The position numbers and the translations under genes were made by a program. The notes under the pieces were generated by a model. That model saw nothing but the letters and a program-made list of their open reading frames with translations. It did not search any database and was not told the DNA's origin. Shown here piece after piece: positions 1 through 64,000 of a stretch of 64,000 bases of DNA. The DNA is from an uncultured Bacteroidales bacterium (GTDB lineage: Bacteria; Bacteroidota; Bacteroidia; Bacteroidales; Muribaculaceae). Where the stretch lies: contig CACYQB010000007.1 of NCBI GenBank assembly GCA_902776435.1, positions 62,001-126,000 on the forward strand, written 5' to 3'. Each line of letters starts with the position of its first letter. The stretch's first letter is position 1.

Positions 1-64
1 TCTTGGTGAAGTCTAAGGTTTTGTCAAAATCCTTAGCTTCCATGCTATATAATCCTTCGCTCAT
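1..64 (-). CDS. kamE: Lysine 5,6-aminomutase beta subunit, N-terminal fragment (partial at window edge)
   Basis: Only the first 21 codons are inside the window, reading MSEGLYSMEAKDFDKTLDF and on past the left edge. The gene starts 41 nt after the kamD stop on the same strand, the position kamE occupies in known lysine fermentation clusters. KamE carries the cobalamin-binding domain and the PLP lysine of the adenosylcobalamin-dependent 5,6-aminomutase, but none of those motifs can be seen here. A second in-frame ATG at codon 8 is an alternative start. The call rests mostly on position and on the kamD partner. Confidence 0.75.
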   Translation of the reverse strand, partial: MSEGLYSMEAKDFDKTLDFTK

Positions 65-105
65 TGTATTATGTGTATTTAGTAACCTTATTTATGTGCT
101 TGTAA

Positions 106-1662
106 TTAACGCTTGCCTTTCATCAGGTCCACAAACGGGTTGAGGTAGTTCTCACCCTTCATGGTGACACCCTGCAAACCTTTACCGCCATTCTTGGGAC
201 GCTTCACGTCACCGAAGATGCCCTTCTCAAGTGCGGTAAACAGGCCTTCCTTAGTAATCTCTTCGAGCAACTTGATGGTATTGCCCAGCACTTCCTTGAC
301 ACGGTTACGGCAGATGCCGCCCTCGACAAACTCCATTTCCTCACCGATGCTCTTCATGTTATTGAAGATGTACTTGGCGTTCTCGATGGAGAGGTAACGG
401 TCGCTCATGAAGGGAGTGTGGATAGCCTCGGTGGGCATACCCAGCAACTGGATACCCTGATGGGTCCAGATGCCGATCATGTTGAACAGGGCGTCCTGAA
501 TGTGACCGCGGAAGATGTTACCAGTCATGAACTTCGTCGGCGGCATGTACTTCAATGTGGCCTTGGGGAAGATTTCGCGCGTCATCTGTGCCTGAGCGAG
601 CTCCAGCAGGAAGCCGTTCTCCAGCATCGGGTCCATCTCGAAAGCGTGACCCAAGCCCATCTGCTCCTCGGGCAGACCAGCCATGAGAGCCAGCTGCTCG
701 TTGATGAGGTCCGAAGCGAGTACCGTGTGAGCGGCCTCGACGGCGTCGGCGGTGGTGAGGTAGTTGTCCTCACCCGTGTTGATGATCACACCTGCAAAGC
801 CATTGATGATGCGGCTCATGTATTGGTCAATGAGCGTGCGCTGCATGTTGATGTCACGGAAGAGGATACCGTACAAGGCATCGTTCAGCATCACATCCAG
901 ACCCTCAAAGGCACCCATGATGGCGATTTCCGGCATACACAAGCCTGAGCAGTAGTTACACAGGCGGATGTAACGTCCCTGCTCCTCGCCCACCTCGTCA
1001 AGCGCCTTGCGCATGATGCGGAAGTTCTCCTGAGTGGCGAAGGTACCGCCAAAGCCTTCGGTCGTAGCGCCATAAGGCACATAGTCCAGCAGACTTTGAC
1101 CAGTGGTGCGGATAACAGCGATGACGTCGGCACCTTGACGGGCTCCTGCCTGAGCCTGTACCACGTCCTCATAGATGTTACCCGTTGCCACGATGATGTA
1201 GAGGTAGGGCTTGGGACCCTCACCGATCGTCTCGAGATAATGCTCGCGGCGTGCACGACGGGCACGGATGCGAGCCATGCTCTCGTCGATGACAGGCTGC
1301 AGAGCCGCTGCAATCTGCTTGGGATCACGTGTGACAACCTGGGTGATATCCAGTTCTTCACGAGCCACTTTCTCAGCAATCTGCTGGGGGTTGAGACCCG
1401 TCTGAATCATCGCGTTGGCGATAAAGAACAGAGCTCCCTCACCAAGCACACCCTTGTCCTTCAAGGTGTCAACGACCACATTAGGCAAGGGAACCTCATT
1501 ATCATCAATACCATCAATGCCCATCAAGCGGCACAATGTTCGCTCGACAGCCACCGTGGTATATTGCTCCACGAAGGACTGCACGTCCTCGGCGATGCCT
1601 TTTGCCAGTCCTCTGGCGTACTCGACTTTTTCAAAGTCTAATCCTAACTTGCTTTTTTGCAT
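106..1662 (-). CDS. kamD: Lysine 5,6-aminomutase alpha subunit
   Basis: The 518-residue product matches the usual size of the alpha subunit of D-lysine/beta-lysine 5,6-aminomutase (about 516 aa). This cytoplasmic enzyme uses adenosylcobalamin and PLP to move the terminal amino group of beta-L-lysine to C5, giving 3,5-diaminohexanoate. The alpha subunit forms the TIM barrel that holds the adenosyl group. Recognisable family stretches include FIANAMIQTGLNPQQIAEK near residue 80 and the Cys-rich LCNYCSGLCMPEIA in the middle of the chain. It follows kamC by 18 nt and precedes kamE, so it is part of one long operon. Length and start codon look normal and nothing suggests decay. Confidence 0.95.
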   Translation of the reverse strand: MQKSKLGLDFEKVEYARGLAKGIAEDVQSFVEQYTTVAVERTLCRLMGIDGIDDNEVPLPNVVVDTLKDKGVLGEGALFFIANAMIQTGLNPQQIAEKVAREELDITQVVTRDPKQIAAALQPVIDESMARIRARRARREHYLETIGEGPKPYLYIIVATGNIYEDVVQAQAGARQGADVIAVIRTTGQSLLDYVPYGATTEGFGGTFATQENFRIMRKALDEVGEEQGRYIRLCNYCSGLCMPEIAIMGAFEGLDVMLNDALYGILFRDINMQRTLIDQYMSRIINGFAGVIINTGEDNYLTTADAVEAAHTVLASDLINEQLALMAGLPEEQMGLGHAFEMDPMLENGFLLELAQAQMTREIFPKATLKYMPPTKFMTGNIFRGHIQDALFNMIGIWTHQGIQLLGMPTEAIHTPFMSDRYLSIENAKYIFNNMKSIGEEMEFVEGGICRNRVKEVLGNTIKLLEEITKEGLFTALEKGIFGDVKRPKNGGKGLQGVTMKGENYLNPFVDLMKGKR

Positions 1663-1680
1663 AGTATTATAGTATATAGT

Positions 1681-3054
1681 TCAATGTTTGTCTTTCTTAA
1701 CCATTGGGGGCATTGCTGCAGCGTTAAGCTGTTTCCTTGCCATATCGATCCACTCGCTGTCGATGCCCAGGCTCTGAGCGATGTTCAGCGCCTCGTGCGG
1801 CACCTCGCCATCCTGCACCTCGACCAGCTGGTAATCCATTGAGCCGTTCTCGAAGCCCTTGACCCGGAGGCAACGGGCATCGCCCGGCTCTATATCATAG
1901 TGCGTTGTCATGACCAGGCTCATATCTCTGCCCGCCAACACCTTGAGCAATGCCGATACCAGTGCGGCGCCCTCGGTGGGGTTGGTGGTTCGGGCCGGTT
2001 CATCTATCAACGCCAGTATTTTCTTGTTCTCGCGTGATGCCTTGATAACGGCATCGATGTTCTTCATCTCGGCGGCAAACGACGACAGGCCTTTCTCGAC
2101 CGACTGTTCGTCACCGATGCAGAAGTATATCTCTTCTTTCACGGCAATTCGGGCCTGTGCCGCGGGGATGCCGAACCCGAATTGGAAGAGCAGTTGACAC
2201 AGGGTCAACGTCTTCAATACCACGGTCTTGCCGCCCATATTGGCACCCGTAATCAGGGTAGGCAGCAAACCGAAACCGATGTTCACCGGCTGGAAATCCC
2301 GTCCGTGAACGGCCAGCGCCGCTTTCACCTGGGGATGGAACATGTCCTGATAACGGCACGTGCCGTCCTCAGACACTTCGGGGAAAGTCAAGCCCATCTG
2401 ACGCATCTGTAACGCCTTGGCCAGATTCACGTCGATACGCGCTAAGGCAATCTGGGCCTGTTCAATGGCCGTTGCAAAAGGATGCAACTGCTGGCTCAGG
2501 TCCCGTCTTACACCCTCCTCCAGTTCACTGGCCTGCAGCATGAGGTCATCTTGCTGGTCGGGGTGCTGCCGCATGGCGGCACGCAGGTCCTTGAGTTGGG
2601 CACAGTAGGAGTCATATATATAAAATGAGGCAATCTTCATCCCATCAGGATCGAGGATGGAGATAACCTCATCGAGTGCGGGTATGCTGACCACACCCTC
2701 CATGCCATGCTCTTGCAGCAACCGATTCACGTCGGTAGCCAGGATAGCGAGGTGCTTGACCTCAAATAACTCGATATCATCGAGGATGGACTTCTGGGAG
2801 AGGTTATTGATTGTTGTCCTGATATCTTTCAGTCCCTGCAACCTGAATTGCAAGGTGTCGATATAGGTCTTATCTTCACGCTCGATGAAGTCCGTGAAAC
2901 AACGCAACACGCCATAGGACTCCCTGATGTATTCCGCATCGGTCATCATGGACGAGTCAAGAAGCCAACGGCGAGCAAAGCCCGACTGCAGATCCAGCTG
3001 GTCGAGCATGTAGCGCAAGCCACAAGGCGAATCTATGACATTCTTCAGTTGCAT
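1681..3054 (-). CDS. kamC: MutS-like ATPase of the lysine fermentation cluster (KamC)
   Basis: A 457-aa protein related to the ATPase half of DNA mismatch repair MutS. It has a Walker A GANMGGKT at 270-277, a MutS-type signature SSFAAEM at 324-330, a Walker B ending in DEPARTTNPTEG from 351, and a H-loop TTHYD near 384-387. It lacks the N-terminal mismatch-recognition domains. The residues before the P-loop resemble MutS core and clamp helices. Such a protein always sits between kamB and kamD in lysine fermentation clusters, and a similar one accompanies ornithine aminomutase. Mismatch repair is therefore unlikely. A chaperone or reactivation role for the B12-dependent 5,6-aminomutase is my inference. 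It starts 2 nt after kamB ends, which suggests translational coupling. Confidence 0.85.
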   Translation of the reverse strand: MQLKNVIDSPCGLRYMLDQLDLQSGFARRWLLDSSMMTDAEYIRESYGVLRCFTDFIEREDKTYIDTLQFRLQGLKDIRTTINNLSQKSILDDIELFEVKHLAILATDVNRLLQEHGMEGVVSIPALDEVISILDPDGMKIASFYIYDSYCAQLKDLRAAMRQHPDQQDDLMLQASELEEGVRRDLSQQLHPFATAIEQAQIALARIDVNLAKALQMRQMGLTFPEVSEDGTCRYQDMFHPQVKAALAVHGRDFQPVNIGFGLLPTLITGANMGGKTVVLKTLTLCQLLFQFGFGIPAAQARIAVKEEIYFCIGDEQSVEKGLSSFAAEMKNIDAVIKASRENKKILALIDEPARTTNPTEGAALVSALLKVLAGRDMSLVMTTHYDIEPGDARCLRVKGFENGSMDYQLVEVQDGEVPHEALNIAQSLGIDSEWIDMARKQLNAAAMPPMVKKDKH

Positions 3055-3056
3055 TG

Positions 3057-4073
3057 CTAATTCTTTAATAAATCATACACAGGAAGTCCGATGGCTTCAC
3101 TGAGTCTGTTACACAGTGTGTCCGAATCGAGGACATAGCCCGAAGGCGATGTGGGATTTACCGTGACAGCGATGAGTTTGCTCTTCTGCAACACCCTTAT
3201 GCGTCCTCCGCCCTTGATGAACAACCTGAACTGCTGCGGTGAGACAAAAATCTTGGTGAAATCCCTCACCACCAGTTCGGTCTGCTTCAGGTTCTTGTTC
3301 ATCCTCACCTTCTCAAGGAAACCATCAACCAGGGCTCCCGAGACATAGAGCGTCTCGCAACAATCCATTCCCTGGAAGTGGAAGTCCTTGGACAGCGATG
3401 AGATGGCATCGAGGCCATGCAGTTGCCGGTCCTTATCGATGAACCACACGCCACTCTCGATGGGCATGAGCATGGCAATGTTCTCATCATCGGTCAGTTC
3501 AAGATTGATGAGGTCCACCACATGGGCGGTCTTGCTCACCAGCGTGTTCATGTTGACCGAGTAGGCCGCTCCGGTTGCCAGAATCATCGACTGGCTGACG
3601 GCGGGCGACGCCAGGCTCATTCGGGATAATGCACCGTCGATGACGACCAGGTCGATATCGTAACGCTGCATCTCGCTCATCCAGTGCTTGAGACCGCTGC
3701 CCGACGAAGGTCCTGACAAGAGAATCTTGCCGCCGGTGACCGCCCTGGCCGTCACCACCCTACCCAACGATGTTGTCACGTCGCTCACGTCGATGACCTC
3801 GGAGACGAGCCGCCGTTGGCGGTAATGAGTCTCGCTTGTCCCGAAGTACATCCCCTCACGGAGGACGATTTCAGGCTTTTGGGTGCGGGTTACCTGGTCG
3901 GTGGTCTCTCCATCAATGCCGATTGAGGTTACGGCGATGCGCTTGGTATGGACAGGCAAACGGTCGAGCACATATTTCAAAGTCTCTGTCTTACCTGTGT
4001 TTTTCTCCAGTCCCACGATAGACAGGCTATCGTACCGCAATATGTCATTGATGAAGGGCAACACTGCTGTCAA
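3057..4073 (-). CDS. kamB: P-loop accessory protein of the lysine fermentation cluster (KamB)
   Basis: This 338-aa protein has an N-terminal Walker A, GLEKNTGKT at 21-29, on a hydrophobic strand. The rest matches no enzyme I recognise. A later VVIDGAL could serve as a Walker B. Its place between kamA and kamC is the place of the uncharacterised KamB of Fusobacterium and Porphyromonas-type clusters. It lies 63 nt after the kamA stop and 2 nt before kamC. I infer that it works with KamC in maturation or reactivation of the aminomutase, but no residue-level evidence for the partner exists here. The gene symbol follows from cluster position. Confidence 0.75.
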   Translation of the reverse strand: MTAVLPFINDILRYDSLSIVGLEKNTGKTETLKYVLDRLPVHTKRIAVTSIGIDGETTDQVTRTQKPEIVLREGMYFGTSETHYRQRRLVSEVIDVSDVTTSLGRVVTARAVTGGKILLSGPSSGSGLKHWMSEMQRYDIDLVVIDGALSRMSLASPAVSQSMILATGAAYSVNMNTLVSKTAHVVDLINLELTDDENIAMLMPIESGVWFIDKDRQLHGLDAISSLSKDFHFQGMDCCETLYVSGALVDGFLEKVRMNKNLKQTELVVRDFTKIFVSPQQFRLFIKGGGRIRVLQKSKLIAVTVNPTSPSGYVLDSDTLCNRLSEAIGLPVYDLLKN

Positions 4074-4136
4074 AATTATCCGACGGCCCGTGAAGACGTT
4101 TCATTGTCGTCTTCACAGACCAGCGGATACATTCTA

Positions 4137-5420
4137 TTACTTCTTGTTGCGAACCTCGTTGCGCTCATGACGCTTAAGCGCCTTGGGCTCAATGTTCATG
4201 CGTTCACCCTCAAGCAGAGAGATCACACCGTCAACAGCCTTGTCGGCAGCCACCTGCTCCTTGGCACGTACAGCCTGGCACTCGGGACAGTTGCACTCGC
4301 TGTGGTAGTCGGTGGGCTCGGTGTAGGTCGTAATCACGCCCTCGAAGTTGCGCAATACCACCCTGCCGGGAGCCTGAGAAATCACATACTGAGGCATGAC
4401 GGGTGTCTTGCCGCCGCCACCAGGAGCGTCCACCACGAAGGTGGGCACGCAATAGCCGCTGGTGTGGCCGCGCAGGCCCTCGATGATTTCGATGCCCTTG
4501 CTGACGGGTGTGCGGAAGTGTTCCAGACCCATCGACAGGTCACACTGGTAGATGTAGTAAGGACGTACACGGATTTTCACGATTTCGTGCACGAGCTTCT
4601 TCATCACGTGAACACAGTCGTTCACACCGCGCAGGAGCACACTCTGGTTACCCAAGGGGATACCGGCATTGGCCAGCATCTCGCAAGCACGGCTCGACTC
4701 GGGAGTCACCTCGTTGGGATGGTTGAAGTGGGTATTGATCCAGATGGGATGGTACTTCTTCAACATGTCACACAACTCGGGCGTTACACGCTGCGGGCAA
4801 ACCACTGGAGTGCGGGTACCCAAGCGAACAATTTCCACATGAGGAATCTTCCTCAATTCCGAGATGATGTATTCCAAGCGCTTGTCACTCACCATGAGGG
4901 CGTCGCCACCCGAGAGGAGGACGTCGCGCACGGTGGGCGTGTTGCGGATATACTCCAACGCCTTCTCGATGCGGTCGATGCCACACTCGTTGTCCGTCTG
5001 GCCGGCAAAGCGGCGACGGGTACAGTGACGGCAATACATCGAGCACATGTCGGTGATGAGGAACAGCACGCGGTCGGGATAACGATGAGTCAGACCAGGC
5101 GTGGGTGAATCCTCGTCCTCATGCAGGGGGTCGAGCAGGTCGGCAGCAGCCTGATGGGTCTCAAGACCCGTGGGGATGCACTGACGGCGGATGGGATCGT
5201 GGGGATCATCGGGGTTGATGAGGCTCAAGTAATAAGGAGTGATAGCCATGCGCAAGGTCTTGAGGGTCTGCTTGACGCCCTCTTCCTCCTCGGCGGTGAG
5301 GCTCACATACTTCTTGAGCTCATCGAGAGTCTCGATGCGGTTTTTCACCTGCCACTTCCAGTCATTCCACTGTTCGTCGGTGACATCAGGAAACATCTGT
5401 TTTCTTCTTGATTCTACCAT
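4137..5420 (-). CDS. kamA: L-lysine 2,3-aminomutase
   Basis: A radical SAM, PLP-dependent enzyme (427 aa) that converts L-lysine to L-beta-lysine, the first step of lysine fermentation. The SAM [4Fe-4S] motif CxxxCxxC is C126-C130-C133. The PLP lysine is K338 in PGGGGK. The substrate carboxylate/amine ligands correspond to D294 and D331. The structural zinc Cys set is C376, C378 and C381, with C269. These lie one residue from the numbering of the clostridial KamA, so the full active site is present. The C-terminus is rich in Lys, Arg and Glu. It sits between kdd and kamB, with a REP-like hairpin in the kdd-kamA gap. Confidence 0.97.
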   Translation of the reverse strand: MVESRRKQMFPDVTDEQWNDWKWQVKNRIETLDELKKYVSLTAEEEEGVKQTLKTLRMAITPYYLSLINPDDPHDPIRRQCIPTGLETHQAAADLLDPLHEDEDSPTPGLTHRYPDRVLFLITDMCSMYCRHCTRRRFAGQTDNECGIDRIEKALEYIRNTPTVRDVLLSGGDALMVSDKRLEYIISELRKIPHVEIVRLGTRTPVVCPQRVTPELCDMLKKYHPIWINTHFNHPNEVTPESSRACEMLANAGIPLGNQSVLLRGVNDCVHVMKKLVHEIVKIRVRPYYIYQCDLSMGLEHFRTPVSKGIEIIEGLRGHTSGYCVPTFVVDAPGGGGKTPVMPQYVISQAPGRVVLRNFEGVITTYTEPTDYHSECNCPECQAVRAKEQVAADKAVDGVISLLEGERMNIEPKALKRHERNEVRNKK

Positions 5421-5440
5421 GATAATGTCAAATGATGATA

Positions 5441-5467
5441 CCGTGGAGGCACGCCAGAGCGTGCCCC
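5441..5467. repeat. REP-like palindrome between kdd and kamA
   Basis: A perfect 7-bp stem, GGCACGC (5448-5454) and GCGTGCC (5459-5465), closes a CAGA loop. It is preceded by CCGTGGA, so a GTGG lies one base 5' of the stem. The two REP elements near the RAYT gene at 37.7-38.0 kb have the same layout (GTGG, one base, 7-bp stem, short loop). No U-tract follows on either strand, so it is not a typical terminator. In an operon gap it could act on mRNA stability or be a REP insertion. Confidence 0.55.
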
Positions 5468-5487
5468 ATCGGCATCAAATTTCTTGA

Positions 5488-6561
5488 TTAAGCGTAGAGT
5501 TCCTCAAAGATCTTGCGCAGCTCGGGGCACTCGCGCAGCTCCTGCAAGGTAAAGTCGGCATGGCCCTTGGTGTAGCCGTTACCGATAATCATGTTCACGT
5601 CAGCGCCGATACCCTCAGCACCCAGGGCAGCCTTGGTGAAGCTGGTGGCCATCGAGAAGAAGTAAACCACGCCGTCATCCTTGGTGCACAGCACTGCAGT
5701 CATCTCACAGTCAGGCACATTTACACAGTTGATGGTGGTGTCGGCCATCTTGCCGTCGGTCAGCTTGTAAACCAACTCGTAAACCTCAACGGGAGTCATG
5801 CCGGCAACGCTCTCGACAACATCACAGAAGCCGAGGTCCTTGATGCGCTGGGTTGATTTGGGGCTATTGGCGAGGCCGATTACCTTACCGGTAACGCCTA
5901 CGCGCTTCTTGGCCTCGTAGCAGCAAAGCATACCGCTCTTACCACCAGCACCCAGGATCACTACGTTCTGACCATACTGGCAGAGCTTTGCGGTCTGAGC
6001 GGGAGCACCAGCAACGTCGAGGGCGCTCAAAGCGAGCTTCTCGGGCATGTCGTTAGGAATCTTGGCATAGATACCGCTCTCGAACAGGATAGCCTTACCC
6101 TTGATGTCTACCTGGTCAACGTCGGCGCGGATCTCGAGAATCTCGTCGATGCGCAGCGGGGTGAGTGACAGCGAAACGAGGGTAGCGATGCGGTCGCCTT
6201 CCTGCAAGTCGATCTTGCCCTTGAGGGCGTCACCGATCTTCTCAACCTTACCTAGGAGCATACCACCCGAACCGGTGCGACGGTTGCGGTGCTTGCCCTG
6301 CAGCTCGACGTTGAGGAGCATCTCCTTCTTGATTTCCTCCATCACCTCGGCCTCGTTGTTGGGGTCCTTGGCCTGCTGCTTAGCATAGTTGTGGATGTCG
6401 GTGAACGAAGCTGAGTCAATATTCAAGGTCTGTACATCGATCAGGATCTCGTTGTCGTAGATCTCGTCCATGTTGTTATCCAGCTTGTTGGCGGGCTGAG
6501 GAAGAATGCCCTTGGGTTCGATTACTCGGTGCGTACCGAATCTGTTTCCGTGTTTCTGCAT
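5488..6561 (-). CDS. kdd: 3,5-diaminohexanoate dehydrogenase
   Basis: The 357-aa product contains a medium-chain-type Rossmann motif, VVILGAGGKSGM, in the middle of the chain. The remaining sequence fits Kdd, the enzyme of Kreimeyer and colleagues' lysine fermentation set that oxidises L-erythro-3,5-diaminohexanoate to 3-keto-5-aminohexanoate with NAD(P). It stands between kce and kamA, as in Fusobacterium and Porphyromonas-type clusters. The N-terminus has MQKHGNRFGTHRVIEPKG, and the start is supported by an A/T-rich leader carrying heptad repeats. The length is normal and no key motif is missing. Confidence 0.93.
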   Translation of the reverse strand: MQKHGNRFGTHRVIEPKGILPQPANKLDNNMDEIYDNEILIDVQTLNIDSASFTDIHNYAKQQAKDPNNEAEVMEEIKKEMLLNVELQGKHRNRRTGSGGMLLGKVEKIGDALKGKIDLQEGDRIATLVSLSLTPLRIDEILEIRADVDQVDIKGKAILFESGIYAKIPNDMPEKLALSALDVAGAPAQTAKLCQYGQNVVILGAGGKSGMLCCYEAKKRVGVTGKVIGLANSPKSTQRIKDLGFCDVVESVAGMTPVEVYELVYKLTDGKMADTTINCVNVPDCEMTAVLCTKDDGVVYFFSMATSFTKAALGAEGIGADVNMIIGNGYTKGHADFTLQELRECPELRKIFEELYA

Positions 6562-6596
6562 TGTTTTAATTGGTTTAATAGTTAAACGATTATTGT

Positions 6597-6624
6597 TTTT
6601 TAGTTGTTAGTCCTTAGTTTTTAG
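6597..6624. repeat. Four 7-bp-period repeats between kce and kdd
   Basis: The plus strand reads TTTTTAG, TTGTTAG, TCCTTAG and TTTTTAG back to back, so the coding strand has the CTnnnAA pattern. The array overlaps the kce stop codon and lies about 35 nt before the kdd start. Related arrays occur upstream of kce, kal, htpG and the acyl-CoA synthetase gene. Confidence 0.7.
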
Positions 6625-7454
6625 TTGCGTTTGGGCAGGCCGAGGATCTCGCGGGCCTCGTCGCTGGTGGCGATGGGACGGCCCAGTTCCTTAGCGATGC
6701 GAACCACCTTCTCGACGAGTTCGCCATTGCTCTTAGCGAGCACACCCTTAGAGAGATAGAGGTTGTCCTCGAAGCCTACGCGCACGTTACCGCCCATGGC
6801 GATAGCGGCAGCAGCCATCGGGAAGGCGTGACGGCCAACACCGGTCACGGTCCAAGTCGAACCAGCGGGGATGCCGTTCACAAGCCAGCACAGGTTGGCA
6901 ACGGTGGCAGGGGTGCAACCGGGAACGCCCAGCACAAAGTTGAACTGCATGGGGTTGCCGGGAACCTCACCCTTGCGAGCCATGTTCAGGATGGTGTCGA
7001 GGTGACCCATTTCAAAGCACTCATACTCGGGCTTGATACCACGCTCGATCATGCGCTTGCCGAAGGCACGCATCGTGGGCATCGTGTTGTCAAAGATCTC
7101 GTCGCCAAAGTTGCAGGTACCGCAGTCGAGCGTTGCCATCTCGGGCAGCGGGGTCGTGTCGGTCGATTGCAGGCGCTCGTCGGGAGTCATACCCACAGCA
7201 CCGCCAGTCGACGGGATGAGGATGACATTGGGGCACACCTTGAGGATAGCCTCTTCACACTCCTGGAAGCGTGCACGGTCCTGAGTGGGTGTACCGTCGT
7301 CCCAGCGCACGTGCAAGTGCACGATAGCGGCACCAGCGTCCACAGCCGACTTGGCCTCACGAACGATTTCCTCTACAGTATAGGGCACGTTAGGATTCTG
7401 CTCCTTGGTAACCTCGGCGCCACAGATAGCGGCAGTGATAATCAGTTTGTCCAT
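6621..7454 (-). CDS. kce: 3-keto-5-aminohexanoate cleavage enzyme
   Basis: A 277-aa zinc-dependent BKACE-family lyase. It condenses 3-keto-5-aminohexanoate with acetyl-CoA and cleaves it to acetoacetate and 3-aminobutyryl-CoA. The zinc ligands H46 and H48 lie in VHLHVR, exactly at the positions known for Kce. The glutamate ligand is most likely E229 in VGFED. The stretch PSTGGAVGM and the terminal AREILGLPK are typical of the family. It lies between kal and kdd. The start at the end of a heptad-repeat leader gives the expected N-terminus MDKLIITAAICGAEV. Confidence 0.96.
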   Translation of the reverse strand: MDKLIITAAICGAEVTKEQNPNVPYTVEEIVREAKSAVDAGAAIVHLHVRWDDGTPTQDRARFQECEEAILKVCPNVILIPSTGGAVGMTPDERLQSTDTTPLPEMATLDCGTCNFGDEIFDNTMPTMRAFGKRMIERGIKPEYECFEMGHLDTILNMARKGEVPGNPMQFNFVLGVPGCTPATVANLCWLVNGIPAGSTWTVTGVGRHAFPMAAAAIAMGGNVRVGFEDNLYLSKGVLAKSNGELVEKVVRIAKELGRPIATSDEAREILGLPKRN

Positions 7455-7488
7455 TATAAGTTTTTAGTTGTCAGTTTTAAGTTTTAAG
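7454..7488. repeat. Five 7-bp-period repeats abutting the kce start codon
   Basis: On the coding strand five consecutive heptads of the form CTnnnAA (for example CTTAAAA, CTGACAA, CTAAAAA) run directly into the kce ATG, the last one sharing bases with it. The region is the kal-kce intergenic gap, so the repeat is transcribed as the kce ribosome-binding region. Confidence 0.75.
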
Positions 7489-7526
7489 TATCAATACTAA
7501 CGCCTTTAAGCCGATTGCTGATAGCC

Positions 7527-7916
7527 TTATTTCTTGCGTTGGCAATCCTTGGGAGTTACACAGGTACCCGAGGCGCGGCAAACGATGACGGGTTCATCGA
7601 GGATGTCGGTAGCCGATGCGCTGATGTCGGGGCGGGCCTGAGCCACCTTGCGGGCTTCAAACACCATGTGGCGTGAGGTATTACCCTCGCGGTCAATCCA
7701 GCCCTCAGCCTCGATAAAGTCACCGGCATAGACGGGAGCCAGGAACTCAATATTGTCATAGGCGCAGAAGAGACCTTCGTCGCCGTCACGCATAATCAGC
7801 AACTCGGTAGCTACGTCACCAAACAGATGAACCATGTGTGCTCCGTCAACCAGATTGCCACCGTAGTGGGCGTCCTTTGCGCTCATGCGCAGTCTAATCA
7901 TTGTTTTGTATTCCAT
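7527..7916 (-). CDS. kal: 3-aminobutyryl-CoA ammonia lyase
   Basis: A small (129 aa) hot-dog-fold protein of the size and sequence style of Kal, which deaminates L-3-aminobutyryl-CoA to crotonyl-CoA. Visible family features are the N-terminal [21 protein letters not shown], with the Gly-Asn-Leu-Val-Asp-Gly-Ala helix entry, and a central [15 protein letters not shown] strand typical of hot-dog thioesterase and dehydratase relatives. It is the second gene of the operon, between atoD and kce. Its start follows a five-unit heptad repeat. Confidence 0.93.
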
Positions 7917-7920
7917 TATT

Positions 7921-7955
7921 TGATTAGTTTTAAGTTGTGAGTTTTTAGTTTTAAG
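7921..7955. repeat. Five 7-bp-period repeats upstream of kal
   Basis: The plus strand carries TGATTAG, TTTTAAG, TTGTGAG, TTTTTAG and TTTTAAG in perfect 7-bp register. They sit four bases upstream of the kal ATG on the coding strand, in the gap after atoD. The unit sequence and orientation match those before kce and before the acyl-CoA synthetase gene. Confidence 0.75.
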
Positions 7956-7979
7956 AACGATTACTATTGTCCAATGGCC

Positions 7980-8630
7980 TTATTGCTCAACGTAGATGCC
8001 ATCAACATAGATACCCGAAGCATGAACGTGCTCAGGAGCAATCTCGCCCACGGGAACCAATTTCTCGGCCTCAACGACTACATAGTCAGCAGCGGTAGCC
8101 ATCAGCGGGTTGAAGTTGTTGGTGGTGCCCAGGAATACCATATTACCGAACTCGTCAACGATGTTGGCGCGCAGGAAAGCGATATCGGCACGCAGGGGCT
8201 TCTCGAGCAAGAATTCCTTGCCGTCCACCTTGATGATTTCCTTGCCATCGGCCATGATGGTGCCCAAGCCAGTGGGAGTCAGCACGCCACCCAAGCCAGC
8301 GCCTGCCGCACGAATGCGCTCAGCCAGTGTACCTTGGGGAACATATTCCACGATGAGGGTTCCCTCGTTCTTCTGCAAAGCGGTCTGCTTGTTGGTACCC
8401 GTATGGGAAACAATGGCTTTCTTCACCTGATGGTTAGAAACGAGCTTGCCGTGAGCCACCTCGTCATAGGCGGTGTCATTAGCGATGATAGTGAGGTCCT
8501 TAACACCCTTTTCTACAATGGCGTCAATAATCTGGGTGGCACTGCCGTTACCCAAGAATCCGCCAAACATGATAGTCATACCGTCCTGTACTTTCTCGAC
8601 GGCCTGTTGCAAAGTGATTTGTTTGTTCAT
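7980..8630 (-). CDS. atoD: Acetate/acetoacetate CoA-transferase alpha subunit
   Basis: The 216-aa product is a CoA-transferase family I alpha subunit. It has the glycine-rich N-terminal MIFGGFLGNG and the conserved GVLTPTGLGT and FLRANIVDEFGN stretches. It would move CoA between acetoacetate, butyrate or acetate after Kce. The catalytic glutamate lies on the beta subunit (AtoA), which is not in the window. The gene is the first of the operon, and in relatives the beta subunit can lie at the far end, after kamE, which would place it just left of base 1. That location is inference. The leader contains a -7 box at 8677-8684. Confidence 0.9.
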   Translation of the reverse strand: MNKQITLQQAVEKVQDGMTIMFGGFLGNGSATQIIDAIVEKGVKDLTIIANDTAYDEVAHGKLVSNHQVKKAIVSHTGTNKQTALQKNEGTLIVEYVPQGTLAERIRAAGAGLGGVLTPTGLGTIMADGKEIIKVDGKEFLLEKPLRADIAFLRANIVDEFGNMVFLGTTNNFNPLMATAADYVVVEAEKLVPVGEIAPEHVHASGIYVDGIYVEQ

Positions 8631-8676
8631 AATGTTTATATTTTGGAGTTTATTGGTTTATGTCTATAATTGCGTG

Positions 8677-8684
8677 CAAATATA
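8677..8684 (-). promoter_or_regulatory. Bacteroidetes -7 box for the lysine fermentation operon
   Basis: On the minus strand the sequence is TATATTTG, matching TAnnTTTG, 47 nt upstream of the atoD ATG. No clear TTTG lies at the -33 distance, so only the -7 element is supported. Confidence 0.5.
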
Positions 8685-8735
8685 GAAAAATTTCCCCATT
8701 TTGCCGCCTTTCTCAGCAATAATTTATTAACTTTT

Positions 8736-8752
8736 TATCTATTATATAGATA
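8736..8752. promoter_or_regulatory. 17-bp palindrome upstream of the flotillin promoter
   Basis: TATCTAT and ATAGATA flank a TAT centre, a perfect inverted repeat about 55-70 bp upstream of the sigma-54-like promoter. That distance would suit an enhancer-binding-protein site, but the function is inferred. Confidence 0.4.
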
Positions 8753-8807
8753 ACTGCTATAGAGACAATACTTTGAGCAAATGAATATTGCATGAAACAT
8801 CACAATA

Positions 8808-8824
8808 TTGGCATGATTTTTGCA
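8808..8824 (+). promoter_or_regulatory. Sigma-54 (RpoN)-type promoter of the flotillin-like gene
   Basis: The sequence TTGGCATG, four bases, TTGCA matches the -24/-12 consensus (TGGCAyG-N4-TTGCw), with exactly ten bases between the invariant GG and GC. It lies about 88 nt upstream of the ATG at 8912. No TAnnTTTG box was found closer to the gene. A single match can arise by chance, so experimental mapping is needed to be certain. Confidence 0.6.
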
Positions 8825-8911
8825 GTTTTTAACAGAAAACGATATAGGGAAATAAGTATCTATTACGTTAAATGAGTATAAAACTTTAGTAACCTTTTTA
8901 AAATTACTGTT

Positions 8912-10408
8912 ATGGGAACGTTAGAAATTGGAATTATTGCAGGTGCGATTATCCTGTTGTTAATGGTAGTACTGTTTACTTGCTACGTTAAGGCACCGCC
9001 CAGCACCGCTTATGTCATCTCAGGTATCAAGCGTGAACCCCGCATCCTCATCGGTGCCGGTGGCGTGAAAATCCCCATCTTTGAGCGTCTCGACAAAGTT
9101 TATCTGGGTCAGTTGACCGTTGACATCCGAACTGAGCGCAGTGTGCCCACCAACGACTTTATCAACGTTAATGTCGATGCCGTAGCCAAGGTTGCCGTAA
9201 CCCCGACCCCTGACGGTGTTCGCCTCGCCGCCCGAAACTTCCTGAACATGGACCCCGCCACCATTTCAAGTCAGTTGCAAGACACCCTGCAGGGTAACCT
9301 GCGTGAGCTCATCGGTAGCCAGGGACTGAAGGAACTGAACGTGGACCGCGACGGATTTTCCAACCAGGTCATGGACAAGGCCGCTCCCGATATGGCCAAA
9401 TTGGGTATTTCGATTCTAGCGTTCAACGTGCAGAACATTACCGATGAATTAGGCCTGATTGAGAACCTGGGTGCCGACAATACGTGGACCATCCGTAAGA
9501 ACGCTGCCATCACCAAGGCACAGGCCGAAAAGGACATCGCCCAGGCAAGGGCCGAGAACGAAAAACTGGCCAACGACGCTACGGTGGCATCACAGACCGC
9601 TATTGCAGAGCGCCAGAATGAATTGACCATCCGCCGTGCCGACCTCAAGCAGGAAGCCGACACCCGCCAGGCACAAGCCGACGCCGCTTACCGCATTCAG
9701 GAGCAGGAGCAGCAGAAGGTGCTCAACGAGAAAGAAGTTGATGCCCAGATTGCCCGCACCAAGAAGGAGCAGGACCTCACCAACGAGCAGATCCGCATCC
9801 GCGAGAACAAGCTGCTGGCCGAGGTGAACAAGCAGGCCGATGCCGACCGTTACTCAAAGGAGATTCAGGCCGAGGCCATGAAGTTCCAGATTCAGAAGAA
9901 CGCTGAGGCCGACCTGGAGAAGCGTAAACGTGAGGCCGAGGCACAGCGCTACGAGGCCGAGCAGGAAGCCGAAGCTATCCGCGCTAAGGCCGAAGCACAG
10001 AAATTCGCTATGATGCAGGAGGCAGAGGGTATCAAAGCCCGCGGTGAAGCCGAGGCCTATGCTGTACAGAAGAAGGGTGAGGCCGAAGCCCAGGCCATGG
10101 AGAAGAAAGCCGAAGCCTTCAAGAAGTATAACGATGCCGCTGTGGCCCAGATGGTCATTGAAAAACTGCCCGAAATCACCCGCAATGTTGCCGAGCAGGT
10201 AGCCACCATCCAAGGCGTGAACATCTACAGCACTGGCGGTGACAATGGCGCTGGAATAGGAACCATCACCGGTACGCTGCCCATCGTGCTCGCTCAGGTG
10301 AATGACACGGTCAAGAGCGCCGTCGGCGTGGATCTGGCCAGCATCGTCCGCAAGCACGAGGGTCCTAAGGACGATACCCCTAAGGCTCCGACCAAGGACG
10401 AGAAATAA
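8912..10408 (+). CDS. Flotillin-like SPFH-domain membrane scaffold protein
   Basis: A 498-aa protein with one N-terminal transmembrane helix (about residues 7-27), an SPFH/band 7 domain to about residue 200, and a long flotillin-type coiled coil with repeated Ala-Glu heptads to about 410. A C-terminal flotillin tail of some 90 residues ends in a charged stretch. The family (YqiK/flotillin) forms membrane microdomain scaffolds in the inner membrane. The usual NfeD-like partner is not adjacent, and the genes on both sides belong to unrelated functions. A sigma-54-type promoter precedes it and a strong terminator follows, so it is probably monocistronic. Confidence 0.9.
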   Translation: MGTLEIGIIAGAIILLLMVVLFTCYVKAPPSTAYVISGIKREPRILIGAGGVKIPIFERLDKVYLGQLTVDIRTERSVPTNDFINVNVDAVAKVAVTPTPDGVRLAARNFLNMDPATISSQLQDTLQGNLRELIGSQGLKELNVDRDGFSNQVMDKAAPDMAKLGISILAFNVQNITDELGLIENLGADNTWTIRKNAAITKAQAEKDIAQARAENEKLANDATVASQTAIAERQNELTIRRADLKQEADTRQAQADAAYRIQEQEQQKVLNEKEVDAQIARTKKEQDLTNEQIRIRENKLLAEVNKQADADRYSKEIQAEAMKFQIQKNAEADLEKRKREAEAQRYEAEQEAEAIRAKAEAQKFAMMQEAEGIKARGEAEAYAVQKKGEAEAQAMEKKAEAFKKYNDAAVAQMVIEKLPEITRNVAEQVATIQGVNIYSTGGDNGAGIGTITGTLPIVLAQVNDTVKSAVGVDLASIVRKHEGPKDDTPKAPTKDEK

Positions 10409-10438
10409 TCAGCTAGCCTACAGCTACATATAACAAGG

Positions 10439-10477
10439 AACAGGCTGGAAACGAATTGATGTTTCCAGCCTGTTTTG
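10439..10477 (+). terminator. Intrinsic terminator after the flotillin-like gene
   Basis: A perfect 14-bp stem (AACAGGCTGGAAAC with its complement) and an 8-nt loop end in TTTT. The reverse strand also begins with A-rich sequence, so it may serve the convergent DPP IV gene as well. Confidence 0.85.
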
Positions 10478-10494
10478 TGTTATCCTGTTCTCTA

Positions 10495-12675
10495 CTATTT
10501 CAGGTAGTCGTCAAAGTAGCGGGTAATGCGCTCATGCAAGTGCACGCTCTGGTGGCCCATCATGTTGTGGCCTTGACCAGGATAGACATAAAAGTCGGGC
10601 TGAGTTCCTGCAGCAATACAAGCCTTGAGGAAGCTGTAGGCATGCTGCGGCACTACGGTCGGGTCATTGAGGCCGATGATGATTTGCAGGCGTCCCTTAA
10701 GGTCCTTGGCCTTGTGGATGAGGCTTGTCTGGGCATAGCCTTCAGGGTTGGTCTGAGGAGTGTCCATGTAACGCTCTCCGTACATCACCTCATACCATTT
10801 CCAGTCGATAACAGGTCCTCCAGCGACACCCACCTTGAAAACGTCAGGGTAATTGGTCATCAGACTGATGGTCATGAAGCCGCCAAAGCTCCAGCCATGA
10901 ACACCCAGGCGTGCCGTATCGACATAATTGAGAGTGCGCAAGAAGTCCACACCACGCATCTGGTCCTGCATCTCAACCTGGCCTAACTGACGGAAAGTAG
11001 CTTGCTCGAAGTCACGTCCGCGGTTCTCGCTGCCACGGTTGTCCAGGATGAACAGGAGGTAACCACGCTGGGCCATATAGGTCTCCCAACTGCGGCTGCT
11101 CCAATGCCATCTTGCATCCACATTGTGAGCATGAGGGCCGCCATAGACATAGACCACAGTAGGATATTTCTTGCTTGGGTCAAAGTTGACAGGCATCACC
11201 ATGCGATAGTACAAGTCTGTGTTGTCATCTGCCGCCTTGATGGTGCCGCAACGGTACTCGGGCACATCATAACCCTGCCAAGGGTCAGGAGCGGTAAAGT
11301 AACGATACTGAAGGTTCTTTCGGGTATCAACGATAGCGATATTGCGGGGCACATCAGGTTCCTGATAGTAATCGATGAGATAACTGCCACTGGCGCTCAA
11401 GTTACCGTTGTGCCAGCCACGGCCACCTTCATCGATGCGTGTCATCTTCCCTGTAGAGACATCTACACGATACAGGTTCTGCTGGATAGGGTTATCTGCA
11501 TTGGCGCTGATGATAACGGCCTGTTGCTCAGTATCAAATCCGAGCATATCCATTACCACCCAATTACCGCTCGTGAGTTGCTTCACCAATCGGCCAGCGG
11601 TATCATACAGGTAGAGGTGGTTATAGCCATCCTTCTCACTCCACAGGATGAATTTCTCCTTGTCCCACGGCAGGAAGGTGATGGGATGCTGAGGCTCGAC
11701 ATACTTGGGGTGCGCCTCGTGATAGAGCGTTCTCATGCGGCTGCCAGTAACGGCGTCATAGGCCACCAGGTCCACCACATTCTGGTCACGGTTACCCTCC
11801 ATCATATAGACCACATCGCCGCTGGGGTTCCATGAGATATTGGAAAAATAGCGGTCGGTCGGATCGCCCGCTTGCAGATAGACGGTGTCGCCCGTTGCCA
11901 CATCCAGCACTCCGACAGTCACCAAATGGGAGGTCTGACCAGCCATCGGGTATTTCTCGGGAGCAGGCGTAGCGATCACTTGGGCACTGTCGTTCAGTTC
12001 GGGAACGGTAATTAAAGGATAATCGGTTACCATGCTCTGGTCCATGCGGTAGAATGCCAAACGGGTACCCTGAGGATTCCAGAACAAGCCGCCCTCAATG
12101 CCAAACTCATTGCGGTGCACGCTCTGGCCATAAACCAAATCCCGTGAACCATCATGCGTCACCTGGCGGGTGTTTCCGCTGCCATCGGTGACAAAGAGGT
12201 TATCGTCTTTGACAAAGGCTGTTGCGTGGCTCGTCTTGTGCCACTCGGCTGCTTGGGCATCCATATCGACGGGTTGATGCCATTCCACCTTACCCGTCTT
12301 GAAGTTGACCAACATGCATTCCTTACCGCTCCAGGCCTTCACAAAAGGCTTGTCGGCATAGGGGAAGGACTCAAATCTCGTGATGGCCACCGAGTCGGCC
12401 AACAGGCCCGCACGCTTGTTCAGCTTGTCGCGGGTGAAGAGCACCTTTTCCTTGCCGTTAGTCGGATTGACGGTCCAGCAAGTGTCTCCCCCCATGCGTA
12501 TGAGTTGATCGCCCCACCAAGTGAGCAGGCGGCTCTTGGGTAACATTTTACGGTAATTGGTTCCACCGAAGTTCAAGTCCTCGAGCGTAAACTGCTTCTG
12601 GCCCACCATGGGCATAGCTGCCAGCGCCATGAGCAACAGCAGCAGTCCTTTTCTTTTCATTGTTTTCATTGTCAA
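10495..12675 (-). CDS. Dipeptidyl peptidase IV (S9 family serine peptidase)
   Basis: A 726-aa exported peptidase. It has a signal peptide at the N-terminus (hydrophobic LLLLMALAAMPMVGQ), an eight-bladed propeller region of about 470 residues (DPPIV_N) and a C-terminal alpha/beta hydrolase. The catalytic triad is visible as S596 in GWSFGG, D671 in GLNDPTVVP and H703 in GQGHNM. It likely removes X-Pro or X-Ala dipeptides in the periplasm, feeding the peptide and amino acid fermentation encoded around it. Its promoter overlaps that of the divergent lipoprotein gene. The sequence resembles Porphyromonas/Bacteroides DPP IV or prolyl tripeptidyl peptidase. Substrate length preference cannot be told from sequence. 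Confidence 0.92.
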   Translation of the reverse strand: MTMKTMKRKGLLLLLMALAAMPMVGQKQFTLEDLNFGGTNYRKMLPKSRLLTWWGDQLIRMGGDTCWTVNPTNGKEKVLFTRDKLNKRAGLLADSVAITRFESFPYADKPFVKAWSGKECMLVNFKTGKVEWHQPVDMDAQAAEWHKTSHATAFVKDDNLFVTDGSGNTRQVTHDGSRDLVYGQSVHRNEFGIEGGLFWNPQGTRLAFYRMDQSMVTDYPLITVPELNDSAQVIATPAPEKYPMAGQTSHLVTVGVLDVATGDTVYLQAGDPTDRYFSNISWNPSGDVVYMMEGNRDQNVVDLVAYDAVTGSRMRTLYHEAHPKYVEPQHPITFLPWDKEKFILWSEKDGYNHLYLYDTAGRLVKQLTSGNWVVMDMLGFDTEQQAVIISANADNPIQQNLYRVDVSTGKMTRIDEGGRGWHNGNLSASGSYLIDYYQEPDVPRNIAIVDTRKNLQYRYFTAPDPWQGYDVPEYRCGTIKAADDNTDLYYRMVMPVNFDPSKKYPTVVYVYGGPHAHNVDARWHWSSRSWETYMAQRGYLLFILDNRGSENRGRDFEQATFRQLGQVEMQDQMRGVDFLRTLNYVDTARLGVHGWSFGGFMTISLMTNYPDVFKVGVAGGPVIDWKWYEVMYGERYMDTPQTNPEGYAQTSLIHKAKDLKGRLQIIIGLNDPTVVPQHAYSFLKACIAAGTQPDFYVYPGQGHNMMGHQSVHLHERITRYFDDYLK

Positions 12676-12704
12676 TGGTAATTTGGTTTATCTCTATTTA
12701 GTTG

Positions 12705-12735
12705 CAAAGGTATGCTTTTCTATTGAGATTTCAAA
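12705..12735 (-). promoter_or_regulatory. Promoter of the DPP IV gene
   Basis: On the minus strand TTTG (12732-12735), 19 nt, then TACCTTTG (12705-12712), both matching the Bacteroidetes consensus. It overlaps the plus-strand promoter at 12723-12751. Confidence 0.75.
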
Positions 12736-12751
12736 AGATTTCGTAATTTTG
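12723..12751 (+). promoter_or_regulatory. Promoter of the DUF4369-like lipoprotein gene, near-leaderless
   Basis: TTG (12723-12725), 18 nt, TAATTTTG (12744-12751). The ATG begins five bases after the box, so the transcript should start at or within a few bases of the start codon. Confidence 0.65.
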
Positions 12752-12756
12752 CACCC

Positions 12757-13377
12757 ATGAGAAAGATAATTCTAACAGCAGGAATGTTGTTGGGCATCAT
12801 GGCCCTGACCGGATGCGACAACAGTTCCCATGGACTTGATTACCGCGTGACCTGCGTCATCGACAACAAGGTCAACCACGACAGCGCTACACTACTGGTA
12901 CTAGAAGATGCTTACGGACAGTTACGGATGTGCGGGACAGCACGAGGCGACAATGGGACCTTTACCTTCACTGGCCAGACCGACCAGCCCAAAGTGGCTC
13001 TCATCCGCTGGGATAATGATTCGACCCAACCGTTCTACTTCGTGCTTGAGAAAGGAGACATCCGCATCACCATCAAGCCCGACTCATGGCATATCACGGG
13101 TAGCCCCCAGAACAGCGAGTACCTGCACTACATCAACCAGCGCAACGGTATCATGGACTCACGCGTTGCCACATGGCAGGAATACCTGAAGATGGCTGCC
13201 GACTCGTCACTCAGGTGTGATGATGAGGCGCGCATGGTTCGTCAGGACAGTCTGCTTAACGACTCACTGCAGCGCATCACCGTCGAGCGAATCAACCGCG
13301 GCGACGCCGTGGGCCGCATCATCAAGGAGCGCTACGGCAAGCTGCTCGACCAAGAACACATGAGGATGCTCAAATAA
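12757..13377 (+). CDS. DUF4369-like lipoprotein
   Basis: A 206-aa lipoprotein with the lipobox LTGC (Cys19) after a short hydrophobic signal. The region after it resembles the N-terminal DUF4369 domain often seen in Bacteroidetes thiol-disulfide proteins (alternating strands, TFTGQTDQPKVALIRWDN). The usual C-terminal thioredoxin domain with CxxC is absent. A charged helical C-terminus takes its place, so this could be a short stand-alone form. The neighbouring genes give no functional hint. It ends at a bidirectional terminator shared with ompA. Confidence 0.7.
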   Translation: MRKIILTAGMLLGIMALTGCDNSSHGLDYRVTCVIDNKVNHDSATLLVLEDAYGQLRMCGTARGDNGTFTFTGQTDQPKVALIRWDNDSTQPFYFVLEKGDIRITIKPDSWHITGSPQNSEYLHYINQRNGIMDSRVATWQEYLKMAADSSLRCDDEARMVRQDSLLNDSLQRITVERINRGDAVGRIIKERYGKLLDQEHMRMLK

Positions 13378-13392
13378 CCCATCTTCACCACA

Positions 13393-13439
13393 CAAAAAAA
13401 AATCAACCCCGCTGACGCAATGTCAACGGGGTGATTTTT
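13393..13439. terminator. Bidirectional terminator between the lipoprotein gene and ompA
   Basis: The hairpin pairs AAAAATCA, CCCCG and TGAC with their complements around GCAAT. It has A-runs on one side and T-runs on the other, so it can terminate both convergent genes. Confidence 0.85.
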
Positions 13440-13469
13440 ACTTAACCGTTAGTTCGATCAAGTCGCGAA

Positions 13470-14711
13470 TTACTTCTTAACGATGAGTTCGCAGATCGAA
13501 ACGCGGTTCCAGCTGAGCTCCTGGAACATGTCGGTCTCACCACAACCCTGAGCATTGATGCGGCTAGCATCAATTTTGTACTTGTTGATGAGCATGTTCT
13601 TCACAGCCTCGGCGCGGCCATTGGCCAGACGGATGTTGTTGTCGTGGGGACCCTCGGGAGAAGCATAACCCTTGATGTCAACAGTGGCAGTGGGGTTGTT
13701 CTTGAGGTACATAGCAACGCGCTCAACATTGGGCTGCTGATCAGCGGTGATGTTGGTCTTGTTAACCTTGAAGTGCACGAGAACGTTCATGTACTTAGCG
13801 GTGTTGTCAATAACCTCAGTCTGGGGCTTGGGAGCCTTGCGAGCAGCATCCAGATCGCGCTGGAGCTGAGCGTTGCGAGCGTTAGCGGCGTCGAGGTCAC
13901 CCTGGAGGCCGTTGAGCTGGCTGCGGAGGCCGTTGATCTGACCATTCAGAGCATCGATGTCATCCTGGCTGTACTTGTAGGGGCAGAAAGTGATGTAACG
14001 CTCGCCGTTGCTACCCTTGAAGTGGTAGGTGATACCAGCCTCAAGCTCTACAGCAGCGTGATTAGCGTTCATCTGGCTCTTGCCATTGCGGGGCTCACCC
14101 TGCCACTCAGCGCGGGCGTTGGTGTTGTGACGATAGGGCATCATAACATCACCGTTCATGTCCCAAATTACACTGGGCTTCAGGCTGAAGGTGAAAGCAC
14201 GGCTCTCACCGAAGTTGAAGTTCAGGTTAGCACCAGCCTTGGTGTACCAGCTGTTGTAGTCATTGCCATAGATGTTGGCAGACTCAGTGCGGTGGAAAGC
14301 GTGCAGCCAACCAGCACCGATAACACCTTCGAGTTCGAATACGCGGGGCTTGCCAGCATAACCTGCGAAGAGGTTACCCAGGTTTACAGTACCAAACAGA
14401 CCGGCCATGGTGTGGTCGATGATGTTCGGGCTCTTGGGTCCCCAGTAGTTGGGCTCTTTCTCCCAGCTGGTGGTGTTGATGGTAGCCTCACCCTCAGCGC
14501 CAAAACCGATAACCGGAGTGAGCTGCTTGCGGATCTCCAGACCGAAGATGCCACGTGAGCTGGGCCAGAAGGCATAGCCCTGGAACGGAGTGATAACACC
14601 ACCCTTCAGGGTTACTGACCAGTTGTCAAAGAACTTGTTCTGCTCGAGAGACTGAGCCTGAGCAGCAAACACGCCCATAAGAAGGGCTAAAGTCAAGATA
14701 ATCTTTTTCAT
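13470..14711 (-). CDS. OmpA-family outer membrane protein
   Basis: A 413-aa protein with a signal peptide ending in AQA at about residue 20 and a predicted beta-barrel up to about 235. A short coiled coil follows (ALNGQINGLRSQLNGLQGD and on, about 245-290), then a C-terminal OmpA peptidoglycan-binding domain (about 300-413) with the characteristic NNIRLANGRAEAVKNML helix. This is the abundant Bacteroidales OmpA that ties the outer membrane to peptidoglycan. It has its own consensus promoter and terminator, consistent with strong single-gene expression. Codon use is strongly biased, as for a highly expressed gene. Confidence 0.93.
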   Translation of the reverse strand: MKKIILTLALLMGVFAAQAQSLEQNKFFDNWSVTLKGGVITPFQGYAFWPSSRGIFGLEIRKQLTPVIGFGAEGEATINTTSWEKEPNYWGPKSPNIIDHTMAGLFGTVNLGNLFAGYAGKPRVFELEGVIGAGWLHAFHRTESANIYGNDYNSWYTKAGANLNFNFGESRAFTFSLKPSVIWDMNGDVMMPYRHNTNARAEWQGEPRNGKSQMNANHAAVELEAGITYHFKGSNGERYITFCPYKYSQDDIDALNGQINGLRSQLNGLQGDLDAANARNAQLQRDLDAARKAPKPQTEVIDNTAKYMNVLVHFKVNKTNITADQQPNVERVAMYLKNNPTATVDIKGYASPEGPHDNNIRLANGRAEAVKNMLINKYKIDASRINAQGCGETDMFQELSWNRVSICELIVKK

Positions 14712-14752
14712 TTTAAATAAATTTATTAAAAACTATTAGACGAAATTTTTGG

Positions 14753-14784
14753 CAAAAGTAATACAAATTTCTAATACGGCCAAA
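14753..14784 (-). promoter_or_regulatory. Promoter of ompA
   Basis: Minus-strand TTTG (14781-14784), 20 nt, TACTTTTG (14753-14760), giving a leader of about 40 nt before the ATG. The rest of the 14785-14988 gap is A/T-rich with no other recognisable site. Confidence 0.75.
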
Positions 14785-14988
14785 ATTTAACATTCATTAA
14801 GGAAAAATTATCACCTAAAATGGCATTTTTTAGAGCAAAACATAAAATTTTCCCTTCATTTCAGTCCCTATTTTGGCAATAAAGCTATCTAATCAAGCAA
14901 AAGTAATATCAAAAATCGAATTATACAAATTTTCACACGAATTATTATTAAAAAACCATCAGAACTGCCAAAAAACGTGCCATTCTGG

Positions 14989-15672
14989 TCAATTCAGTAT
15001 CAATTCCACAATCTGATTGACATCGGCGACGGTCACCTCGCCATCCCGGTTCACATCGGCACGGCTCATCAACGCGTCATCGGCCGGTCCACCCATAATC
15101 ACATCAATGACGGCATTGACATCAGCAACGGATATCTCGCCGTCGTTGTTGACATCACCCCTCAGGGCGGAGGTAATTGCTATCTGCCTGACGGCACCAT
15201 AACTGTTGACATCGGCCTTCCATGCGGCAAAACGCAACCGTGCAGGGCGCACACTCCGTTTCACATAGAGCGACATTTCCACATGATTGAAGCGGCTCAA
15301 GTCAGCAGGGAACCATTTCACTGAATCGACCGTTTGTCCGTTTTCATCAATCAGGGCGGCCGTCAATTCCACCTTGCTCATGACAAAGTAGCTCGCGGTC
15401 CACTGGTCGGTCACCCATGTCACATTCATGTCCAGCGTCTGCCCTGCATAGCAGTCAAACGACGGAGATGTCAATGTCTGAGCCAAGCCTGTGCTGGTAG
15501 TGTAAAGTGTGATTCTGTTCGCCAAAATATTGGAGGCGTTCAGGTCAAGTGAGGGATTATTGTAAACCCATCCCACAAATTCATTTGACGAGAATTGCGG
15601 CACTTGGGCCCACGCACCCAGGGTTGCCACAGCCATCAAGAGGGTTAAAACCAGTTTTTTCATTTCATTCAT
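14989..15672 (-). CDS. Secreted protein with C-terminal dockerin-type repeats
   Basis: A signal peptide (MKKLVLTLLMAVATLGAWA) begins the mature protein. A beta-rich region of some 140 residues, with no family I recognise, precedes two dockerin type I calcium repeats, GDVNNDGEISVADVNAVI and ADVNRDGEVTVADVNQIV. The C-terminus is VELILN. The ATG at 15672 (or MKK at 15663) is chosen because a -7 box (15698-15705) lies just upstream. A longer reading from 15759 would begin before that promoter and has no signal peptide. Such dockerin tails are common on Bacteroidales secreted proteins. The partner cohesin is unknown. Confidence 0.8.
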   Translation of the reverse strand: MNEMKKLVLTLLMAVATLGAWAQVPQFSSNEFVGWVYNNPSLDLNASNILANRITLYTTSTGLAQTLTSPSFDCYAGQTLDMNVTWVTDQWTASYFVMSKVELTAALIDENGQTVDSVKWFPADLSRFNHVEMSLYVKRSVRPARLRFAAWKADVNSYGAVRQIAITSALRGDVNNDGEISVADVNAVIDVIMGGPADDALMSRADVNRDGEVTVADVNQIVELILN

Positions 15673-15697
15673 TGTTAAACATGCAATAACCATAGCA

Positions 15698-15705
15698 CAA
15701 AGATA
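15698..15705 (-). promoter_or_regulatory. -7 box of the dockerin-protein gene
   Basis: Minus-strand TATCTTTG, about 26 nt upstream of the chosen ATG. There is no convincing -33 element. It decides the start codon choice. Confidence 0.5.
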
Positions 15706-15805
15706 GTGCTTTCCATTGAAACGCCTATGCCTTTCCTTCAAAAAAAGCCAAGAGGCCACTCCAATCGAGGACCCCTTGACATTGATATTAAATTAGGTAT
15801 TGGCT

Positions 15806-17854
15806 TTACTTGAGCAGGCCGATGGAGCGTTTCAGGAAACGATCCAGACCTTCGCCCTTCAACATGCCGTTACTCAACAGGGCAATATCGATGAGCTGGT
15901 GCACACGGCTCTCGCCAGCGGCGTATGCGACAACCATGTTTTCTTTCTTCTTGCGTAACTCATCCAGATGCTTCTCGTTGTCCTCGAGATCCTTTTTCTT
16001 GTCCTCGGGCACACCCTTGTTATCCTTGTCCAGGTCGCGGATGGCATTGACCACGTTCTGGGTCGCGTTGATTTCCTCGTTGACAGGCTTGATTTCGGCA
16101 TCGAGCGCCTTTTCGGCTTCCTCAACGACCTTCTGGATGAGCGGGTGCTTGGTGTTGAGCACCAGGCTATACATGTCGGGCATCTCGCCATAGAAGCTCA
16201 TGCCGGGCTGGAAACGTGCCATGTCCTTCATGCGGCGCATGTACTCGGCCTGGGTAATCACCACGGGCTTGTCGTCGGGCGACATGGCGGCAAAGGTGAT
16301 CATGAACTCGGCCTTCTCGACGGGCGGTATCTGGGACTTGAACAGGGTCTGAGCGATTTCCTGCTGTTCAAGGCTGAACTGAGGCTTGTTCTCGTCCTTC
16401 TTGCGGATAATGTTATCGAGCACATCGCTATCGACGCGGACAAAGCGTATCTTCTCCTGCTTCTGCTCCAGCATACCCACGAACGGGGTGTCCAACTCAC
16501 CGTTCATCATCAGCACGTCATAGCCCTTGTCGGTAGCGGCCTTGATATAGGCATACTGCGCTTCCTTGTCGGTAGCATACAGGCAGATGAGGTTACCGTC
16601 CTTATCAGTCTGCTCGGCCTCGATGAGTTTGCGGTAGTCATCGAGTTTAAAGTACTTGCCGTCGGTGTTCTCGAGCAGGGCAAACTTGAGTCCCGACTCA
16701 CAGAACTTCTCATCGCTCAGCATACCGTACTCGATAAAGATCTTGATGTCGTTCCACTTCTTCTCGAATTCATCGGGTTGATTCTTGGCAATTTCCTCGA
16801 GACGAGCGGCGACCTTCTTGGTAATATAGGTAGAAATCTTCTTCACTGCACGGTCGCTCTGCAGGTAACTGCGAGACACGTTCAGCGGAATGTCGGGGCT
16901 GTCAATGACGCCCTGCAGCAGCATCAGCCAGTCAGGCACAACGCCCTCGACGCTATCGGTGACATAGACCTGATTGCAGTAAAGTTGAATACGGTCCTTG
17001 CGGATGTCCAGGTTGTTCTTGATCTTGGGGAAATAGAGAATACCTGTCAGCGTGAAGGGATAGTCCACGTTAAGGTGGATCCAGAACAGGGGGTCATCCT
17101 GCATCGGCTCGATGGCGTGATAGAACTTGAGGTAGTCCTCATCCTTGAGGTCGGCGGGCATGCGTGACCACAAGGGTTCGACGTCGTTGATGACCTTATC
17201 CTTGTCAGTATCCTGATACTTGCCATCTTTCCACTCCTGCTCCTTGCCGAAGATGATGGGCACGGGCAGGAAGCGGCAATACTTCTTCAACAGGCCCTCA
17301 ATGCGGGCATTCTCGAGAAATTCCTTCTCATCGTCATCAAGGGTGAGGATGATGTCGGTTCCGCGCTCGGCCTTGTCACAGTCATCCATCTCAAATTCGG
17401 GCGAGCCGTCGCAAGACCAATGAACGGCCTTGGCGCCCTCCTGCCAACTCAGCGTGCGGATTTCCACCTTCTTGGCCACCATAAAGGCCGAGTAGAAGCC
17501 CAAGCCGAAATGGCCTATGATTGCATTAGCGTTGTCCTTGTATTTCTCAAGGAACTCCTCGGCTCCCGAGAATGCGATTTGGTTGATGTACTTCTCGATT
17601 TCCTCGGCAGTCATGCCGATACCGCTGTCACTCACGGTCAGCGTTCCGGCCTCTTTGTCCACAGTGATGTTCACACGCAGCCCCTCGGTCGAGCCTTTGA
17701 ATTCACCGGCGCCCGACAGGGTCTTCAGTTTCTGCGTGGCATCAACAGCGTTGCTCACCAGCTCACGCAGGAAAATCTCGTGGTCACTGTACAAAAATTT
17801 CTTGATAACGGGGAAGATGTTGTTCGTCGTTACCCCAATAGTTCCTTTTGGCAT
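15806..17854 (-). CDS. htpG: Molecular chaperone HtpG (bacterial Hsp90)
   Basis: A 682-aa Hsp90 homologue. The N-terminal GHKL ATPase domain shows NAVDA (the ATP Asn), DSGIGM (N2/G1 box) and GHFGLGFYSAF (G2 lid). The middle domain contains a conserved RKDRIQLYCNQVYV-like segment and the catalytic-arm SRSYLQ. The C-terminal dimerisation domain ends GLDRFLKRSIGLLK. It is somewhat longer than the E. coli protein (624 aa), as usual in Bacteroidetes. It is cytoplasmic and assists late folding under stress. The leader has a short heptad repeat, and no heat-shock operator was recognised. Confidence 0.97.
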   Translation of the reverse strand: MPKGTIGVTTNNIFPVIKKFLYSDHEIFLRELVSNAVDATQKLKTLSGAGEFKGSTEGLRVNITVDKEAGTLTVSDSGIGMTAEEIEKYINQIAFSGAEEFLEKYKDNANAIIGHFGLGFYSAFMVAKKVEIRTLSWQEGAKAVHWSCDGSPEFEMDDCDKAERGTDIILTLDDDEKEFLENARIEGLLKKYCRFLPVPIIFGKEQEWKDGKYQDTDKDKVINDVEPLWSRMPADLKDEDYLKFYHAIEPMQDDPLFWIHLNVDYPFTLTGILYFPKIKNNLDIRKDRIQLYCNQVYVTDSVEGVVPDWLMLLQGVIDSPDIPLNVSRSYLQSDRAVKKISTYITKKVAARLEEIAKNQPDEFEKKWNDIKIFIEYGMLSDEKFCESGLKFALLENTDGKYFKLDDYRKLIEAEQTDKDGNLICLYATDKEAQYAYIKAATDKGYDVLMMNGELDTPFVGMLEQKQEKIRFVRVDSDVLDNIIRKKDENKPQFSLEQQEIAQTLFKSQIPPVEKAEFMITFAAMSPDDKPVVITQAEYMRRMKDMARFQPGMSFYGEMPDMYSLVLNTKHPLIQKVVEEAEKALDAEIKPVNEEINATQNVVNAIRDLDKDNKGVPEDKKKDLEDNEKHLDELRKKKENMVVAYAAGESRVHQLIDIALLSNGMLKGEGLDRFLKRSIGLLK

Positions 17855-17865
17855 ATTCTTTTCTT

Positions 17866-17885
17866 TTTAAGTTGTTAGTTCTTAT
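17866..17885. repeat. Short heptad-like repeat upstream of htpG
   Basis: About two and a half units of the 7-bp motif (coding strand AACTAAC, AACTTAA) occur within some 30 nt of the htpG start. It is weaker than the arrays at the kam genes. Confidence 0.4.
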
Positions 17886-17911
17886 CTCATCTGGTTTTCA
17901 ACCAATAATTG

Positions 17912-17939
17912 TGGAGTGAGGTCACTGCCCCACTCCACC
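17912..17939 (-). terminator. Terminator hairpin after the RND efflux operon
   Basis: GTGGAGTG pairs with CACTCCAC, extended by GG/CC. On the minus strand it is followed by AATTATT, so it is a modest intrinsic terminator between the outer membrane factor gene and htpG. Confidence 0.6.
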
Positions 17940-18035
17940 TCAAATAATATGCCATTATATATTAAGGTGACAAATCGTCACCCACAACTGACAGGATTGA
18001 ACCGTCAGCAGGGTCCTATACTGTTAAGAAGAAAT

Positions 18036-19421
18036 CTATCTTGTGGCACCGCCGAGGGCGATGTAAAGTGCGATGAGGCCTTGAGCACCGTTGTACATAT
18101 TAACGGCCTGGTTGAGTTGTGCGTTCAGGAGACGTTCCTGAGCGGTGAGCACTTCCAGGTAACTGGCCTTGCCATTGTCCATGAGCTCATGCGTACCTCT
18201 GTAAGCGAGCTTCAACACCTCCACCTGACGTTCATAAAAGCCATGCTTCTCTATTGCGGCTTGGCAATCGGCCAGAGCCTCATTCACCTCACTGCCGGCT
18301 TCGATGACAGTCTGCACATATTGGTTGATCAAGTCCTCCTGATTGAGCTGGTTGATTTTCAGGTTAGCTTTCAGTTTGCCCTGAGCGTAGATGGGCTGCG
18401 TCAGCGATGCCACTGCATTGAGCAGAATCTTCCCGGGATTTACCACTACCGAGCCGGCATTATTGGTCCACCCGGCCAGCCCCTGCAGGGAGATGGAGGG
18501 AAAGAAAGCGGCGCGGGCTGTCTGCGTGTCATAGAACGCTTCCTCCATGGCCAGGTCAGCCAACTGGACGTCAGGACGGTTCCGTAACAACTGCGCCGAG
18601 ATACCGACACTGAAGTGGCGGGGCAACGGATAGATTCCCAAGTGGCTTCGCTCGATGGTCTGCGGCGTTATAGCCAACAGGCTGCAGATGGCATTCTCCA
18701 CCTGACGGATATTGCGGCGCGTGTCCACAATCGACGTTTTCACGTCAAGGTAGGATGCCTCCATCTGGTTGACGGCGGTGGAATAGGACTTACCGTTCTC
18801 CCACAGTATCTTTTGTGTCTCAAGTGAGATGTTCCACAGGCTATCGGTCGCCAAGAGGATTTCCAGCTGATGGTCGAGAAGGAGCAAGGTGCTGTACTGC
18901 TGAGCCACGGCTGAGATGATATTGGCACGGACGGCATGCTCTCCGATTTGGGCCTGCTTGAGCACCGCTTCAGACTTGCGTTTCTTACTCTTGATGGAGC
19001 CGAATGCGTCAATATCCCAATTGACCTGCAGCGGCAGGTTGTAGGTCTTGCTTGCCGCACTGCCCCCATAAGAAGCGATAGAGCCCGAAGGCGAGAACAT
19101 CACCGACGGGAAAAAAGCCTGCTTAGCAGCAGCAAGCGAAGCTTCGGACTGCTGAATGGCGATACGTGCCGATTTGATGTCGGTATTGCGCACGAGGGCG
19201 GTATCGATGAGGCGTTGTAGCAACGGATCGGTAAAGAACTCACGCCACGACAGATTGACCATCGAGGTGCTGTCAGCCGTTTGGCCAATTCCTGCGCCGA
19301 ACACGTCGGCAGGGATTGTCGCCTGGGACTGATACTTGCTGTGTAAACTCTTGATGGTGTCGCAACCCGCAAGAGACAGGACCGCAACACAGATGAGCAT
19401 TATCTTGAATGATGTCTTCAT
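18036..19421 (-). CDS. RND efflux outer membrane factor (TolC/OprM-type lipoprotein)
   Basis: A 461-aa outer membrane channel protein with a lipoprotein signal (lipobox LAGC, about residue 17). It contains two OEP repeats with typical segments: RNTDIKSARIAIQQSEASL in the first, and RPDVQLADLAMEEAFYDTQ and SLQGLAGW in the second. The trimeric family forms the exit duct of tripartite pumps. The ATG at 19421 is chosen because it gives the lipobox signal and lies 7 nt after the RND transporter stop. The open frame upstream, to 19622, overlaps that gene. It is the last gene of the operon. Confidence 0.92.
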   Translation of the reverse strand: MKTSFKIMLICVAVLSLAGCDTIKSLHSKYQSQATIPADVFGAGIGQTADSTSMVNLSWREFFTDPLLQRLIDTALVRNTDIKSARIAIQQSEASLAAAKQAFFPSVMFSPSGSIASYGGSAASKTYNLPLQVNWDIDAFGSIKSKKRKSEAVLKQAQIGEHAVRANIISAVAQQYSTLLLLDHQLEILLATDSLWNISLETQKILWENGKSYSTAVNQMEASYLDVKTSIVDTRRNIRQVENAICSLLAITPQTIERSHLGIYPLPRHFSVGISAQLLRNRPDVQLADLAMEEAFYDTQTARAAFFPSISLQGLAGWTNNAGSVVVNPGKILLNAVASLTQPIYAQGKLKANLKINQLNQEDLINQYVQTVIEAGSEVNEALADCQAAIEKHGFYERQVEVLKLAYRGTHELMDNGKASYLEVLTAQERLLNAQLNQAVNMYNGAQGLIALYIALGGATR

Positions 19422-19428
19422 AGCTTTT

Positions 19429-22400
19429 TCAGTTTTTAATTGCCTGGTCGTTGGTTTCAGATACGACATCCTGTTCAACAGTTGTGCCTTGGAATTTCTC
19501 GTGCATCCGCTGGAAGAACATAAAGAACACGGGCACCACATAGACCAAGGCAAGCGTACCCACTGCCATACCAGCGGTGACACCCAGAGCGAGCACACGG
19601 TTACCATTGGCTCCCGCACCACCAGCGATGATGAGCGGAATCATACCCGCAATCATCGTGACGACGGTCATCAGGATGGGACGCAGACGCTCCTCACAGG
19701 CGGCAAAGGCTGCATCGCGGATGCTCAAGCCCTGGGCACGACGTTCGGAGGCAAACTCAGTGATAAGGATGGCTGTCTTGGCCAACAGACCAATCAACAT
19801 GATGACACCCGTCTGCAGATAGATGTTATTCTCCATGCCCGGCAACTGGAGCAGCGATACCAGCCAGATGGCACCGAACGAACCCATCAGTCCGAAGGGC
19901 ACACTGAGCAGCACGGCCATAGGAGTGAACCACGAGTTGTATAACGAAGCCAGGATAAGGTAGATGAGAATGACGCAGATGACATAAATCAGTGCCGTAG
20001 CGTTGGAACCCGATGTCTCCTCCACCTCACGCGACATGCCGCCGTACTCATAGGAGTATCCATTGGGCATTACTTCCTTGAACACCTCGGCGATGGCCTC
20101 GTGGGCATCGCCCTCAGAGTATCCATTGGCGGCCATCACAGCGCAAGTGATGCTCGGGAACAGGTTGAAATGATCGACCGAAGCCGAGCCGACAATTTCT
20201 TTCAAGGTGACAAACTCGGAAATCGGTGCCATCTTTCCCCCTTGCACGCGAACGAAGATGTTGTTGAGCGACGAGGGGTCAAGACGATATTCCGGGGCGG
20301 CGTTGGCCATGATGCGGTACACCTTACCAAATTGGTTGAAGTTGCCCACATAGGCGCCGCCACAATAGGCACCCATCGTGTTTAGCACCGCAGCGGGCGT
20401 CACACCTGAACGGTCGCACTGCGTCGCATCGATATTGACCTGATACTTCGGGAAACGTTCCGAGTAGGTGGACATCGCCATCATGATTTCAGGACGTTCA
20501 TTCAGTTTGGCCAGGAACTTGTTTGCATCCACATTGAACTCCGACATGGAACGGTCCTGCATATCCTGCAGCACCAGGTTCACGCTGTTGTTTGAACCGT
20601 AACCCGGCACTTGAGGCATCTGGAAGGGGATGACCAACGCATTCTTGATGTCCTTGCAATCCATGGCGAAGCGACCATAAACCAACATGATATTGTGATT
20701 CATACCGGGACGATCGTCCCAATTCTTCAGGCGGATGATGAGCGTGGCGTAGCAACTGCTCGAGCGTCCAGACATAATACCGTAGCCACTTACTACAGCA
20801 TAGTTCTCCAGTTCGGGAATCTTCTTCACCTTCTCCTCCACTTTCTTGACAATCTCCTGTGTCTCATGCAGGGTGCAACCTTCAGGGGCACGCACCTCGG
20901 CGAAGAACACGCCCTGGTCCTCTTGAGGAACGAGGCCCGAAGGCAGACTGCGCATGAAGAACACCAGCAATACTGCTGCAACAGCAAGTAACGCCCATGC
21001 CAATTTCGGACGCTTAATGAAACCGCTGATGCTTTTCTTGTACTTCTTGAGGATGGCATTGTAGCTGGCGGTGTAGGCCTTGGTGACGTAATAGTTCAGG
21101 TTCTTTTTCTCCTTATTGCCCTTAGAGTAACGCATCATGATGGCGCAGAGCGCTGGACACAACGTCAGGGCCGAAATACACGATAGGCCCACAGCCGAGG
21201 CCAGCGTGACACCAAACTGGGTGAAGAACGAACCCGATGTGCCTGGCATGAAGGCCACAGGGATAAACACGGCCATAAATACCAAGGTACACGAGATAAC
21301 GGCTATCGACACGTCGCTCATCGCCTCACGGGTGGCACGACGGGCATCAGTGATGCCGCCTTCCATTTTAGCCATGACCGCCTCAACGACGACAATGGCA
21401 TCATCCACCACGGTACCGATGGCCAGCACCAGTGCAAATAGTGTCAGGATGTTGAGCGAGAAGCCTGCGAGCGACACAATGGCGAACGTGCCCAAGAGCG
21501 ACACGATGATCGACAACGAGGGAATAACCGTCGCCTTGAAGTTCTGCAGGAAGAAGTAAACCACGAGAATCACCAGGATGATGGCGATGACAAGGGTCTC
21601 CACCACGTTGTGGATGGCGGCAAAAAGGAAGTCGTCGCTGGTCTCCAGAATCTCAAACTCAAGACCGGCGGGCATCGTCGGCTTCAACTCCTCGTAGAGT
21701 TTGGCAATGCGGGCATTCACTTCGGTAGCGTTAGCTCCTGGAGCCTGGAAGACCATGTAAATGGTACCCGGTTGGCCATCAATATTGGACGTGAAGCTGT
21801 AGCTCATGGCTCCAATCTCCACCTCGGCCACATCTCTCAAGTGCAACAAGTGACCGCCTTCGCTGGAGCGGAGCACAATATCGTTGAACTCCTCGACAGT
21901 CTTCAGTGTACCCTTATATTCCAGCGAGTACTGATAAGCATTTTCGGACTGCTCGCCCAGTGAACCCGTGGCAGCGACGAAACTCTGTCCGCCAATAGCA
22001 GCGAACACATCGTTAGGTTCCAGTCCATACTGTGCCATCACATCGGGTTTCAGCCAAATACGCAGGGCGTAGGTATTACCCAGTGAAATCACGTCACCCA
22101 CGCCAGTGATACGCGTCAGTCGGGGCTTGATGTTGATATCGATATAGTTGGCGATAAAGTCGGTATCGTACTTGCCGTCCACACTCTTCAGTGCGCCGAT
22201 GTGCAGGATATTACTCTGTTGTTTCATCACCTGCACACCCACCTTGGTAACCTCTGACGGCAGCAGGGCTGTGGCACGGCTGACGCGGTTCTGCACGTTC
22301 ACGGCTGCCAGGTCGGGGTCGGTACCTTGCTCGAAAAACACTTGAATCGAGACATCGCCCGATGACGATGCCGAACTGGTGATATAGGTCATTCCCGGCA

Positions 22401-22617
22401 CACCGTTGATATTCTCCTCAAGGGGCTGAACCACAGCCTTCATGATGGTGTTAGCATCAGCACCGGTATAGGAGGTCGAGACACGCACCGTGGGCGGAGC
22501 AATGTTCGGGTACTGCTCGATGGGCAGTGTGCTCATGCAAATAACGCCCACCAGCGTGATGACTATCGCTATCGCGCAAGCCATCACGTATCGGTTGATG
22601 AAGATGTTATTCTTCAT
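19429..22617 (-). CDS. RND multidrug efflux transporter, AcrB/HAE1 type
   Basis: A 1062-aa inner membrane proton antiporter with twelve expected helices and two large periplasmic loops. The N-terminus (IFINRYVMACAIAIVI) and PIEQYPNIAPPTV match hydrophobe-amphiphile efflux pumps, not heavy-metal pumps. The proton-relay pair of TM4 is present as DD in GTVVDDAIVVVEAV. The C-terminal GVIMLIGLLAKTAILITEFA is also typical. It lies between the fusion protein and outer membrane factor genes with gaps of 5 and 7 nt, so the operon encodes a full pump. Exported substrates (bile salts, antibiotics, dyes) cannot be predicted. No local repressor gene is present. Confidence 0.95.
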   Translation of the reverse strand: MKNNIFINRYVMACAIAIVITLVGVICMSTLPIEQYPNIAPPTVRVSTSYTGADANTIMKAVVQPLEENINGVPGMTYITSSASSSGDVSIQVFFEQGTDPDLAAVNVQNRVSRATALLPSEVTKVGVQVMKQQSNILHIGALKSVDGKYDTDFIANYIDINIKPRLTRITGVGDVISLGNTYALRIWLKPDVMAQYGLEPNDVFAAIGGQSFVAATGSLGEQSENAYQYSLEYKGTLKTVEEFNDIVLRSSEGGHLLHLRDVAEVEIGAMSYSFTSNIDGQPGTIYMVFQAPGANATEVNARIAKLYEELKPTMPAGLEFEILETSDDFLFAAIHNVVETLVIAIILVILVVYFFLQNFKATVIPSLSIIVSLLGTFAIVSLAGFSLNILTLFALVLAIGTVVDDAIVVVEAVMAKMEGGITDARRATREAMSDVSIAVISCTLVFMAVFIPVAFMPGTSGSFFTQFGVTLASAVGLSCISALTLCPALCAIMMRYSKGNKEKKNLNYYVTKAYTASYNAILKKYKKSISGFIKRPKLAWALLAVAAVLLVFFMRSLPSGLVPQEDQGVFFAEVRAPEGCTLHETQEIVKKVEEKVKKIPELENYAVVSGYGIMSGRSSSCYATLIIRLKNWDDRPGMNHNIMLVYGRFAMDCKDIKNALVIPFQMPQVPGYGSNNSVNLVLQDMQDRSMSEFNVDANKFLAKLNERPEIMMAMSTYSERFPKYQVNIDATQCDRSGVTPAAVLNTMGAYCGGAYVGNFNQFGKVYRIMANAAPEYRLDPSSLNNIFVRVQGGKMAPISEFVTLKEIVGSASVDHFNLFPSITCAVMAANGYSEGDAHEAIAEVFKEVMPNGYSYEYGGMSREVEETSGSNATALIYVICVILIYLILASLYNSWFTPMAVLLSVPFGLMGSFGAIWLVSLLQLPGMENNIYLQTGVIMLIGLLAKTAILITEFASERRAQGLSIRDAAFAACEERLRPILMTVVTMIAGMIPLIIAGGAGANGNRVLALGVTAGMAVGTLALVYVVPVFFMFFQRMHEKFQGTTVEQDVVSETNDQAIKN

Positions 22618-22622
22618 AGTGT

Positions 22623-23804
22623 TCAGTCTTTCTTTTTAGCTTCGGTCGGGAACAGGACGCGTTGTCCTTCCTGCACATTGTTGGCGCCAACAGTCACGAT
22701 GCGGTCTCCAACATTCAGACCCTCGGTCACAATAAAGTCCTTACCGTTGCCAATATCGGCAATCATCACAGTAACGGCGGTTGCCGTGCTGTCTGCCTTC
22801 ACTTTATAGACCAGGGACTTGTCTTGCAGACGCACGACTGCCGTCTGGGGAATCACCATCACATCCTGTAGGCTATATGGCACTACCACAGTGCCCTGAA
22901 TACCAGAGTACAGGACACCATCGGGGTTGGGGAAAGTGGCTTTGCAAGCCAGCGAACCGGTTGTAGCGTTCACCACGCCTGTCACTGAGGAGATGCGCCC
23001 CTTGATGGGATACTCGGTACCGTTCTTCATGATGAACGTCGCGGCGGGCAGGTTGGCAAGGTTTTTGGTCTTGTCAGTCTGGGTGTAGCCCGACGACATT
23101 CCTTCCTCGAGAACTGACTCGGAAATCGAGAACTCTGCCTCCATCTTCTGGTTGCCGCTGACGACGGTCAGTTGAGTCATCGGACTCACCTGGTCACCCG
23201 CATAGACAGTAATCTCACCGATAACGCCTGCCACTGGTGACTTAATCGTGCAGAAGCCAAGGTTGACCTTGGCGTGATTCACGGCTGCCTGAGCCTGGCT
23301 GACCGATGCCTTTGCCTGGCTGACAGTAGCTTGAGCCTGCTTGTAGGTGTTCAATGAACTCTCCAGCATATAATTGCTCACAATCTGCTTGTCGTACAGG
23401 TTCTTGTTGCTCTCGTACTCCAGCTTGGCACTGTTGGCCTGGGATATGGCAGCCTGCAGATTGGCATTGGCGGCCTGCAGATTGGCTCTAGCCGATTCCA
23501 ACTCGTGCTGGGCATTGCGTGAGTCAATGACAAAAAGCGTTTGACCTTTGCTCACTTGCTGACCTTCGGTCACATAGATTTTCATCAACTGACCGCTCAC
23601 TTGTGGCGTGATGGTCACATCAGCCTGACCTTTCATCTTGGCACTGAATTTCACGGGCACCTCAATATCAGACTTTTGCATCGTCATTGTTTCAAAAGAC
23701 GATTGAGTCTCCTTGGGCATGTCAAGCTTACATGAGAAAAACAGGGCAGCCATAGCAAAGCCACATGCCATAAATGCCATCTTCATAATTTTCATTGTCT
23801 TCAT
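22623..23804 (-). CDS. RND efflux periplasmic adaptor (membrane fusion lipoprotein)
   Basis: A 393-aa AcrA/MexA-type lipoprotein with lipobox FFSC (about residue 25). It has a lipoyl half-motif (GQLMKIYVTEGQQVSKGQTLF), an Ala/Gln-rich alpha-hairpin (about 100-175), the second lipoyl half (IKSPVAGVIGEITVYAGDQV) and a beta-barrel. The ATG at 23804 gives a clean signal peptide. An in-frame extension to 23906 has none. First gene of the pump operon. The A/T-rich region 23805-23931 shows no clear promoter consensus. Confidence 0.92.
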   Translation of the reverse strand: MKTMKIMKMAFMACGFAMAALFFSCKLDMPKETQSSFETMTMQKSDIEVPVKFSAKMKGQADVTITPQVSGQLMKIYVTEGQQVSKGQTLFVIDSRNAQHELESARANLQAANANLQAAISQANSAKLEYESNKNLYDKQIVSNYMLESSLNTYKQAQATVSQAKASVSQAQAAVNHAKVNLGFCTIKSPVAGVIGEITVYAGDQVSPMTQLTVVSGNQKMEAEFSISESVLEEGMSSGYTQTDKTKNLANLPAATFIMKNGTEYPIKGRISSVTGVVNATTGSLACKATFPNPDGVLYSGIQGTVVVPYSLQDVMVIPQTAVVRLQDKSLVYKVKADSTATAVTVMIADIGNGKDFIVTEGLNVGDRIVTVGANNVQEGQRVLFPTEAKKKD

Positions 23805-23931
23805 TACTATGTGCGGTTTGACATTAATTATTTTAATTATTGCACAAATTTCGCATATTTTCTTTAAATGCACAATATATGTCTTTAAAAAATGCCGATA
23901 TGGCATATTTTCAGAGAAAATGACACAATAA

Positions 23932-24159
23932 TCAATCAGTTACAAGGCGGACGTAGCCGTAGAAGCCTTCCTCGCGATTGATAACACTATAGTGCGTCGG
24001 TTCGTCAATCACATCGCTACCACCGAGGTCAATGGCTTGCATGAGGCTATCTTTCAACTCGTCAAATTTTTCCCTAGCCTGCTGCTCATCTGTGCAGTTA
24101 TACACGTCGCTCATCGCGCCGTCCTCGGTCTGATATTCAAAAACCACCCTATATCTCAT
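23932..24159 (-). CDS. Small protein of unknown function downstream of rfbB
   Basis: A 75-aa acidic protein with no signal peptide, membrane segment or motif I recognise. It starts with a strand-like MRYRVVFEYQTEDG. It then has a helix-rich middle (EQQAREKFDELKDSLMQAID) and ends FYGYVRLVTD, suggesting a small alpha/beta fold. It lies 22 nt after the dTDP-glucose dehydratase stop on the same strand, so it may be cotranscribed. Codon use resembles its neighbours, supporting a real gene. No function is proposed. Confidence 0.6.
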   Translation of the reverse strand: MRYRVVFEYQTEDGAMSDVYNCTDEQQAREKFDELKDSLMQAIDLGGSDVIDEPTHYSVINREEGFYGYVRLVTD

Positions 24160-24181
24160 AACTCTTTTGATATAGGCCTTA

Positions 24182-25381
24182 TTACCGGTTGCCGTACATC
24201 TCTTCGTAGTAGCGCTGGTAGTCGCCGCTGGTGACGCTGGCTACCCACGGCTGGTGATCAAGGTTCCAGCGGATGGTCTTTTCAATGCCCTCGGTGAAGG
24301 GGGTCTCAGGGTACCAACCGAGTTCACGGGCAATCTTGCTGGGGTCGATGGCATAACGCATGTCGTGGCCGGGGCGATCGGTGACAAACTCAATGAGGTC
24401 GTTGTTAATGACATCGAGGTCACACTTGAGCAACTGCTGGTACTCGGGCTCTTCGCGCATGATGCGGGCGATAATGGCGATGACCTGCTTGACAATGTTA
24501 ATGTTGCTCTCCTCATTGAAGCCGCCGATGTTATATACCTCGCCCACAGTGCCCTGACGCAGCACCAGGTCGATTCCCTTGCAATGGTCCTCGACGTAGA
24601 GCCAGTCACGCACGTTCTCGCCCTTGCCATATACGGGCAGTTTCTTGCCTTCGAGGATGTTTTTGATAATCAGCGGGATGAGTTTCTCGGGGAAATGATA
24701 GGGGCCGTAGTTATTGCTGCAACGGGTGATGTTGACAGGCAGGCCGTAGGTCTCGTGATAGGCCATCGTAATCAGGTCGGCGCTGGTCTTACTGGCCGAA
24801 TAGGGCGAACGCGGAGCCAGCGGGGTATCCTCGGTGAAGAAATGGCGACCATAAGTCTTGAGGTCGGTACGGCCCTGGATGACCTCGCGCACATCGTCGC
24901 TCACCTCAAGGGGTTGGGGGGCGTCAAAGTCCTTGCTCAGCGAGCCATAGACCTCATCGGTCGAGATTTGCAAGTATTTTTTCCCTGGCGCATAGGTATT
25001 GCGCCCCTGCGCATCCTTGCCCGTAAACCAGGCATCACGGGCACAGTCAAGCATATTCTGGGTGCCCAAGATATTTGTCTCGAGGAAGAGGCGCGGATTG
25101 GTGATGCTGCGGTCCACGTGGCTTTCGGCGGCAAAGTTGACGATATAGTCCACGTCATAGTCCCGCATGATGTCTTGAACCAGTTCACGGTCACCCACGT
25201 CTCCCCGGATGAAGGTCACATTAGAGCGTTCTATCTCGTCCTTGATGGAGGCGAGGTTACCGGCATAGGTCAAAGCATCAAGGATGATGACTTCTATATT
25301 GTCGCCATACTTATTCAGAATGTATTTCACAAAGTTCGAGCCAATAAAACCAGCGGCTCCAGTAACGAGATATGTCTTCAT
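24182..25381 (-). CDS. rfbB: dTDP-glucose 4,6-dehydratase
   Basis: A 399-aa extended short-chain dehydrogenase. It has the NAD motif GAAGFIGSNF at the N-terminus, the catalytic STDEVYG (Thr/Asp/Glu of the dehydratase) and the YSASK catalytic Tyr/Lys pair. RCSNNYGPYHFPEKLIPL is diagnostic for the RmlB branch. It makes dTDP-4-keto-6-deoxyglucose for cell-surface sugars. The other rml genes are not next to it, so it must work with enzymes encoded elsewhere. The ATG at 25381 places the nucleotide motif at the usual distance. The frame upstream to 25687 overlaps the divergent gene and is not part of it. Confidence 0.95.
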   Translation of the reverse strand: MKTYLVTGAAGFIGSNFVKYILNKYGDNIEVIILDALTYAGNLASIKDEIERSNVTFIRGDVGDRELVQDIMRDYDVDYIVNFAAESHVDRSITNPRLFLETNILGTQNMLDCARDAWFTGKDAQGRNTYAPGKKYLQISTDEVYGSLSKDFDAPQPLEVSDDVREVIQGRTDLKTYGRHFFTEDTPLAPRSPYSASKTSADLITMAYHETYGLPVNITRCSNNYGPYHFPEKLIPLIIKNILEGKKLPVYGKGENVRDWLYVEDHCKGIDLVLRQGTVGEVYNIGGFNEESNINIVKQVIAIIARIMREEPEYQQLLKCDLDVINNDLIEFVTDRPGHDMRYAIDPSKIARELGWYPETPFTEGIEKTIRWNLDHQPWVASVTSGDYQRYYEEMYGNR

Positions 25382-25407
25382 TGTTTCTATAGGTTTTGTT
25401 AATTTGG

Positions 25408-25415
25408 CAAAGTTA
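25408..25415 (-). promoter_or_regulatory. -7 box of rfbB
   Basis: Minus-strand TAACTTTG 26 nt upstream of the rfbB ATG. The divergent patatin promoter box at 25439 lies only 23 bp away. Confidence 0.55.
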
Positions 25416-25438
25416 GCAAAAAACAAGAAAAAAACTAT

Positions 25439-25446
25439 TAACTTTG
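25439..25446 (+). promoter_or_regulatory. -7 box of the patatin-like gene
   Basis: TAACTTTG, 26 nt upstream of the ATG at 25473. No -33 element of good quality was seen. Confidence 0.55.
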
Positions 25447-25472
25447 CAGAAAAAAGAAAAATAACATAGCCT

Positions 25473-27494
25473 ATGAAACGATTCATTACATCTCTCATCC
25501 TGTTGATGGCCGTGATGGGCATTATTGCCCAACCCGTTGTCAACCAGCGTAAAAAAGTTGCCGTAGTATTGTGTGGCGGCGGTGCTATGGGAACCATCCA
25601 CATCGGAGCCCTCAAGGTGCTTGAAGAGGCTGGCATCCCCATCGATATGGTTACAGGCACGTCGATGGGCAGCATCATCGGCGGCATGTATGCCGTGGGC
25701 TATGATGCCGCCGATATCGAGGAGATCGTCAACAGCATGGACTGGGGCGACATCCTTCGCGACCGTCTGTCGATGAGAAATCAGACACTCGACGAGCGCG
25801 AGAAACAGAATATTTACCTGTTTGACTACCGCATCTTCCTGGACAAAAGCCAGGATACACTGGTAGGTGGTTTCATCCGAGGAATCAATATTGAGAAGAC
25901 CTTGCGCCACTACCTGCGCCAACCCGAGGATATTGATTTCAAGTCACTGCCCCGCCCCTTCGGGTGCATCGCGACCGACCTGGTTACCGACAGCGAGGTA
26001 GTGCTCGACCACGGCTCGCTGGCAAGGAGCATCCGCGCCAGTATGGCAGTGCCTGGTGTCTTCGCTCCCGTTAGAATGGATCCCTATATCCTTGTTGACG
26101 GCGGCACCAAGAACAATTTCCCCGCCGACTTGGCACGCAGGATGGGAGCCGACATCGTCATCGGCATCAGGACCGATCTGGGCCTGAACGACAAATACTA
26201 CTCCACGTCCGATATCCTGGAGCGTTCGGTGGGAGCCGACATCCACACGCGCAGCGATGAGAATGACAAGTATTGCGACCTCATCATTCGTGTCCCTGTT
26301 AGAGGCTACTCTGCGGCCCACTTCTACCACTCGGCCATCAAGGAACTCATCAAGCGCGGCGAGGAAGCCACAAGGGCCCAAATGGATTCCATCATGTTAC
26401 TGAAGAGAATGATCGGTGTGCCCGAGGACTACAAGCCCGATTACAGCATCATCAGCCTGAACGATATTGATAACACCCAAGCTGGCAAACTCGTGAACGA
26501 AGAGAATGCCAAGAACTCCATCAAGGCGAGCGTCGCTCTGCGCTATGACAACGAGGAACTGGTGGCGGCACAGATTGGTGGCACTTATTACTTCGGCAAC
26601 AAACTGAACAAGACGCTGGACCTCACCCTCAGGCTGGGCAAGCGCACCATGGGCCGTCTGGCATGGAACATGATACCTAAGCCTCACCGCAAGTTCGGCT
26701 TGTCCTATGAGATATGGCACGAGGACATCGACCTATACCAGGGCAAGTATCGCTCTGACGCGATAAAATTCATCTATCAGAAGGCGAAGGCCACCCTGTT
26801 CTCATTTGACGCACTCAACTTGAACGTCGATCTGGGCATTGCCTGGGAGCATTACCACCACTATGATGTTCTGAACAGCGCTTACACCCTAAGCGATTTT
26901 GAGAAAAACACCTACTATTTCAGCTACCATGCTCGCGCCCAGTACAACAGCGAGGATCACTGGTACTTCACCCACACGGGTATGCGTGCCGAAGCCCGCT
27001 ATGCCTACTATACCGACAACTTTGCCCAATGGAAAGGTCACGCCGGATTCAGCGAGGTGAGTGCCCGTTGGCGCGTGAACTTCCCCTTGACCTCCACGAC
27101 CCACTTGCAGCCCATGATCTATGGCCGCATGCTGTTTGGCAAAGGTATTCCCGCAACGGCCATGAACATGCTGGGCGGCAATCGCGGCGGCATCTATTAC
27201 GACCAGCAACTGCCGTTCTCCGGCTTCGGCCACTGTCATGTCATGGACAAGAATGTACTTGTTGCAGGTTTCAAACTCCAACAGCGGTTATTCAAGGAAC
27301 ATTACATCATGGTGAAGGGGCACGTTGCCGAACAGAACGACAAGCTGGACGGCATCTTTGACCGCAAGCCCATCTGGGGCGCCCAACTCGCCTACGCCTA
27401 TAACAGCATCGTCGGTCCCCTGGGCGGCTCACTGAGTTGGAGTAACTTCACCAAGCAACTCGGCATCTATATCAACCTGGGCTTCGAATTCTAG
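25473..27494 (+). CDS. Patatin-like phospholipase with C-terminal outer-membrane barrel
   Basis: A 673-aa exported protein. After the signal peptide a patatin domain begins with the oxyanion GGGAMG (35-40), the nucleophile S64 in GTSMGS, and D209 in VDGG, giving an intact Ser-Asp dyad. The C-terminal half (about 350-673) is rich in aromatic strands and ends in an aromatic-terminated strand (YINLGFEF), as in BamA/Omp85-like barrels. This layout resembles the PlpD class of self-secreted or surface phospholipases, though the POTRA part looks short. It probably hydrolyses phospholipid acyl chains at or outside the outer membrane. It is divergent from rfbB and no operon partner is visible. Confidence 0.9.
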   Translation: MKRFITSLILLMAVMGIIAQPVVNQRKKVAVVLCGGGAMGTIHIGALKVLEEAGIPIDMVTGTSMGSIIGGMYAVGYDAADIEEIVNSMDWGDILRDRLSMRNQTLDEREKQNIYLFDYRIFLDKSQDTLVGGFIRGINIEKTLRHYLRQPEDIDFKSLPRPFGCIATDLVTDSEVVLDHGSLARSIRASMAVPGVFAPVRMDPYILVDGGTKNNFPADLARRMGADIVIGIRTDLGLNDKYYSTSDILERSVGADIHTRSDENDKYCDLIIRVPVRGYSAAHFYHSAIKELIKRGEEATRAQMDSIMLLKRMIGVPEDYKPDYSIISLNDIDNTQAGKLVNEENAKNSIKASVALRYDNEELVAAQIGGTYYFGNKLNKTLDLTLRLGKRTMGRLAWNMIPKPHRKFGLSYEIWHEDIDLYQGKYRSDAIKFIYQKAKATLFSFDALNLNVDLGIAWEHYHHYDVLNSAYTLSDFEKNTYYFSYHARAQYNSEDHWYFTHTGMRAEARYAYYTDNFAQWKGHAGFSEVSARWRVNFPLTSTTHLQPMIYGRMLFGKGIPATAMNMLGGNRGGIYYDQQLPFSGFGHCHVMDKNVLVAGFKLQQRLFKEHYIMVKGHVAEQNDKLDGIFDRKPIWGAQLAYAYNSIVGPLGGSLSWSNFTKQLGIYINLGFEF

Positions 27495-27692
27495 CCCCGC
27501 ATAACAACAACCCCAACATTTAGAAAAGGAAAACAATAAATACAATAAGTACAATTTATTCATTTTCGAGGATTTTGGATTTGTTGAACCTGTCGTTTTC
27601 CAATTCTGTCCGCGACTACAGGGGTGTACGTCAGCGGGAGTTCATTATGGCTTACCCTTTAATTCATTTGTTGTGGAGATTTTTGATTAAGA

Positions 27693-27711
27693 GTGTAAAA
27701 TATTTTTACAC
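27693..27711. promoter_or_regulatory. 19-bp palindrome upstream of the M16-like gene promoter
   Basis: GTGTAAAA and TTTTACAC flank a TAT centre, perfect over 8-bp arms, some 46 bp upstream of the -33 element. Possible operator. The TAT centre recalls the palindrome at 8736-8752. Confidence 0.4.
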
Positions 27712-27757
27712 AAAAATGCAAATCAGATAGAGTGTCGGCTTTTTTCAGCAAAAAATC

Positions 27758-27788
27758 TTGACAAGCCTATTGAGGATATCTACCTTTG
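27758..27788 (+). promoter_or_regulatory. Promoter of the M16-like gene
   Basis: TTG (27758-27760), 20 nt, TACCTTTG (27781-27788), an excellent Bacteroidetes match. The leader to the ATG at 27857 is about 60 nt. Confidence 0.75.
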
Positions 27789-27856
27789 TGACGAGCAATC
27801 AGGACACACTGGTGCCCTTGTCCAATAGAATCTACAATTAATAACCATAAACTGCA

Positions 27857-29287
27857 ATGACTATGAGAATGAAAAGTTTTTCCATTATGCTGCTACTACT
27901 CTCCGCAGCATTATGCGCCAACGTGATGATGGCCGATAATGTGAATCAGAAGTCCCTAATGTCTAAGCTGCCCAAGAAGGGTAAAATCGTCAAGGAGAGT
28001 TTCAATGAGGCCCTTGGTGCCAAGGATCTTGAACTGAGCAATGGCGTGCGTGTGCTGCTCAAGCACACCGATTACGAGCCCGACAATATCTGGATGCATG
28101 CCACGCAACGCGGTGGCAGCTCGTTGTATGGCGAGAAGGATTGGGCCAACTGCGAGAGATTCAACGCTATTATTAAAGCCAGCGGATTAGGCGGCTTAAG
28201 CAACAAGGAGTTGAAGCAGGCCCTCGATGGCAAGAATATTGAAATGGGCTTTAGCATGGACACCTATGAGGACGCACTCTGGGGCTCATCCACTGTTAAA
28301 GACCTGGAAACCCTTTTCCAACTCACTTATCTGCAATTCACCAATGTGACCAAGGATGAGAACAGCTATAACTCGCTCATCAAGATCATGGAAGAGGAAC
28401 TCAAGGAGGATGAGGTGACTCCTGACAACTTGTTTTTCCAGGAAGATGTGTTTATGGACTCTATCATGAGTATCCTGCATGACCACAACTGGCGCTACAA
28501 GAGTTTCAAGTCAGCAGATATGGCACGTCTCAACTACGACCGCATCCTCGAGATTGCCCGAGAACGCACTGCCAATGCCGCGGGTTATACCTTCGTGTTC
28601 ATTGGCTCGTTTGACGAGGCAGCCATCCGTCCGCTCATCGAGCAATACATCGCCTCGCTGCCAGCCAACAAGGCTGTGAAATCCAACTGGGTCAATGTAG
28701 CCACTTACCCCCAACGGGAAACCATCTGCCACTTTACCCACAAGATGGAGGATCCCCGAGCAGAGATCAACATCAGGTGGATTAACACCCAGATTCCGTA
28801 TAGCTTTGAGAATGAAATCAAGGCAAATATTCTGAGCGATATCCTCAAATTTAAAAGATACCGTGAAAGAATCCGTTTGGATAACGCTGGCGTCTATCAT
28901 GAAGTGGGAGGCAATCATCAGCACTACATGCTGGGCGATCTACCCTTCACCGAGGTCCACACCTTTGTTACCTTGAAGTCTGAGTTTGTCGATGAAGCCG
29001 TCCACATTATAAAGGAAGAAATGACAAAGGCTTGCGAGCACATTGATGAAGCCGACTTCGAGGAATTCAAGCAGGAGAAACTCAAATCCTATGCGAATCT
29101 AAATCGCAATGACAACTTCTATTGGATGAGAGCCATCGAACATTATGTTTCTACCGGAGAAGTCGATCTCGGCAACGACGACGTGCAAATCATTCAAGCC
29201 CTCACTCCCGAGGACATCTCAGCCTTTGCCCGCAAACTGCTGACAACAGGCAACATGATCGAGATTGTCATGACCCCCGCCAAATAA
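27857..29287 (+). CDS. Stand-alone C-terminal half of an M16 (PqqL/insulinase-like) protein, catalytically inactive
   Basis: The 476-aa product has its own signal peptide (hydrophobic SIMLLLLSAALCANVMM) and then aligns by eye to the second half of the roughly 940-aa Bacteroidales M16 zinc proteases. It shares the linker PKKGKIVKE, LSNGVRVLLKHTDYEPDNI, GGSSLYG, the inserted ELKQALDGK helix and the terminal RKLLTTGNMIEIVMTPAK. The zinc motif HxxEH lies in the missing N-terminal half and is absent here, so no peptidase activity is expected alone. It may pair with a catalytic half encoded elsewhere, as M16B heterodimers do, or bind peptides. Upstream is a good promoter, so it is expressed as its own gene and is not an obvious pseudogene. 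Confidence 0.8.
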   Translation: MTMRMKSFSIMLLLLSAALCANVMMADNVNQKSLMSKLPKKGKIVKESFNEALGAKDLELSNGVRVLLKHTDYEPDNIWMHATQRGGSSLYGEKDWANCERFNAIIKASGLGGLSNKELKQALDGKNIEMGFSMDTYEDALWGSSTVKDLETLFQLTYLQFTNVTKDENSYNSLIKIMEEELKEDEVTPDNLFFQEDVFMDSIMSILHDHNWRYKSFKSADMARLNYDRILEIARERTANAAGYTFVFIGSFDEAAIRPLIEQYIASLPANKAVKSNWVNVATYPQRETICHFTHKMEDPRAEINIRWINTQIPYSFENEIKANILSDILKFKRYRERIRLDNAGVYHEVGGNHQHYMLGDLPFTEVHTFVTLKSEFVDEAVHIIKEEMTKACEHIDEADFEEFKQEKLKSYANLNRNDNFYWMRAIEHYVSTGEVDLGNDDVQIIQALTPEDISAFARKLLTTGNMIEIVMTPAK

Positions 29288-29312
29288 TAACGAACGAGTA
29301 ATATTAAAAAAG

Positions 29313-29350
29313 TGAGGATGTGCCAGTTGATTGACACATCCTCAATTATT
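29313..29350 (+). terminator. Terminator after the M16-like gene
   Basis: A 10-bp perfect stem (TGAGGATGTG and complement) with a 12-nt loop, followed by A/T-rich sequence. Confidence 0.65.
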
Positions 29351-29390
29351 GTGCGTGTATTCTTAAAATACAGTTTCTTAACAATTCATC

Positions 29391-29468
29391 TTAGGCGTTA
29401 GGTTTTAGGCTTTAGGTGTTAGGGGGCGGATGCCAACTCCTAACTTCTGACTTCTAACTCCTAACTAA
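29391..29468. repeat. Two opposed 7-bp-period arrays between convergent genes
   Basis: Five TTAGGnn heptads (29391-29424) are followed after nine bases by five heptads in the reverse orientation (TAACTCC type, 29434-29468). Together they can fold as a long imperfect hairpin between the M16-like gene and the aminotransferase gene. Confidence 0.7.
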
Positions 29469-29476
29469 TTCCTAAC

Positions 29477-30793
29477 TTAGTCGATGGGGTTGTTCTCGGC
29501 GAAGATGGCCATGCGCTCGTCGAGAATTTTGTACTGGTGATCCTGGATGAATGAGGTGCACACGCGAAGGCCCTCCTGCCAGGAGCCGGTGGTGGCCAGA
29601 CAGATGGCGCTCACACCATAGTACATCAACTCACGCGCCAACTGGCCACTGGTCATATTGCCGTAGCCGATGGTAAAGTAGAAGCCGTCGGCAATGGGCT
29701 TGTCACCGTCCATGCCATAGACGATGCGGAAGCCGTGACGGGTGAATATCTCCTTCAGCTTGTGGGCGCGCTCGCCATAGACGATGACATCGTCACGGAA
29801 GTGGTACTCACCGTTGCTGGCAGCATCCATGATGGCTGCAAGCGCATACTGGGCGCTATGGCTCGTACCCGATGACAGGGCATAGAGCGTGCGGGTGATG
29901 AAGACCTTACCGAAGGGCAGTCCATCGTAGCGGGCCGACAAATCAGGATAGTGGCGGTTGAAGATGGCCGGGCTGATGCAGGTCATCGCAATGCGCTCGC
30001 CTGCATAGGAGAAGGCCTTGCTGCCGCTGATGTGCATGATGTAGTTGTCGGTATATTTGGCCACGCTGGGCTGGAAGGGCGGTTCAAAGGGCTTGCTGAT
30101 GTCCAGACGGAAGTCCATGGCAAAGTAAGCCAGGTCCTCAAGCACGATAACGTCATACTTGGTGGCCAACTCACCGATGTCACGCAACTCGTCGTCGGTC
30201 AAGCAAATCCATGCAGGGTTGTTGGGGTTGCTGTAAATCAGGCAGCAAACATCGCCCTTGGCCATATATTCTTCGAGTTTAGCACGCAGTTTCTTGCCGC
30301 GGAACTCGTAGATATCGAAGGTCTCGTAGGGGACGTCCTGAATTTCCAACTGGAGTTTCTGAACGGGGAAACCGGGGTCGATAAAGAGGGCCTTGTTTTT
30401 CTTCTTGTTGCTCTGAGTGATGGTGAGCAACGAAGCAAAGGTACCCTGCATCGAGCCAACGGTGGGAATGCAGCACTCGGCGGGAATATCAATGTCGATA
30501 AACGCCTTGATGAAGCGCGAGGTGGCCTCCTTGATCATGGGCTCACCGGGCAAGGCGGGATAGAGGCGGGCGCAACCGTTCTGCAGCGCCTTGATCTGTG
30601 CCTCGACACCGATCTTGGCGGCGGGCAGTCCGGGAATACCCATCTCCATCTTGATGAACTCCTGTCCTGATTCGCGCTCGGCACGCTCGGCGATGGCTTT
30701 CACCTCACGGATGGTGGCGTTGGCATAGTCGATGATGCCATACTCGTCAATCGCGCGGTCGATGATCTCGCGGCTAATGGGTGTGGGTCTCAT
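29477..30793 (-). CDS. PLP-dependent class I/II aminotransferase (aromatic/2-oxo-acid, coupled to Ior)
   Basis: A fold-type I aminotransferase of 438 aa. D220 in LEDLAYF would contact the pyridine nitrogen and K259 in SGSKAFSYAGER is the Schiff-base lysine. SNPNNPAW at 188-195 holds the substrate-binding Asn. It overlaps iorB by 4 nt (ATGA), so it is coupled to the indolepyruvate oxidoreductase genes. That context suggests it makes the aryl- or branched 2-oxo acid that IorAB oxidises, which I infer from position. The family is wide and the exact amino acid cannot be read from sequence. Confidence 0.88.
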   Translation of the reverse strand: MRPTPISREIIDRAIDEYGIIDYANATIREVKAIAERAERESGQEFIKMEMGIPGLPAAKIGVEAQIKALQNGCARLYPALPGEPMIKEATSRFIKAFIDIDIPAECCIPTVGSMQGTFASLLTITQSNKKKNKALFIDPGFPVQKLQLEIQDVPYETFDIYEFRGKKLRAKLEEYMAKGDVCCLIYSNPNNPAWICLTDDELRDIGELATKYDVIVLEDLAYFAMDFRLDISKPFEPPFQPSVAKYTDNYIMHISGSKAFSYAGERIAMTCISPAIFNRHYPDLSARYDGLPFGKVFITRTLYALSSGTSHSAQYALAAIMDAASNGEYHFRDDVIVYGERAHKLKEIFTRHGFRIVYGMDGDKPIADGFYFTIGYGNMTSGQLARELMYYGVSAICLATTGSWQEGLRVCTSFIQDHQYKILDERMAIFAENNPID

Positions 30794-31362
30794 CGCTGAG
30801 CCTCCTTTCCGATGGCAAGTGCCTTGAGGTTGGCGTCAACCACGGCGTCGCCCTTGCGGCCAAAGACGCGGCGGATGGCGTTCTCCAGTTTATCGTACTC
30901 GATGCCGAGGGCCTTCTGGGCAGCACCCAGCAGGATGACGTTGGCCGAACGGGGAATCTCGTTGTCCTTGGCCAACTGCTCGATGTCGAGGGTGATGACG
31001 TTCTTCACCTTGGCCAGGTCGGCCATCACAGTCTCCAACTCGGGATAGTTGGGGATGTTCACAAAGGGCTTGCTCGATGTGATGATCCAGCCGTCCTTGC
31101 TCAGGAAGGGCAGATAGCGCAGGGCCTCCATCGGCTCCATCGAGATGATCACGTCGGCCGAGCCTTTAGCGATCAGGTCGCTGTGGATGGGGTTGCTGCT
31201 GATGCGCAGGTTGGACTGCACGTCACCGCCACGCTGCGACATGCCGTGCACCTCGGCCTGCTTGATATAAAGATTCTCGTGCATGGCTGCTTCGCCAATC
31301 ACGGTAGCGATGGAGAGGATACCTTGTCCACCCACGCCGCACAAAATGATATCAGTTTTCAT
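30790..31362 (-). CDS. iorB: Indolepyruvate:ferredoxin oxidoreductase beta subunit
   Basis: A 190-aa gamma-type subunit of the 2-oxoacid oxidoreductase family, with the N-terminal GVGGQGILSIATVIGEAA and EVHGMSQRGGDVQSNLRI, both hallmarks of IorB. It works with IorA to turn arylpyruvates into aryl-acetyl-CoA with ferredoxin reduction. The ATG at 31362 overlaps the iorA stop as ATGA. An earlier in-frame start at 31419 would lie inside iorA and has no homology. The end overlaps the aminotransferase start in the same way. Confidence 0.95.
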   Translation of the reverse strand: MKTDIILCGVGGQGILSIATVIGEAAMHENLYIKQAEVHGMSQRGGDVQSNLRISSNPIHSDLIAKGSADVIISMEPMEALRYLPFLSKDGWIITSSKPFVNIPNYPELETVMADLAKVKNVITLDIEQLAKDNEIPRSANVILLGAAQKALGIEYDKLENAIRRVFGRKGDAVVDANLKALAIGKEAQR

Positions 31363-32969
31363 TGCTTTGCCTCCTGTGCTTTCTTTTGTTTGAGATGACG
31401 TTGTAATGTTTGCATGCACTCGCGGCGCGGGATGATCACGCTGGTACCGCGATAGTTGATCTCGTCACGCATCACTTGCGTGATCTCGGGCATATTCTTG
31501 GGCAGGGGAACGACCACCTTCAAGTGCTCGTCGGTCATACCCAGTCCACGGCAGATGGCCTCAAACTTGTTGGTGCCTGCCGAGTCCTGACCACCCGTCA
31601 TACCGGTGGTGAGGTTGTCGCTGATAATGACAGTGATGTTAGCGTTCTCGTTGATAGCATCGAGCAGACCTGTCATACCCGAGTGGGTGAAGGTCGAGTC
31701 ACCGATGATGGCAACGGCGGGCCACTGACCGGCATCGGCAGCACCCTTAGCCATGGTAATGCTGGCACCCATGTCAACACACGAATGGATGGCCTTGAAG
31801 GGAGGCATGAAGCCCAGAGTGTAGCAACCGATGTCACCAAACACGCGGGCGTTGGGATACTCCTTCAATACCTCGTTGAGGGCGGTGTAAACGTCGCGGT
31901 GGCCACAGCCCTGGCACAATGCGGGGGGACGCGGAGCGACATTCTCACAGCTGGGATAACCCTCGCTCACGGGAAGACCCAGAGCCATCTTCAAAGCATC
32001 GGGGCTCAACTCGCCAGTGCGGGGCAGTTCGCCCGTAAGGCGACCCTTGATAACGGCATTGCCGGGCATCACGCCACGCACGAGATCCTCGACGAAGGGC
32101 TGGCCTTCCTCGGCGATGAGCACGGCGTCACAGTCGGCGGTCATGCGGCGGATAAGTTCCTTGGGCATGGGATACTGGCTGATCTTGAGCACGGGATAGG
32201 GACAACCGTCGGGGTAGCATTCCATCAGGTAGTTATAGGCGATACCCGTGGCGATAATACCCATCGAGTGGTCGGCAGCGTCGATGTACTTGTTGTACTC
32301 GCTCTTGACGGCACGATCCTCGAGGTCGGCCTGCTGACCAGTAACAGTGATGTTGCGCTTGATGGCGTTGCCGGGGAGCAATACCCAGTGGCTGGCCTTA
32401 GCGTCGTAGTTCAATTCATTCTCGGCACGCGGCGTCTCTTTTACTTCAACCACTGCACGGCTGTGGGCCATGCGGGTGGTCACGCGCATGAGCACGGGGA
32501 GGCAAACCTCCTCACTCAGTTCGTAGGCCTTCTCCATCATGTCGTAGGCCTCCTGCTGAGTGCTGGGCTCCAGCGTGGGAATCATCGCGAACTTACCATA
32601 GAAGCGGCTATCCTGCTCGTCCTGTGAGGAGTGCATCGAGGGGTCATCGGCCACGAGGACCACCAGACCGCCGTTCACACCCGTCATACCCGAGTTAACG
32701 AACGGGTCGGCGCACACATTCAAGCCCACATGCTTCATGCAGACCAGGGCGCGCTTGCCCATGAAGGACATACCGAGGGCAGCCTCCATAGCCGTCTTTT
32801 CGTTGGTACACCAGCGGCGATGAACGTTGCGTTCCACCGCTAACTTGGAATTCTGAATGTACTCCGTGATCTCGGTCGAGGGAGTACCTGGATAGGCATA
32901 CACGCCACTAAGACCCGCGTCAAGCGCGCCCTGGGCGATAGCCTCATCACCTAAGAGTAACTTTCTCAT
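31359..32969 (-). CDS. iorA: Indolepyruvate:ferredoxin oxidoreductase alpha subunit, without ferredoxin domain
   Basis: A 536-aa thiamine-diphosphate enzyme. The N-terminal pyrimidine-binding part begins LLLGDEAIAQGALDAG with YPGTPSTEI. The C-terminal part has the TPP motif GDS...N (IIGDSTFTHSGMTGLLDAINE) and CQGCGHRDVY. Many IorA proteins end in a two-cluster ferredoxin domain with CxxCxxC motifs. This one stops after the PP domain with a basic tail (LKQKKAQEAKQ) and no such cysteines, so electrons must pass straight to free ferredoxin. It is the first gene of the iorA-iorB-aminotransferase operon. Confidence 0.95.
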   Translation of the reverse strand: MRKLLLGDEAIAQGALDAGLSGVYAYPGTPSTEITEYIQNSKLAVERNVHRRWCTNEKTAMEAALGMSFMGKRALVCMKHVGLNVCADPFVNSGMTGVNGGLVVLVADDPSMHSSQDEQDSRFYGKFAMIPTLEPSTQQEAYDMMEKAYELSEEVCLPVLMRVTTRMAHSRAVVEVKETPRAENELNYDAKASHWVLLPGNAIKRNITVTGQQADLEDRAVKSEYNKYIDAADHSMGIIATGIAYNYLMECYPDGCPYPVLKISQYPMPKELIRRMTADCDAVLIAEEGQPFVEDLVRGVMPGNAVIKGRLTGELPRTGELSPDALKMALGLPVSEGYPSCENVAPRPPALCQGCGHRDVYTALNEVLKEYPNARVFGDIGCYTLGFMPPFKAIHSCVDMGASITMAKGAADAGQWPAVAIIGDSTFTHSGMTGLLDAINENANITVIISDNLTTGMTGGQDSAGTNKFEAICRGLGMTDEHLKVVVPLPKNMPEITQVMRDEINYRGTSVIIPRRECMQTLQRHLKQKKAQEAKQ

Positions 32970-33033
32970 TATTATAAGGTTTAACTAGTATTATCTCAAA
33001 CAATTAGATGTATTAGAAGTATATTTCAACTCA

Positions 33034-33064
33034 CAAAGTTACACATTAATCTGCATCCCACAAA
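33034..33064 (-). promoter_or_regulatory. Promoter of the iorA operon
   Basis: Minus-strand TTTG (33061-33064), 19 nt, TAACTTTG (33034-33041), about 65 nt upstream of the iorA ATG. Confidence 0.75.
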
Positions 33065-33092
33065 ATTTTTAAGGATTTTTGACCAATATAAT

Positions 33093-33127
33093 AGGAAAAG
33101 GAGGCAAACATGGCTGCCCCCTTTCCT
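33093..33127 (-). terminator. Terminator after the duplicated metalloprotease-like gene
   Basis: A/G-rich and C/T-rich arms (AGGAAAAGGAGGCA against TGCCCCCTTTCCT) form an imperfect 13-bp stem just after the stop codon at 33153, on the minus strand. The iorA promoter follows. Confidence 0.55.
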
Positions 33128-33152
33128 GTAGTTGCTCAATGGCAATTGATAT

Positions 33153-35339
33153 TTATTTCAATGCTTTGTCGAGGCGTTTCTGCTCGGCATCCAGGTACTT
33201 TTCCATCACCTTGGCTATCTGGGGATAGTAGTCATTGATAGTCTTATACTTGTTGCGATGGCTGGTGTAGTCACGCAAGGCATTGACCAGTTCGGGCATC
33301 CAGGAGAAGCCCGATGAGATATCCCTTGCAAGCTGCTGCCCCACTTGCTGGGCGGTGCTTCCGCTCTCCATCATAAAAATAATATTGGCAGCCTTCTCCA
33401 TGCTCTTGTTCATCAGTGCCTGGCCATCACTAAAACCATAATTGTACCCCAGCATTGGGTTATCGCTCAACAATCTCGTTCCAATCTCACCGAGTAAAGC
33501 CAAGTTTTTATCTTCTTTGGCCGACGATTGATCCAGGGAACCATTGAGCATGCCAGTAATCATGTTTGCTATCGCTTCTCTCATTCCCTCTGGGATTTGC
33601 GTCATCTTATCGGTACCATAATAGCCAACAACAGGGCAATTTTCCATGGGTTGACCCTTCAGATGGCGAACCGTGCCATAAGCTCCTCCATCGCGGGTAG
33701 CGAAGCCCATAACGACCTTATTCAAGTCGCTTGATGGTTTACCATAAAAGTTAGAGAACCACTCTGGGTGAACGTATGGCATCACCTCATTGTTGAAAGC
33801 CTTGAGTGCATCCTGATAGAAGGACTGATGTTGCTGATAGAACTCATGGAAACGGGTATCGGTGTAGAACTGGCTGAGCAGGTTCAAAAACTCGCTCATA
33901 TTCACCTGATCCCAACGGTTATCCAAGCCTGTGTCACCTGCCTCTTCCTGGAGTTTCACAATCTTGCCATTCTCGATCGCAAGACGTGTGGCAAGGCTCA
34001 TGGGGGCGTCATAGGCGATGCCGAATTGTTGTCTCAATCCTTCGTAATACTCGATGACGGGATGCTGTTTGAAAGGTTCAAACCATTGATCGACATCCTG
34101 GATGTACTGGTTTTCCTCTATCATGTTGTATTCCTGATAACCTGCCAGGTGAGAGAGAACACCCATCAGCTCGACAGTCTCCATGGCTTCGGCCTTCAAT
34201 TGGGAAGGCGCAGCACTAGGTTTATTGGATGATTGCTTGAATTTCAAGGTTTTATCCATCCTTTTGTCTTCAACATCAAGATAGTTCTTTAACACTTTGG
34301 CTATCTGGGGATAGAAGTCTCCGAGCGTGGGATACTTGTTGCGGTGGATGGTATAATCTCGCAAGGCTGCGACAAGTTCAGGCATCCACTTGAAACCACG
34401 CATCACATGGCTCATCAACTCGGACTCCACCTCATCGGGCGTAAAACCGTTTTCCATCATGTAGATGACCGTGGCTGCACGTACAACGCTCTCGTTAAAG
34501 ACCGTCTTAGGATCAGGATAGGCCTGCTGTGCCATCATGTTGTAATCCTGCTCGAGTAACCTCTGAGGAATGTTTCCCAGCAGCTTGGCATTCTTCTCAA
34601 TTTCCTGCAAAGGGTTCACAAAGGAATGGTTGAACTCATGAATAAGGGTTGGCGCAGCATGTTGTTTCGCATTTTCAGGATCCAAGACACTGCCCATCTG
34701 CGGGTGGATCCAGTAGCCGCAGATTGAGAAACTCTCCTTGGGTTGTCCAGGAATCTGCCGAGTAGCACCATAATTACTACCACCATTGGTAAAGCCGATG
34801 ATGAGGCGGAATTTTTCCCCAGGCCCTGTCCCGTAAAAATGGGAATACCAGTCCTGATTGAAATACTTCATCACGTTAGTCTGGTATTGTTGCAACACAT
34901 CATTATAGAAGGTCTCGTGTTGCTGGAAAAACTCGTGGAAACGAGTGTCGGTATAAAACTGGTTGAGTTGGGCGACAAAGTCGTTCAAGTCAATGTTAAA
35001 CCACCGGTCATCAAGCAGTTCCTTCTTGCCCACCATCTTGATTTTGCCACCTTCGATCTCAAGGTTGACTCCCAGACCGGCTGGCGCATTGTAAGCAATG
35101 CCATAGTTCTCTCTCAAACGCTGGAAATAGCCAATCATCGGATGGTCCTTGAATGGGGCAAACCATGCCTCAGTATCCATGGTGTACTGTCCAGCCATGT
35201 CCATGTTGTACTCTTCAAAACCTGCAATTTTTGAGAGGATGCTCATCAGTTCGACGGGTTCAGATACCTCGGCTTTCACTTGGGCTTGCATGGTCAAAGC
35301 GAAGAGGGCAAATACTGTTAACAAAACTTGATTCTTCAT
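33153..35339 (-). CDS. Secreted protein with two DUF4932-like repeats, one with an intact HExxH motif
   Basis: The 728-aa product has a signal peptide (to about AQA, residue 20) and two tandem copies of a domain of some 340 aa, about 27-365 and 385-728. They share EPVELMSILSKIAG-like starts, WF-PFK-HP, TDTRFHEF-QQH, and an ending RDYT-HRNKY. Copy one has H234-E-F-N-H238 followed by SFVNPL, a typical zinc-protease HExxH. In copy two the same place reads GMREAIANMI, so the site is lost. I relate it to the DUF4932 family from memory, with moderate certainty. It may be an exported metalloprotease with a non-catalytic second copy. No promoter consensus was found in front of it. Confidence 0.75.
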   Translation of the reverse strand: MKNQVLLTVFALFALTMQAQVKAEVSEPVELMSILSKIAGFEEYNMDMAGQYTMDTEAWFAPFKDHPMIGYFQRLRENYGIAYNAPAGLGVNLEIEGGKIKMVGKKELLDDRWFNIDLNDFVAQLNQFYTDTRFHEFFQQHETFYNDVLQQYQTNVMKYFNQDWYSHFYGTGPGEKFRLIIGFTNGGSNYGATRQIPGQPKESFSICGYWIHPQMGSVLDPENAKQHAAPTLIHEFNHSFVNPLQEIEKNAKLLGNIPQRLLEQDYNMMAQQAYPDPKTVFNESVVRAATVIYMMENGFTPDEVESELMSHVMRGFKWMPELVAALRDYTIHRNKYPTLGDFYPQIAKVLKNYLDVEDKRMDKTLKFKQSSNKPSAAPSQLKAEAMETVELMGVLSHLAGYQEYNMIEENQYIQDVDQWFEPFKQHPVIEYYEGLRQQFGIAYDAPMSLATRLAIENGKIVKLQEEAGDTGLDNRWDQVNMSEFLNLLSQFYTDTRFHEFYQQHQSFYQDALKAFNNEVMPYVHPEWFSNFYGKPSSDLNKVVMGFATRDGGAYGTVRHLKGQPMENCPVVGYYGTDKMTQIPEGMREAIANMITGMLNGSLDQSSAKEDKNLALLGEIGTRLLSDNPMLGYNYGFSDGQALMNKSMEKAANIIFMMESGSTAQQVGQQLARDISSGFSWMPELVNALRDYTSHRNKYKTINDYYPQIAKVMEKYLDAEQKRLDKALK

Positions 35340-35468
35340 GTCGATACTTTTTTAATTTGTATTGGGTTAATTAAAACTATACTTAGAAAACGGAAGAACC
35401 TGGCCCATATTGCATGATAATTGATAATTACACTGGCAGAACTCCTTTTTATGGATTCAAGGTGGCTT

Positions 35469-35499
35469 TTTGGTTTGTCGATTATTTTGTGTACCTTTG
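35469..35499 (+). promoter_or_regulatory. Promoter P1 of the ADP-forming acyl-CoA synthetase gene
   Basis: TTTG (35469-35472), 19 nt, TACCTTTG (35492-35499). The bases after the box (CAGCGTTGCGG) are partly repeated after P2. Confidence 0.6.
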
Positions 35500-35546
35500 C
35501 AGCGTTGCGGCGAAGGTCGGCTTCGCCTCGGTAATACTCAAATATA

Positions 35547-35578
35547 TTTGGTATTCCCCTCGACTTGCACTACCTTTG
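35547..35578 (+). promoter_or_regulatory. Promoter P2 of the ADP-forming acyl-CoA synthetase gene
   Basis: TTTG (35547-35550), 20 nt, TACCTTTG (35571-35578), then CAGCGG. The core ACCTTTGCAGCG is identical to P1, so the two promoters may come from a duplication. Confidence 0.65.
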
Positions 35579-35597
35579 CAGCGGAAATTGAGAAACC

Positions 35598-35638
35598 CTT
35601 AACTTAAAAACTGACAACTTAAAACTAAAAACTAAAAT
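35598..35638. repeat. 7-bp-period repeats upstream of the acyl-CoA synthetase gene
   Basis: On the coding strand units such as CTGACAA, CTTAAAA and CTAAAAA (with one 8-bp unit) end eight bases before the ATG at 35646. The unit set is nearly the same as that before kce. Confidence 0.75.
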
Positions 35639-35645
35639 AACTACA

Positions 35646-37706
35646 ATGATTAACCAGCAATTACTGAATCCTAAGAGTATTGTCGTCATTGGCGGCAGCA
35701 ACAACGAGCAAAAGCCCGGTGGCGCTATCGTGCGCAATCTGAAACAAGGCGGTTTCAAGGGTGACCTTTACGTCCTCAACCCCAAGGAGGACGTGGTACA
35801 AGGTATCCAGGCCCATCACGACATGAAGGACCTGCCCAATGCCGACATGGCCATCCTGGTGGTGGCAGCGAAATATTGCCCCGAATATGTTGACTACCTG
35901 ACCGAGCACAAGGGCGTGCGCGCGTTCATTATCATTAGCGCAGGTTTCGGCGAGGAAACCCACGAGGGTGCCATCCTGGAACAGCACATCCTGGACACTT
36001 GCGAGAAATATGGCGCCGCACTCATCGGTCCCAACTGCATCGGCCTGTTGACCACCAATCATCACAGCGTGTTCACGTTGCCCATTCCCGCCCTTAGCCC
36101 CAAGGGTGCCGACTTCATCAGCGGCTCGGGTGCTACCGCCGTGTTCATCATCGACTCGGGCGTGAGCAAGGGCCTGCAGTTCAACAGCGTGTGGTCCATC
36201 GGTAACGGCAAACAGATCGGTATTGAGGACGTGCTGGAATACATGGACGAGCACTTTGACCCCGAGCGTGACTCCAAGGTCAAGCTGCTTTATATCGAGA
36301 ACATCTCTCACCCCGAGCGCCTGCTTAAGCATGCCCGCTCGCTCATCAGCAAGGGTTGCCGCATCGCTGCCGTCAAGTCAGGCTCCAGCGAAAGCGGTAG
36401 CCGTGCCGCATCGAGCCACACGGGTGCCATCGCATCGAGCGATACCGCCGTTGATGCCCTGTTCCGCAAGGCCGGCATCGTGCGCTGCTATTCACGTGAC
36501 CAGTTGACCACCATCGGCTGTGTGCTCACCCTGCCCGAGATGACTGGCCGCAATGTCGCCATCGTTACCCATGCCGGAGGCCCTGGCGTGATGCTGACCG
36601 ACGCCCTCTCCAAGGGCGGCATGAACGTGCCCCTGCTTGATGCCAAGATCGGCGAGGAATTGAAGGCTCAGCTCTATCCCGGTTCATCGGTAGCTAACCC
36701 CATCGACTTCCTGGCCACGGGTACTCCCGAGCACCTGGGCATTTGTATCGATTACTGCGAGAAGCGCTACGACAACGTGGATGCTATCGTGGTGATCTTC
36801 GGTACACCGGGTCTTGTACCCTGCGACGACGCTTACAACGTGCTGCACGAGAAGATGCTCACCTGCAAGAAGCCCATCTTCCCTGTCCTGCCGTGTCTGA
36901 ACATCGCCGGCCGCGAGGTGAAGGAGTTTATTGACAAAGGTCATGTAAACTTTGCCGATGAGGTGGCTCTGGCCGAGGCCTTGATTCGTGTCGCCGACAC
37001 GCCCAAGCCCGCCACCGCCGACAACCTGTGTCCCGAAGTTGACGTGAAGGCCGTTCGTGCCATCATCGACGGCATCAAGGAGGACGGTTACATCAATCCC
37101 GACCATGTACGCGCCTTGCTGCAGGCTGCCGCTATTCCCGTCGTTCCTGAGAAGGTATCGGCCAACCGTGACGAGCTCGTCGCCGCAGCGCGCGAGATGG
37201 GCTATCCCATCGTCGTCAAGGTCGTTGGTCCCGTTCACAAGAGTGACGTGGGTGGCGTGACGCTCAACGTCAAAGACGATGCACAACTGGAAGCCGAATT
37301 CGACCGCATGATGCAGATTCCCGATGCTACCGCCGTGATGATCCAGAAGATGATCAGCGGCACCGAGCTGTTCATCGGTGCCAAGTTTGAGCCCACCTTC
37401 GGCCACAACGTGCTGTGTGGTCTGGGCGGCATCTTCGTCGAGGTGCTCAAGGACGTGCAGTTCGGTCTCGCTCCGCTGTCGCAGCCCGAGGCAGAGCGCA
37501 TGGTTCGCTCCCTCAAGGGTTACAAGATCATCCAGGGCACCCGCGGCAAGCAAGGTCTTGACGAGGCCACCTATGTGAAGATCATCTGCCGCCTCTCGAC
37601 CATGCTCCACTACGCTCCCGAGATCAAGGAAATGGACATCAACCCGCTGCTGGCAGGTCCCGACCACGTCACCGCCGTTGACGCCCGCATCCGCATCGAG
37701 AAGTAA
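35646..37706 (+). CDS. ADP-forming acetyl/acyl-CoA synthetase (fused alpha-beta)
   Basis: A 686-aa protein with a CoA-binding Rossmann domain (SIVVIGGSNNEQKPG), a succinyl-CoA synthetase-like core with the phospho-histidine H258 in ASSHTGAIA, and a C-terminal ATP-grasp domain (about 470-686). This is the one-chain form of the acetate:CoA ligase (ADP-forming). It turns acyl-CoA plus ADP and phosphate into the acid and ATP by substrate-level phosphorylation. The neighbouring Ior genes could supply aryl-acetyl-CoA, so it may be the ATP step for aromatic amino acid fermentation. Acetyl-CoA is the alternative substrate. The protein is complete, with normal ends. Confidence 0.93.
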   Translation: MINQQLLNPKSIVVIGGSNNEQKPGGAIVRNLKQGGFKGDLYVLNPKEDVVQGIQAHHDMKDLPNADMAILVVAAKYCPEYVDYLTEHKGVRAFIIISAGFGEETHEGAILEQHILDTCEKYGAALIGPNCIGLLTTNHHSVFTLPIPALSPKGADFISGSGATAVFIIDSGVSKGLQFNSVWSIGNGKQIGIEDVLEYMDEHFDPERDSKVKLLYIENISHPERLLKHARSLISKGCRIAAVKSGSSESGSRAASSHTGAIASSDTAVDALFRKAGIVRCYSRDQLTTIGCVLTLPEMTGRNVAIVTHAGGPGVMLTDALSKGGMNVPLLDAKIGEELKAQLYPGSSVANPIDFLATGTPEHLGICIDYCEKRYDNVDAIVVIFGTPGLVPCDDAYNVLHEKMLTCKKPIFPVLPCLNIAGREVKEFIDKGHVNFADEVALAEALIRVADTPKPATADNLCPEVDVKAVRAIIDGIKEDGYINPDHVRALLQAAAIPVVPEKVSANRDELVAAAREMGYPIVVKVVGPVHKSDVGGVTLNVKDDAQLEAEFDRMMQIPDATAVMIQKMISGTELFIGAKFEPTFGHNVLCGLGGIFVEVLKDVQFGLAPLSQPEAERMVRSLKGYKIIQGTRGKQGLDEATYVKIICRLSTMLHYAPEIKEMDINPLLAGPDHVTAVDARIRIEK

Positions 37707-37719
37707 TATCACAATCACA

Positions 37720-37744
37720 CCAGGGCAGAGCCCTGGCCCACGCG
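37720..37744 (-). repeat. REP-like palindrome, left copy
   Basis: A 7-bp stem (CCAGGGC with GCCCTGG) and AGA loop at 37720-37736, followed by CCCACGCG. On the minus strand it reads GTGG, one base, hairpin. It is the inverted partner of 37990-38014, with 22 of 25 bases identical. Two of the three differences form one compensatory A-T to G-C pair change in the stem. Confidence 0.85.
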
Positions 37745-37780
37745 ACACGACAACCGCGACGATCGCAACCTGCCTCACAA

Positions 37781-37958
37781 GGCACCGCGACCGCAACCGG
37801 CCCACACGGCACCGCGACCGCAACCGGCCTCACAAGGCACCGCGACCGCAGCCCGCCTCGCAAGGCACCGCGACCGCAACCCGCCTCACAAGGCACCGCG
37901 ACCGCAACCGGCCTCACAAGGCACCGCGACCGCAACCGGCCTCACAAGGCACCGCGAC
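37781..37958. repeat. 28-bp tandem repeat array (about 6.4 units)
   Basis: Six units start at 37781, 37808, 37836, 37864, 37892 and 37920, and a partial unit starts at 37948. The unit begins GGCACCGCGACCGCAACC and ends CTCACAA. The first unit has 27 bp, and internal copies differ at one to three positions. A degenerate unit precedes the first (from about 37753). There are no spacers between units, so it is not CRISPR. Unit number is likely to vary between strains. Confidence 0.9.
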
Positions 37959-37989
37959 GGGATTGTAAGGCATCCCGCATGCAGCCTGT

Positions 37990-38014
37990 CCCGTGGGCCG
38001 GGGCTCTGCCCCGG
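37990..38014 (+). repeat. REP-like palindrome, right copy
   Basis: CCCGTGGG precedes a 7-bp stem CCGGGGC with GCCCCGG and a TCT loop (37998-38014), 17 bp before the RAYT start codon. It shares sequence, in inverted orientation, with 37720-37744. Confidence 0.85.
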
Positions 38015-38030
38015 TTAATCAAGAACCACC

Positions 38031-38990
38031 ATGCCATTGAGTGAAAACAAGCGCCGCTGGCTGGCCGCCCATCCTGAACTGGGGCGTCACCAGTCCATGA
38101 AGCGGAGGCATGACCATCACGATTACCAGTCGCCCTGCATCTACATGGTCACGCTCGCCATCAAGGAAAGGCGGCCACTGCTGGGTACCGTCTGTGGCCC
38201 GGACGACAGCCATTCGCGGCCCTGGTTCAATCCCTCTCCCCTCGGCGACCTCATCGCTCAATGCTGGCGCGAGATACCCCGGTTTTATCCCCAAGTAAGG
38301 CTGCTCGCCCTTCAACTCATGCCCGATCACCTGCACGGCATCATCCATGTGACAGATCGATTGCCGTGCCATCTGGGCCACGTGGTCAACGGCTTCAAGG
38401 TCGGCTGTAATCGGGTTGCCAAAGAAATGTCATTGTCTCCTCTCTGGGAAGAGGGTTACAACGACCGAATCTTGCAGGGCAAGGGACAACTCAATGCCAT
38501 GTTCAAGTACCTGGAAGACAACCCGCGTCGCCTCTGGACCAAACGCAACCACCCGGAATTCTTCAAGACTCAGCAGAAAGTCATGATTGGCGATCAGAGC
38601 GTCACCATCATGGGCAACCGTTTCCTGCTCGACAGCCCCAACAAAGTCGCCGTGAAGTGCCATCTCGACATGACCGAAGAAGAAAAAGAACGCACAATCG
38701 CACATTTCCTAATGATGGCTCAACGTGGAGCCGTACTGGTGTCACCCCGCATCAGTCAGGGCGAGAAAGAGGTGATGGATATGATTCAAGCGGCAGGCTT
38801 CCCATTCATTCAATTGCTCGAGAACGGGTTCTCCCCATATTGGAAACCCGGTGGAGAGATGTTCAACGCCTGTGCCAGCGGCCAGGTGTTGCTTGTAGCC
38901 CCATGGCCCTACCACAGCGACCGCCACACCATCACCCGCGACCAATGCAATCGCCTCAATGACCTGGCGGCGCTTATCTGCCTACAGTAA
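38031..38990 (+). CDS. REP-associated tyrosine transposase (RAYT) with C-terminal extension
   Basis: The first 180 residues are a Y1 HUH domain of the IS200-like RAYT branch. The metal-binding histidines H100 and H102 lie in MPDHLHGIIHV and the likely nucleophile is Y160 in MFKYLEDNPRR. WEEGYNDRIL lies between them. Typical RAYTs end soon after, but this protein continues for about 140 more residues to 319. That part has Rossmann-like alternation (GAVLVSPRISQGEKEVM, FPFIQLLENG, QVLLVAPWP), which I find loosely similar to SLOG/DprA-type folds. REP hairpins stand immediately upstream. RAYTs nick and join REP sequences on single-stranded DNA. Both domains are intact and there is no terminal repeat of a classical IS. 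Confidence 0.88.
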   Translation: MPLSENKRRWLAAHPELGRHQSMKRRHDHHDYQSPCIYMVTLAIKERRPLLGTVCGPDDSHSRPWFNPSPLGDLIAQCWREIPRFYPQVRLLALQLMPDHLHGIIHVTDRLPCHLGHVVNGFKVGCNRVAKEMSLSPLWEEGYNDRILQGKGQLNAMFKYLEDNPRRLWTKRNHPEFFKTQQKVMIGDQSVTIMGNRFLLDSPNKVAVKCHLDMTEEEKERTIAHFLMMAQRGAVLVSPRISQGEKEVMDMIQAAGFPFIQLLENGFSPYWKPGGEMFNACASGQVLLVAPWPYHSDRHTITRDQCNRLNDLAALICLQ

Positions 38991-39130
38991 TACTCCTAAA
39001 AACCATAGTGATGGCGCGCGTTTTGAGGCAAAAAAAGGGGCGAAACGCTGTTCAAAATAATTAATTATTGTTAAATTTCGTGAAATCGCGAGGGTTTTCG
39101 GTCTTTATCAAGGGTAAAGAGGGGAAAAGT
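38991..39130. other. Intergenic region between RAYT and the rplM promoter
   Basis: No gene, repeat or RNA was recognised. It is A/T-rich to mixed sequence, with the rplM promoter at its right end. Confidence 0.5.
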
Positions 39131-39162
39131 TTTGGTGGGGAAAATGAAAAGCAGTACCTTTG
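39131..39162 (+). promoter_or_regulatory. Promoter of the rplM-rpsI operon
   Basis: TTTG (39131-39134), 20 nt, TACCTTTG (39155-39162), a near-perfect match, consistent with strong ribosomal protein expression. Confidence 0.8.
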
Positions 39163-39167
39163 CGCGC

Positions 39168-39275
39168 CGATTATTACCAAAGTAAGAGCCCTTTAGGGCA
39201 ATGTCATGTGGAATTTGGCCGTTCCGCAAGGCGTTGCTTGGGCAATTAACTAACTATTAATTAGGATTTTAAAAA
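39168..39275 (+). promoter_or_regulatory. Putative structured leader of rplM
   Basis: The transcript should carry about 105 nt before the start codon. Small hairpins are visible: GCCC-TTTA-GGGC (39188-39199) and GCC...GGC and TTGC...GCAA pairings at 39215-39245. This could be an autoregulatory ribosomal protein leader. The structure is read by eye only. Confidence 0.4.
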
Positions 39276-39758
39276 GTGGATACTTTAAGTTACAAGACAA
39301 TTTCGGCAAATGCCGAAACCGTTCAAAAGGAATGGGTGGTAGTTGATGCTACCGACCAGATCCTGGGTCGCCTGTGCTCCAAGGTAGCTAAGTTGCTGCG
39401 TGGCAAGTACAAGACCAATTACACCCCGCACGTTGACTGCGGTGACAACGTGATCATCATCAACGCCGATAAGGCCAAGATGACTGGCAAGAAGTGGACC
39501 GAGCACCAGTACGTACGCTATACCGGCTATCCCGGTGGTCAGCGTTTCACTACTCCCGCCGCCCTTCAGGCCAAGAGCGAGAAGAAGAAAGACCTGCGCA
39601 AGGGTATGCACCCCCTGTATCTGCAAGTTCTCAAGGGCATGCTGCCCAAGACCCGTCTGGGTGCCCAGCTGCTCAAGAACGTGCACATCTACAATGGTCC
39701 CGAGCATCCGCACGAGGCCCAGCAGCCCAAAGTTATTGACATTAACAAACTGAAATAA
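39276..39758 (+). CDS. rplM: Large ribosomal subunit protein uL13 (GTG start)
   Basis: The 160-aa product is L13, with the conserved GRLCSKVAKLLRGK and YTGYPGG motifs and the C-terminal VHIYNGPEHPHEAQQP. It starts with GTG, as shown by the Bacteroidales N-terminus (M)DTLSYKTIS. No ATG fits. It is longer than the E. coli protein (142 aa) because of short terminal extensions. It binds 23S rRNA early in 50S assembly. rpsI follows after 5 nt. Confidence 0.97.
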   Translation: MDTLSYKTISANAETVQKEWVVVDATDQILGRLCSKVAKLLRGKYKTNYTPHVDCGDNVIIINADKAKMTGKKWTEHQYVRYTGYPGGQRFTTPAALQAKSEKKKDLRKGMHPLYLQVLKGMLPKTRLGAQLLKNVHIYNGPEHPHEAQQPKVIDINKLK

Positions 39759-39763
39759 GAAGT

Positions 39764-40150
39764 ATGGAACAGATTAATGCAGTAGGTCGCCGCAAAGCCG
39801 CTATCGCTCGCGTGTATGTGAAAGAAGGTAATGGCGAAATCACAATCAACAAACGCCCGTTGGCAGACTACTTCCCCAACCCCATCCTGCAATACATCGT
39901 TAAGCAGCCGCTTAGCACGCTGGATGCAGCCGAGAAGTATGACATCAAGGTTAACCTCGTCGGTGGTGGTTACAAGGGACAGGCCGAGGCTCTGCGTCTC
40001 GCTATCGCCCGCGCCCTGGTAAAGATCAACCCCGAGGACAAGAGCGCACTGCGCAAGGAGGGTTTCATGACCCGCGACCCGCGTGCTGTAGAGCGCAAGA
40101 AACCCGGTCAGCCCAAGGCCCGCAAGAGATTCCAGTTCAGCAAGCGTTAA
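39764..40150 (+). CDS. rpsI: Small ribosomal subunit protein uS9
   Basis: A 128-aa S9 with the start AVGRRKAAIARVYV. Its C-terminal tail (PKARKRFQFSKR) reaches the P-site tRNA. The final residue is Arg, as required for tRNA contact. It is co-transcribed with rplM, the usual bacterial pair. Confidence 0.97.
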   Translation: MEQINAVGRRKAAIARVYVKEGNGEITINKRPLADYFPNPILQYIVKQPLSTLDAAEKYDIKVNLVGGGYKGQAEALRLAIARALVKINPEDKSALRKEGFMTRDPRAVERKKPGQPKARKRFQFSKR

Positions 40151-40339
40151 TCGCCGCGTGACGATATTGGCAACGCTGTTGCCGATGCTTGCTCTACATT
40201 ATACTATAGATGCGCTACGTGTAGCGCGACCTATACAGAGTTTAGTATCCAAATCGCATAGACTCACACTGGGAACTGCGGTGGCTACTATGCGATTGAT
40301 TTAGTCGAACGTAAACATTTAATTAAAAACAAAAAAACA
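40151..40339 (+). promoter_or_regulatory. Structured leader of rpsB
   Basis: Strong inverted repeats in the 189-nt gap: GGCAAC-GCT-GTTGCC (40169-40183); GCGCTAC-GT-GTAGCGC (40212-40227), enclosed by ATACTA/TAGTAT pairing (40201-40206 with 40243-40248); and a perfect 10-bp stem AATCGCATAG/CTATGCGATT (40252-40261 with 40288-40297). No promoter consensus lies between rpsI and rpsB. A ribosomal protein S2-type autoregulatory leader is plausible. The first hairpin may end the rpsI message in part. Confidence 0.55.
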
Positions 40340-41194
40340 ATGCAGACACCTAATTTTGACCAACTGCTGGAGGCTACTTGCCACTTTGGTCACCTGAAAC
40401 GCAAATGGAACCCCGCTATGGCGCCCTACATCTTCATGGAGCGTAACGGTATCCACATCATCGACTTATACAAAACCAGCGCAAAGCTGGAAGAGGCAGC
40501 ATTCGCGCTGAAGAACATCGCCAAGAGCGGCAAGCGCATTCTGTTTGTTGCCACCAAGAAGCAGGCCAAGGACGTGACCCGCGAGCGTGCCATGAGCGTT
40601 GATATGCCCTACGTTATTGAGCGTTGGCCCGGTGGTATGTTGACCAACTTCACCACCATCCGCAAAGCCGTGAAGAAGATGGACACCATCGACAAGATGG
40701 AGACCGACGGCACCATGGCCAACATGTCAAAGCGTGAGAAGCTGCAGCTGAGCCGTCAGCGTGCAAAGCTCGAGAAGAACCTGGGTTCCATCAAGAACCT
40801 GAACCGTCTTCCCAGTGCTCTGTTCGTGATTGACGTACTCAAGGAGCATATCGCTGTTGCCGAGGCTAACCGCCTGGGTATCCCCGTGTTCGGTATCGTG
40901 GACACCAACAGCGACCCCAGCAACGTTGACTTTGTTATCCCCGCTAACGACGACGCCAGCAAGTCTATCGACATCATTCTGGCTACCGTTTGTGAGGCTA
41001 TCAAGGAAGGTCTGGAAGAGCGCAAGGTCGAGCAGATCGACAACAAGGACGCCGAGGGTGACGCCGAGGAGGTAAAAGAGGCTCCCAAGCCCCGCCGCCA
41101 GCGCGTTCGCCGTGCCGCTGCTGCCGAGGATGCTCCCAAGGCTGACGCAGAAGAGGCCCCCAAGACTGAAGAGGCTCCCAAGACCGAGGAATAA
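40340..41194 (+). CDS. rpsB: Small ribosomal subunit protein uS2 with acidic C-terminal extension
   Basis: The S2 core spans residues 1 to about 225, with the family start LLEATCHFGHLKRKWNPAMAPYIF and GIPVFGIVDTNSDP. A tail of some 60 residues follows, low in complexity, with a basic PRRQRVRR patch and then Ala/Pro/Glu repeats (EEAPKTEE twice). Such tails vary in Bacteroidetes. The gene precedes tsf by 56 nt, the universal rpsB-tsf operon. Confidence 0.97.
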   Translation: MQTPNFDQLLEATCHFGHLKRKWNPAMAPYIFMERNGIHIIDLYKTSAKLEEAAFALKNIAKSGKRILFVATKKQAKDVTRERAMSVDMPYVIERWPGGMLTNFTTIRKAVKKMDTIDKMETDGTMANMSKREKLQLSRQRAKLEKNLGSIKNLNRLPSALFVIDVLKEHIAVAEANRLGIPVFGIVDTNSDPSNVDFVIPANDDASKSIDIILATVCEAIKEGLEERKVEQIDNKDAEGDAEEVKEAPKPRRQRVRRAAAAEDAPKADAEEAPKTEEAPKTEE

Positions 41195-41250
41195 TCGAGG
41201 AATAATTCCAAACAATAACAACTAACCAATTAGTTAATTAAAACAGAATT

Positions 41251-42141
41251 ATGGCTGTAACCATCAATGACATCAAGAAACTGCGCGACATGACCGGCGC
41301 AGGCTTGAGCGACTGCAAGAAGGCGCTCATCGAGAGCGACAACGACATCACCAAGGCTATGGACGCCCTCAAGTGTGAGACCGACTTTGTTGCCAAGAAC
41401 GAGAAGTTTGTCAACCTTGCCAAGGCTATCCTGGACCTCGCAATGGCCCAGAAGCCCGCTAACCTCGACGAGCTCAACGCCCTCCAGATGGAAGGCAAGG
41501 CCGTGAGCGAGCAGATCACCGCCCTGAGCGGTATCACTGGCGAGAAGATGGAATTGGGCGCCTATGAGTGCCTGAATGCCCCCTCGACCGTTGTCTACAA
41601 CCACTTCAACGGTATGTTGTCGGCCGCTGTTGCCTTCAACCAGGAGAACGTGGCTGAGGACGTTGCCAAGGCTATCGCTATGCAGGTTGCTTCGATGAAT
41701 CCCATCAAGGCTACCCGCGAGCAGATTCCTCAGGAGGTTATCGACGAGGAGCTCCGCATGGCTGTTGACAAGACCCGTGCCGAGCAGGTTAGCAAGGCCG
41801 TTGAGAATGCCCTGAAGAAGGCAGGCTTCAACCCCTACTACTGCGCTACCGAGGAGCACCGCGACGAGGCTATCCGCAAGGGTTACATGACCGAGGAGAA
41901 GGTTGCCGAGGCGCTGAAGCTGATGGAAGAGACCGCCAAGCAGAAAGAGGCCAACATGCCCGAGCAGATGATTCAGAACATTGCTCAGGGTCGTCTGAAC
42001 AAGTTCTATCAGGAGAACGTCCTGATGGAGCAGGTTTACGAGGCTGGCGAGAACAAGGAGACTGTTGCTCAGTTCCTGGCCGCCGCCGACAAGGACCTCA
42101 AGGCTATCGACCTGAAGCGTGTCAACCTCAACGTTGACTAA
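41251..42141 (+). CDS. tsf: Translation elongation factor Ts
   Basis: A 296-aa nucleotide exchange factor for EF-Tu. The N-terminal UBA-like module has IKKLRDMTGAGLSDCKKAL and the diagnostic CETDFVAKNEKF. The core follows with MQVASMNPIKA. It is slightly longer than in E. coli (283 aa). It ends in front of a strong terminator, the end of the rpsB-tsf unit. Codon use is very biased, as for an abundant protein. Confidence 0.97.
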   Translation: MAVTINDIKKLRDMTGAGLSDCKKALIESDNDITKAMDALKCETDFVAKNEKFVNLAKAILDLAMAQKPANLDELNALQMEGKAVSEQITALSGITGEKMELGAYECLNAPSTVVYNHFNGMLSAAVAFNQENVAEDVAKAIAMQVASMNPIKATREQIPQEVIDEELRMAVDKTRAEQVSKAVENALKKAGFNPYYCATEEHRDEAIRKGYMTEEKVAEALKLMEETAKQKEANMPEQMIQNIAQGRLNKFYQENVLMEQVYEAGENKETVAQFLAAADKDLKAIDLKRVNLNVD

Positions 42142-42166
42142 TCTCTTAACCGAGATACAACACGTG

Positions 42167-42203
42167 AGTGCCAGTGGATTGATCCGCTGGCACTTACTTT
42201 TTT
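42167..42203 (+). terminator. Terminator after tsf
   Basis: AGTGCCAG/CTGGCACT with inner GGAT/ATCC makes a 12-bp stem with one mismatch. It is followed by TTACTTTTTT. Confidence 0.9.
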
Positions 42204-42233
42204 CCCTTCCAGAAAAATTTTCACTCAATAGCA

Positions 42234-42263
42234 TTGTCAGTTGGGAAAATTGTTGTATCTTTG
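42234..42263 (+). promoter_or_regulatory. Promoter of rplY
   Basis: TTG (42234-42236), 19 nt, TATCTTTG (42256-42263). The leader to the ATG is about 90 nt. Confidence 0.7.
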
Positions 42264-42358
42264 CCCCGCTTTTTTCAAGTTTTCCAGTGTGATGGGAAAT
42301 TAAAGGAAGCGTTTTTACAACCAATCACTTTAATTTTGAGTAACACAACCAATTAAAA

Positions 42359-43054
42359 ATGAAGACTTATCAATTGAACGCAGAGGCTCGTACTGACCTC
42401 GGCAAGAAGGCCGCAAAGGCCCTCCGCAAGGAGAACAAGATCCCCGTTGTCCTGAATGGTGGCAAGCTCGTTGACCTCGACAAGGACGGCAAGTACAATG
42501 GCAAGCTGTTAGCTGGTGAGAAGGTCGTTCCCATTGGCCGTGATGGTAAGGGTATCATCACCACCGACCTGGTAGTGAACTTCGCTGACGTCCGCAAGCT
42601 CATTTACAACACCGACGTGTTTGTAATCGACTTGACCTATGACGGCCAGACCCGCAAGGCTGTCCTGAAGGACCTGCAGTTCCACCCCGTTAGTGACGCT
42701 GTTCTTCACATCGACCTCCTGGAGGTTAATGATGAGAAGCCCGTTGTTGTTGAGATTCCCGTGCACCTCGAGGGTCACGCTGTCGGTGTTAAGGCCGGTG
42801 GTAAGCTCTACCTGAGCATGAAGAAGGTGAAGGTTAAGGGCCTGTACAAGGACATTCCCGAGACCATTATCCTCAACGTGGACAACCTGGAGATCGGTAA
42901 GACCATCAAGGTTCGTGACTGCAAGTTCGACAACATCGAGCTCGTAAGTGCTGCTGACCTTGTAATCGCTGGTGTTCGCACTACCCGTGCTGCCGCTAAC
43001 GCAGTCGTTGAGGGCGAAGATGGCGAAGGTGAAGCTGAGGCTGCTGCCGAGTAA
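42359..43054 (+). CDS. rplY: Large ribosomal subunit protein bL25 (Ctc type)
   Basis: A 231-aa L25 of the long CTC class. The N-terminal L25 domain (about 1-95) contains ARTDLGKKAAKALRKENKIPVV and the 5S rRNA contact region. The C-terminal beta domain (about 95-200) follows, with an acidic tail GEDGEGEAEAAAE. It binds 5S rRNA and is stress-related in other bacteria. The neighbours pth and hslR form a translation-quality operon with it. Confidence 0.95.
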   Translation: MKTYQLNAEARTDLGKKAAKALRKENKIPVVLNGGKLVDLDKDGKYNGKLLAGEKVVPIGRDGKGIITTDLVVNFADVRKLIYNTDVFVIDLTYDGQTRKAVLKDLQFHPVSDAVLHIDLLEVNDEKPVVVEIPVHLEGHAVGVKAGGKLYLSMKKVKVKGLYKDIPETIILNVDNLEIGKTIKVRDCKFDNIELVSAADLVIAGVRTTRAAANAVVEGEDGEGEAEAAAE

Positions 43055-43107
43055 TCAACCAACTCGAAGTGTTATCATCAACATAACGCTTCACAACCAA
43101 CAACCCT

Positions 43108-43671
43108 ATGAAATATCTCATTGTCGGCTTGGGAAACATTGGAGCCGAGTACCAGGGGACCCGCCACAACATAGGTTTTACAATATTGGATGCTCTCGCC
43201 GAGGCATCCAATATTGCTTTTAGCATGCAGCGCTATGGTGCCGTGGCCGAGATGCGCCTCAAGAACCAGCAGCTCGTGCTGCTGAAGCCGTCCACCTACA
43301 TGAACCTGAGCGGTGACGCGGTGCGCTACTGGATGGTCAAGGAGAAAATCGACCTCGACCACCTGCTGGTCATCGTTGACGACATCGCATTGCCCTTCGG
43401 ACAGATCCGCATCCGTCCCAAGGGGGCTGACGGAGGCCACAATGGCTTGAAAAACATCACCGACATGCTTCAGAGCCAGCAGTGGGCCCGCCTGCGCTTC
43501 GGTGTGGGGAACGACTTCCCGCCGGGTGCCCAAGTGGACTATGTGCTGGGCTACCCCACCCCCGAGGAACTGGCTATCCTGCCCGAGCGGGCCAAGATTG
43601 CCATTGACGCCATCAAGGCTTTCTGCCTGTCAGGGGTAACGTTTGCAATGAACAACTACAACAATAAATAG
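43108..43671 (+). CDS. pth: Peptidyl-tRNA hydrolase
   Basis: A 187-aa Pth with the start [19 protein letters not shown], which contains the catalytic His in [14 protein letters not shown] and GGHNGLKN carry the substrate-binding Asn residues and LRFGVGND follows. It frees stalled peptidyl-tRNA. It lies 53 nt after rplY, and hslR follows 24 nt later. Confidence 0.97.
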
Positions 43672-43695
43672 TATAGAAATATCTTCAGAGCCGGG

Positions 43696-44214
43696 ATGAA
43701 GGAAGTAAGAATCGACAAGTGGCTATGGGGAACCCGCGTGTTCAAGACGCGCACCATCGCCACCACGGCTTGCAAACTGGGCCGTGTAACCATCGGCGGC
43801 ATGCCTGTAAAGCCGTCCCACAACATCAAGGTCGGTGACCGCATCGACGTGCGCAAGCCTCCTGTGACCTATTCGTTTGAGGTCATCGGCATACTCAACA
43901 ACCGCGTGGGCGCCAAGTTGGTGCCGCTCTACCTCAAGAACGTCACCAGCCCCGACCAACTCAAGTTGCTCGAGATGGTAAAAATCGATGGATTTGTCAA
44001 CCGTCAGCGTGGGTTGGGCCGCCCCACCAAGAAGGAAGGCCGCGAACTGCAAGACTTTACCGACGAAGCCTTCTTCGGCTTTGACGACCCGACTCCGATT
44101 GACGATGCCTTTGACTGGGACGAGGAGGAGAACCCCCTGTGGACACAGGAGGACGAGGACCGCCTTAACGAGGATATCGCTCGCCGCAGCAGGGACAACA
44201 AAAAAGGTCAATAA
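43696..44214 (+). CDS. hslR: S4-domain RNA-binding protein (Hsp15-like)
   Basis: A 172-aa protein whose first 60 residues form an S4 RNA-binding domain (RIDKWLWGTRVFKTRT, then GRVTIGGMPVKPSHNIKVGD). The usual Hsp15 length is about 130. The extra C-terminus here is strongly acidic (DWDEEENPLWTQEDEDRLNED). Hsp15 rescues 50S subunits with stalled nascent chains, which suits a place after pth. The end overlaps the convergent nuclease gene by 7 nt. Confidence 0.88.
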   Translation: MKEVRIDKWLWGTRVFKTRTIATTACKLGRVTIGGMPVKPSHNIKVGDRIDVRKPPVTYSFEVIGILNNRVGAKLVPLYLKNVTSPDQLKLLEMVKIDGFVNRQRGLGRPTKKEGRELQDFTDEAFFGFDDPTPIDDAFDWDEEENPLWTQEDEDRLNEDIARRSRDNKKGQ

Positions 44215-47200
44215 TCGTTTGATTTAACTGCTCGGCGGCAGAAGTCGATGAAGCGGCAGTAATTGCAGGACTTCACGCGCTCATCGCACTGCACAAAATC
44301 CTTCTTGCTAATATCCTGTATGGTCATGGCCATGCGGTTAACGAAATCCTGACACATGCTATCTTCCATCGAGAAGACGACTTGGCGCTGAGTGGTCCCG
44401 CGACCTGGGGGTTTAAACTTCACGCCGCTATCCTGCATCGATGCGATTTTATAAATAACGGGGGTAACACTCGTCAAGTCCTGCTTTTCCTGCAAGTAGG
44501 CATAACAGTACAAGAACAACTGCAGGATGCCCGTGCCCCGCTTACTCTTGGTGGGGTCAAACAGGTCGTCCATCGAGGAGAAAGCAGTTCTCACATCACT
44601 GGTCTTATAATCCACGATGCGCACCGTGCCATCTGCCAGGCGGTCAACGCGGTCGGGCTTGTAGGTGAAATTGAACTTGACAGGACCCATCTGCATCGCT
44701 TCCATGTCATGGGTCAACTCACACTCCAGCACCGTGAACGGCCCACCCGTCCGGTCAATGAGTTCCTTGTCGTAGTCAAGCACAAAGTTTACATATCCCT
44801 TGATGGTATCTATCAGCATAAACGCCTCGCCACGAAGTTGTTGCGTATCGGTCGCCAATTTTTCTTCAGGGACATGCAGATAGGTTTTCTTGATATTGCG
44901 TATCACGGCACGCTCGAGTCGAACTTTCTGGAACGACTCGATGAATTCCTTATTGATCAGTCCATTTACCGCCCTTGATTCATCGCTGTTATAGCAATCG
45001 TCGAGCGTGTCATGGACAATGGTGCCAAAGGTGCCCGAGTCCATGAAATCGCCCAACTCATTATCGTCGTTAAGTCCCTGGATATAATGCAGATAGAAAT
45101 TCAGCGGACAATTAATGTACTTGTTGATGGCACTGGCCGAGAGGAACCACTCGCCAGCATAGCTGTGATGCTTGAGGTACATCTCGCGCAGGGCCTCATA
45201 ACCCGAGTTGGGCACACTGATGTTGATATTGGAAGACGTCTGCACGACAGGGTTCATTTCCACGTGCTCCAGCGTGCGGCCATACACCTTCTCGAGTTGG
45301 GCAATGAAGCGTGACGGTTCTCCTGAACCCATACTCTGAACGCTGGAATCATAGATCAGTGAAACCTGTTCGGCACGATTGAGCAGACGATAGAAATTGA
45401 ATGCCACAATCGCCTCCTGCTGCTCGAGGGTGGACATGCCATGAGCACGGCGGATATAATTGGGAATAAACGAGTTAATACCTTTACGACGGGGAAAAAT
45501 CCGCTCATTCATCGACAGGATAACCACATTCTTGAAATCCAGGCTGCGGGTCTCAAGCAGGCCCATCACCTGCAGCCCCTGTATGGGCTCACCAGTAAAC
45601 GGCACGACTGCCGAAGCCGAGAGCCTGTCAATCAGATAGAACACTGAGGACTTCTGCAGGGACTGTCCATTATCGGCCAACGAGTGCTTGAGCTGATTGA
45701 GCACATCAATATACATGACCAGAAATGCTTGCTGCAACGGCAGTTCAACCCCTCCTTCGTGATCGGACGGCAAGACCTCATTGCCCTCATCAACGGCAGG
45801 TTTCATCCTGTCCATCAACAGGTTGCAAAAGGCAAGCAGGTTCTCCAGATAATCAGACTGCTGAGCGTGGTCATCGCCTTGTTCGCTGTCCATCGCAGGG
45901 GTAAACAGGTCATGGAAACTCAAGTGGCTGAATTCATCGGCAGGCACCCTGAAACGATTGGTGACCGAAAGTTGTGAGACCATCGACAAAGCCTCGTTAG
46001 TGAAATAAGTCTTCATCAACGGATGCGACAAGATGTCATACACGTCCTCCCGGTAATAGGTCCACTTGCCATGCTCCCTGCTGGCCTGACTGTGCATCCG
46101 GGCGACGATGTGCATGAGTGAGACAATGCCCGAACTGCGCAGCGGATAACCCAACGTCACATTCAATACATCGACACCATGCACCGAGTGTAAGAGGGGC
46201 ACCAACAGGTTCTCATCGGGCAGGACCACCGCAGTGTCGATACCCACCGAGCCGCCCTTGCTGCTCATGAGTTTCACCTCGTCAAAGGCTTGCTTGGCCT
46301 GGCCTACCGTCGAGGGGACAGCAACCACCCGCACGGTCTGGTCTTGATTGTCAAGCGGTTCGAGCGGCTTTGCCTCAAACCGCTTACTGTAACCTTCAAT
46401 GAGCAAGGCTCCCGGGTCATGTGGGGCAGTCTTGAGCATACGATTAACACCTGCGTTATCCCACCAGAAATCGGCAAGACCATCCCGCTTGAAATGGTCA
46501 AACAATTTGACCTCGGCGGCCGACAGTACACCAAATCCCACAAACACCATTCGGCTATAACGATGAACGAGCGACACGGCCTCGGCCGCAAGTCTCAACT
46601 GCCTTCCAGGAGAAACTATACCCTTATCTTCCAGCCCCTTGTGATAGGTCCTATAGATAGTTGACAAGGCATTCCACAAGGTCATGAATTCCTGCTTTAC
46701 CTTTCCATCATCCACAGTGGTATCAGTCGCGGACTGAGCACGCTGGCGCCACAGGTCGGCATCGGCATCAGTGTTGAAAAATGAGGCGTACAATGACTCA
46801 CCGAAGATGGCCTTCACCTGCTCCAGAACCTCGGGCGTGAGGTAATTGCTGCTCAGACTGTGCAAGTCATCCAGATTCTTGAAAATCTCGTCGGCATCGT
46901 TAAGTGACTTGTCGATATCATTAAAATCACTGATGATGAGCTGAGCCCAATAGATGAACTTGTCAAATTCCTGGGCCTTATCACCAAATGCTTGGCAATA
47001 AGCGTCATAGAGCGCAAACATCATTTCGATGTCCGAGGCTGCCACGGTGTTCGTGAGTTCGGAGATCAGTTCATTGATTGACGTTACACGCGGCAACAGG
47101 TGAGGCGTGATACTGGATGCCGAGAGGTCCGCGTTGATGAGTTGCTGCGTCAAGTAATGGATAAAAAACTGACCACTACGACGATTGGGGAATACAAAGC

Positions 47201-47267
47201 AGTAGTTCTCAAGGTCCTTGACATTAAGATAGTGTTGTGCAACTTGATAAAGAAAAGGTGTGTTCAT
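44208..47267 (-). CDS. PD-(D/E)XK nuclease, AddB-like, with degenerate helicase half
   Basis: A 1019-aa protein. The C-terminal third is a RecB-family nuclease: FTVLECELTHDM, PDRVDR, and VDYKTS with the catalytic Asp-x-Lys. An AddB-type iron-sulfur staple is suggested by the Cys in YINCPLNFY and the terminal CNYCRFIDFC. The N-terminal part follows a UvrD-like helicase layout, but the Walker A place reads PNRRSGQFF, so ATP hydrolysis there is unlikely. It probably works in double-strand break processing with an AddA-like helicase-nuclease that is not in the window. It lies 9 nt after holB. Confidence 0.88.
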   Translation of the reverse strand: MNTPFLYQVAQHYLNVKDLENYCFVFPNRRSGQFFIHYLTQQLINADLSASSITPHLLPRVTSINELISELTNTVAASDIEMMFALYDAYCQAFGDKAQEFDKFIYWAQLIISDFNDIDKSLNDADEIFKNLDDLHSLSSNYLTPEVLEQVKAIFGESLYASFFNTDADADLWRQRAQSATDTTVDDGKVKQEFMTLWNALSTIYRTYHKGLEDKGIVSPGRQLRLAAEAVSLVHRYSRMVFVGFGVLSAAEVKLFDHFKRDGLADFWWDNAGVNRMLKTAPHDPGALLIEGYSKRFEAKPLEPLDNQDQTVRVVAVPSTVGQAKQAFDEVKLMSSKGGSVGIDTAVVLPDENLLVPLLHSVHGVDVLNVTLGYPLRSSGIVSLMHIVARMHSQASREHGKWTYYREDVYDILSHPLMKTYFTNEALSMVSQLSVTNRFRVPADEFSHLSFHDLFTPAMDSEQGDDHAQQSDYLENLLAFCNLLMDRMKPAVDEGNEVLPSDHEGGVELPLQQAFLVMYIDVLNQLKHSLADNGQSLQKSSVFYLIDRLSASAVVPFTGEPIQGLQVMGLLETRSLDFKNVVILSMNERIFPRRKGINSFIPNYIRRAHGMSTLEQQEAIVAFNFYRLLNRAEQVSLIYDSSVQSMGSGEPSRFIAQLEKVYGRTLEHVEMNPVVQTSSNINISVPNSGYEALREMYLKHHSYAGEWFLSASAINKYINCPLNFYLHYIQGLNDDNELGDFMDSGTFGTIVHDTLDDCYNSDESRAVNGLINKEFIESFQKVRLERAVIRNIKKTYLHVPEEKLATDTQQLRGEAFMLIDTIKGYVNFVLDYDKELIDRTGGPFTVLECELTHDMEAMQMGPVKFNFTYKPDRVDRLADGTVRIVDYKTSDVRTAFSSMDDLFDPTKSKRGTGILQLFLYCYAYLQEKQDLTSVTPVIYKIASMQDSGVKFKPPGRGTTQRQVVFSMEDSMCQDFVNRMAMTIQDISKKDFVQCDERVKSCNYCRFIDFCRRAVKSNDY

Positions 47268-47276
47268 GATTCTTGT

Positions 47277-48398
47277 TTATTTTCTGATCCAAATAGACAT
47301 GCGGATAGTGAGATCAAACAATACCAACTTGGCATTGGCGTTGCCGGCGATGTCGCGGTTGGCGCGTTCAAGTTCGGCGACAATGCCCTCCACGTTGCGC
47401 TCGTTGATAAACGGCGAGAAACGGGTGGAGAAGGCTTCCTCCTCACGCGTGAGATAATTGAGTGCGGGATTATGAAGGTTATAGATGAAGTTTTCACGCA
47501 CCTGCCTAACAGCATAGTCCAGAAATCGGCGCGCTTTCTCACGCTTCATGTCGGCAACAGCCTCGCTCCAGACCTTGAGTTTCGCCAAGTCGTGTTGATA
47601 AGACAAGCGCATCAGCTCGATGAAACGCTCGCGGAACTCATGGAACTCGCTCTCGGTCTGCACCAGGTGTTCAGCCATGATGATGTTACCATCGGCCGGG
47701 GCTGCCAGAGCAAGCGCCTCCTGCATATCCATGCCATAACGGCCGCTCAGATACTGTGCCACCATCGGCGTTGAAGGCTTACGCAACTCGATGCGCTGGC
47801 AACGCGACAAGATGGTTCCCAAAATGCCCTTCTCGTTATCGCTGACAAGGATGAACTTGCAATCGTCGTAAGGCTCCTCGATGAGTTTCAGCAACTTGTT
47901 GGCAGCCTCCTCTTTTAATTTCTCGGGCAACCAGATAATCAGGATTTTATATTTGGCGGTATAGGCACTGAGCGTCATTTTGCGAATGATGCTATCGGCC
48001 TCGCGCACAAAGATTTGCGGCTGTTTGTTCTCATTCTTCAGCAAGCCGAGCCACGCCTGGTAATCCTCCACGGGATACTTGGTGACAAATTCATGCCACT
48101 CGTCGATATAATCATCGGCTTCACAGTTGCTGCCCTTGCGGTCGGTATAAGGATAGGTGTAATGGGTATCCACCTGATTGAACGACTGGTGCTGACGGCA
48201 CATGGGGCACACGCCACACGAATCACCGTCAACATGATTCTTGCAGTGCAGATACTGCGCCGCCGCCATCGCCAAGCCCAACTTGGGCACACCCGGCTCT
48301 CCATAGAGCAGCAACGCATGGGGCAAACGGTCGGCATCAATCATCCGCCGTATCTGCCTTATCGCCTGCTCATTGCCTAAAACTTCACTGAACTTCAT
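47277..48398 (-). CDS. holB: DNA polymerase III delta-prime subunit
   Basis: A 373-aa AAA+ clamp-loader subunit. The Walker A region is degenerate (GEPGVPKLGLA instead of GxxGxGKT), which is normal for delta-prime. Zinc-finger cysteines follow in CKNHVDGDSCGVCPMC. The RFC-type sensor regions (LLKLIEEPYDDCKFILVSDN, ILSRCQRIELRK) identify it. Acts in loading the sliding clamp at the replication fork. It shares an operon with the AddB-like nuclease and is divergent from vsr. Confidence 0.93.
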   Translation of the reverse strand: MKFSEVLGNEQAIRQIRRMIDADRLPHALLLYGEPGVPKLGLAMAAAQYLHCKNHVDGDSCGVCPMCRQHQSFNQVDTHYTYPYTDRKGSNCEADDYIDEWHEFVTKYPVEDYQAWLGLLKNENKQPQIFVREADSIIRKMTLSAYTAKYKILIIWLPEKLKEEAANKLLKLIEEPYDDCKFILVSDNEKGILGTILSRCQRIELRKPSTPMVAQYLSGRYGMDMQEALALAAPADGNIIMAEHLVQTESEFHEFRERFIELMRLSYQHDLAKLKVWSEAVADMKREKARRFLDYAVRQVRENFIYNLHNPALNYLTREEEAFSTRFSPFINERNVEGIVAELERANRDIAGNANAKLVLFDLTIRMSIWIRK

Positions 48399-48494
48399 GC
48401 TATTTCGAAAAGATTTATTGGTGTAAAGATACTACTTTTTCTTCAATCCACCTCACGCTATTCCATTTTCTCTCAAAAAAACTGACGACTTGCC

Positions 48495-48524
48495 TTGCGC
48501 TGTGGGCGAAATATGGTAAATTTG
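48495..48524 (+). promoter_or_regulatory. Promoter of vsr, near-leaderless
   Basis: TTG (48495-48497), 19 nt, TAAATTTG (48517-48524). The vsr ATG is only 8 bp after the box. Confidence 0.65.
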
Positions 48525-48531
48525 CAGGTAG

Positions 48532-49071
48532 ATGGCAGACAGGATGACACGGGAACAGCGGCATCGTTGCATGAGCCGCATCAGGGGACGCGACACCAAG
48601 CCCGAGCTGGTGGTGCGGCGATGGCTGTGGCACCAGGGATTCCGTTACAGGCTGTATGTCAAGTCATTGCCGGGGCGGCCTGATATCGTGATGAGGAAGT
48701 GGCGGACGGTGATTTTTGTGAACGGCTGTTTCTGGCACGGGCACGAGTGCAACAAGCACCGCCCGGAAACCAATGCCCAATTCTGGCAAGACAAAATCAG
48801 CCGTAACCGCGAGCGCGACGCCCGCAATCAGGCCCTGCTACAGGCAGCAGGGTGGCATGTGATAGTCATCTGGGAATGCCAATTGACACCTAAAAACCGC
48901 CTCCAGACCTTGCGTGAGCTTGACCTGGCCCTGAGCCGCATCATCCTGGAGAAAAACGGTGCCCAGCCACAGCGCTACACGCTACCCGACCACGAAGATA
49001 TCGAGGCACCCGTGGCCGCTGAATCCACGACAGCCTACGGCAAGAGCGCCCCGAGAGGCGAGAAGGCCTGA
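48532..49071 (+). CDS. vsr: Very short patch repair endonuclease
   Basis: A 179-aa Vsr-type T:G mismatch endonuclease. The catalytic D51 lies in GRPDIV. The zinc set C66, H71 and C73, with the catalytic H69, is in GCFWHGHEC. A further Cys is C116 in IWECQL. The E. coli H64 is replaced by Asn here, a known variation in the family. Vsr normally protects sites of a 5-methylcytosine methylase, but none is next to this gene. The C-terminal 40 residues (after about 138) are an extra Pro/Ala-rich tail. A good promoter lies 8 bp upstream. Confidence 0.92.
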   Translation: MADRMTREQRHRCMSRIRGRDTKPELVVRRWLWHQGFRYRLYVKSLPGRPDIVMRKWRTVIFVNGCFWHGHECNKHRPETNAQFWQDKISRNRERDARNQALLQAAGWHVIVIWECQLTPKNRLQTLRELDLALSRIILEKNGAQPQRYTLPDHEDIEAPVAAESTTAYGKSAPRGEKA

Positions 49072-49381
49072 AAAGACAGGCAAAATGTCATGTTGCATGA
49101 TAAAACAAAAAAAAATGATAAAGTGAAAGCTAAAGCATAGCAAAAAGCGCCTTTTTTCACTTTTCCAACATGAAAACTATGGTTTTCGAACTGCCTAATA
49201 ATAAGCTTTTCAAGGCGCCGACAGGGTGTCGAAAAATCATCCCGAAAATATTTTGCCAATAATAAAATAATGCCTAATTTTGAGCGCTTTTTAAGAAACG
49301 GAGTCTTCTTGAAGCAACCATCTAATTGACTACATTAACGAACTTTTATTAATATTTTAAAAACGTTTTTTAATCTAACAA
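49072..49381. other. 310-bp intergenic region between vsr and the citrate lyase operon
   Basis: A/T-rich, with A-runs and a GCGCC/GGCGC pair that might form a loose hairpin. It holds the promoter at 49252-49282. No gene or RNA was recognised. Confidence 0.5.
49252..49282 (+). promoter_or_regulatory. Promoter of the citrate lyase operon
   Basis: TTTG (49252-49255), 19 nt, TAATTTTG (49275-49282), about 95 nt before citD. Confidence 0.75.
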
Positions 49382-49663
49382 ATGGAGATCAAAACGGCAA
49401 TGGCCGGAACGCTTGAATCCGGCGACATTTTCATCCAGATTGCGCCCAACGACAACGCTGGACTGCACATTGATCTTGAAAGCACGGTAGCCTATCAGTT
49501 TGGCGACCAAATCAAGAAAGTTATCACCGAGACCCTGCAGGGCCTGGGCATCGACCAAGCCGAGGTGAAAGCCACGGACAAGGGAGCCCTGGACTGCACC
49601 ATCCGCGCCCGCGTAACAGCCGCTGCTGTTCGCGCTACTGGCAAAGACGTGTGGGCCGACTAA
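49382..49663 (+). CDS. citD: Citrate lyase acyl carrier protein (gamma subunit)
   Basis: A 93-aa CitD. The prosthetic 2'-(5''-triphosphoribosyl)-3'-dephospho-CoA would be attached to S13 in AGTLESGD, which matches the AGTLESSD of the known protein. The rest, including ALDCTIRARV, is typical. It carries the acetyl group between CitF and CitE. First gene of the operon; citE follows after 38 nt. Confidence 0.95.
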   Translation: MEIKTAMAGTLESGDIFIQIAPNDNAGLHIDLESTVAYQFGDQIKKVITETLQGLGIDQAEVKATDKGALDCTIRARVTAAAVRATGKDVWAD

Positions 49664-49701
49664 ATTAACACTGAAAACCATCTAAAAACGAGAAAATTGT
49701 T

Positions 49702-50607
49702 ATGCAACGACTCAGAAGAACAATGATGTTTGTCCCCGGTAACAACCCGGGTATGATGGCCGACGCTCACATCTACGGTCCCGATTCAATTATGCTCGAC
49801 CTCGAGGACTCTGTCTCGATGGCCGAGAAGGACGCTGCGCGTCTGCTCGTTCACAACGCACTCAAGACCATCGACTACGGCACGACCGAGATGGTGGTAC
49901 GTATCAACCCGCTGAGCACCCCTTACGGTAAGAAGGATGTCGAGGCAGTGGTAAAGGCTGGCGTTCATGTCATCCGCATGCCCAAGACCGAGACCGCCGA
50001 GGAGGTAAAGGAACTCGAAGAAGAAATCATCAAGGTGGAGACCGAGCTGGGCTGCGTAGGCCGCACTCAGATCATGGCTGCCATCGAGAGCACGCTGGGC
50101 GCGCTCAATGCCTATTCCATCGCCACCGCCAGCAAGCGCATGATGGGTATCGCCCTGGGCGCTGAGGACTATTGTGCTAACCTGAAGGCACAGCGCACCA
50201 CTGGTGACTCGCCCAACTTCGGCATGGAATTGCAATTTGCTCGTCAGTGCATCGTGACGGCTGCCCGTGCTGCCGGCATCGACGCTCTGGACACCGTGTT
50301 CAGCAACCTCAATGATATGGACACCTTCCGTCGCGAGGTTGAGATGATTAAGGCAATGGGCTTCGACGGCAAGTCGATCATCAATCCCCGCCAAATCGAG
50401 GTTGTCAATGAGATTTTCGCTCCCAAGGAGAAAGAAATCGAAAAGGCCAAGACCATTATCGCTGCTATCAAGGAAGCCGAGAAGCGCGGCAGTGGCGTTA
50501 TCGCCGTTAACGGTAAAATGGTTGACCGTCCCGTGGTTATCAGAGCACAACGTACCATCGACCTGGCCATCGCGTCGGGCATCTTGACAAAGGAGGACTT
50601 AGCATGA
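49702..50607 (+). CDS. citE: Citrate lyase beta subunit (citryl-ACP lyase)
   Basis: A 301-aa HpcH/HpaI-type TIM-barrel lyase. RRTMMFVPGNNPGM and MLDLEDSVSMAEKDAAR (metal-binding Asp/Glu region) identify CitE. A second metal glutamate is in MAAIESTLGALNA, and GKSIINPRQIE is also conserved. It splits citryl-ACP into oxaloacetate and acetyl-ACP. The stop overlaps the citF start (ATGA), a translational coupling. Confidence 0.97.
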   Translation: MQRLRRTMMFVPGNNPGMMADAHIYGPDSIMLDLEDSVSMAEKDAARLLVHNALKTIDYGTTEMVVRINPLSTPYGKKDVEAVVKAGVHVIRMPKTETAEEVKELEEEIIKVETELGCVGRTQIMAAIESTLGALNAYSIATASKRMMGIALGAEDYCANLKAQRTTGDSPNFGMELQFARQCIVTAARAAGIDALDTVFSNLNDMDTFRREVEMIKAMGFDGKSIINPRQIEVVNEIFAPKEKEIEKAKTIIAAIKEAEKRGSGVIAVNGKMVDRPVVIRAQRTIDLAIASGILTKEDLA

Positions 50608-52142
50608 ACAGTATCAAAGATAGAGCAGCCCTGATCGCTGCCGCAGCCAAAGAAATGGGCAAGGAAGTCTATAACGACGCCCAAAAGAAGAAAGATCTCA
50701 CACCGCGCCACGAGTTGCAGCGCAAGAGCAGCAAGGTTGTCACCCTCGAGGAAGCCATCAAGAAGAGCGGCCTCAAGGACGGCATGACCATCTCGTTCCA
50801 CCACCACTTCCGTGGCGGTGACAAGGTGATCAACATGGTAGTCGCCAAGCTCGCCGAGATGGGTTTCAAGAACCTGACTCTGGCTTCATCGAGCCTCATC
50901 GACGTGCATGAGCCCCTGATTGAGCACATCAAGAACGGTGTTATCACCCAGCTGCACACCAGCGGTCTGCGTGGCAACCTCGCTACTGAGGTTTCACATG
51001 GCCTGATGGAGAAGCCCGTTGTGTTCCGCAGCCACGGTTCACGCGGTTATGCCATCAAGAGTGGTGAGTTGCACATCGACGTTGCCTTCCTGGGTGCATC
51101 ATCTTGCGACCCCCTGGGTAACGCTGCCGGTTACTCGACCAGCGAGAATGCCAAGAGCATCTGCGGTTCGTTAGGTTACGCTCTGCCCGATGCCAAGTAT
51201 GCCGACAAGACCGTCATCCTGACCGATGACCTCGTAGACTATCCCAACCAGCACAACGCCATCAGCGAGGCCGACGTGGACTACGTTGTCGTTGTTGACT
51301 CGGTGGGTGACTCAAGCAAGATTTCCTCAGGTGCCATCCGCGACACCAAGAACCCGCGCGACATCCTGCTGGCCAAGCAAGCTGCCAAGGTGGTCATGAA
51401 CAGTGGCTACTTCGAGAACGGATTCTCACTGCAGACCGGTTCGGGCGGTGCTTCGCTCGCCGTTACTAAATACCTGCGTCAAGGTATGATCGACAAGGGC
51501 ATCAAGGCCAGCTTCGCCCTGGGTGGCATCACCAGCCACATGGTTAAGCTGCATCAGGAGGGCCTCATCGGCCGTCTGATCGACGTTCAGTCGTTTGACA
51601 AGGTAGCTGCCGAGTCACTGATGAACGACCCGATGCACAAGAGCGTATCAGCCAACGAGTATGCCGCTATGCTGGAGCCGGGTGCCGCAACCCACTTCCT
51701 GGATGTTGTTATCCTGTCGGCTCTCGAGGTTGACGTTAACTTCAACGTGAACGTGCTCGTCGGTAGCGACGGTATCATCCGTGGTGCTATTGGCGGTCAC
51801 CCCGACACTGCTCAGGACAGCGCCCTGTCAGTTATCGTTTGCCCGCTGCTGCGCGGCCGCATCCCCTGTGTCGTTGACGAGGTTACTACCCTCATCACCC
51901 CGGGTAGCAACGTTGACGTTGTCGTTACCGAGTACGGTATCGCCGTTAACCCCAACCGTCCCGAAATCAAGGAGCGTCTCGAGGCTGCTGGCCTGAAGAT
52001 CGTGGACATCCACGACCTGGCTGCCAAGGCCCGTTCGATCATCGGTGATCCCGCTCCCCTGCCCTTCGGTGACAAGGTTGTCGGCGTCGTTCTCAACCGC
52101 GACGGCTCTGTTCAGGATGTTATTAAGAACATCGTGGGCTAA
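50604..52142 (+). CDS. citF: Citrate lyase alpha subunit (citrate:acetyl-ACP transferase)
   Basis: A 512-aa CoA-transferase-like subunit which swaps acetyl for citrate on CitD. Family stretches are GMTISFHHHFRGGDKVINMV, SHGSRGYAIKSGEL, FALGGITSHMVKLH and GGHPDTAQDSALSVIVCPLLR. Length is normal and the ATG overlaps the citE stop. Confidence 0.97.
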   Translation: MNSIKDRAALIAAAAKEMGKEVYNDAQKKKDLTPRHELQRKSSKVVTLEEAIKKSGLKDGMTISFHHHFRGGDKVINMVVAKLAEMGFKNLTLASSSLIDVHEPLIEHIKNGVITQLHTSGLRGNLATEVSHGLMEKPVVFRSHGSRGYAIKSGELHIDVAFLGASSCDPLGNAAGYSTSENAKSICGSLGYALPDAKYADKTVILTDDLVDYPNQHNAISEADVDYVVVVDSVGDSSKISSGAIRDTKNPRDILLAKQAAKVVMNSGYFENGFSLQTGSGGASLAVTKYLRQGMIDKGIKASFALGGITSHMVKLHQEGLIGRLIDVQSFDKVAAESLMNDPMHKSVSANEYAAMLEPGAATHFLDVVILSALEVDVNFNVNVLVGSDGIIRGAIGGHPDTAQDSALSVIVCPLLRGRIPCVVDEVTTLITPGSNVDVVVTEYGIAVNPNRPEIKERLEAAGLKIVDIHDLAAKARSIIGDPAPLPFGDKVVGVVLNRDGSVQDVIKNIVG

Positions 52143-52187
52143 TCTCCCCGACTGAGAAAGAACCAATTTAAACTATAGACATCAGCG

Positions 52188-52691
52188 ATGGAGATTACGC
52201 TCGACGCCTTACTGCAAAGCCGTGACAACCGTCACGCGCTGCAACAGCAGTTACTCCAGCAGCATCCCTGCGGCACCCTCGTGTGTCTGACGGTGGTGAT
52301 GCCTGGAAGCGTCAAGCGTAATCTCTATTCGGTGGTTACCGCACAGGCGGCTTTGACAGCATTGCTCGACCGACTGGGAGAGCACGTGCAGGCGACCCGC
52401 GCACGCGACCTGATGACGGGCTTTGAGGCCTATCTCATCACCGACTTGCCGGCGCTCGAGGCTAAACGTGTGACTTGTGATATCGAAGACAGCCACCCGC
52501 TAGGGCGGCTGTTCGACATTGATGTCATGGGTGCCGACGGCATGCCCATCAGCCGCCAGGAGGTGGGTGGTGAGCCGCGCCGTTGCCTGATATGTGACCA
52601 CGAAGCACGCTGGTGCATGCGCAACCACAGCCACACCCAAGAAGAGCTGATGGCCCACATCCAGCAGTTGATTGACGACTATGTACGATAA
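52188..52691 (+). CDS. citX: Apo-citrate lyase phosphoribosyl-dephospho-CoA transferase
   Basis: A 167-aa CitX. Recognisable parts are LLQSRDNRHALQQQLL, the HPLGRLFDIDVM motif and the terminal RCLICDHEARWCMRNHSH. It attaches the prosthetic group to CitD. The end overlaps the start of the citC/G fusion by 11 nt. Confidence 0.93.
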   Translation: MEITLDALLQSRDNRHALQQQLLQQHPCGTLVCLTVVMPGSVKRNLYSVVTAQAALTALLDRLGEHVQATRARDLMTGFEAYLITDLPALEAKRVTCDIEDSHPLGRLFDIDVMGADGMPISRQEVGGEPRRCLICDHEARWCMRNHSHTQEELMAHIQQLIDDYVR

Positions 52692-54432
52692 CTTTGAAAT
52701 CTGCGACATGCCGCTCTCGCTCAAGTCCAACAGGACCCGAGTGGAGCGCTTCCTTGCCGACAGTGGCCTGCGTCTGGAAGATGTGGACTACTATGCCGCC
52801 GTCACCGATGAGGATGGCAGCATCATTGCCGGCGGGGGACTGCAGGGCAACGTCATCAAGTGCATAGCCGTGGGCGAGGCCGCCCGAGAGACCGGTTTGA
52901 GCAACAAACTGATTTCTTACCTCATCGGTATGGCCAATCAACAGGGAGCAGACTCGGTAAAGGTCTATACCAAGCCCGACAACCGCACAGTGTTTGAGAG
53001 TTTGGGATTCAAAGTGATTGCCAGTGCCCCCTGTGCCATCCTTATGGAGAACGGCATGAAGGGCATTAAGCAATATTCCGACTACCTGCACCGCATGCGC
53101 GGTGACCGTCCTGACGGTGCCGCTGCCATCGTGATGAACGCCAACCCGTTCACACTGGGCCACCGTTATCTGCTGGAAGAAGCTGCGGCTCAAGTCTCGA
53201 CGTTGTATGTCATCGCCGTTCGTGAAGACCGTTCCTCGTTCAGCTACGCCGAGCGTTTGGCCATGATTCAGGCCGGAAGCAAGGGACTGGACAACGTCGT
53301 GGTCGTCGAGGGCAGCGATTACGCCATCAGTGAACTGACATTCCCCACCTACTTCCTCAAGCAGGTGACCGATGCCACCGACACCCACATTACGCTGGAT
53401 CTGGATCTGTTCGCTAGGCATATTGCTCCCGCCTTAGGCGTTAGGTCACGCTTTGTTGGCAGTGAGCCGATCGACCCGTTGACGGCCCGCTACAACGAAC
53501 TCATGCAAGAGCTGTTGCCACAACACGGTATCGTGGTGAAAACCATAGAACGCCTGAAGAAGGACGGACAGCCCGTGAGTGCCACCCGCTTGCGCCAAGC
53601 GCTGGCCAGCGGATCGCTCAACGAGGCGGCCGCACTGGTGCCCACGACCACTGTCCCCTACCTCATTGCCCACCTGGCAACTAATGCCCTGCGCGCAGAA
53701 CTGAACACCACACCCAAGCCCGGGCTGGTGGACCGCAACGACAACGGGGCTCACAAGGACATGAACTTGGCGATGATGGACAGGAGCATCGATGCTTTGC
53801 AACCCTATTTCGTCAAGTTGGCGCTACTGGGCTGCCAGGAATCAATTCCAGAGGCTGCCGAAGTGCGCCAGATCGGTATTGAGGCGGAGCAGGCCATGCT
53901 CGACGCCACCAGCGGGGTAAACACCCACCGAGGCGCATTGTTCTCGATGGGACTCACCACACTGGCCGCGGCATGGTGCATGGAGCATGACGGCACAGTC
54001 GTTGAGAAACAGTTGCAACACCTTATCAAGCAAGTGGCAGGAGGCTTCTCCCCCACAACAGGCACCCACGGCAACGATGCCGTGAACGCCCACCATGTGG
54101 CAGGAGCACTGGACTTAGCCAAGACGGGGTATGAGCGATTGTTTTGTGACTGGCTACCCGCTTACCACAGTTTCCTCGCCGAGGATCCAGAGACGGCTAG
54201 GCATAAACTCCTCCTGCTCATCATGAGTCAGCTCGATGACACCAATGTCATCCACCGTGTGGGCTATGAACAGGCTCAGCAGGTTAAGCTGGAGGCGCGC
54301 GCATTGCTCGACCACTACAGCACTGCCGGCATGGAACAGATGAACCGCGATTACATCGCCCGCAACATCTCTCCAGGCGGCAGCGCCGACATGGTTGCGC
54401 TAACAATTTTTATTCACTCGATTCTGAATTAA
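52681..54432 (+). CDS. Fused citrate lyase ligase (CitC) and triphosphoribosyl-dephospho-CoA synthase (CitG)
   Basis: One 583-aa chain unites two enzymes that are usually separate. Residues 1 to about 340 are CitC: an acetyltransferase-like N-terminus, then a nucleotidyltransferase part with NPFTLGHRYLLEEA and SATRLRQAL. This part acetylates the prosthetic group using ATP. Residues from about 345 are CitG: TPKPGLVDRNDNGAHKDM, TSGVNTHRGALFSMG and SPTTGTHGNDAVN are its hallmarks. This part makes the prosthetic group precursor from ATP and dephospho-CoA. I chose the ATG at 52681 over a TTG nine bases earlier. Both active regions look whole. Confidence 0.9.
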   Translation: MYDNFEICDMPLSLKSNRTRVERFLADSGLRLEDVDYYAAVTDEDGSIIAGGGLQGNVIKCIAVGEAARETGLSNKLISYLIGMANQQGADSVKVYTKPDNRTVFESLGFKVIASAPCAILMENGMKGIKQYSDYLHRMRGDRPDGAAAIVMNANPFTLGHRYLLEEAAAQVSTLYVIAVREDRSSFSYAERLAMIQAGSKGLDNVVVVEGSDYAISELTFPTYFLKQVTDATDTHITLDLDLFARHIAPALGVRSRFVGSEPIDPLTARYNELMQELLPQHGIVVKTIERLKKDGQPVSATRLRQALASGSLNEAAALVPTTTVPYLIAHLATNALRAELNTTPKPGLVDRNDNGAHKDMNLAMMDRSIDALQPYFVKLALLGCQESIPEAAEVRQIGIEAEQAMLDATSGVNTHRGALFSMGLTTLAAAWCMEHDGTVVEKQLQHLIKQVAGGFSPTTGTHGNDAVNAHHVAGALDLAKTGYERLFCDWLPAYHSFLAEDPETARHKLLLLIMSQLDDTNVIHRVGYEQAQQVKLEARALLDHYSTAGMEQMNRDYIARNISPGGSADMVALTIFIHSILN

Positions 54433-54465
54433 TAACCCTATATCAATTAACATTTAAATTTTATC

Positions 54466-56712
54466 ATGGTAGAATTAATCAAACAAGGAGTTTACTTAAT
54501 CAACGGTAACGAAATTCGCACTGATGCTACTGGTCTTCCCACGCCTGACGAGGCTCGTGAGAACACCATTACTTACGGCATCCTGCGCAGTCACGACGTG
54601 GACGGCAGCAAGGGCAAGAAGATGCGCATCCGCTTTGACGCGATGATGTCGCACGACATCACCTACGTGGGCATTATCCAAACCGCCCGCGCCAGTGGTC
54701 TCGAGAAGTTCCCCCTGCCCTACGCAATGACCAACTGCCACAACTCGCTGTGCGCTGTCGGCGGCACCATCAACGAGGATGACCACGTGTTCGGTCTCTC
54801 GGCTGCCAAGAAGTACGGCGGTATCTACGTTCCCGCTAACCAGGCCGTTATCCACCAGTTCGCCCGCGAGGCAATGGTGAAGTGCGGTAACATGATTCTG
54901 GGTAGCGATAGCCACACCCGCTATGGTTCGCTCGGTAACATGGGCGTCGGCGAAGGTGGTGGTGAGCTCGTGAAGCAGCTGCTGCGCAACACTTGGGACA
55001 TCAACGCTCCCGAGGTTGTCCTGGTATGGTTGGAAGGCGCACCCAAGAAGGGTGTAGGTCCCCACGATGTTGCTATCTCGCTGGTAAAGGCCACCTTCGA
55101 GAGCGGCTTTGTTAAGAACAAAGTGCTCGAGTTCGCTGGTCCTGGCGTGAAGAACCTGCCCATCGACTTCCGTAACGGTATCGACATCATGACCACCGAG
55201 ACCACTTGCTTGAGCTCGATCTGGGTAACTGATGACGAGGTGAAGCACCACTACGAGCTGCACAAACGTCCCGAGGACTTCAAGGTGCTGCAGCCCGGTG
55301 AGGTGGCTTACTATGACAGCATGATCAAGATCGACCTGAGCACTCAGGAGTGTATGATCGCTCTGCCCTTCCACCCCAGCAACGCATTCACCATCCACGA
55401 GTTGCAGGCTAATCCCGTCGAGATCCTGCGTCAAGTCGAGGAAGACACCAAGAAGCGCTTCGGCGACAAGGTACAGTGCGACCTCGTTGACAAGGTGATC
55501 AGCAACGGTAAGGTTCAGGCCGACCAGGGTATCATCGCTGGTTGCTCTGGCGGTACCTATGACAACCTGAGCGCTGCTGCTGCCATCATGCGTGGCAAGA
55601 GCATCGGTAACGACTACTTCACCATGAGCGCTTATCCCCAGTCGGTACCCGTTTACATGGCTACCGTTCGCGAGCGCATCGTTGAAGAGCTGCTCGAGGC
55701 TGGTACAATCATCAAGCCCGCATTCTGCGGTCCTTGCTTCGGTGCCGGTGACGTTCCCAGCAACAATGGTCTGTCAATCCGCCACACCACCCGTAACTTC
55801 CCCAACCGCGAGGGTTCCAAGCCCGGCCAGGGTCAGATCTCGCTGGTTGCCCTGATGGATGCCCGCTCCATCGCTGCCACCGCAGCTAACGGCGGTATCA
55901 TCACTGCAGCAACCGACATTGACTACACCGACGACCACAAACCTTATCAGTACGATGCAAGCATCTATGAGCGCCGCGTTTATTACGGCTTCGACAAGGC
56001 TAATGCCGACGTTGAGCTGCGCTATGGTCCCAACATCAAGGACTGGCCCAAGATGTATCGCATGGAGGACAACATGCTGCTCGAACTGGCAGCCGTTATC
56101 CACGACAGCGTAACCACTACCGACGAGTTGATCCCCAGCGGTGAGACTTCGAGCTACCGCTCCAACCCGCTGAAGCTCTCTGAGTTCGCCTTGTCACGCC
56201 GCGTGCCTGAGTACGTAGGTCTGAGCAAGCGCATCCAAGCTCAGGATCACGAGCGCCGCGATGGCAAGTGCCCGCAGAACGTGCTCGATGCTCTCGCTAA
56301 GGTAGGTGCAAAGCCCGAGAACACTTCGTTCGGCTCTTGCGTGTTTGCCCACAAGCCTGGTGACGGTTCCGCTCGCGAGCAGGCCGCATCGTGCCAGAAG
56401 GTGCTCGGCGGTGACGCCAACATCTGCTACGAATATGCTACCAAGCGCTATCGCAGCAACTGTATCAACTGGGGTATCGTTCCCTTCACCATCGCTCCCG
56501 ATGTTGAGTTCAACTACAACCCCGGTGACATGGTATTCGTTCCTGGCATCCGCGAGGCTATCATCAATGGCAAGGAGGAGATCGATGCCAAGGTTATCGC
56601 TGCCGACGGCGTGCATGACCTGCACCTGTTCTTCCAGAACCTGACCCCCGACGAGCGTACCATCCTCGCTGAGGGCTGTCTGATGAACTTCTACGCTTCA
56701 CAGAAGAAGTAA
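54466..56712 (+). CDS. acn: Aconitate hydratase
   Basis: A 748-aa aconitase. The iron-sulfur ligands are the Cys in IAGCSGGTYDN and the CxxC in FCGPCFGAGD. GSDSHTRYGSLGNMGVGEGG and VFGLSAAKKYGG belong to the active site. A C-terminal swivel domain follows. It interconverts citrate and isocitrate and joins the citrate lyase genes 33 nt upstream to icd downstream. Bacteroides strains have an aconitase of this form in an acn-icd pair. No separate promoter is visible, so it may be the sixth cistron of the citrate operon. Confidence 0.95.
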   Translation: MVELIKQGVYLINGNEIRTDATGLPTPDEARENTITYGILRSHDVDGSKGKKMRIRFDAMMSHDITYVGIIQTARASGLEKFPLPYAMTNCHNSLCAVGGTINEDDHVFGLSAAKKYGGIYVPANQAVIHQFAREAMVKCGNMILGSDSHTRYGSLGNMGVGEGGGELVKQLLRNTWDINAPEVVLVWLEGAPKKGVGPHDVAISLVKATFESGFVKNKVLEFAGPGVKNLPIDFRNGIDIMTTETTCLSSIWVTDDEVKHHYELHKRPEDFKVLQPGEVAYYDSMIKIDLSTQECMIALPFHPSNAFTIHELQANPVEILRQVEEDTKKRFGDKVQCDLVDKVISNGKVQADQGIIAGCSGGTYDNLSAAAAIMRGKSIGNDYFTMSAYPQSVPVYMATVRERIVEELLEAGTIIKPAFCGPCFGAGDVPSNNGLSIRHTTRNFPNREGSKPGQGQISLVALMDARSIAATAANGGIITAATDIDYTDDHKPYQYDASIYERRVYYGFDKANADVELRYGPNIKDWPKMYRMEDNMLLELAAVIHDSVTTTDELIPSGETSSYRSNPLKLSEFALSRRVPEYVGLSKRIQAQDHERRDGKCPQNVLDALAKVGAKPENTSFGSCVFAHKPGDGSAREQAASCQKVLGGDANICYEYATKRYRSNCINWGIVPFTIAPDVEFNYNPGDMVFVPGIREAIINGKEEIDAKVIAADGVHDLHLFFQNLTPDERTILAEGCLMNFYASQKK

Positions 56713-56716
56713 TATA

Positions 56717-56744
56717 TTCCTGGACTGGAATTCCAGTCCAGGAA
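56717..56744. terminator. 28-bp perfect palindrome after acn, possible terminator or processing site
   Basis: The arm TTCCTGGACTGGAA is followed at once by its exact complement, with AATT at the centre. As RNA it gives a long stem with a tight loop 4 nt after the acn stop. It lacks a following T-run (GTTTAAAG), so processing or partial termination is as likely as full termination. Confidence 0.55.
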
Positions 56745-56772
56745 GTTTAAAGTTTAGAGGTTAAAGGTTAAA
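56745..56772. repeat. Four 7-bp-period repeats between acn and icd
   Basis: GTTTAAA, GTTTAGA, GGTTAAA and GGTTAAA follow the palindrome directly. CCTTTAAC then repeats the last unit in reverse. The unit is related to, but not in the same orientation as, those at the kam genes. Confidence 0.6.
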
Positions 56773-56857
56773 GAAAATTTACCTTTAACGACTGAACGAA
56801 AATAAACAACAACAATTCAATTTTATCAATAACAACTGATCACATTAAATTTCAATC

Positions 56858-58072
56858 ATGATCGAGAAAATTAAAATGACCACTCCCATCGTGGAGATGG
56901 ACGGTGACGAGATGACCCGCATCCTGTGGAAGATGATTAAGGACGAACTCATCCTCCCGTTTGTTGACCTCAAAAGCGAATACTACGACCTGGGTCTTGT
57001 AAAGCGTGACGAGACTGGTGACAAGATCACCATCGAGGCTGCTGAGGCTTGCAAGAAGTATGGTGTTGGCGTGAAGTGCGCTACCATCACCCCCAACCTG
57101 AAACGTATGGACGAGTACAAGCTGCACGAGATGTGGAAGAGCCCCAACGGCACCATCCGTTCGATCCTCGACGGCACCGTATTCCGCGCTCCCATCACCA
57201 TCCCAAGCATCAAGCCCGTGGTAAAGAACTGGGAAAAGCCCATCACCATCGCTCGTCATGCCTATGGCGACGTTTACAAGAGTGTTGAGCTCCGCGCTGA
57301 CGAACCCGGTGTTGCCAAGCTCGTCTTTGACGGCGTTAGCGGCAAGCACGAGGAAGTGGTAATCCACGAGTTCAAGGGCGAGGGCGTCCTCCAGGGCATG
57401 CACAACCTGGACAAGTCCATCCGTTCGTTTGCTCACAGCTGCTTCAAGTATGCTATCGACACCAAGCAGGATCTGTGGTTCTCGACCAAGGACACCATCA
57501 GCAAGAAGTATGACGCTCAGTTCCGCATCATCTTTGAGGAGGTTTACGAGCAGAACTACAAGGCTGAGTTCGAGAAGTTGGGTCTGGAGTACTTCTACAC
57601 CCTGATCGATGACGCTGTAGCTCGCGTAATCCGCAGCAAGGGTGGTTACATCTGGGCTTGCAAGAACTACGACGGCGACGTGATGAGCGACATGGTCAGC
57701 ACCGCCTTCGGTTCACTGGCTATGATGACCAGCGTACTCGTTAGCCCCGACGGCAACTACGAGTATGAGGCTGCCCACGGTACCGTAACCCGCCACTACT
57801 ACAAGTATCTCGAGGGCGAGGAGACTTCCACCAACCCTATGGCTACCATCTTCGCTTGGAGTGGTGCCCTGCGCAAACGCGGTGAGAAGGACGGTATCAA
57901 GGAGCTCATGAACTTTGGTGACCAGCTCGAGGGCGCTTGCTTCGACACCCTCAACGCCGGTATCGTTACCAAGGACCTCGTGAACCTGATGGAAGGCGTT
58001 GATGCTAAGGCTGTCAACAGCGCCGAGTTCATCAAGGCCATCCGCACCAACCTCGAGAAGCGCCTCGGCTAA
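56858..58072 (+). CDS. icd: NADP-dependent isocitrate dehydrogenase (eukaryotic-type)
   Basis: A 404-aa homodimeric IDH of the class shared with eukaryotic IDH1/2. It opens PIVEMDGDEMTRILWKMIKDELI and shows SPNGTIRSILDGTVFRAPI (substrate phosphate and Ser region), and later SDMVSTAFGSLAMMTS with metal-binding Asp. EAAHGTVTRHYYKY is the NADP-binding part. It turns isocitrate to 2-oxoglutarate for glutamate synthesis. It is downstream of acn and ends at a strong terminator. Confidence 0.96.
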   Translation: MIEKIKMTTPIVEMDGDEMTRILWKMIKDELILPFVDLKSEYYDLGLVKRDETGDKITIEAAEACKKYGVGVKCATITPNLKRMDEYKLHEMWKSPNGTIRSILDGTVFRAPITIPSIKPVVKNWEKPITIARHAYGDVYKSVELRADEPGVAKLVFDGVSGKHEEVVIHEFKGEGVLQGMHNLDKSIRSFAHSCFKYAIDTKQDLWFSTKDTISKKYDAQFRIIFEEVYEQNYKAEFEKLGLEYFYTLIDDAVARVIRSKGGYIWACKNYDGDVMSDMVSTAFGSLAMMTSVLVSPDGNYEYEAAHGTVTRHYYKYLEGEETSTNPMATIFAWSGALRKRGEKDGIKELMNFGDQLEGACFDTLNAGIVTKDLVNLMEGVDAKAVNSAEFIKAIRTNLEKRLG

Positions 58073-58098
58073 TCCCCGACAACGCTTTTCCAGCAATC

Positions 58099-58143
58099 TA
58101 ACGAGAGAGCCCCACATCAAAGTGAGGCCCTCTCGTTATTTTA
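58099..58143. terminator. Terminator after icd
   Basis: TAACGAGAG pairs with CTCTCGTTA, with an inner GCCCCAC/GTGAGGC stem, followed by TTTTA. It can also act on the convergent DUF3037 gene. Confidence 0.85.
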
Positions 58144-58159
58144 TGCTTTCAAAACTGGA

Positions 58160-58501
58160 TTATGCTCCCGCATAGACATAATTGCGGTAAAGCCATTTCT
58201 TATTCTTCTCATTGGCTTCGAGATCTACGGTCTGTATGGGAGACATAGCAATCAGATTGTTGGAATACCGCGTCATGTACTCAATATTGGCAACAGAGGG
58301 AAAACTCATTGATCTGACAACACGAGAAGCAAACTTATACTCTTCTTCTCCACACAGAACCTTGAGTGTACTCATCTTTTTCTCAGAATAGCGCACACTG
58401 ATCTCATCTCCATCGATAATGACAATCCCCAAGCTGATTTGCTCAGAAGTCTCGGGATTGATCACCCCGTAGATAATACTATATTTTAATGAATTGGCCA
58501 T
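58160..58501 (-). CDS. DUF3037-family protein paired with a HipA-like kinase
   Basis: A 113-aa protein fitting DUF3037: strand-rich start YSIIYGVINPETSEQISLGIVI, then RYSEKKMSTLKVL. It has no signal or membrane segment. It overlaps the end of the HipA-like gene by 16 nt and is transcribed with it. The pairing of the two families is known in many genomes but has no firmly known function. It may act as partner or antitoxin-like regulator. Confidence 0.75.
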   Translation of the reverse strand: MANSLKYSIIYGVINPETSEQISLGIVIIDGDEISVRYSEKKMSTLKVLCGEEEYKFASRVVRSMSFPSVANIEYMTRYSNNLIAMSPIQTVDLEANEKNKKWLYRNYVYAGA

Positions 58502-59295
58502 ACGTTAACTTTTTCATTCAAACATTCCATAAAATTCTGCCATACATCTTCCAGCCAATGTACGTCAAATAATTCGTTCACTTTATTCTCAATAGTATCC
58601 CGATTCAAGTTCCATTCTTGAGGTATCTGTTCGATGATATACTTCACCTGCTCACGACATCTCCCAACACAGATACCATAGTTTCTATCTAAATCTCTTA
58701 TCACAGAAATAATCGAACTTTTATGATTAATTGCCATCATTTCAAAAATTTCTGAAGATATAATAGAATCGGTTGCCGTCAATTGGGACAATGGATAGTC
58801 GTATGTTGCGGTGTTGAAAACACAGCCATAGTCTATAGGAACAAATAAATGCTTGACTATGTCATACATCAGGTTAGCATTATTCGCATTACGATCTTCA
58901 TTTGCCATCCAGAAATCAAATAAAGCGATATGCGCTAGCTGGGCAAACATTAGTGGAGTATCTTCAATTTCCCCTATTGTTGTTGGAGTGACGTCAATCA
59001 CTCCAATCTTTTTCCTTGAGCCAAAAGCTGGTGCTGTAGTACTATGAGATGACCTAAGACCATTCCAGTGGTTTGGTTTCACATTGACAATAGCGGTTTC
59101 CGGGGAATTGAATCGCCATATTCGAGCCATCTCACTACCAATCAGTTCAGAAACCAATTTATAGGATGCGGCGGATGAACGCATATATTTACAAATGTAT
59201 GCATTCAAGTCCGAACATATCACCAGAACAGGCTCTTCGCCAGTCTGATACTGGTATTCAATTGCCTTTACACTATTTAAAACGGGTATCTTCAT
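58486..59295 (-). CDS. HipA-like kinase-fold protein
   Basis: A 269-aa protein with the features of the short HipA-related kinases (HipA_2 group). It has a catalytic-loop stretch ANEDRNANNANLMY with Asp and Asn at the expected spacing, and a metal-binding IDYGCVF in place of DFG. The N-terminal strands VLVICSDLNAYICKY would give the ATP-binding lysine. The ATG at 59295 is chosen because a -7 box lies at 59309-59316, inside the longer frame that starts at 59331. It lacks the HipB antitoxin next to it. A DUF3037 gene overlaps its end. The A/T-rich codon use differs from the flanking housekeeping genes, so it may be acquired. Confidence 0.75.
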   Translation of the reverse strand: MKIPVLNSVKAIEYQYQTGEEPVLVICSDLNAYICKYMRSSAASYKLVSELIGSEMARIWRFNSPETAIVNVKPNHWNGLRSSHSTTAPAFGSRKKIGVIDVTPTTIGEIEDTPLMFAQLAHIALFDFWMANEDRNANNANLMYDIVKHLFVPIDYGCVFNTATYDYPLSQLTATDSIISSEIFEMMAINHKSSIISVIRDLDRNYGICVGRCREQVKYIIEQIPQEWNLNRDTIENKVNELFDVHWLEDVWQNFMECLNEKVNVWPIH

Positions 59296-59308
59296 CTCTA
59301 TACTACTG

Positions 59309-59316
59309 CAAAGATA
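59309..59316 (-). promoter_or_regulatory. -7 box of the HipA-like/DUF3037 pair
   Basis: Minus-strand TATCTTTG, 13 nt upstream of the chosen ATG. No good -33 element was found. Confidence 0.5.
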
Positions 59317-59427
59317 AACCAAAATAGCCAAGTTTCACTGTTTCCCAAATAAAATCTTTTATATATAGGAATAATTATCGTTGTTTTTCTCAATGATTTG
59401 TGCTGGGAGAAATAGTTTTGGGAAATA

Positions 59428-59458
59428 TTGTTTTTCTGTGCATTTTCCTTTACATTTG
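59428..59458 (+). promoter_or_regulatory. Promoter of the 542-aa secreted protein gene
   Basis: TTG (59428-59430), 20 nt, TACATTTG (59451-59458). Confidence 0.7.
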
Positions 59459-59492
59459 CGGGTGAATATCCAACTTACTTTTAACCATTAAA

Positions 59493-61121
59493 ATGAATCA
59501 CGTTATGAAGCGAACAATTACTCTTATTGCACTGGTTGCTGCATTGCTCATCCCGAGTACGGCCAGCGCTCAACGCATGCCCGCCAAGAGCAGCATGAAG
59601 TTGTCACAATTCAAGGCTCCCGCTCGTGCCTTGGCCGAGGAAGAGCCCATCATGGATGTCCCCGAGGGCACTCTGTATGACAACATGTACGCTACATCGT
59701 TTGCCTACGGCCTGGGTTGGGGCGACATTTACATCCAGGATGTGGATGGCGGCATCGGCAAGGTGGTAGAGGGCACCGACGGCAACCTCTACATCTACAA
59801 TCCCATTTCACAGGGCTACATCTGGTTCTCCATCCTGCCCTGGATCAAGGCTGAGCCGGCAGGTGACGGCAAGTATGTAGTGAAACTGCCGCAGCTCTAC
59901 ATCATCGATGTGGGCGATCCCTATTATGCTTACTGCATGCACTACGACGAGGACGAAGGCATGCCTGTGGTTGAAGAAGAGGGCGAAATCGAATTCACCT
60001 GGCAGGACGGCGTGCTCACCCAGTTGGGCGACAAGTTCATCGGCCTGTGTGACGCTACTGCCGACTGGTTCTACATGGCCGATCAGCACATCGTCTATGC
60101 CCCGCAGACCGACGAAATTACTACCCTACCCGAGGACATGTATGTACAGAGCTACACCATGACCTACCTGTCCGACCCCACCGACCTCACCAAGACCAGA
60201 GAGACCGTGGTCAGCATCGCTATCGATGGCGAGGACATCTATATGGGTAACCTCAACAACAATAACCCTGACTCCTACATCAAGGGCCACCTCGCTGACG
60301 GCAAGGCTACCTTCCCTACCCGCCAGTACCTGGGTCCTGACGCCTACTACAACGGCCACATCTACGTGCTCACCGGCGATGCCTATGTGGACACCGAGAC
60401 CTACGGCAGCCCCGTGTTTAACTACAACCTCAACGACGAGATCGTTTTCACCGTTGATGAGGGTGCACGCAACATCGTTGCCGAGTGGCCCGCCGCCATG
60501 ATCACCAACGTCGGTCCCACCACGCTGTCGATTCTCAACGACTACGTTGCTCCCGGCCTGGTAGCATTTGACGAAGTGCCCGCCGTTCCAGCCACTCCCA
60601 TCTTCACCGTCGAGGACGTTACAGTCAACACCACAACAGGATTCACGGTGCTTCACTTCACCATCCCCACGGTAGATGTTGACGGCAACAAGCTCAACGA
60701 GAACAAGTTGTACTACAACATCCTCCTTGACGGCCAAGTGTACACGTTTGACCCCGAGACTTATATCGGCCTGTCAAGCGCCATGACCGACATCCCCTAC
60801 AAGTTTGAGGACAACATCAACTTTGACATCTACATCAGCAACGGCCGCCACACGGTTTACCTCTACACCACCGACTATGACATCGTCGGCCTGCAGAGCA
60901 TCTACACCGCCGGTGACGAAGTGAACCGCTCAGAAATCGTCTATGTCAACAATCCCACCCACACTGGCATCAATGAGTTCACCATTGGTGCACAGGTTGT
61001 TGACACCCGCTACTATGACCTCACCGGCCGCGAACTGCCCACTGCTCCCGCAACAGGCCTCTACCTGCAGCGCGCCACCTACAGCGACGGCACCACCGCC
61101 ACCATCAAGGTCGTAAAGTAA
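59493..61121 (+). CDS. Large secreted protein with Por/T9SS-like C-terminal segment, unknown function
   Basis: The 542-aa product has a signal peptide (ITLIALVAALLIPSTASAQ). A long acidic beta-rich body follows with many Tyr, Asp and Thr and no enzyme motif I recognise. Its last 35 residues (YYDLTGRELP, then GLYLQRATY and TIKVVK) resemble the type IX secretion sorting domains of Bacteroidales, where a final beta strand follows an L-x-G-R-E turn. The product is likely exported to the cell surface or medium. An ATG four codons later would also serve. Own promoter and terminator. Confidence 0.75.
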   Translation: MNHVMKRTITLIALVAALLIPSTASAQRMPAKSSMKLSQFKAPARALAEEEPIMDVPEGTLYDNMYATSFAYGLGWGDIYIQDVDGGIGKVVEGTDGNLYIYNPISQGYIWFSILPWIKAEPAGDGKYVVKLPQLYIIDVGDPYYAYCMHYDEDEGMPVVEEEGEIEFTWQDGVLTQLGDKFIGLCDATADWFYMADQHIVYAPQTDEITTLPEDMYVQSYTMTYLSDPTDLTKTRETVVSIAIDGEDIYMGNLNNNNPDSYIKGHLADGKATFPTRQYLGPDAYYNGHIYVLTGDAYVDTETYGSPVFNYNLNDEIVFTVDEGARNIVAEWPAAMITNVGPTTLSILNDYVAPGLVAFDEVPAVPATPIFTVEDVTVNTTTGFTVLHFTIPTVDVDGNKLNENKLYYNILLDGQVYTFDPETYIGLSSAMTDIPYKFEDNINFDIYISNGRHTVYLYTTDYDIVGLQSIYTAGDEVNRSEIVYVNNPTHTGINEFTIGAQVVDTRYYDLTGRELPTAPATGLYLQRATYSDGTTATIKVVK

Positions 61122-61154
61122 AAACTCTGGCAACACAAGTTTGACACTTATAAA

Positions 61155-61188
61155 GGCCGCGGCACTCAACATGTCGCGGCCCCTTTTT
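61155..61188 (+). terminator. Terminator after the 542-aa secreted protein gene
   Basis: GGCCGCG/CGCGGCC stem with a 13-nt loop, then CCTTTTT. Confidence 0.9.
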
Positions 61189-61333
61189 CAGTTTACCTCA
61201 TTTTCAACACCATCCACACCATCTCTTCTCCCCTAAGGAAACAACAGATTAATCTGATAATTCTGATTGGGATTCTCACACATCCGCCCGTCACAACCTA
61301 AACCGCCTAACCTCCAACCCATGATAACAGAAA

Positions 61334-61369
61334 TGCCTGCGAAGCCATTTACCTCCGGCTTTGCAGGCA
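61334..61369 (-). terminator. Terminator after the cohesin-dockerin protein gene
   Basis: A 13-bp stem with one G-T pair (TGCCTGCGAAGCC against GGCTTTGCAGGCA) and a 10-nt loop. On the minus strand it is followed by T-rich sequence. The rest of the gap 61189-61333 shows nothing recognisable. Confidence 0.75.
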
Positions 61370-61400
61370 CTCCTTATCAACATGGTAACCTTACAGTAAT

Positions 61401-62042
61401 CTAATTGCTGAGAATAATATCGATAATCACATTGACATCTGCAATGTTCACCTCGCCGTCACCATTAACATCGCCAGCCATATTTGACACACTAGACAAA
61501 ATCATGTCAATTACAGAATTAACATCTGCTATGTTTGCCTCGTGGTCACCATTTACATCACCTTTTATGTTAAAATTCACATAGCAGACCTCGTTTCTGA
61601 GCACATGTCTTGTACCAAGTGCTTCTGCGCAAACGCTGTTTTTCAACTCAACAAAAGCAGGCCCAGTGAAATCATTGGCAGCGGTTAAACTCAATGTCAT
61701 GATAGCACCATTGTTACCTGTGAAATCTCGAGCGCTGACTGACGAAATATAGATTCTAATCGCTCCATTACTTAACATATTTGATACTATCGTATGAGAA
61801 GTGCTCTCTCGAGATGTCAAATCAATAATATACTCGTCATCCTCCATATCAAGCATCAGACCTGCAGGCAGATATAAATCTGTCTGCAAGCCACAATATG
61901 CCGTATCATTACGTAGCAAGACTGGAATCTGCAAAGATTCACCTGCTTTGATATTGAAATCTCCAATATAGAGTCTATCCCTTCCTGTTAAGGTAAATAC
62001 ACTTAACAATAGCAAAACAATAGATATAATTGACTTATTCAT
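61401..62042 (-). CDS. Secreted cohesin-like domain protein with dockerin repeats
   Basis: A 213-aa exported protein. A signal peptide (IISIVLLLLSVFTLTG) is followed by a cohesin-like beta domain (about 24-155; KAGESLQIPVLLRND, GLQTDLYLPAGL). The C-terminus has two dockerin type I repeats, GDVNGDHEANIADVNSVIDM and GDVNGDGEVNIADVNVII. Having both interaction modules on one chain suggests self-association or assembly with similar proteins. It begins 3 nt after the stop of the large Ig-like protein gene, so the two are one operon. Confidence 0.8.
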   Translation of the reverse strand: MNKSIISIVLLLLSVFTLTGRDRLYIGDFNIKAGESLQIPVLLRNDTAYCGLQTDLYLPAGLMLDMEDDEYIIDLTSRESTSHTIVSNMLSNGAIRIYISSVSARDFTGNNGAIMTLSLTAANDFTGPAFVELKNSVCAEALGTRHVLRNEVCYVNFNIKGDVNGDHEANIADVNSVIDMILSSVSNMAGDVNGDGEVNIADVNVIIDIILSN

Positions 62043-62045
62043 AGT

Positions 62046-64000
62046 TTAGAACCTTACTTTTATTGCTTTATCTTTGAAATGAATGATGTAAATGCCTTCC
62101 ACATCAGTTGGATATACATTATGACCAACTTGAACAAAATACTCATCTACGATTCTACCGTCAACTGCTATGAGTTGTACATAACCCTCAACAGGAGTAT
62201 CAACAATAATGTTGCTATTCTCAACATAGATACGAATGTCATCAATCAACTCATACACTGAACTCGGTTCAACATATTCTATGCATGAGGCATCAAAGCT
62301 TTGACTATTCAAGTTGCGCTCTGCAAATAGGATGTCTGAGAATTCAATATCAGTGCCCGGGAGATAGTATCTGTCTGCTTTAAGCCTTAATTTCAACAAT
62401 TTTGGGCAAACGCCATCCACCTCGTCATCAGAGAAAGAAGTACCTAGCAAACGGATTTTACCATCAGGCATCAAAGCAGTTACTAGTCCAAGATTAGCAG
62501 CATCTTCTCCTAATGAGGCTTCAATAAGTTCCAAACCACGAGGCAACTGCAAATCCATCTGGAATCCAGCAAAATTGAAGTCACCGACAATTCCAAGATT
62601 GATTTCCCTCTCGTCACCAGCATTCAATCTCAACACTTCACAGAATATACGGTTTTCCACCCCTCCTCGGATGGGTGCTTGCCTTATTGTTATCGGTTTT
62701 AACTCAAGTGCAATATTGGTGATGCCCACAAGATCAACTACATCAAGTGAGTAATTGTTATCGACATTAGCGGCATCAGAATAGAACGGTGACGGGGACT
62801 TACCTAGAATCTTACTTGCTGTAGCTGCGTGGTCTGCAATATCGACAATCGCATTTGCATCCGCATCACCTACTATGTAATAGAAGCGAACTGATGTGGA
62901 AGTATTATTCAATGCATGTCGTGTCTCATCTGCCTCAGACGCAATTATATTTGAAATACCAATAGTGTAATTTCCAACATTGTGTAATTGTGGTAATAGC
63001 ATATTCATGTGAACGAGAACCCCATCATTGCCTTTTAGGTCCTTTGCCGACGACGAAGTAACAAGTACACGGTATTTCCCATTGCTCAACTGGCTCACAG
63101 AAACACTATGGGTTCGTGTTTTACGGGCATCATCCAACCATACATCAGGCACACCATCAACGAAATTAAACGACACATCATTAGGCAACGACACGTCAAA
63201 TTGAATACCAGAAATCAAATTTTTGTTGATTAATGTTACTGGGAGATCAACAACTTGAGTTGACGAACCCCTGATATGTGACAAGGTATCGAGTGTGATA
63301 TAATAATCAGGCAACACTTCTACCGTACAATTAGCATAAACATTACTGCCATCAGTTGCTCTAGCCCTGATGTAAGTTGTTCCATCAGAAATAGCTGTAA
63401 CCAAACCATTATTATCAGCTCGAGCTATAGATGTATTACCCGAGCTCCACGATAATACCTTATTGGATGCATTGTAGGGCTCCACGTCAGCTATCAATTG
63501 TGCCGTTTCTCCTAAGTGCATAACAAGTTTGCTTTCGCTGAGTGTGATTGATGTGACATATTGCTTGATCACCGTCACTTGACACGTTGCGCTTAAGTTA
63601 CTACCATCGGTTGTTGTTGCCTTAATCGTGGCCGTTCCTGGATTAACAGATGTGATATATCCATTACTATCAACTGCAGCAACATCCGTGTTGCTGCTGG
63701 TCCAATGTAATGACTTGTTCGTCGCATCACTTGGAGTAATCGTTACAGTTAATTGTACTGATTCCGGCAGCACGAGAGATATGTTGCTCTCATTCAGCGT
63801 AATACTCTTCACTTTCCTGAGAACGGTTACCTCACATGATGCACTAAGGTTCGTGCCATCAGTAGTAGAGGCTTTGATGGTCACAGAACCAATAGATACA
63901 GGTGTCACAAGACCATCATCATCCACTATAGCAACAGATGTGTTACTTGAGGTCCATGTCACATTTTTATAGGAGGCATCAATAGGCGATATAGATGCTA
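62046..64000 (-). CDS. Large surface protein with Ig-like (Big_2), cohesin-like and dockerin-like modules (5' end outside window)
   Basis: At least 651 residues are in the window and the frame stays open to the right edge, so the N-terminus is missing. Three Big_2 Ig-like repeats of some 80 residues (ITLNESNISLVLPES, SSNTDVAAVDSNGYITSV) come first. A cohesin-like domain follows, then a mid-chain dockerin-like pair (GDADANAIVDIADHAATA, ANVDNNYSLDVVDLV), a second cohesin-like domain, and a T9SS-like end (VDGRIVDEY, then GIYIIHFKDKAIKVRF). The dockerin-like pair is less perfect than those of the downstream gene. Likely a surface adhesion or scaffolding protein. Confidence 0.8.
   Translation of the reverse strand, partial: ASISPIDASYKNVTWTSSNTSVAIVDDDGLVTPVSIGSVTIKASTTDGTNLSASCEVTVLRKVKSITLNESNISLVLPESVQLTVTITPSDATNKSLHWTSSNTDVAAVDSNGYITSVNPGTATIKATTTDGSNLSATCQVTVIKQYVTSITLSESKLVMHLGETAQLIADVEPYNASNKVLSWSSGNTSIARADNNGLVTAISDGTTYIRARATDGSNVYANCTVEVLPDYYITLDTLSHIRGSSTQVVDLPVTLINKNLISGIQFDVSLPNDVSFNFVDGVPDVWLDDARKTRTHSVSVSQLSNGKYRVLVTSSSAKDLKGNDGVLVHMNMLLPQLHNVGNYTIGISNIIASEADETRHALNNTSTSVRFYYIVGDADANAIVDIADHAATASKILGKSPSPFYSDAANVDNNYSLDVVDLVGITNIALELKPITIRQAPIRGGVENRIFCEVLRLNAGDEREINLGIVGDFNFAGFQMDLQLPRGLELIEASLGEDAANLGLVTALMPDGKIRLLGTSFSDDEVDGVCPKLLKLRLKADRYYLPGTDIEFSDILFAERNLNSQSFDASCIEYVEPSSVYELIDDIRIYVENSNIIVDTPVEGYVQLIAVDGRIVDEYFVQVGHNVYPTDVEGIYIIHFKDKAIKVRF

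Follow-up and report, generated by a model that had tools for sequence, protein, structure and literature searches.

A probable RAYT gene with its own family of REP hairpins, and a putative DprA-like tail, in a Bacteroidales genome

The window analyzed here, a stretch of 64,000 nucleotides from an uncultured Bacteroidales bacterium of the Muribaculaceae (assembly GCA_902776435.1; 3.45 Mb in 43 contigs), carries a gene for a Y1 HUH transposase-like protein preceded by two short hairpins in inverted orientation (Table 1). The acyl-CoA-ligase gene upstream of the left hairpin has its stop codon 13 nt before it, and the right hairpin ends 16 nt ahead of the ATG at 38031; the closeness to the HUH gene described in an earlier, sequence-only reading of this DNA therefore stands, with its distance of 17 nt corrected. 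The inverted arms (37719-37747 and 37987-38015) are 29 nt long and 90% complementary, and each contains a 7-bp stem, a 3-nt loop, and a GTGG foot. Compared by eye, the two 25-mers share 22 of 25 positions; of the three mismatches, two belong to a single stem pair that is A-T in one copy and G-C in the other, exactly as that reading had reported. The pair is present on the upstream side only, and no GTGG hairpin occurs in the 450 nt examined on the 3' side. The right neighbor is presumably rplM (50S L13).

Table 1. Coordinates of the features at the locus (positions within the window)
Feature	Position	Strand	Description
Acyl-CoA-ligase-like gene	35646-37706	+	Usual left neighbor of GTGG-type RAYT
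Left candidate REP hairpin	37720-37741	-	GTGGG foot + CCAGGGC-TCT-GCCCTGG
Spacer of inverted REP pair (REPIN-like)	37742-37992	.	251 bp, mostly 28-bp tandem array
Right candidate REP hairpin	37993-38014	+	GTGGG foot + CCGGGGC-TCT-GCCCCGG
Putative RAYT gene	38031-38990	+	319 aa, Y1 HUH transposase-like
HUH motif DHLH	38325-38336	+	H100, H102 invariant in 37/37 aligned members
Tyrosine motif YLEDNP	38508-38525	+	Y160, N164, P165 invariant in 37/37
C-terminal domain	38595-38987	+	Residues 189-319; putatively DprA/SLOG-like
Presumed rplM	39276-39758	+	Right neighbor of RAYT in window; distance varies in relatives

Taken singly, the hairpins are only modestly better than their shuffles. Their fold energies as DNA are -7.7 and -8.9 kcal/mol (z -1.96 each), with 8 and 12 of 200 shuffles equally stable, and an Rfam search gave three matches, all far under their gathering scores. 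The strongest evidence against a chance origin of these predicted structures is comparative, since at least one GTGG hairpin is found near the RAYT gene at all 17 loci examined (L003-L019: the window's own and those of 16 relatives with 72-88% identity). In some relatives hairpins lie on both sides of the gene, and at one locus (L005) each side has an inverted pair. Between the two hairpins of the window, a 28-bp unit repeated 7.1 times in tandem (37760-37958) takes up most of the spacer. Because the matched spacers of REP pairs in five relatives (n = 6) measure 27-62 bp and have similar ends, the array is most simply read as an expansion of a short spacer in the host genome.

The sequence-only reading had tied the REP assignment to the existence of further copies in the genome. 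The exact 11-nt core GGGCAGAGCCC has just two copies in the 3.45 Mb, namely the RAYT-flanking pair, a result that resembled a refutation and was reversed because a search allowing stem and loop changes gave six GTGG copies (reversed-pattern control, 0), four of them solo and dispersed. Further copies thus exist, and they are not abundant.

The protein contains a Y1 HUH core with a class 2 Y..NP motif, formed by DHLH and YLEDNP, whose key residues are conserved in all 37 aligned family members. This invariance fits class 2 of the TnpAY1 classification, which is defined by Y...NP in the available text of PMC6006769 (section 31). Profile scores for the window protein fall below the cut-offs, both for Y1_Tnp (15.8 bits; cut-off 23) and for NF047646 REP_Tyr_transpos (33.9 bits; cut-off 80); across the family, 34 of 37 members match Y1_Tnp at E 5 or better, the best at 1.6e-07. 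Homologues of the window RAYT were detected in 90 of 150 relatives (E 0.001), and single genomes of the genus have up to seven strong matches (E 1e-60). Besides the window's RAYT, the host genome has five paralogues, on C1, C11, C8, C38, and C14, making six RAYT-like loci, a count that leaves out a further C1 match at E 0.04; the paralogues range from 56% down to about 30% identity to the window RAYT. In the plasmids searched with the same protein there was one distant match alone (25% identity over 43% of the query). As a separate observation, the RAYT at L083:6001-6960 carries several tandem near-copies (LWEDGNNDRK...) just ahead of an invariant LWEEGYNDRIL, so that the conserved W segment is amplified in frame.

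In 17 of 19 genomes the GTGG-type RAYT lies close to the ligase gene, to rplM, or to both. The exceptions are G033, where neither occurs on the available stretch, and G087, where the gene is at a contig end. Among 11 intact orthologues (55 pairs) the median dN/dS is 0.095 and the maximum 0.13, values that come from 11 of the 19 orthologues and from a median dS of 0.93, close to saturation. Judged from this ratio of about 0.09, the gene is under purifying selection, although broken orthologues also exist, with in-frame stops in G021, G035, and G087 and a split match in G080. These comparisons show the putative RAYT gene to be mostly fixed at one chromosomal site. They bear directly on the alternative that the locus is a recently inserted, ordinary mobile element of the IS200/IS605 type with subterminal hairpins, which would equally have a Y1 HUH gene with hairpins in its flanks. 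Weak profile similarity to PDB transposases (2xm3 and others, E 0.024-0.16), which are IS200/IS605 members, agrees with such an origin. Against it stand the constant neighbors and low dN/dS, and no near-identical copies are present, the nearest paralogue in the genome being 56% identical. Furthermore, the tyrosine motif is YLEDNP and not the Y...Q that the class rule in the available part of PMC6006769 (section 31) associates with those elements. Consequently, we consider a recent insertion of this kind very improbable.

The hairpins themselves were followed with the pattern GTGGNCCNNGGCNNNGCCNNGG over 101 genomes of the genus, where it matched 176 places in 41 genomes (reversed-pattern control, one match), with 1-16 copies per hairpin-positive genome against 6 in the host. 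The GTGG hairpin was found in all 19 genomes with a GTGG-type RAYT and in 22 of the 82 without one (Fisher, 1.5e-9; counts, p 3e-13), p-values that overstate independence as the genomes are related. Genomes were taken as RAYT-positive when they had a match of at least 70% identity, which includes the fragments in G035, G080, and G087 and the gene of G033 (72%) and leaves out a 35-residue piece in G049; a repeat search of the same 101 genomes with the window protein left the 19 unchanged. Some of the matches in the 22 RAYT-less genomes look like scars, and others like chance. Compensatory change was scored on 150 copies listed of the 176, at the two stem pairs that the pattern leaves free. Both pairs were Watson-Crick in 123 copies, where 1000 shuffles gave 28 on average and 46 at most, and a further 13 copies fit if G-T is accepted; among distinct 22-mers of the copies listed, 48 of 70 were Watson-Crick at both. 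This covariation shows that the predicted structure of the GTGG hairpins is conserved above their sequence. Two arrangements were seen besides these counts: six same-orientation GTGG hairpins (L248 and L249, G075:C18) in a genome that lacks the GTGG-type RAYT, with a 78-bp spacing among three of the six, and three same-orientation hairpins at 46-bp spacing behind a RAYT gene (L006:285-398).

The same data speak to a TIRYT, a tyrosine transposase whose long terminal inverted repeats have no relation to REPs. The two arms do form a 29-nt inverted repeat, and the protein has a large C-terminal domain, as such an element would. However, each arm is a hairpin with a GT[AG]G foot and a covarying stem that is also found alone elsewhere, and Pfam gave no match to an HTH family in the window RAYT or its family. 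Of the alternatives weighed here, this one seems to us the least probable.

The placement of the solo copies opens another possibility, namely that the hairpins serve the upstream gene, as transcription terminators or as 3'-end elements of its mRNA, and are near the RAYT only incidentally. Placement was examined in 14 intergenic, fully paired solo GTGG copies, which remained from 33 hairpins after removal of nine with a non-Watson-Crick variable position, five flanking a RAYT, and five of the remaining 19 that lie inside long ORFs. In 11 of the 14 the stem side is within 35 nt of a gene 3' end, and in nine within 15 nt, while the foot side is near a gene 3' end in one; gene limits were guessed from the longest ORFs, and the sites are not all independent, as some of them are orthologous. 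A role at 3' ends for REPs behind stop codons is possible, because ribosome stalling is reported for E. coli REPs up to 15 nt from a stop codon in the available text of PMC12306157, an analogy that favors the 3'-end explanation. A T-tailed terminator was rejected: a terminator scan of 37400-39300 detected neither hairpin, and by eye the hairpin contexts have no T-run. Moreover, hairpin copies track the presence of the RAYT, the type of foot tracks RAYT relationships, and in another hairpin family of the host (GTRNTG, below) only two of ten dispersed, fully paired copies are near gene 3' ends, with four of the ten at contig ends. An incidental association is therefore improbable in our view, though slightly less remote than a recent insertion; a 3'-end role would in any case be compatible with the RAYT reading.

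Further traces are consistent with a RAYT that has been lost in places. An intact RAYT is missing next to the ligase gene, where a GTGG hairpin lies, in G036, G037, G049, G052, and possibly G064, whose contig stops about 0.7 kb beyond the hairpin. In G049 the site retains the 35-residue RAYT piece and rplM. This fits scars in which the RAYT gene was lost and the hairpins were left behind. Some hairpin copies seem to occupy one and the same site in different genomes, L097 and L101 (by eye) for instance, and these point to a mostly vertical and slow inheritance.

GTGG is one of several feet in the genus. From 136 loci, 130 of them with a RAYT, we obtained 100 distinct proteins longer than 240 aa, the rest being duplicates or short pieces. 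A rule blind to the foot found a repeated foot plus hairpin within 350 nt at 52 of these 100 RAYT loci, and at none of them in any of 20 rounds of dinucleotide shuffling. With six foot classes, set post hoc from the observed data, exactly one class was assigned at 72 loci (null, 0.25 per 100), comprising GTNTTG (24), GTGG (16), CYRTGY (11), GTATTA (10), GTAGTG (9), and GTAATC (2); none of the six was found in the flanks of the other 28. A quick maximum-likelihood tree places the GTGG loci in a single RAYT clade (16 rows, SH-aLRT 99) and the two GTAATC loci in a clade of their own, whereas the remaining classes require three (CYRTGY), four (GTATTA), six (GTAGTG), and 11 (GTNTTG) changes, the last recurring in several clades. 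All seven labels together require 23 changes, where shuffling gives 61.2 on average, and the 72 typed rows alone require eight. Protein and DNA specificity thus appear to have changed together, with the predicted foot type following RAYT relationships.

Presence across genomes gives a similar picture for a second class. The GTATTA hairpin was found in 11 of 14 genomes with its RAYT and in 5 of 87 without it (p 8.5e-9), where the 14 rest on a 72% cut of our own choosing, and this link persists when genomes that have the GTGG RAYT and those that lack it are taken separately (p 0.02 and 0.0001). Non-cognate hairpin and RAYT pairs are associated too, more weakly (odds 17 and 14; p 0.005 and 0.013), and shared ancestry is therefore part of the hairpin-RAYT signal. 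Within the host, the pattern GTRNTGCNNGSCNNNGSCNNG of the GTRNTG family has 18 matches (control, 1), 15 of them fully paired, with five at the paralogues on C1, C8, and C11 and ten dispersed. Four of the six RAYT-like loci of the host have a hairpin of one class, and no hairpin of the six classes was found at those on C38 and C14. A separate observation concerns four copies of one GTAATG hairpin (L119, L121, L124, and L129) near the ends of C10, C11, C16, and C22; each is followed by an identical stretch, intrinsic-terminator-like by eye, within about 100 nt of the contig or stretch end. They perhaps mark the ends of a long repeat, e.g., rRNA operons.

Considering the HUH and Y..NP motifs, the compensatory hairpin changes, and the linkage of hairpin and gene over 101 genomes, the locus is very probably (about 0.85) a domesticated RAYT/TnpAREP with its own REP family, in keeping with the layout that the sequence-only reading had recognized. 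Its neighbors, its tree, and its dN/dS indicate a putative RAYT that is kept vertically and coevolves with its REP. Counting against this are the low copy number, the upstream-only pair, the 28 of 100 loci without any of the six feet, and the Pfam and NCBIfam scores below cut-off, as well as the 11 GTNTTG and six GTAGTG changes on the tree, the 22 of 82 RAYT-less genomes with a match, and the two of 24 fusions outside the genus described below. By analogy with the RAYTs studied in the available text of PMC8266576, the protein would bind the single-stranded hairpin through foot and stem. It might then cut and rejoin the DNA beside an exposed hairpin, for instance on the lagging strand, and the outcome would be that REPs and REP pairs are maintained and occasionally moved.

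RAYT/REP pairs and their coevolution are already known from gammaproteobacteria (PMC2817692). As far as the available texts of PMC2817692 and PMC8266576 describe them, these systems share with ours a Y1 HUH gene with inverted REPs, a GT(A/G)G head followed by a GC-rich hairpin (with a 3-nt loop in Stenotrophomonas REPtron Sm), agreement between REP and RAYT trees, and complementary stem mutations. The window's clade has this GT[AG]G form, and several paralogue classes deviate from it. In contrast to those systems, whose REPs usually exceed 100 per genome according to the available text of PMC2817692, copies are few here, paralogue feet other than GT[AG]G occur in the genus, and the protein, at about 320 aa, has an extra C-terminal domain. 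The expectation that a Bacteroidales unit would extend the known range does not hold, because Bacteroidetes TnpAREP subclasses 2.4 and 2.6 have been published (PMC6006769). Like our locus, these have the class 2 Y..NP motif and flanking secondary structures; unlike it, they are described in the available text with median lengths of 194 and 179 aa, with structures lacking GT[AG]G in 2.6 and long or double-foot REPs in 2.4, where ours are short. The same text gives long C-termini for subclasses 2.1 and 2.3, for which it reports no REPs, and the subclass descriptions available there make no mention of a DprA-like tail. The combination of a length of about 320 aa, a putative DprA-like tail, short REPs, and more than one foot within a genus does not match the PMC6006769 subclasses as the available text describes them. 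The open literature searched for repetitive extragenic palindromic elements in Bacteroidales returned nothing relevant. What looks new is the variety of feet within one genus and the C-terminal domain, two features absent from the sequence-only reading.

These features matter for how RAYTs are understood. Published tests of guide recognition, in the texts available, concern a few gammaproteobacterial proteins and the GTAG head, and one genus with natural protein-hairpin pairs of several feet would make the recognition code readable by comparison. In addition, a gene that stays under purifying selection while its hairpins remain few suggests that RAYTs are retained for reasons beyond REP proliferation alone.

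The C-terminal domain (residues 189-319) is conserved throughout the family, and Pfam gave no consistent match for it. An alignment of its profile with 20 Bacteroidales DprA sequences (usable ORFs from 20 of 25 loci tried) by hhalign scored 31.8 over 115 columns, against at most 20.5 in 60 column shuffles, 20.4 for the reversed profile, and 18.1 for the N-terminal half. With a more diverse DprA alignment (A3) the tail scored 31.1 (100 shuffles, at most 26.2); four unrelated local families reached 12-22 with the diverse alignment and 10-25 with the larger one, and the program's own probability for tail and DprA was 16-27%. In a PDB search DprA accounted for four of the eight matches listed, the top three (E 0.083-0.091) resembling each other and being worth little more than one, and the fourth at E 1.3. 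The tail motifs GN.LL..kvaV..R.T and GAVLVSP align to the DprA region around GTR.T and VSG. This weak but consistent signal suggests that the domain is probably DprA-like; DprA (DNA processing protein A) is a protein of the SLOG/Rossmann type. Unlike DprA, the tail is fused to an HUH nuclease, shorter, and remote, and the host genome has a separate dprA-like gene (C7:137197-137820).

A search with the domain gave matches in 15 of 344 Bacteroidales genomes, the host included, and in 10 of 195 genera. Among the 30 domain loci there is a single fragment; all 29 remaining loci are open frames with an MPDH.H motif before the tail. Because a repeated foot plus hairpin was found in the flanks of only two of 24 RAYT-tail fusions from outside the host genome (L186 and L187), the comparisons demonstrate a link between the HUH-plus-tail architecture and putative REPs within the genus only. 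The role of the tail is conjecture; it might, less certainly than the steps above, bind or pass on single-stranded DNA and, if confirmed, it hints at how a domesticated REP nuclease handles its product. A more ambitious scheme would have the HUH hairpin nuclease and the DprA-like domain couple REP cutting to recombination through RecA-type loading or annealing, with the foot (GTGG, GTAG, GTAT, GTAA, CYRT) switched repeatedly together with the protein and several private REP-RAYT pairs in one genome, as at four of the six RAYT-like loci of the host. We regard this scheme as rather unlikely, and somewhat more so than at first, because most fusions outside the genus have no such hairpins. In the open literature searched, the matches listed gave no apparent link between DprA and RAYTs, and SLOG/DprA together with a transposase led, in the texts available, to jumbo-phage work only.

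At the two loci outside the genus, L186 and L187 (G374 and G285, from other families of the order), the repeated element is a GCGACG-(4 nt)-CGTCGC hairpin with a TCGTGTG-like foot, perhaps another cognate family.
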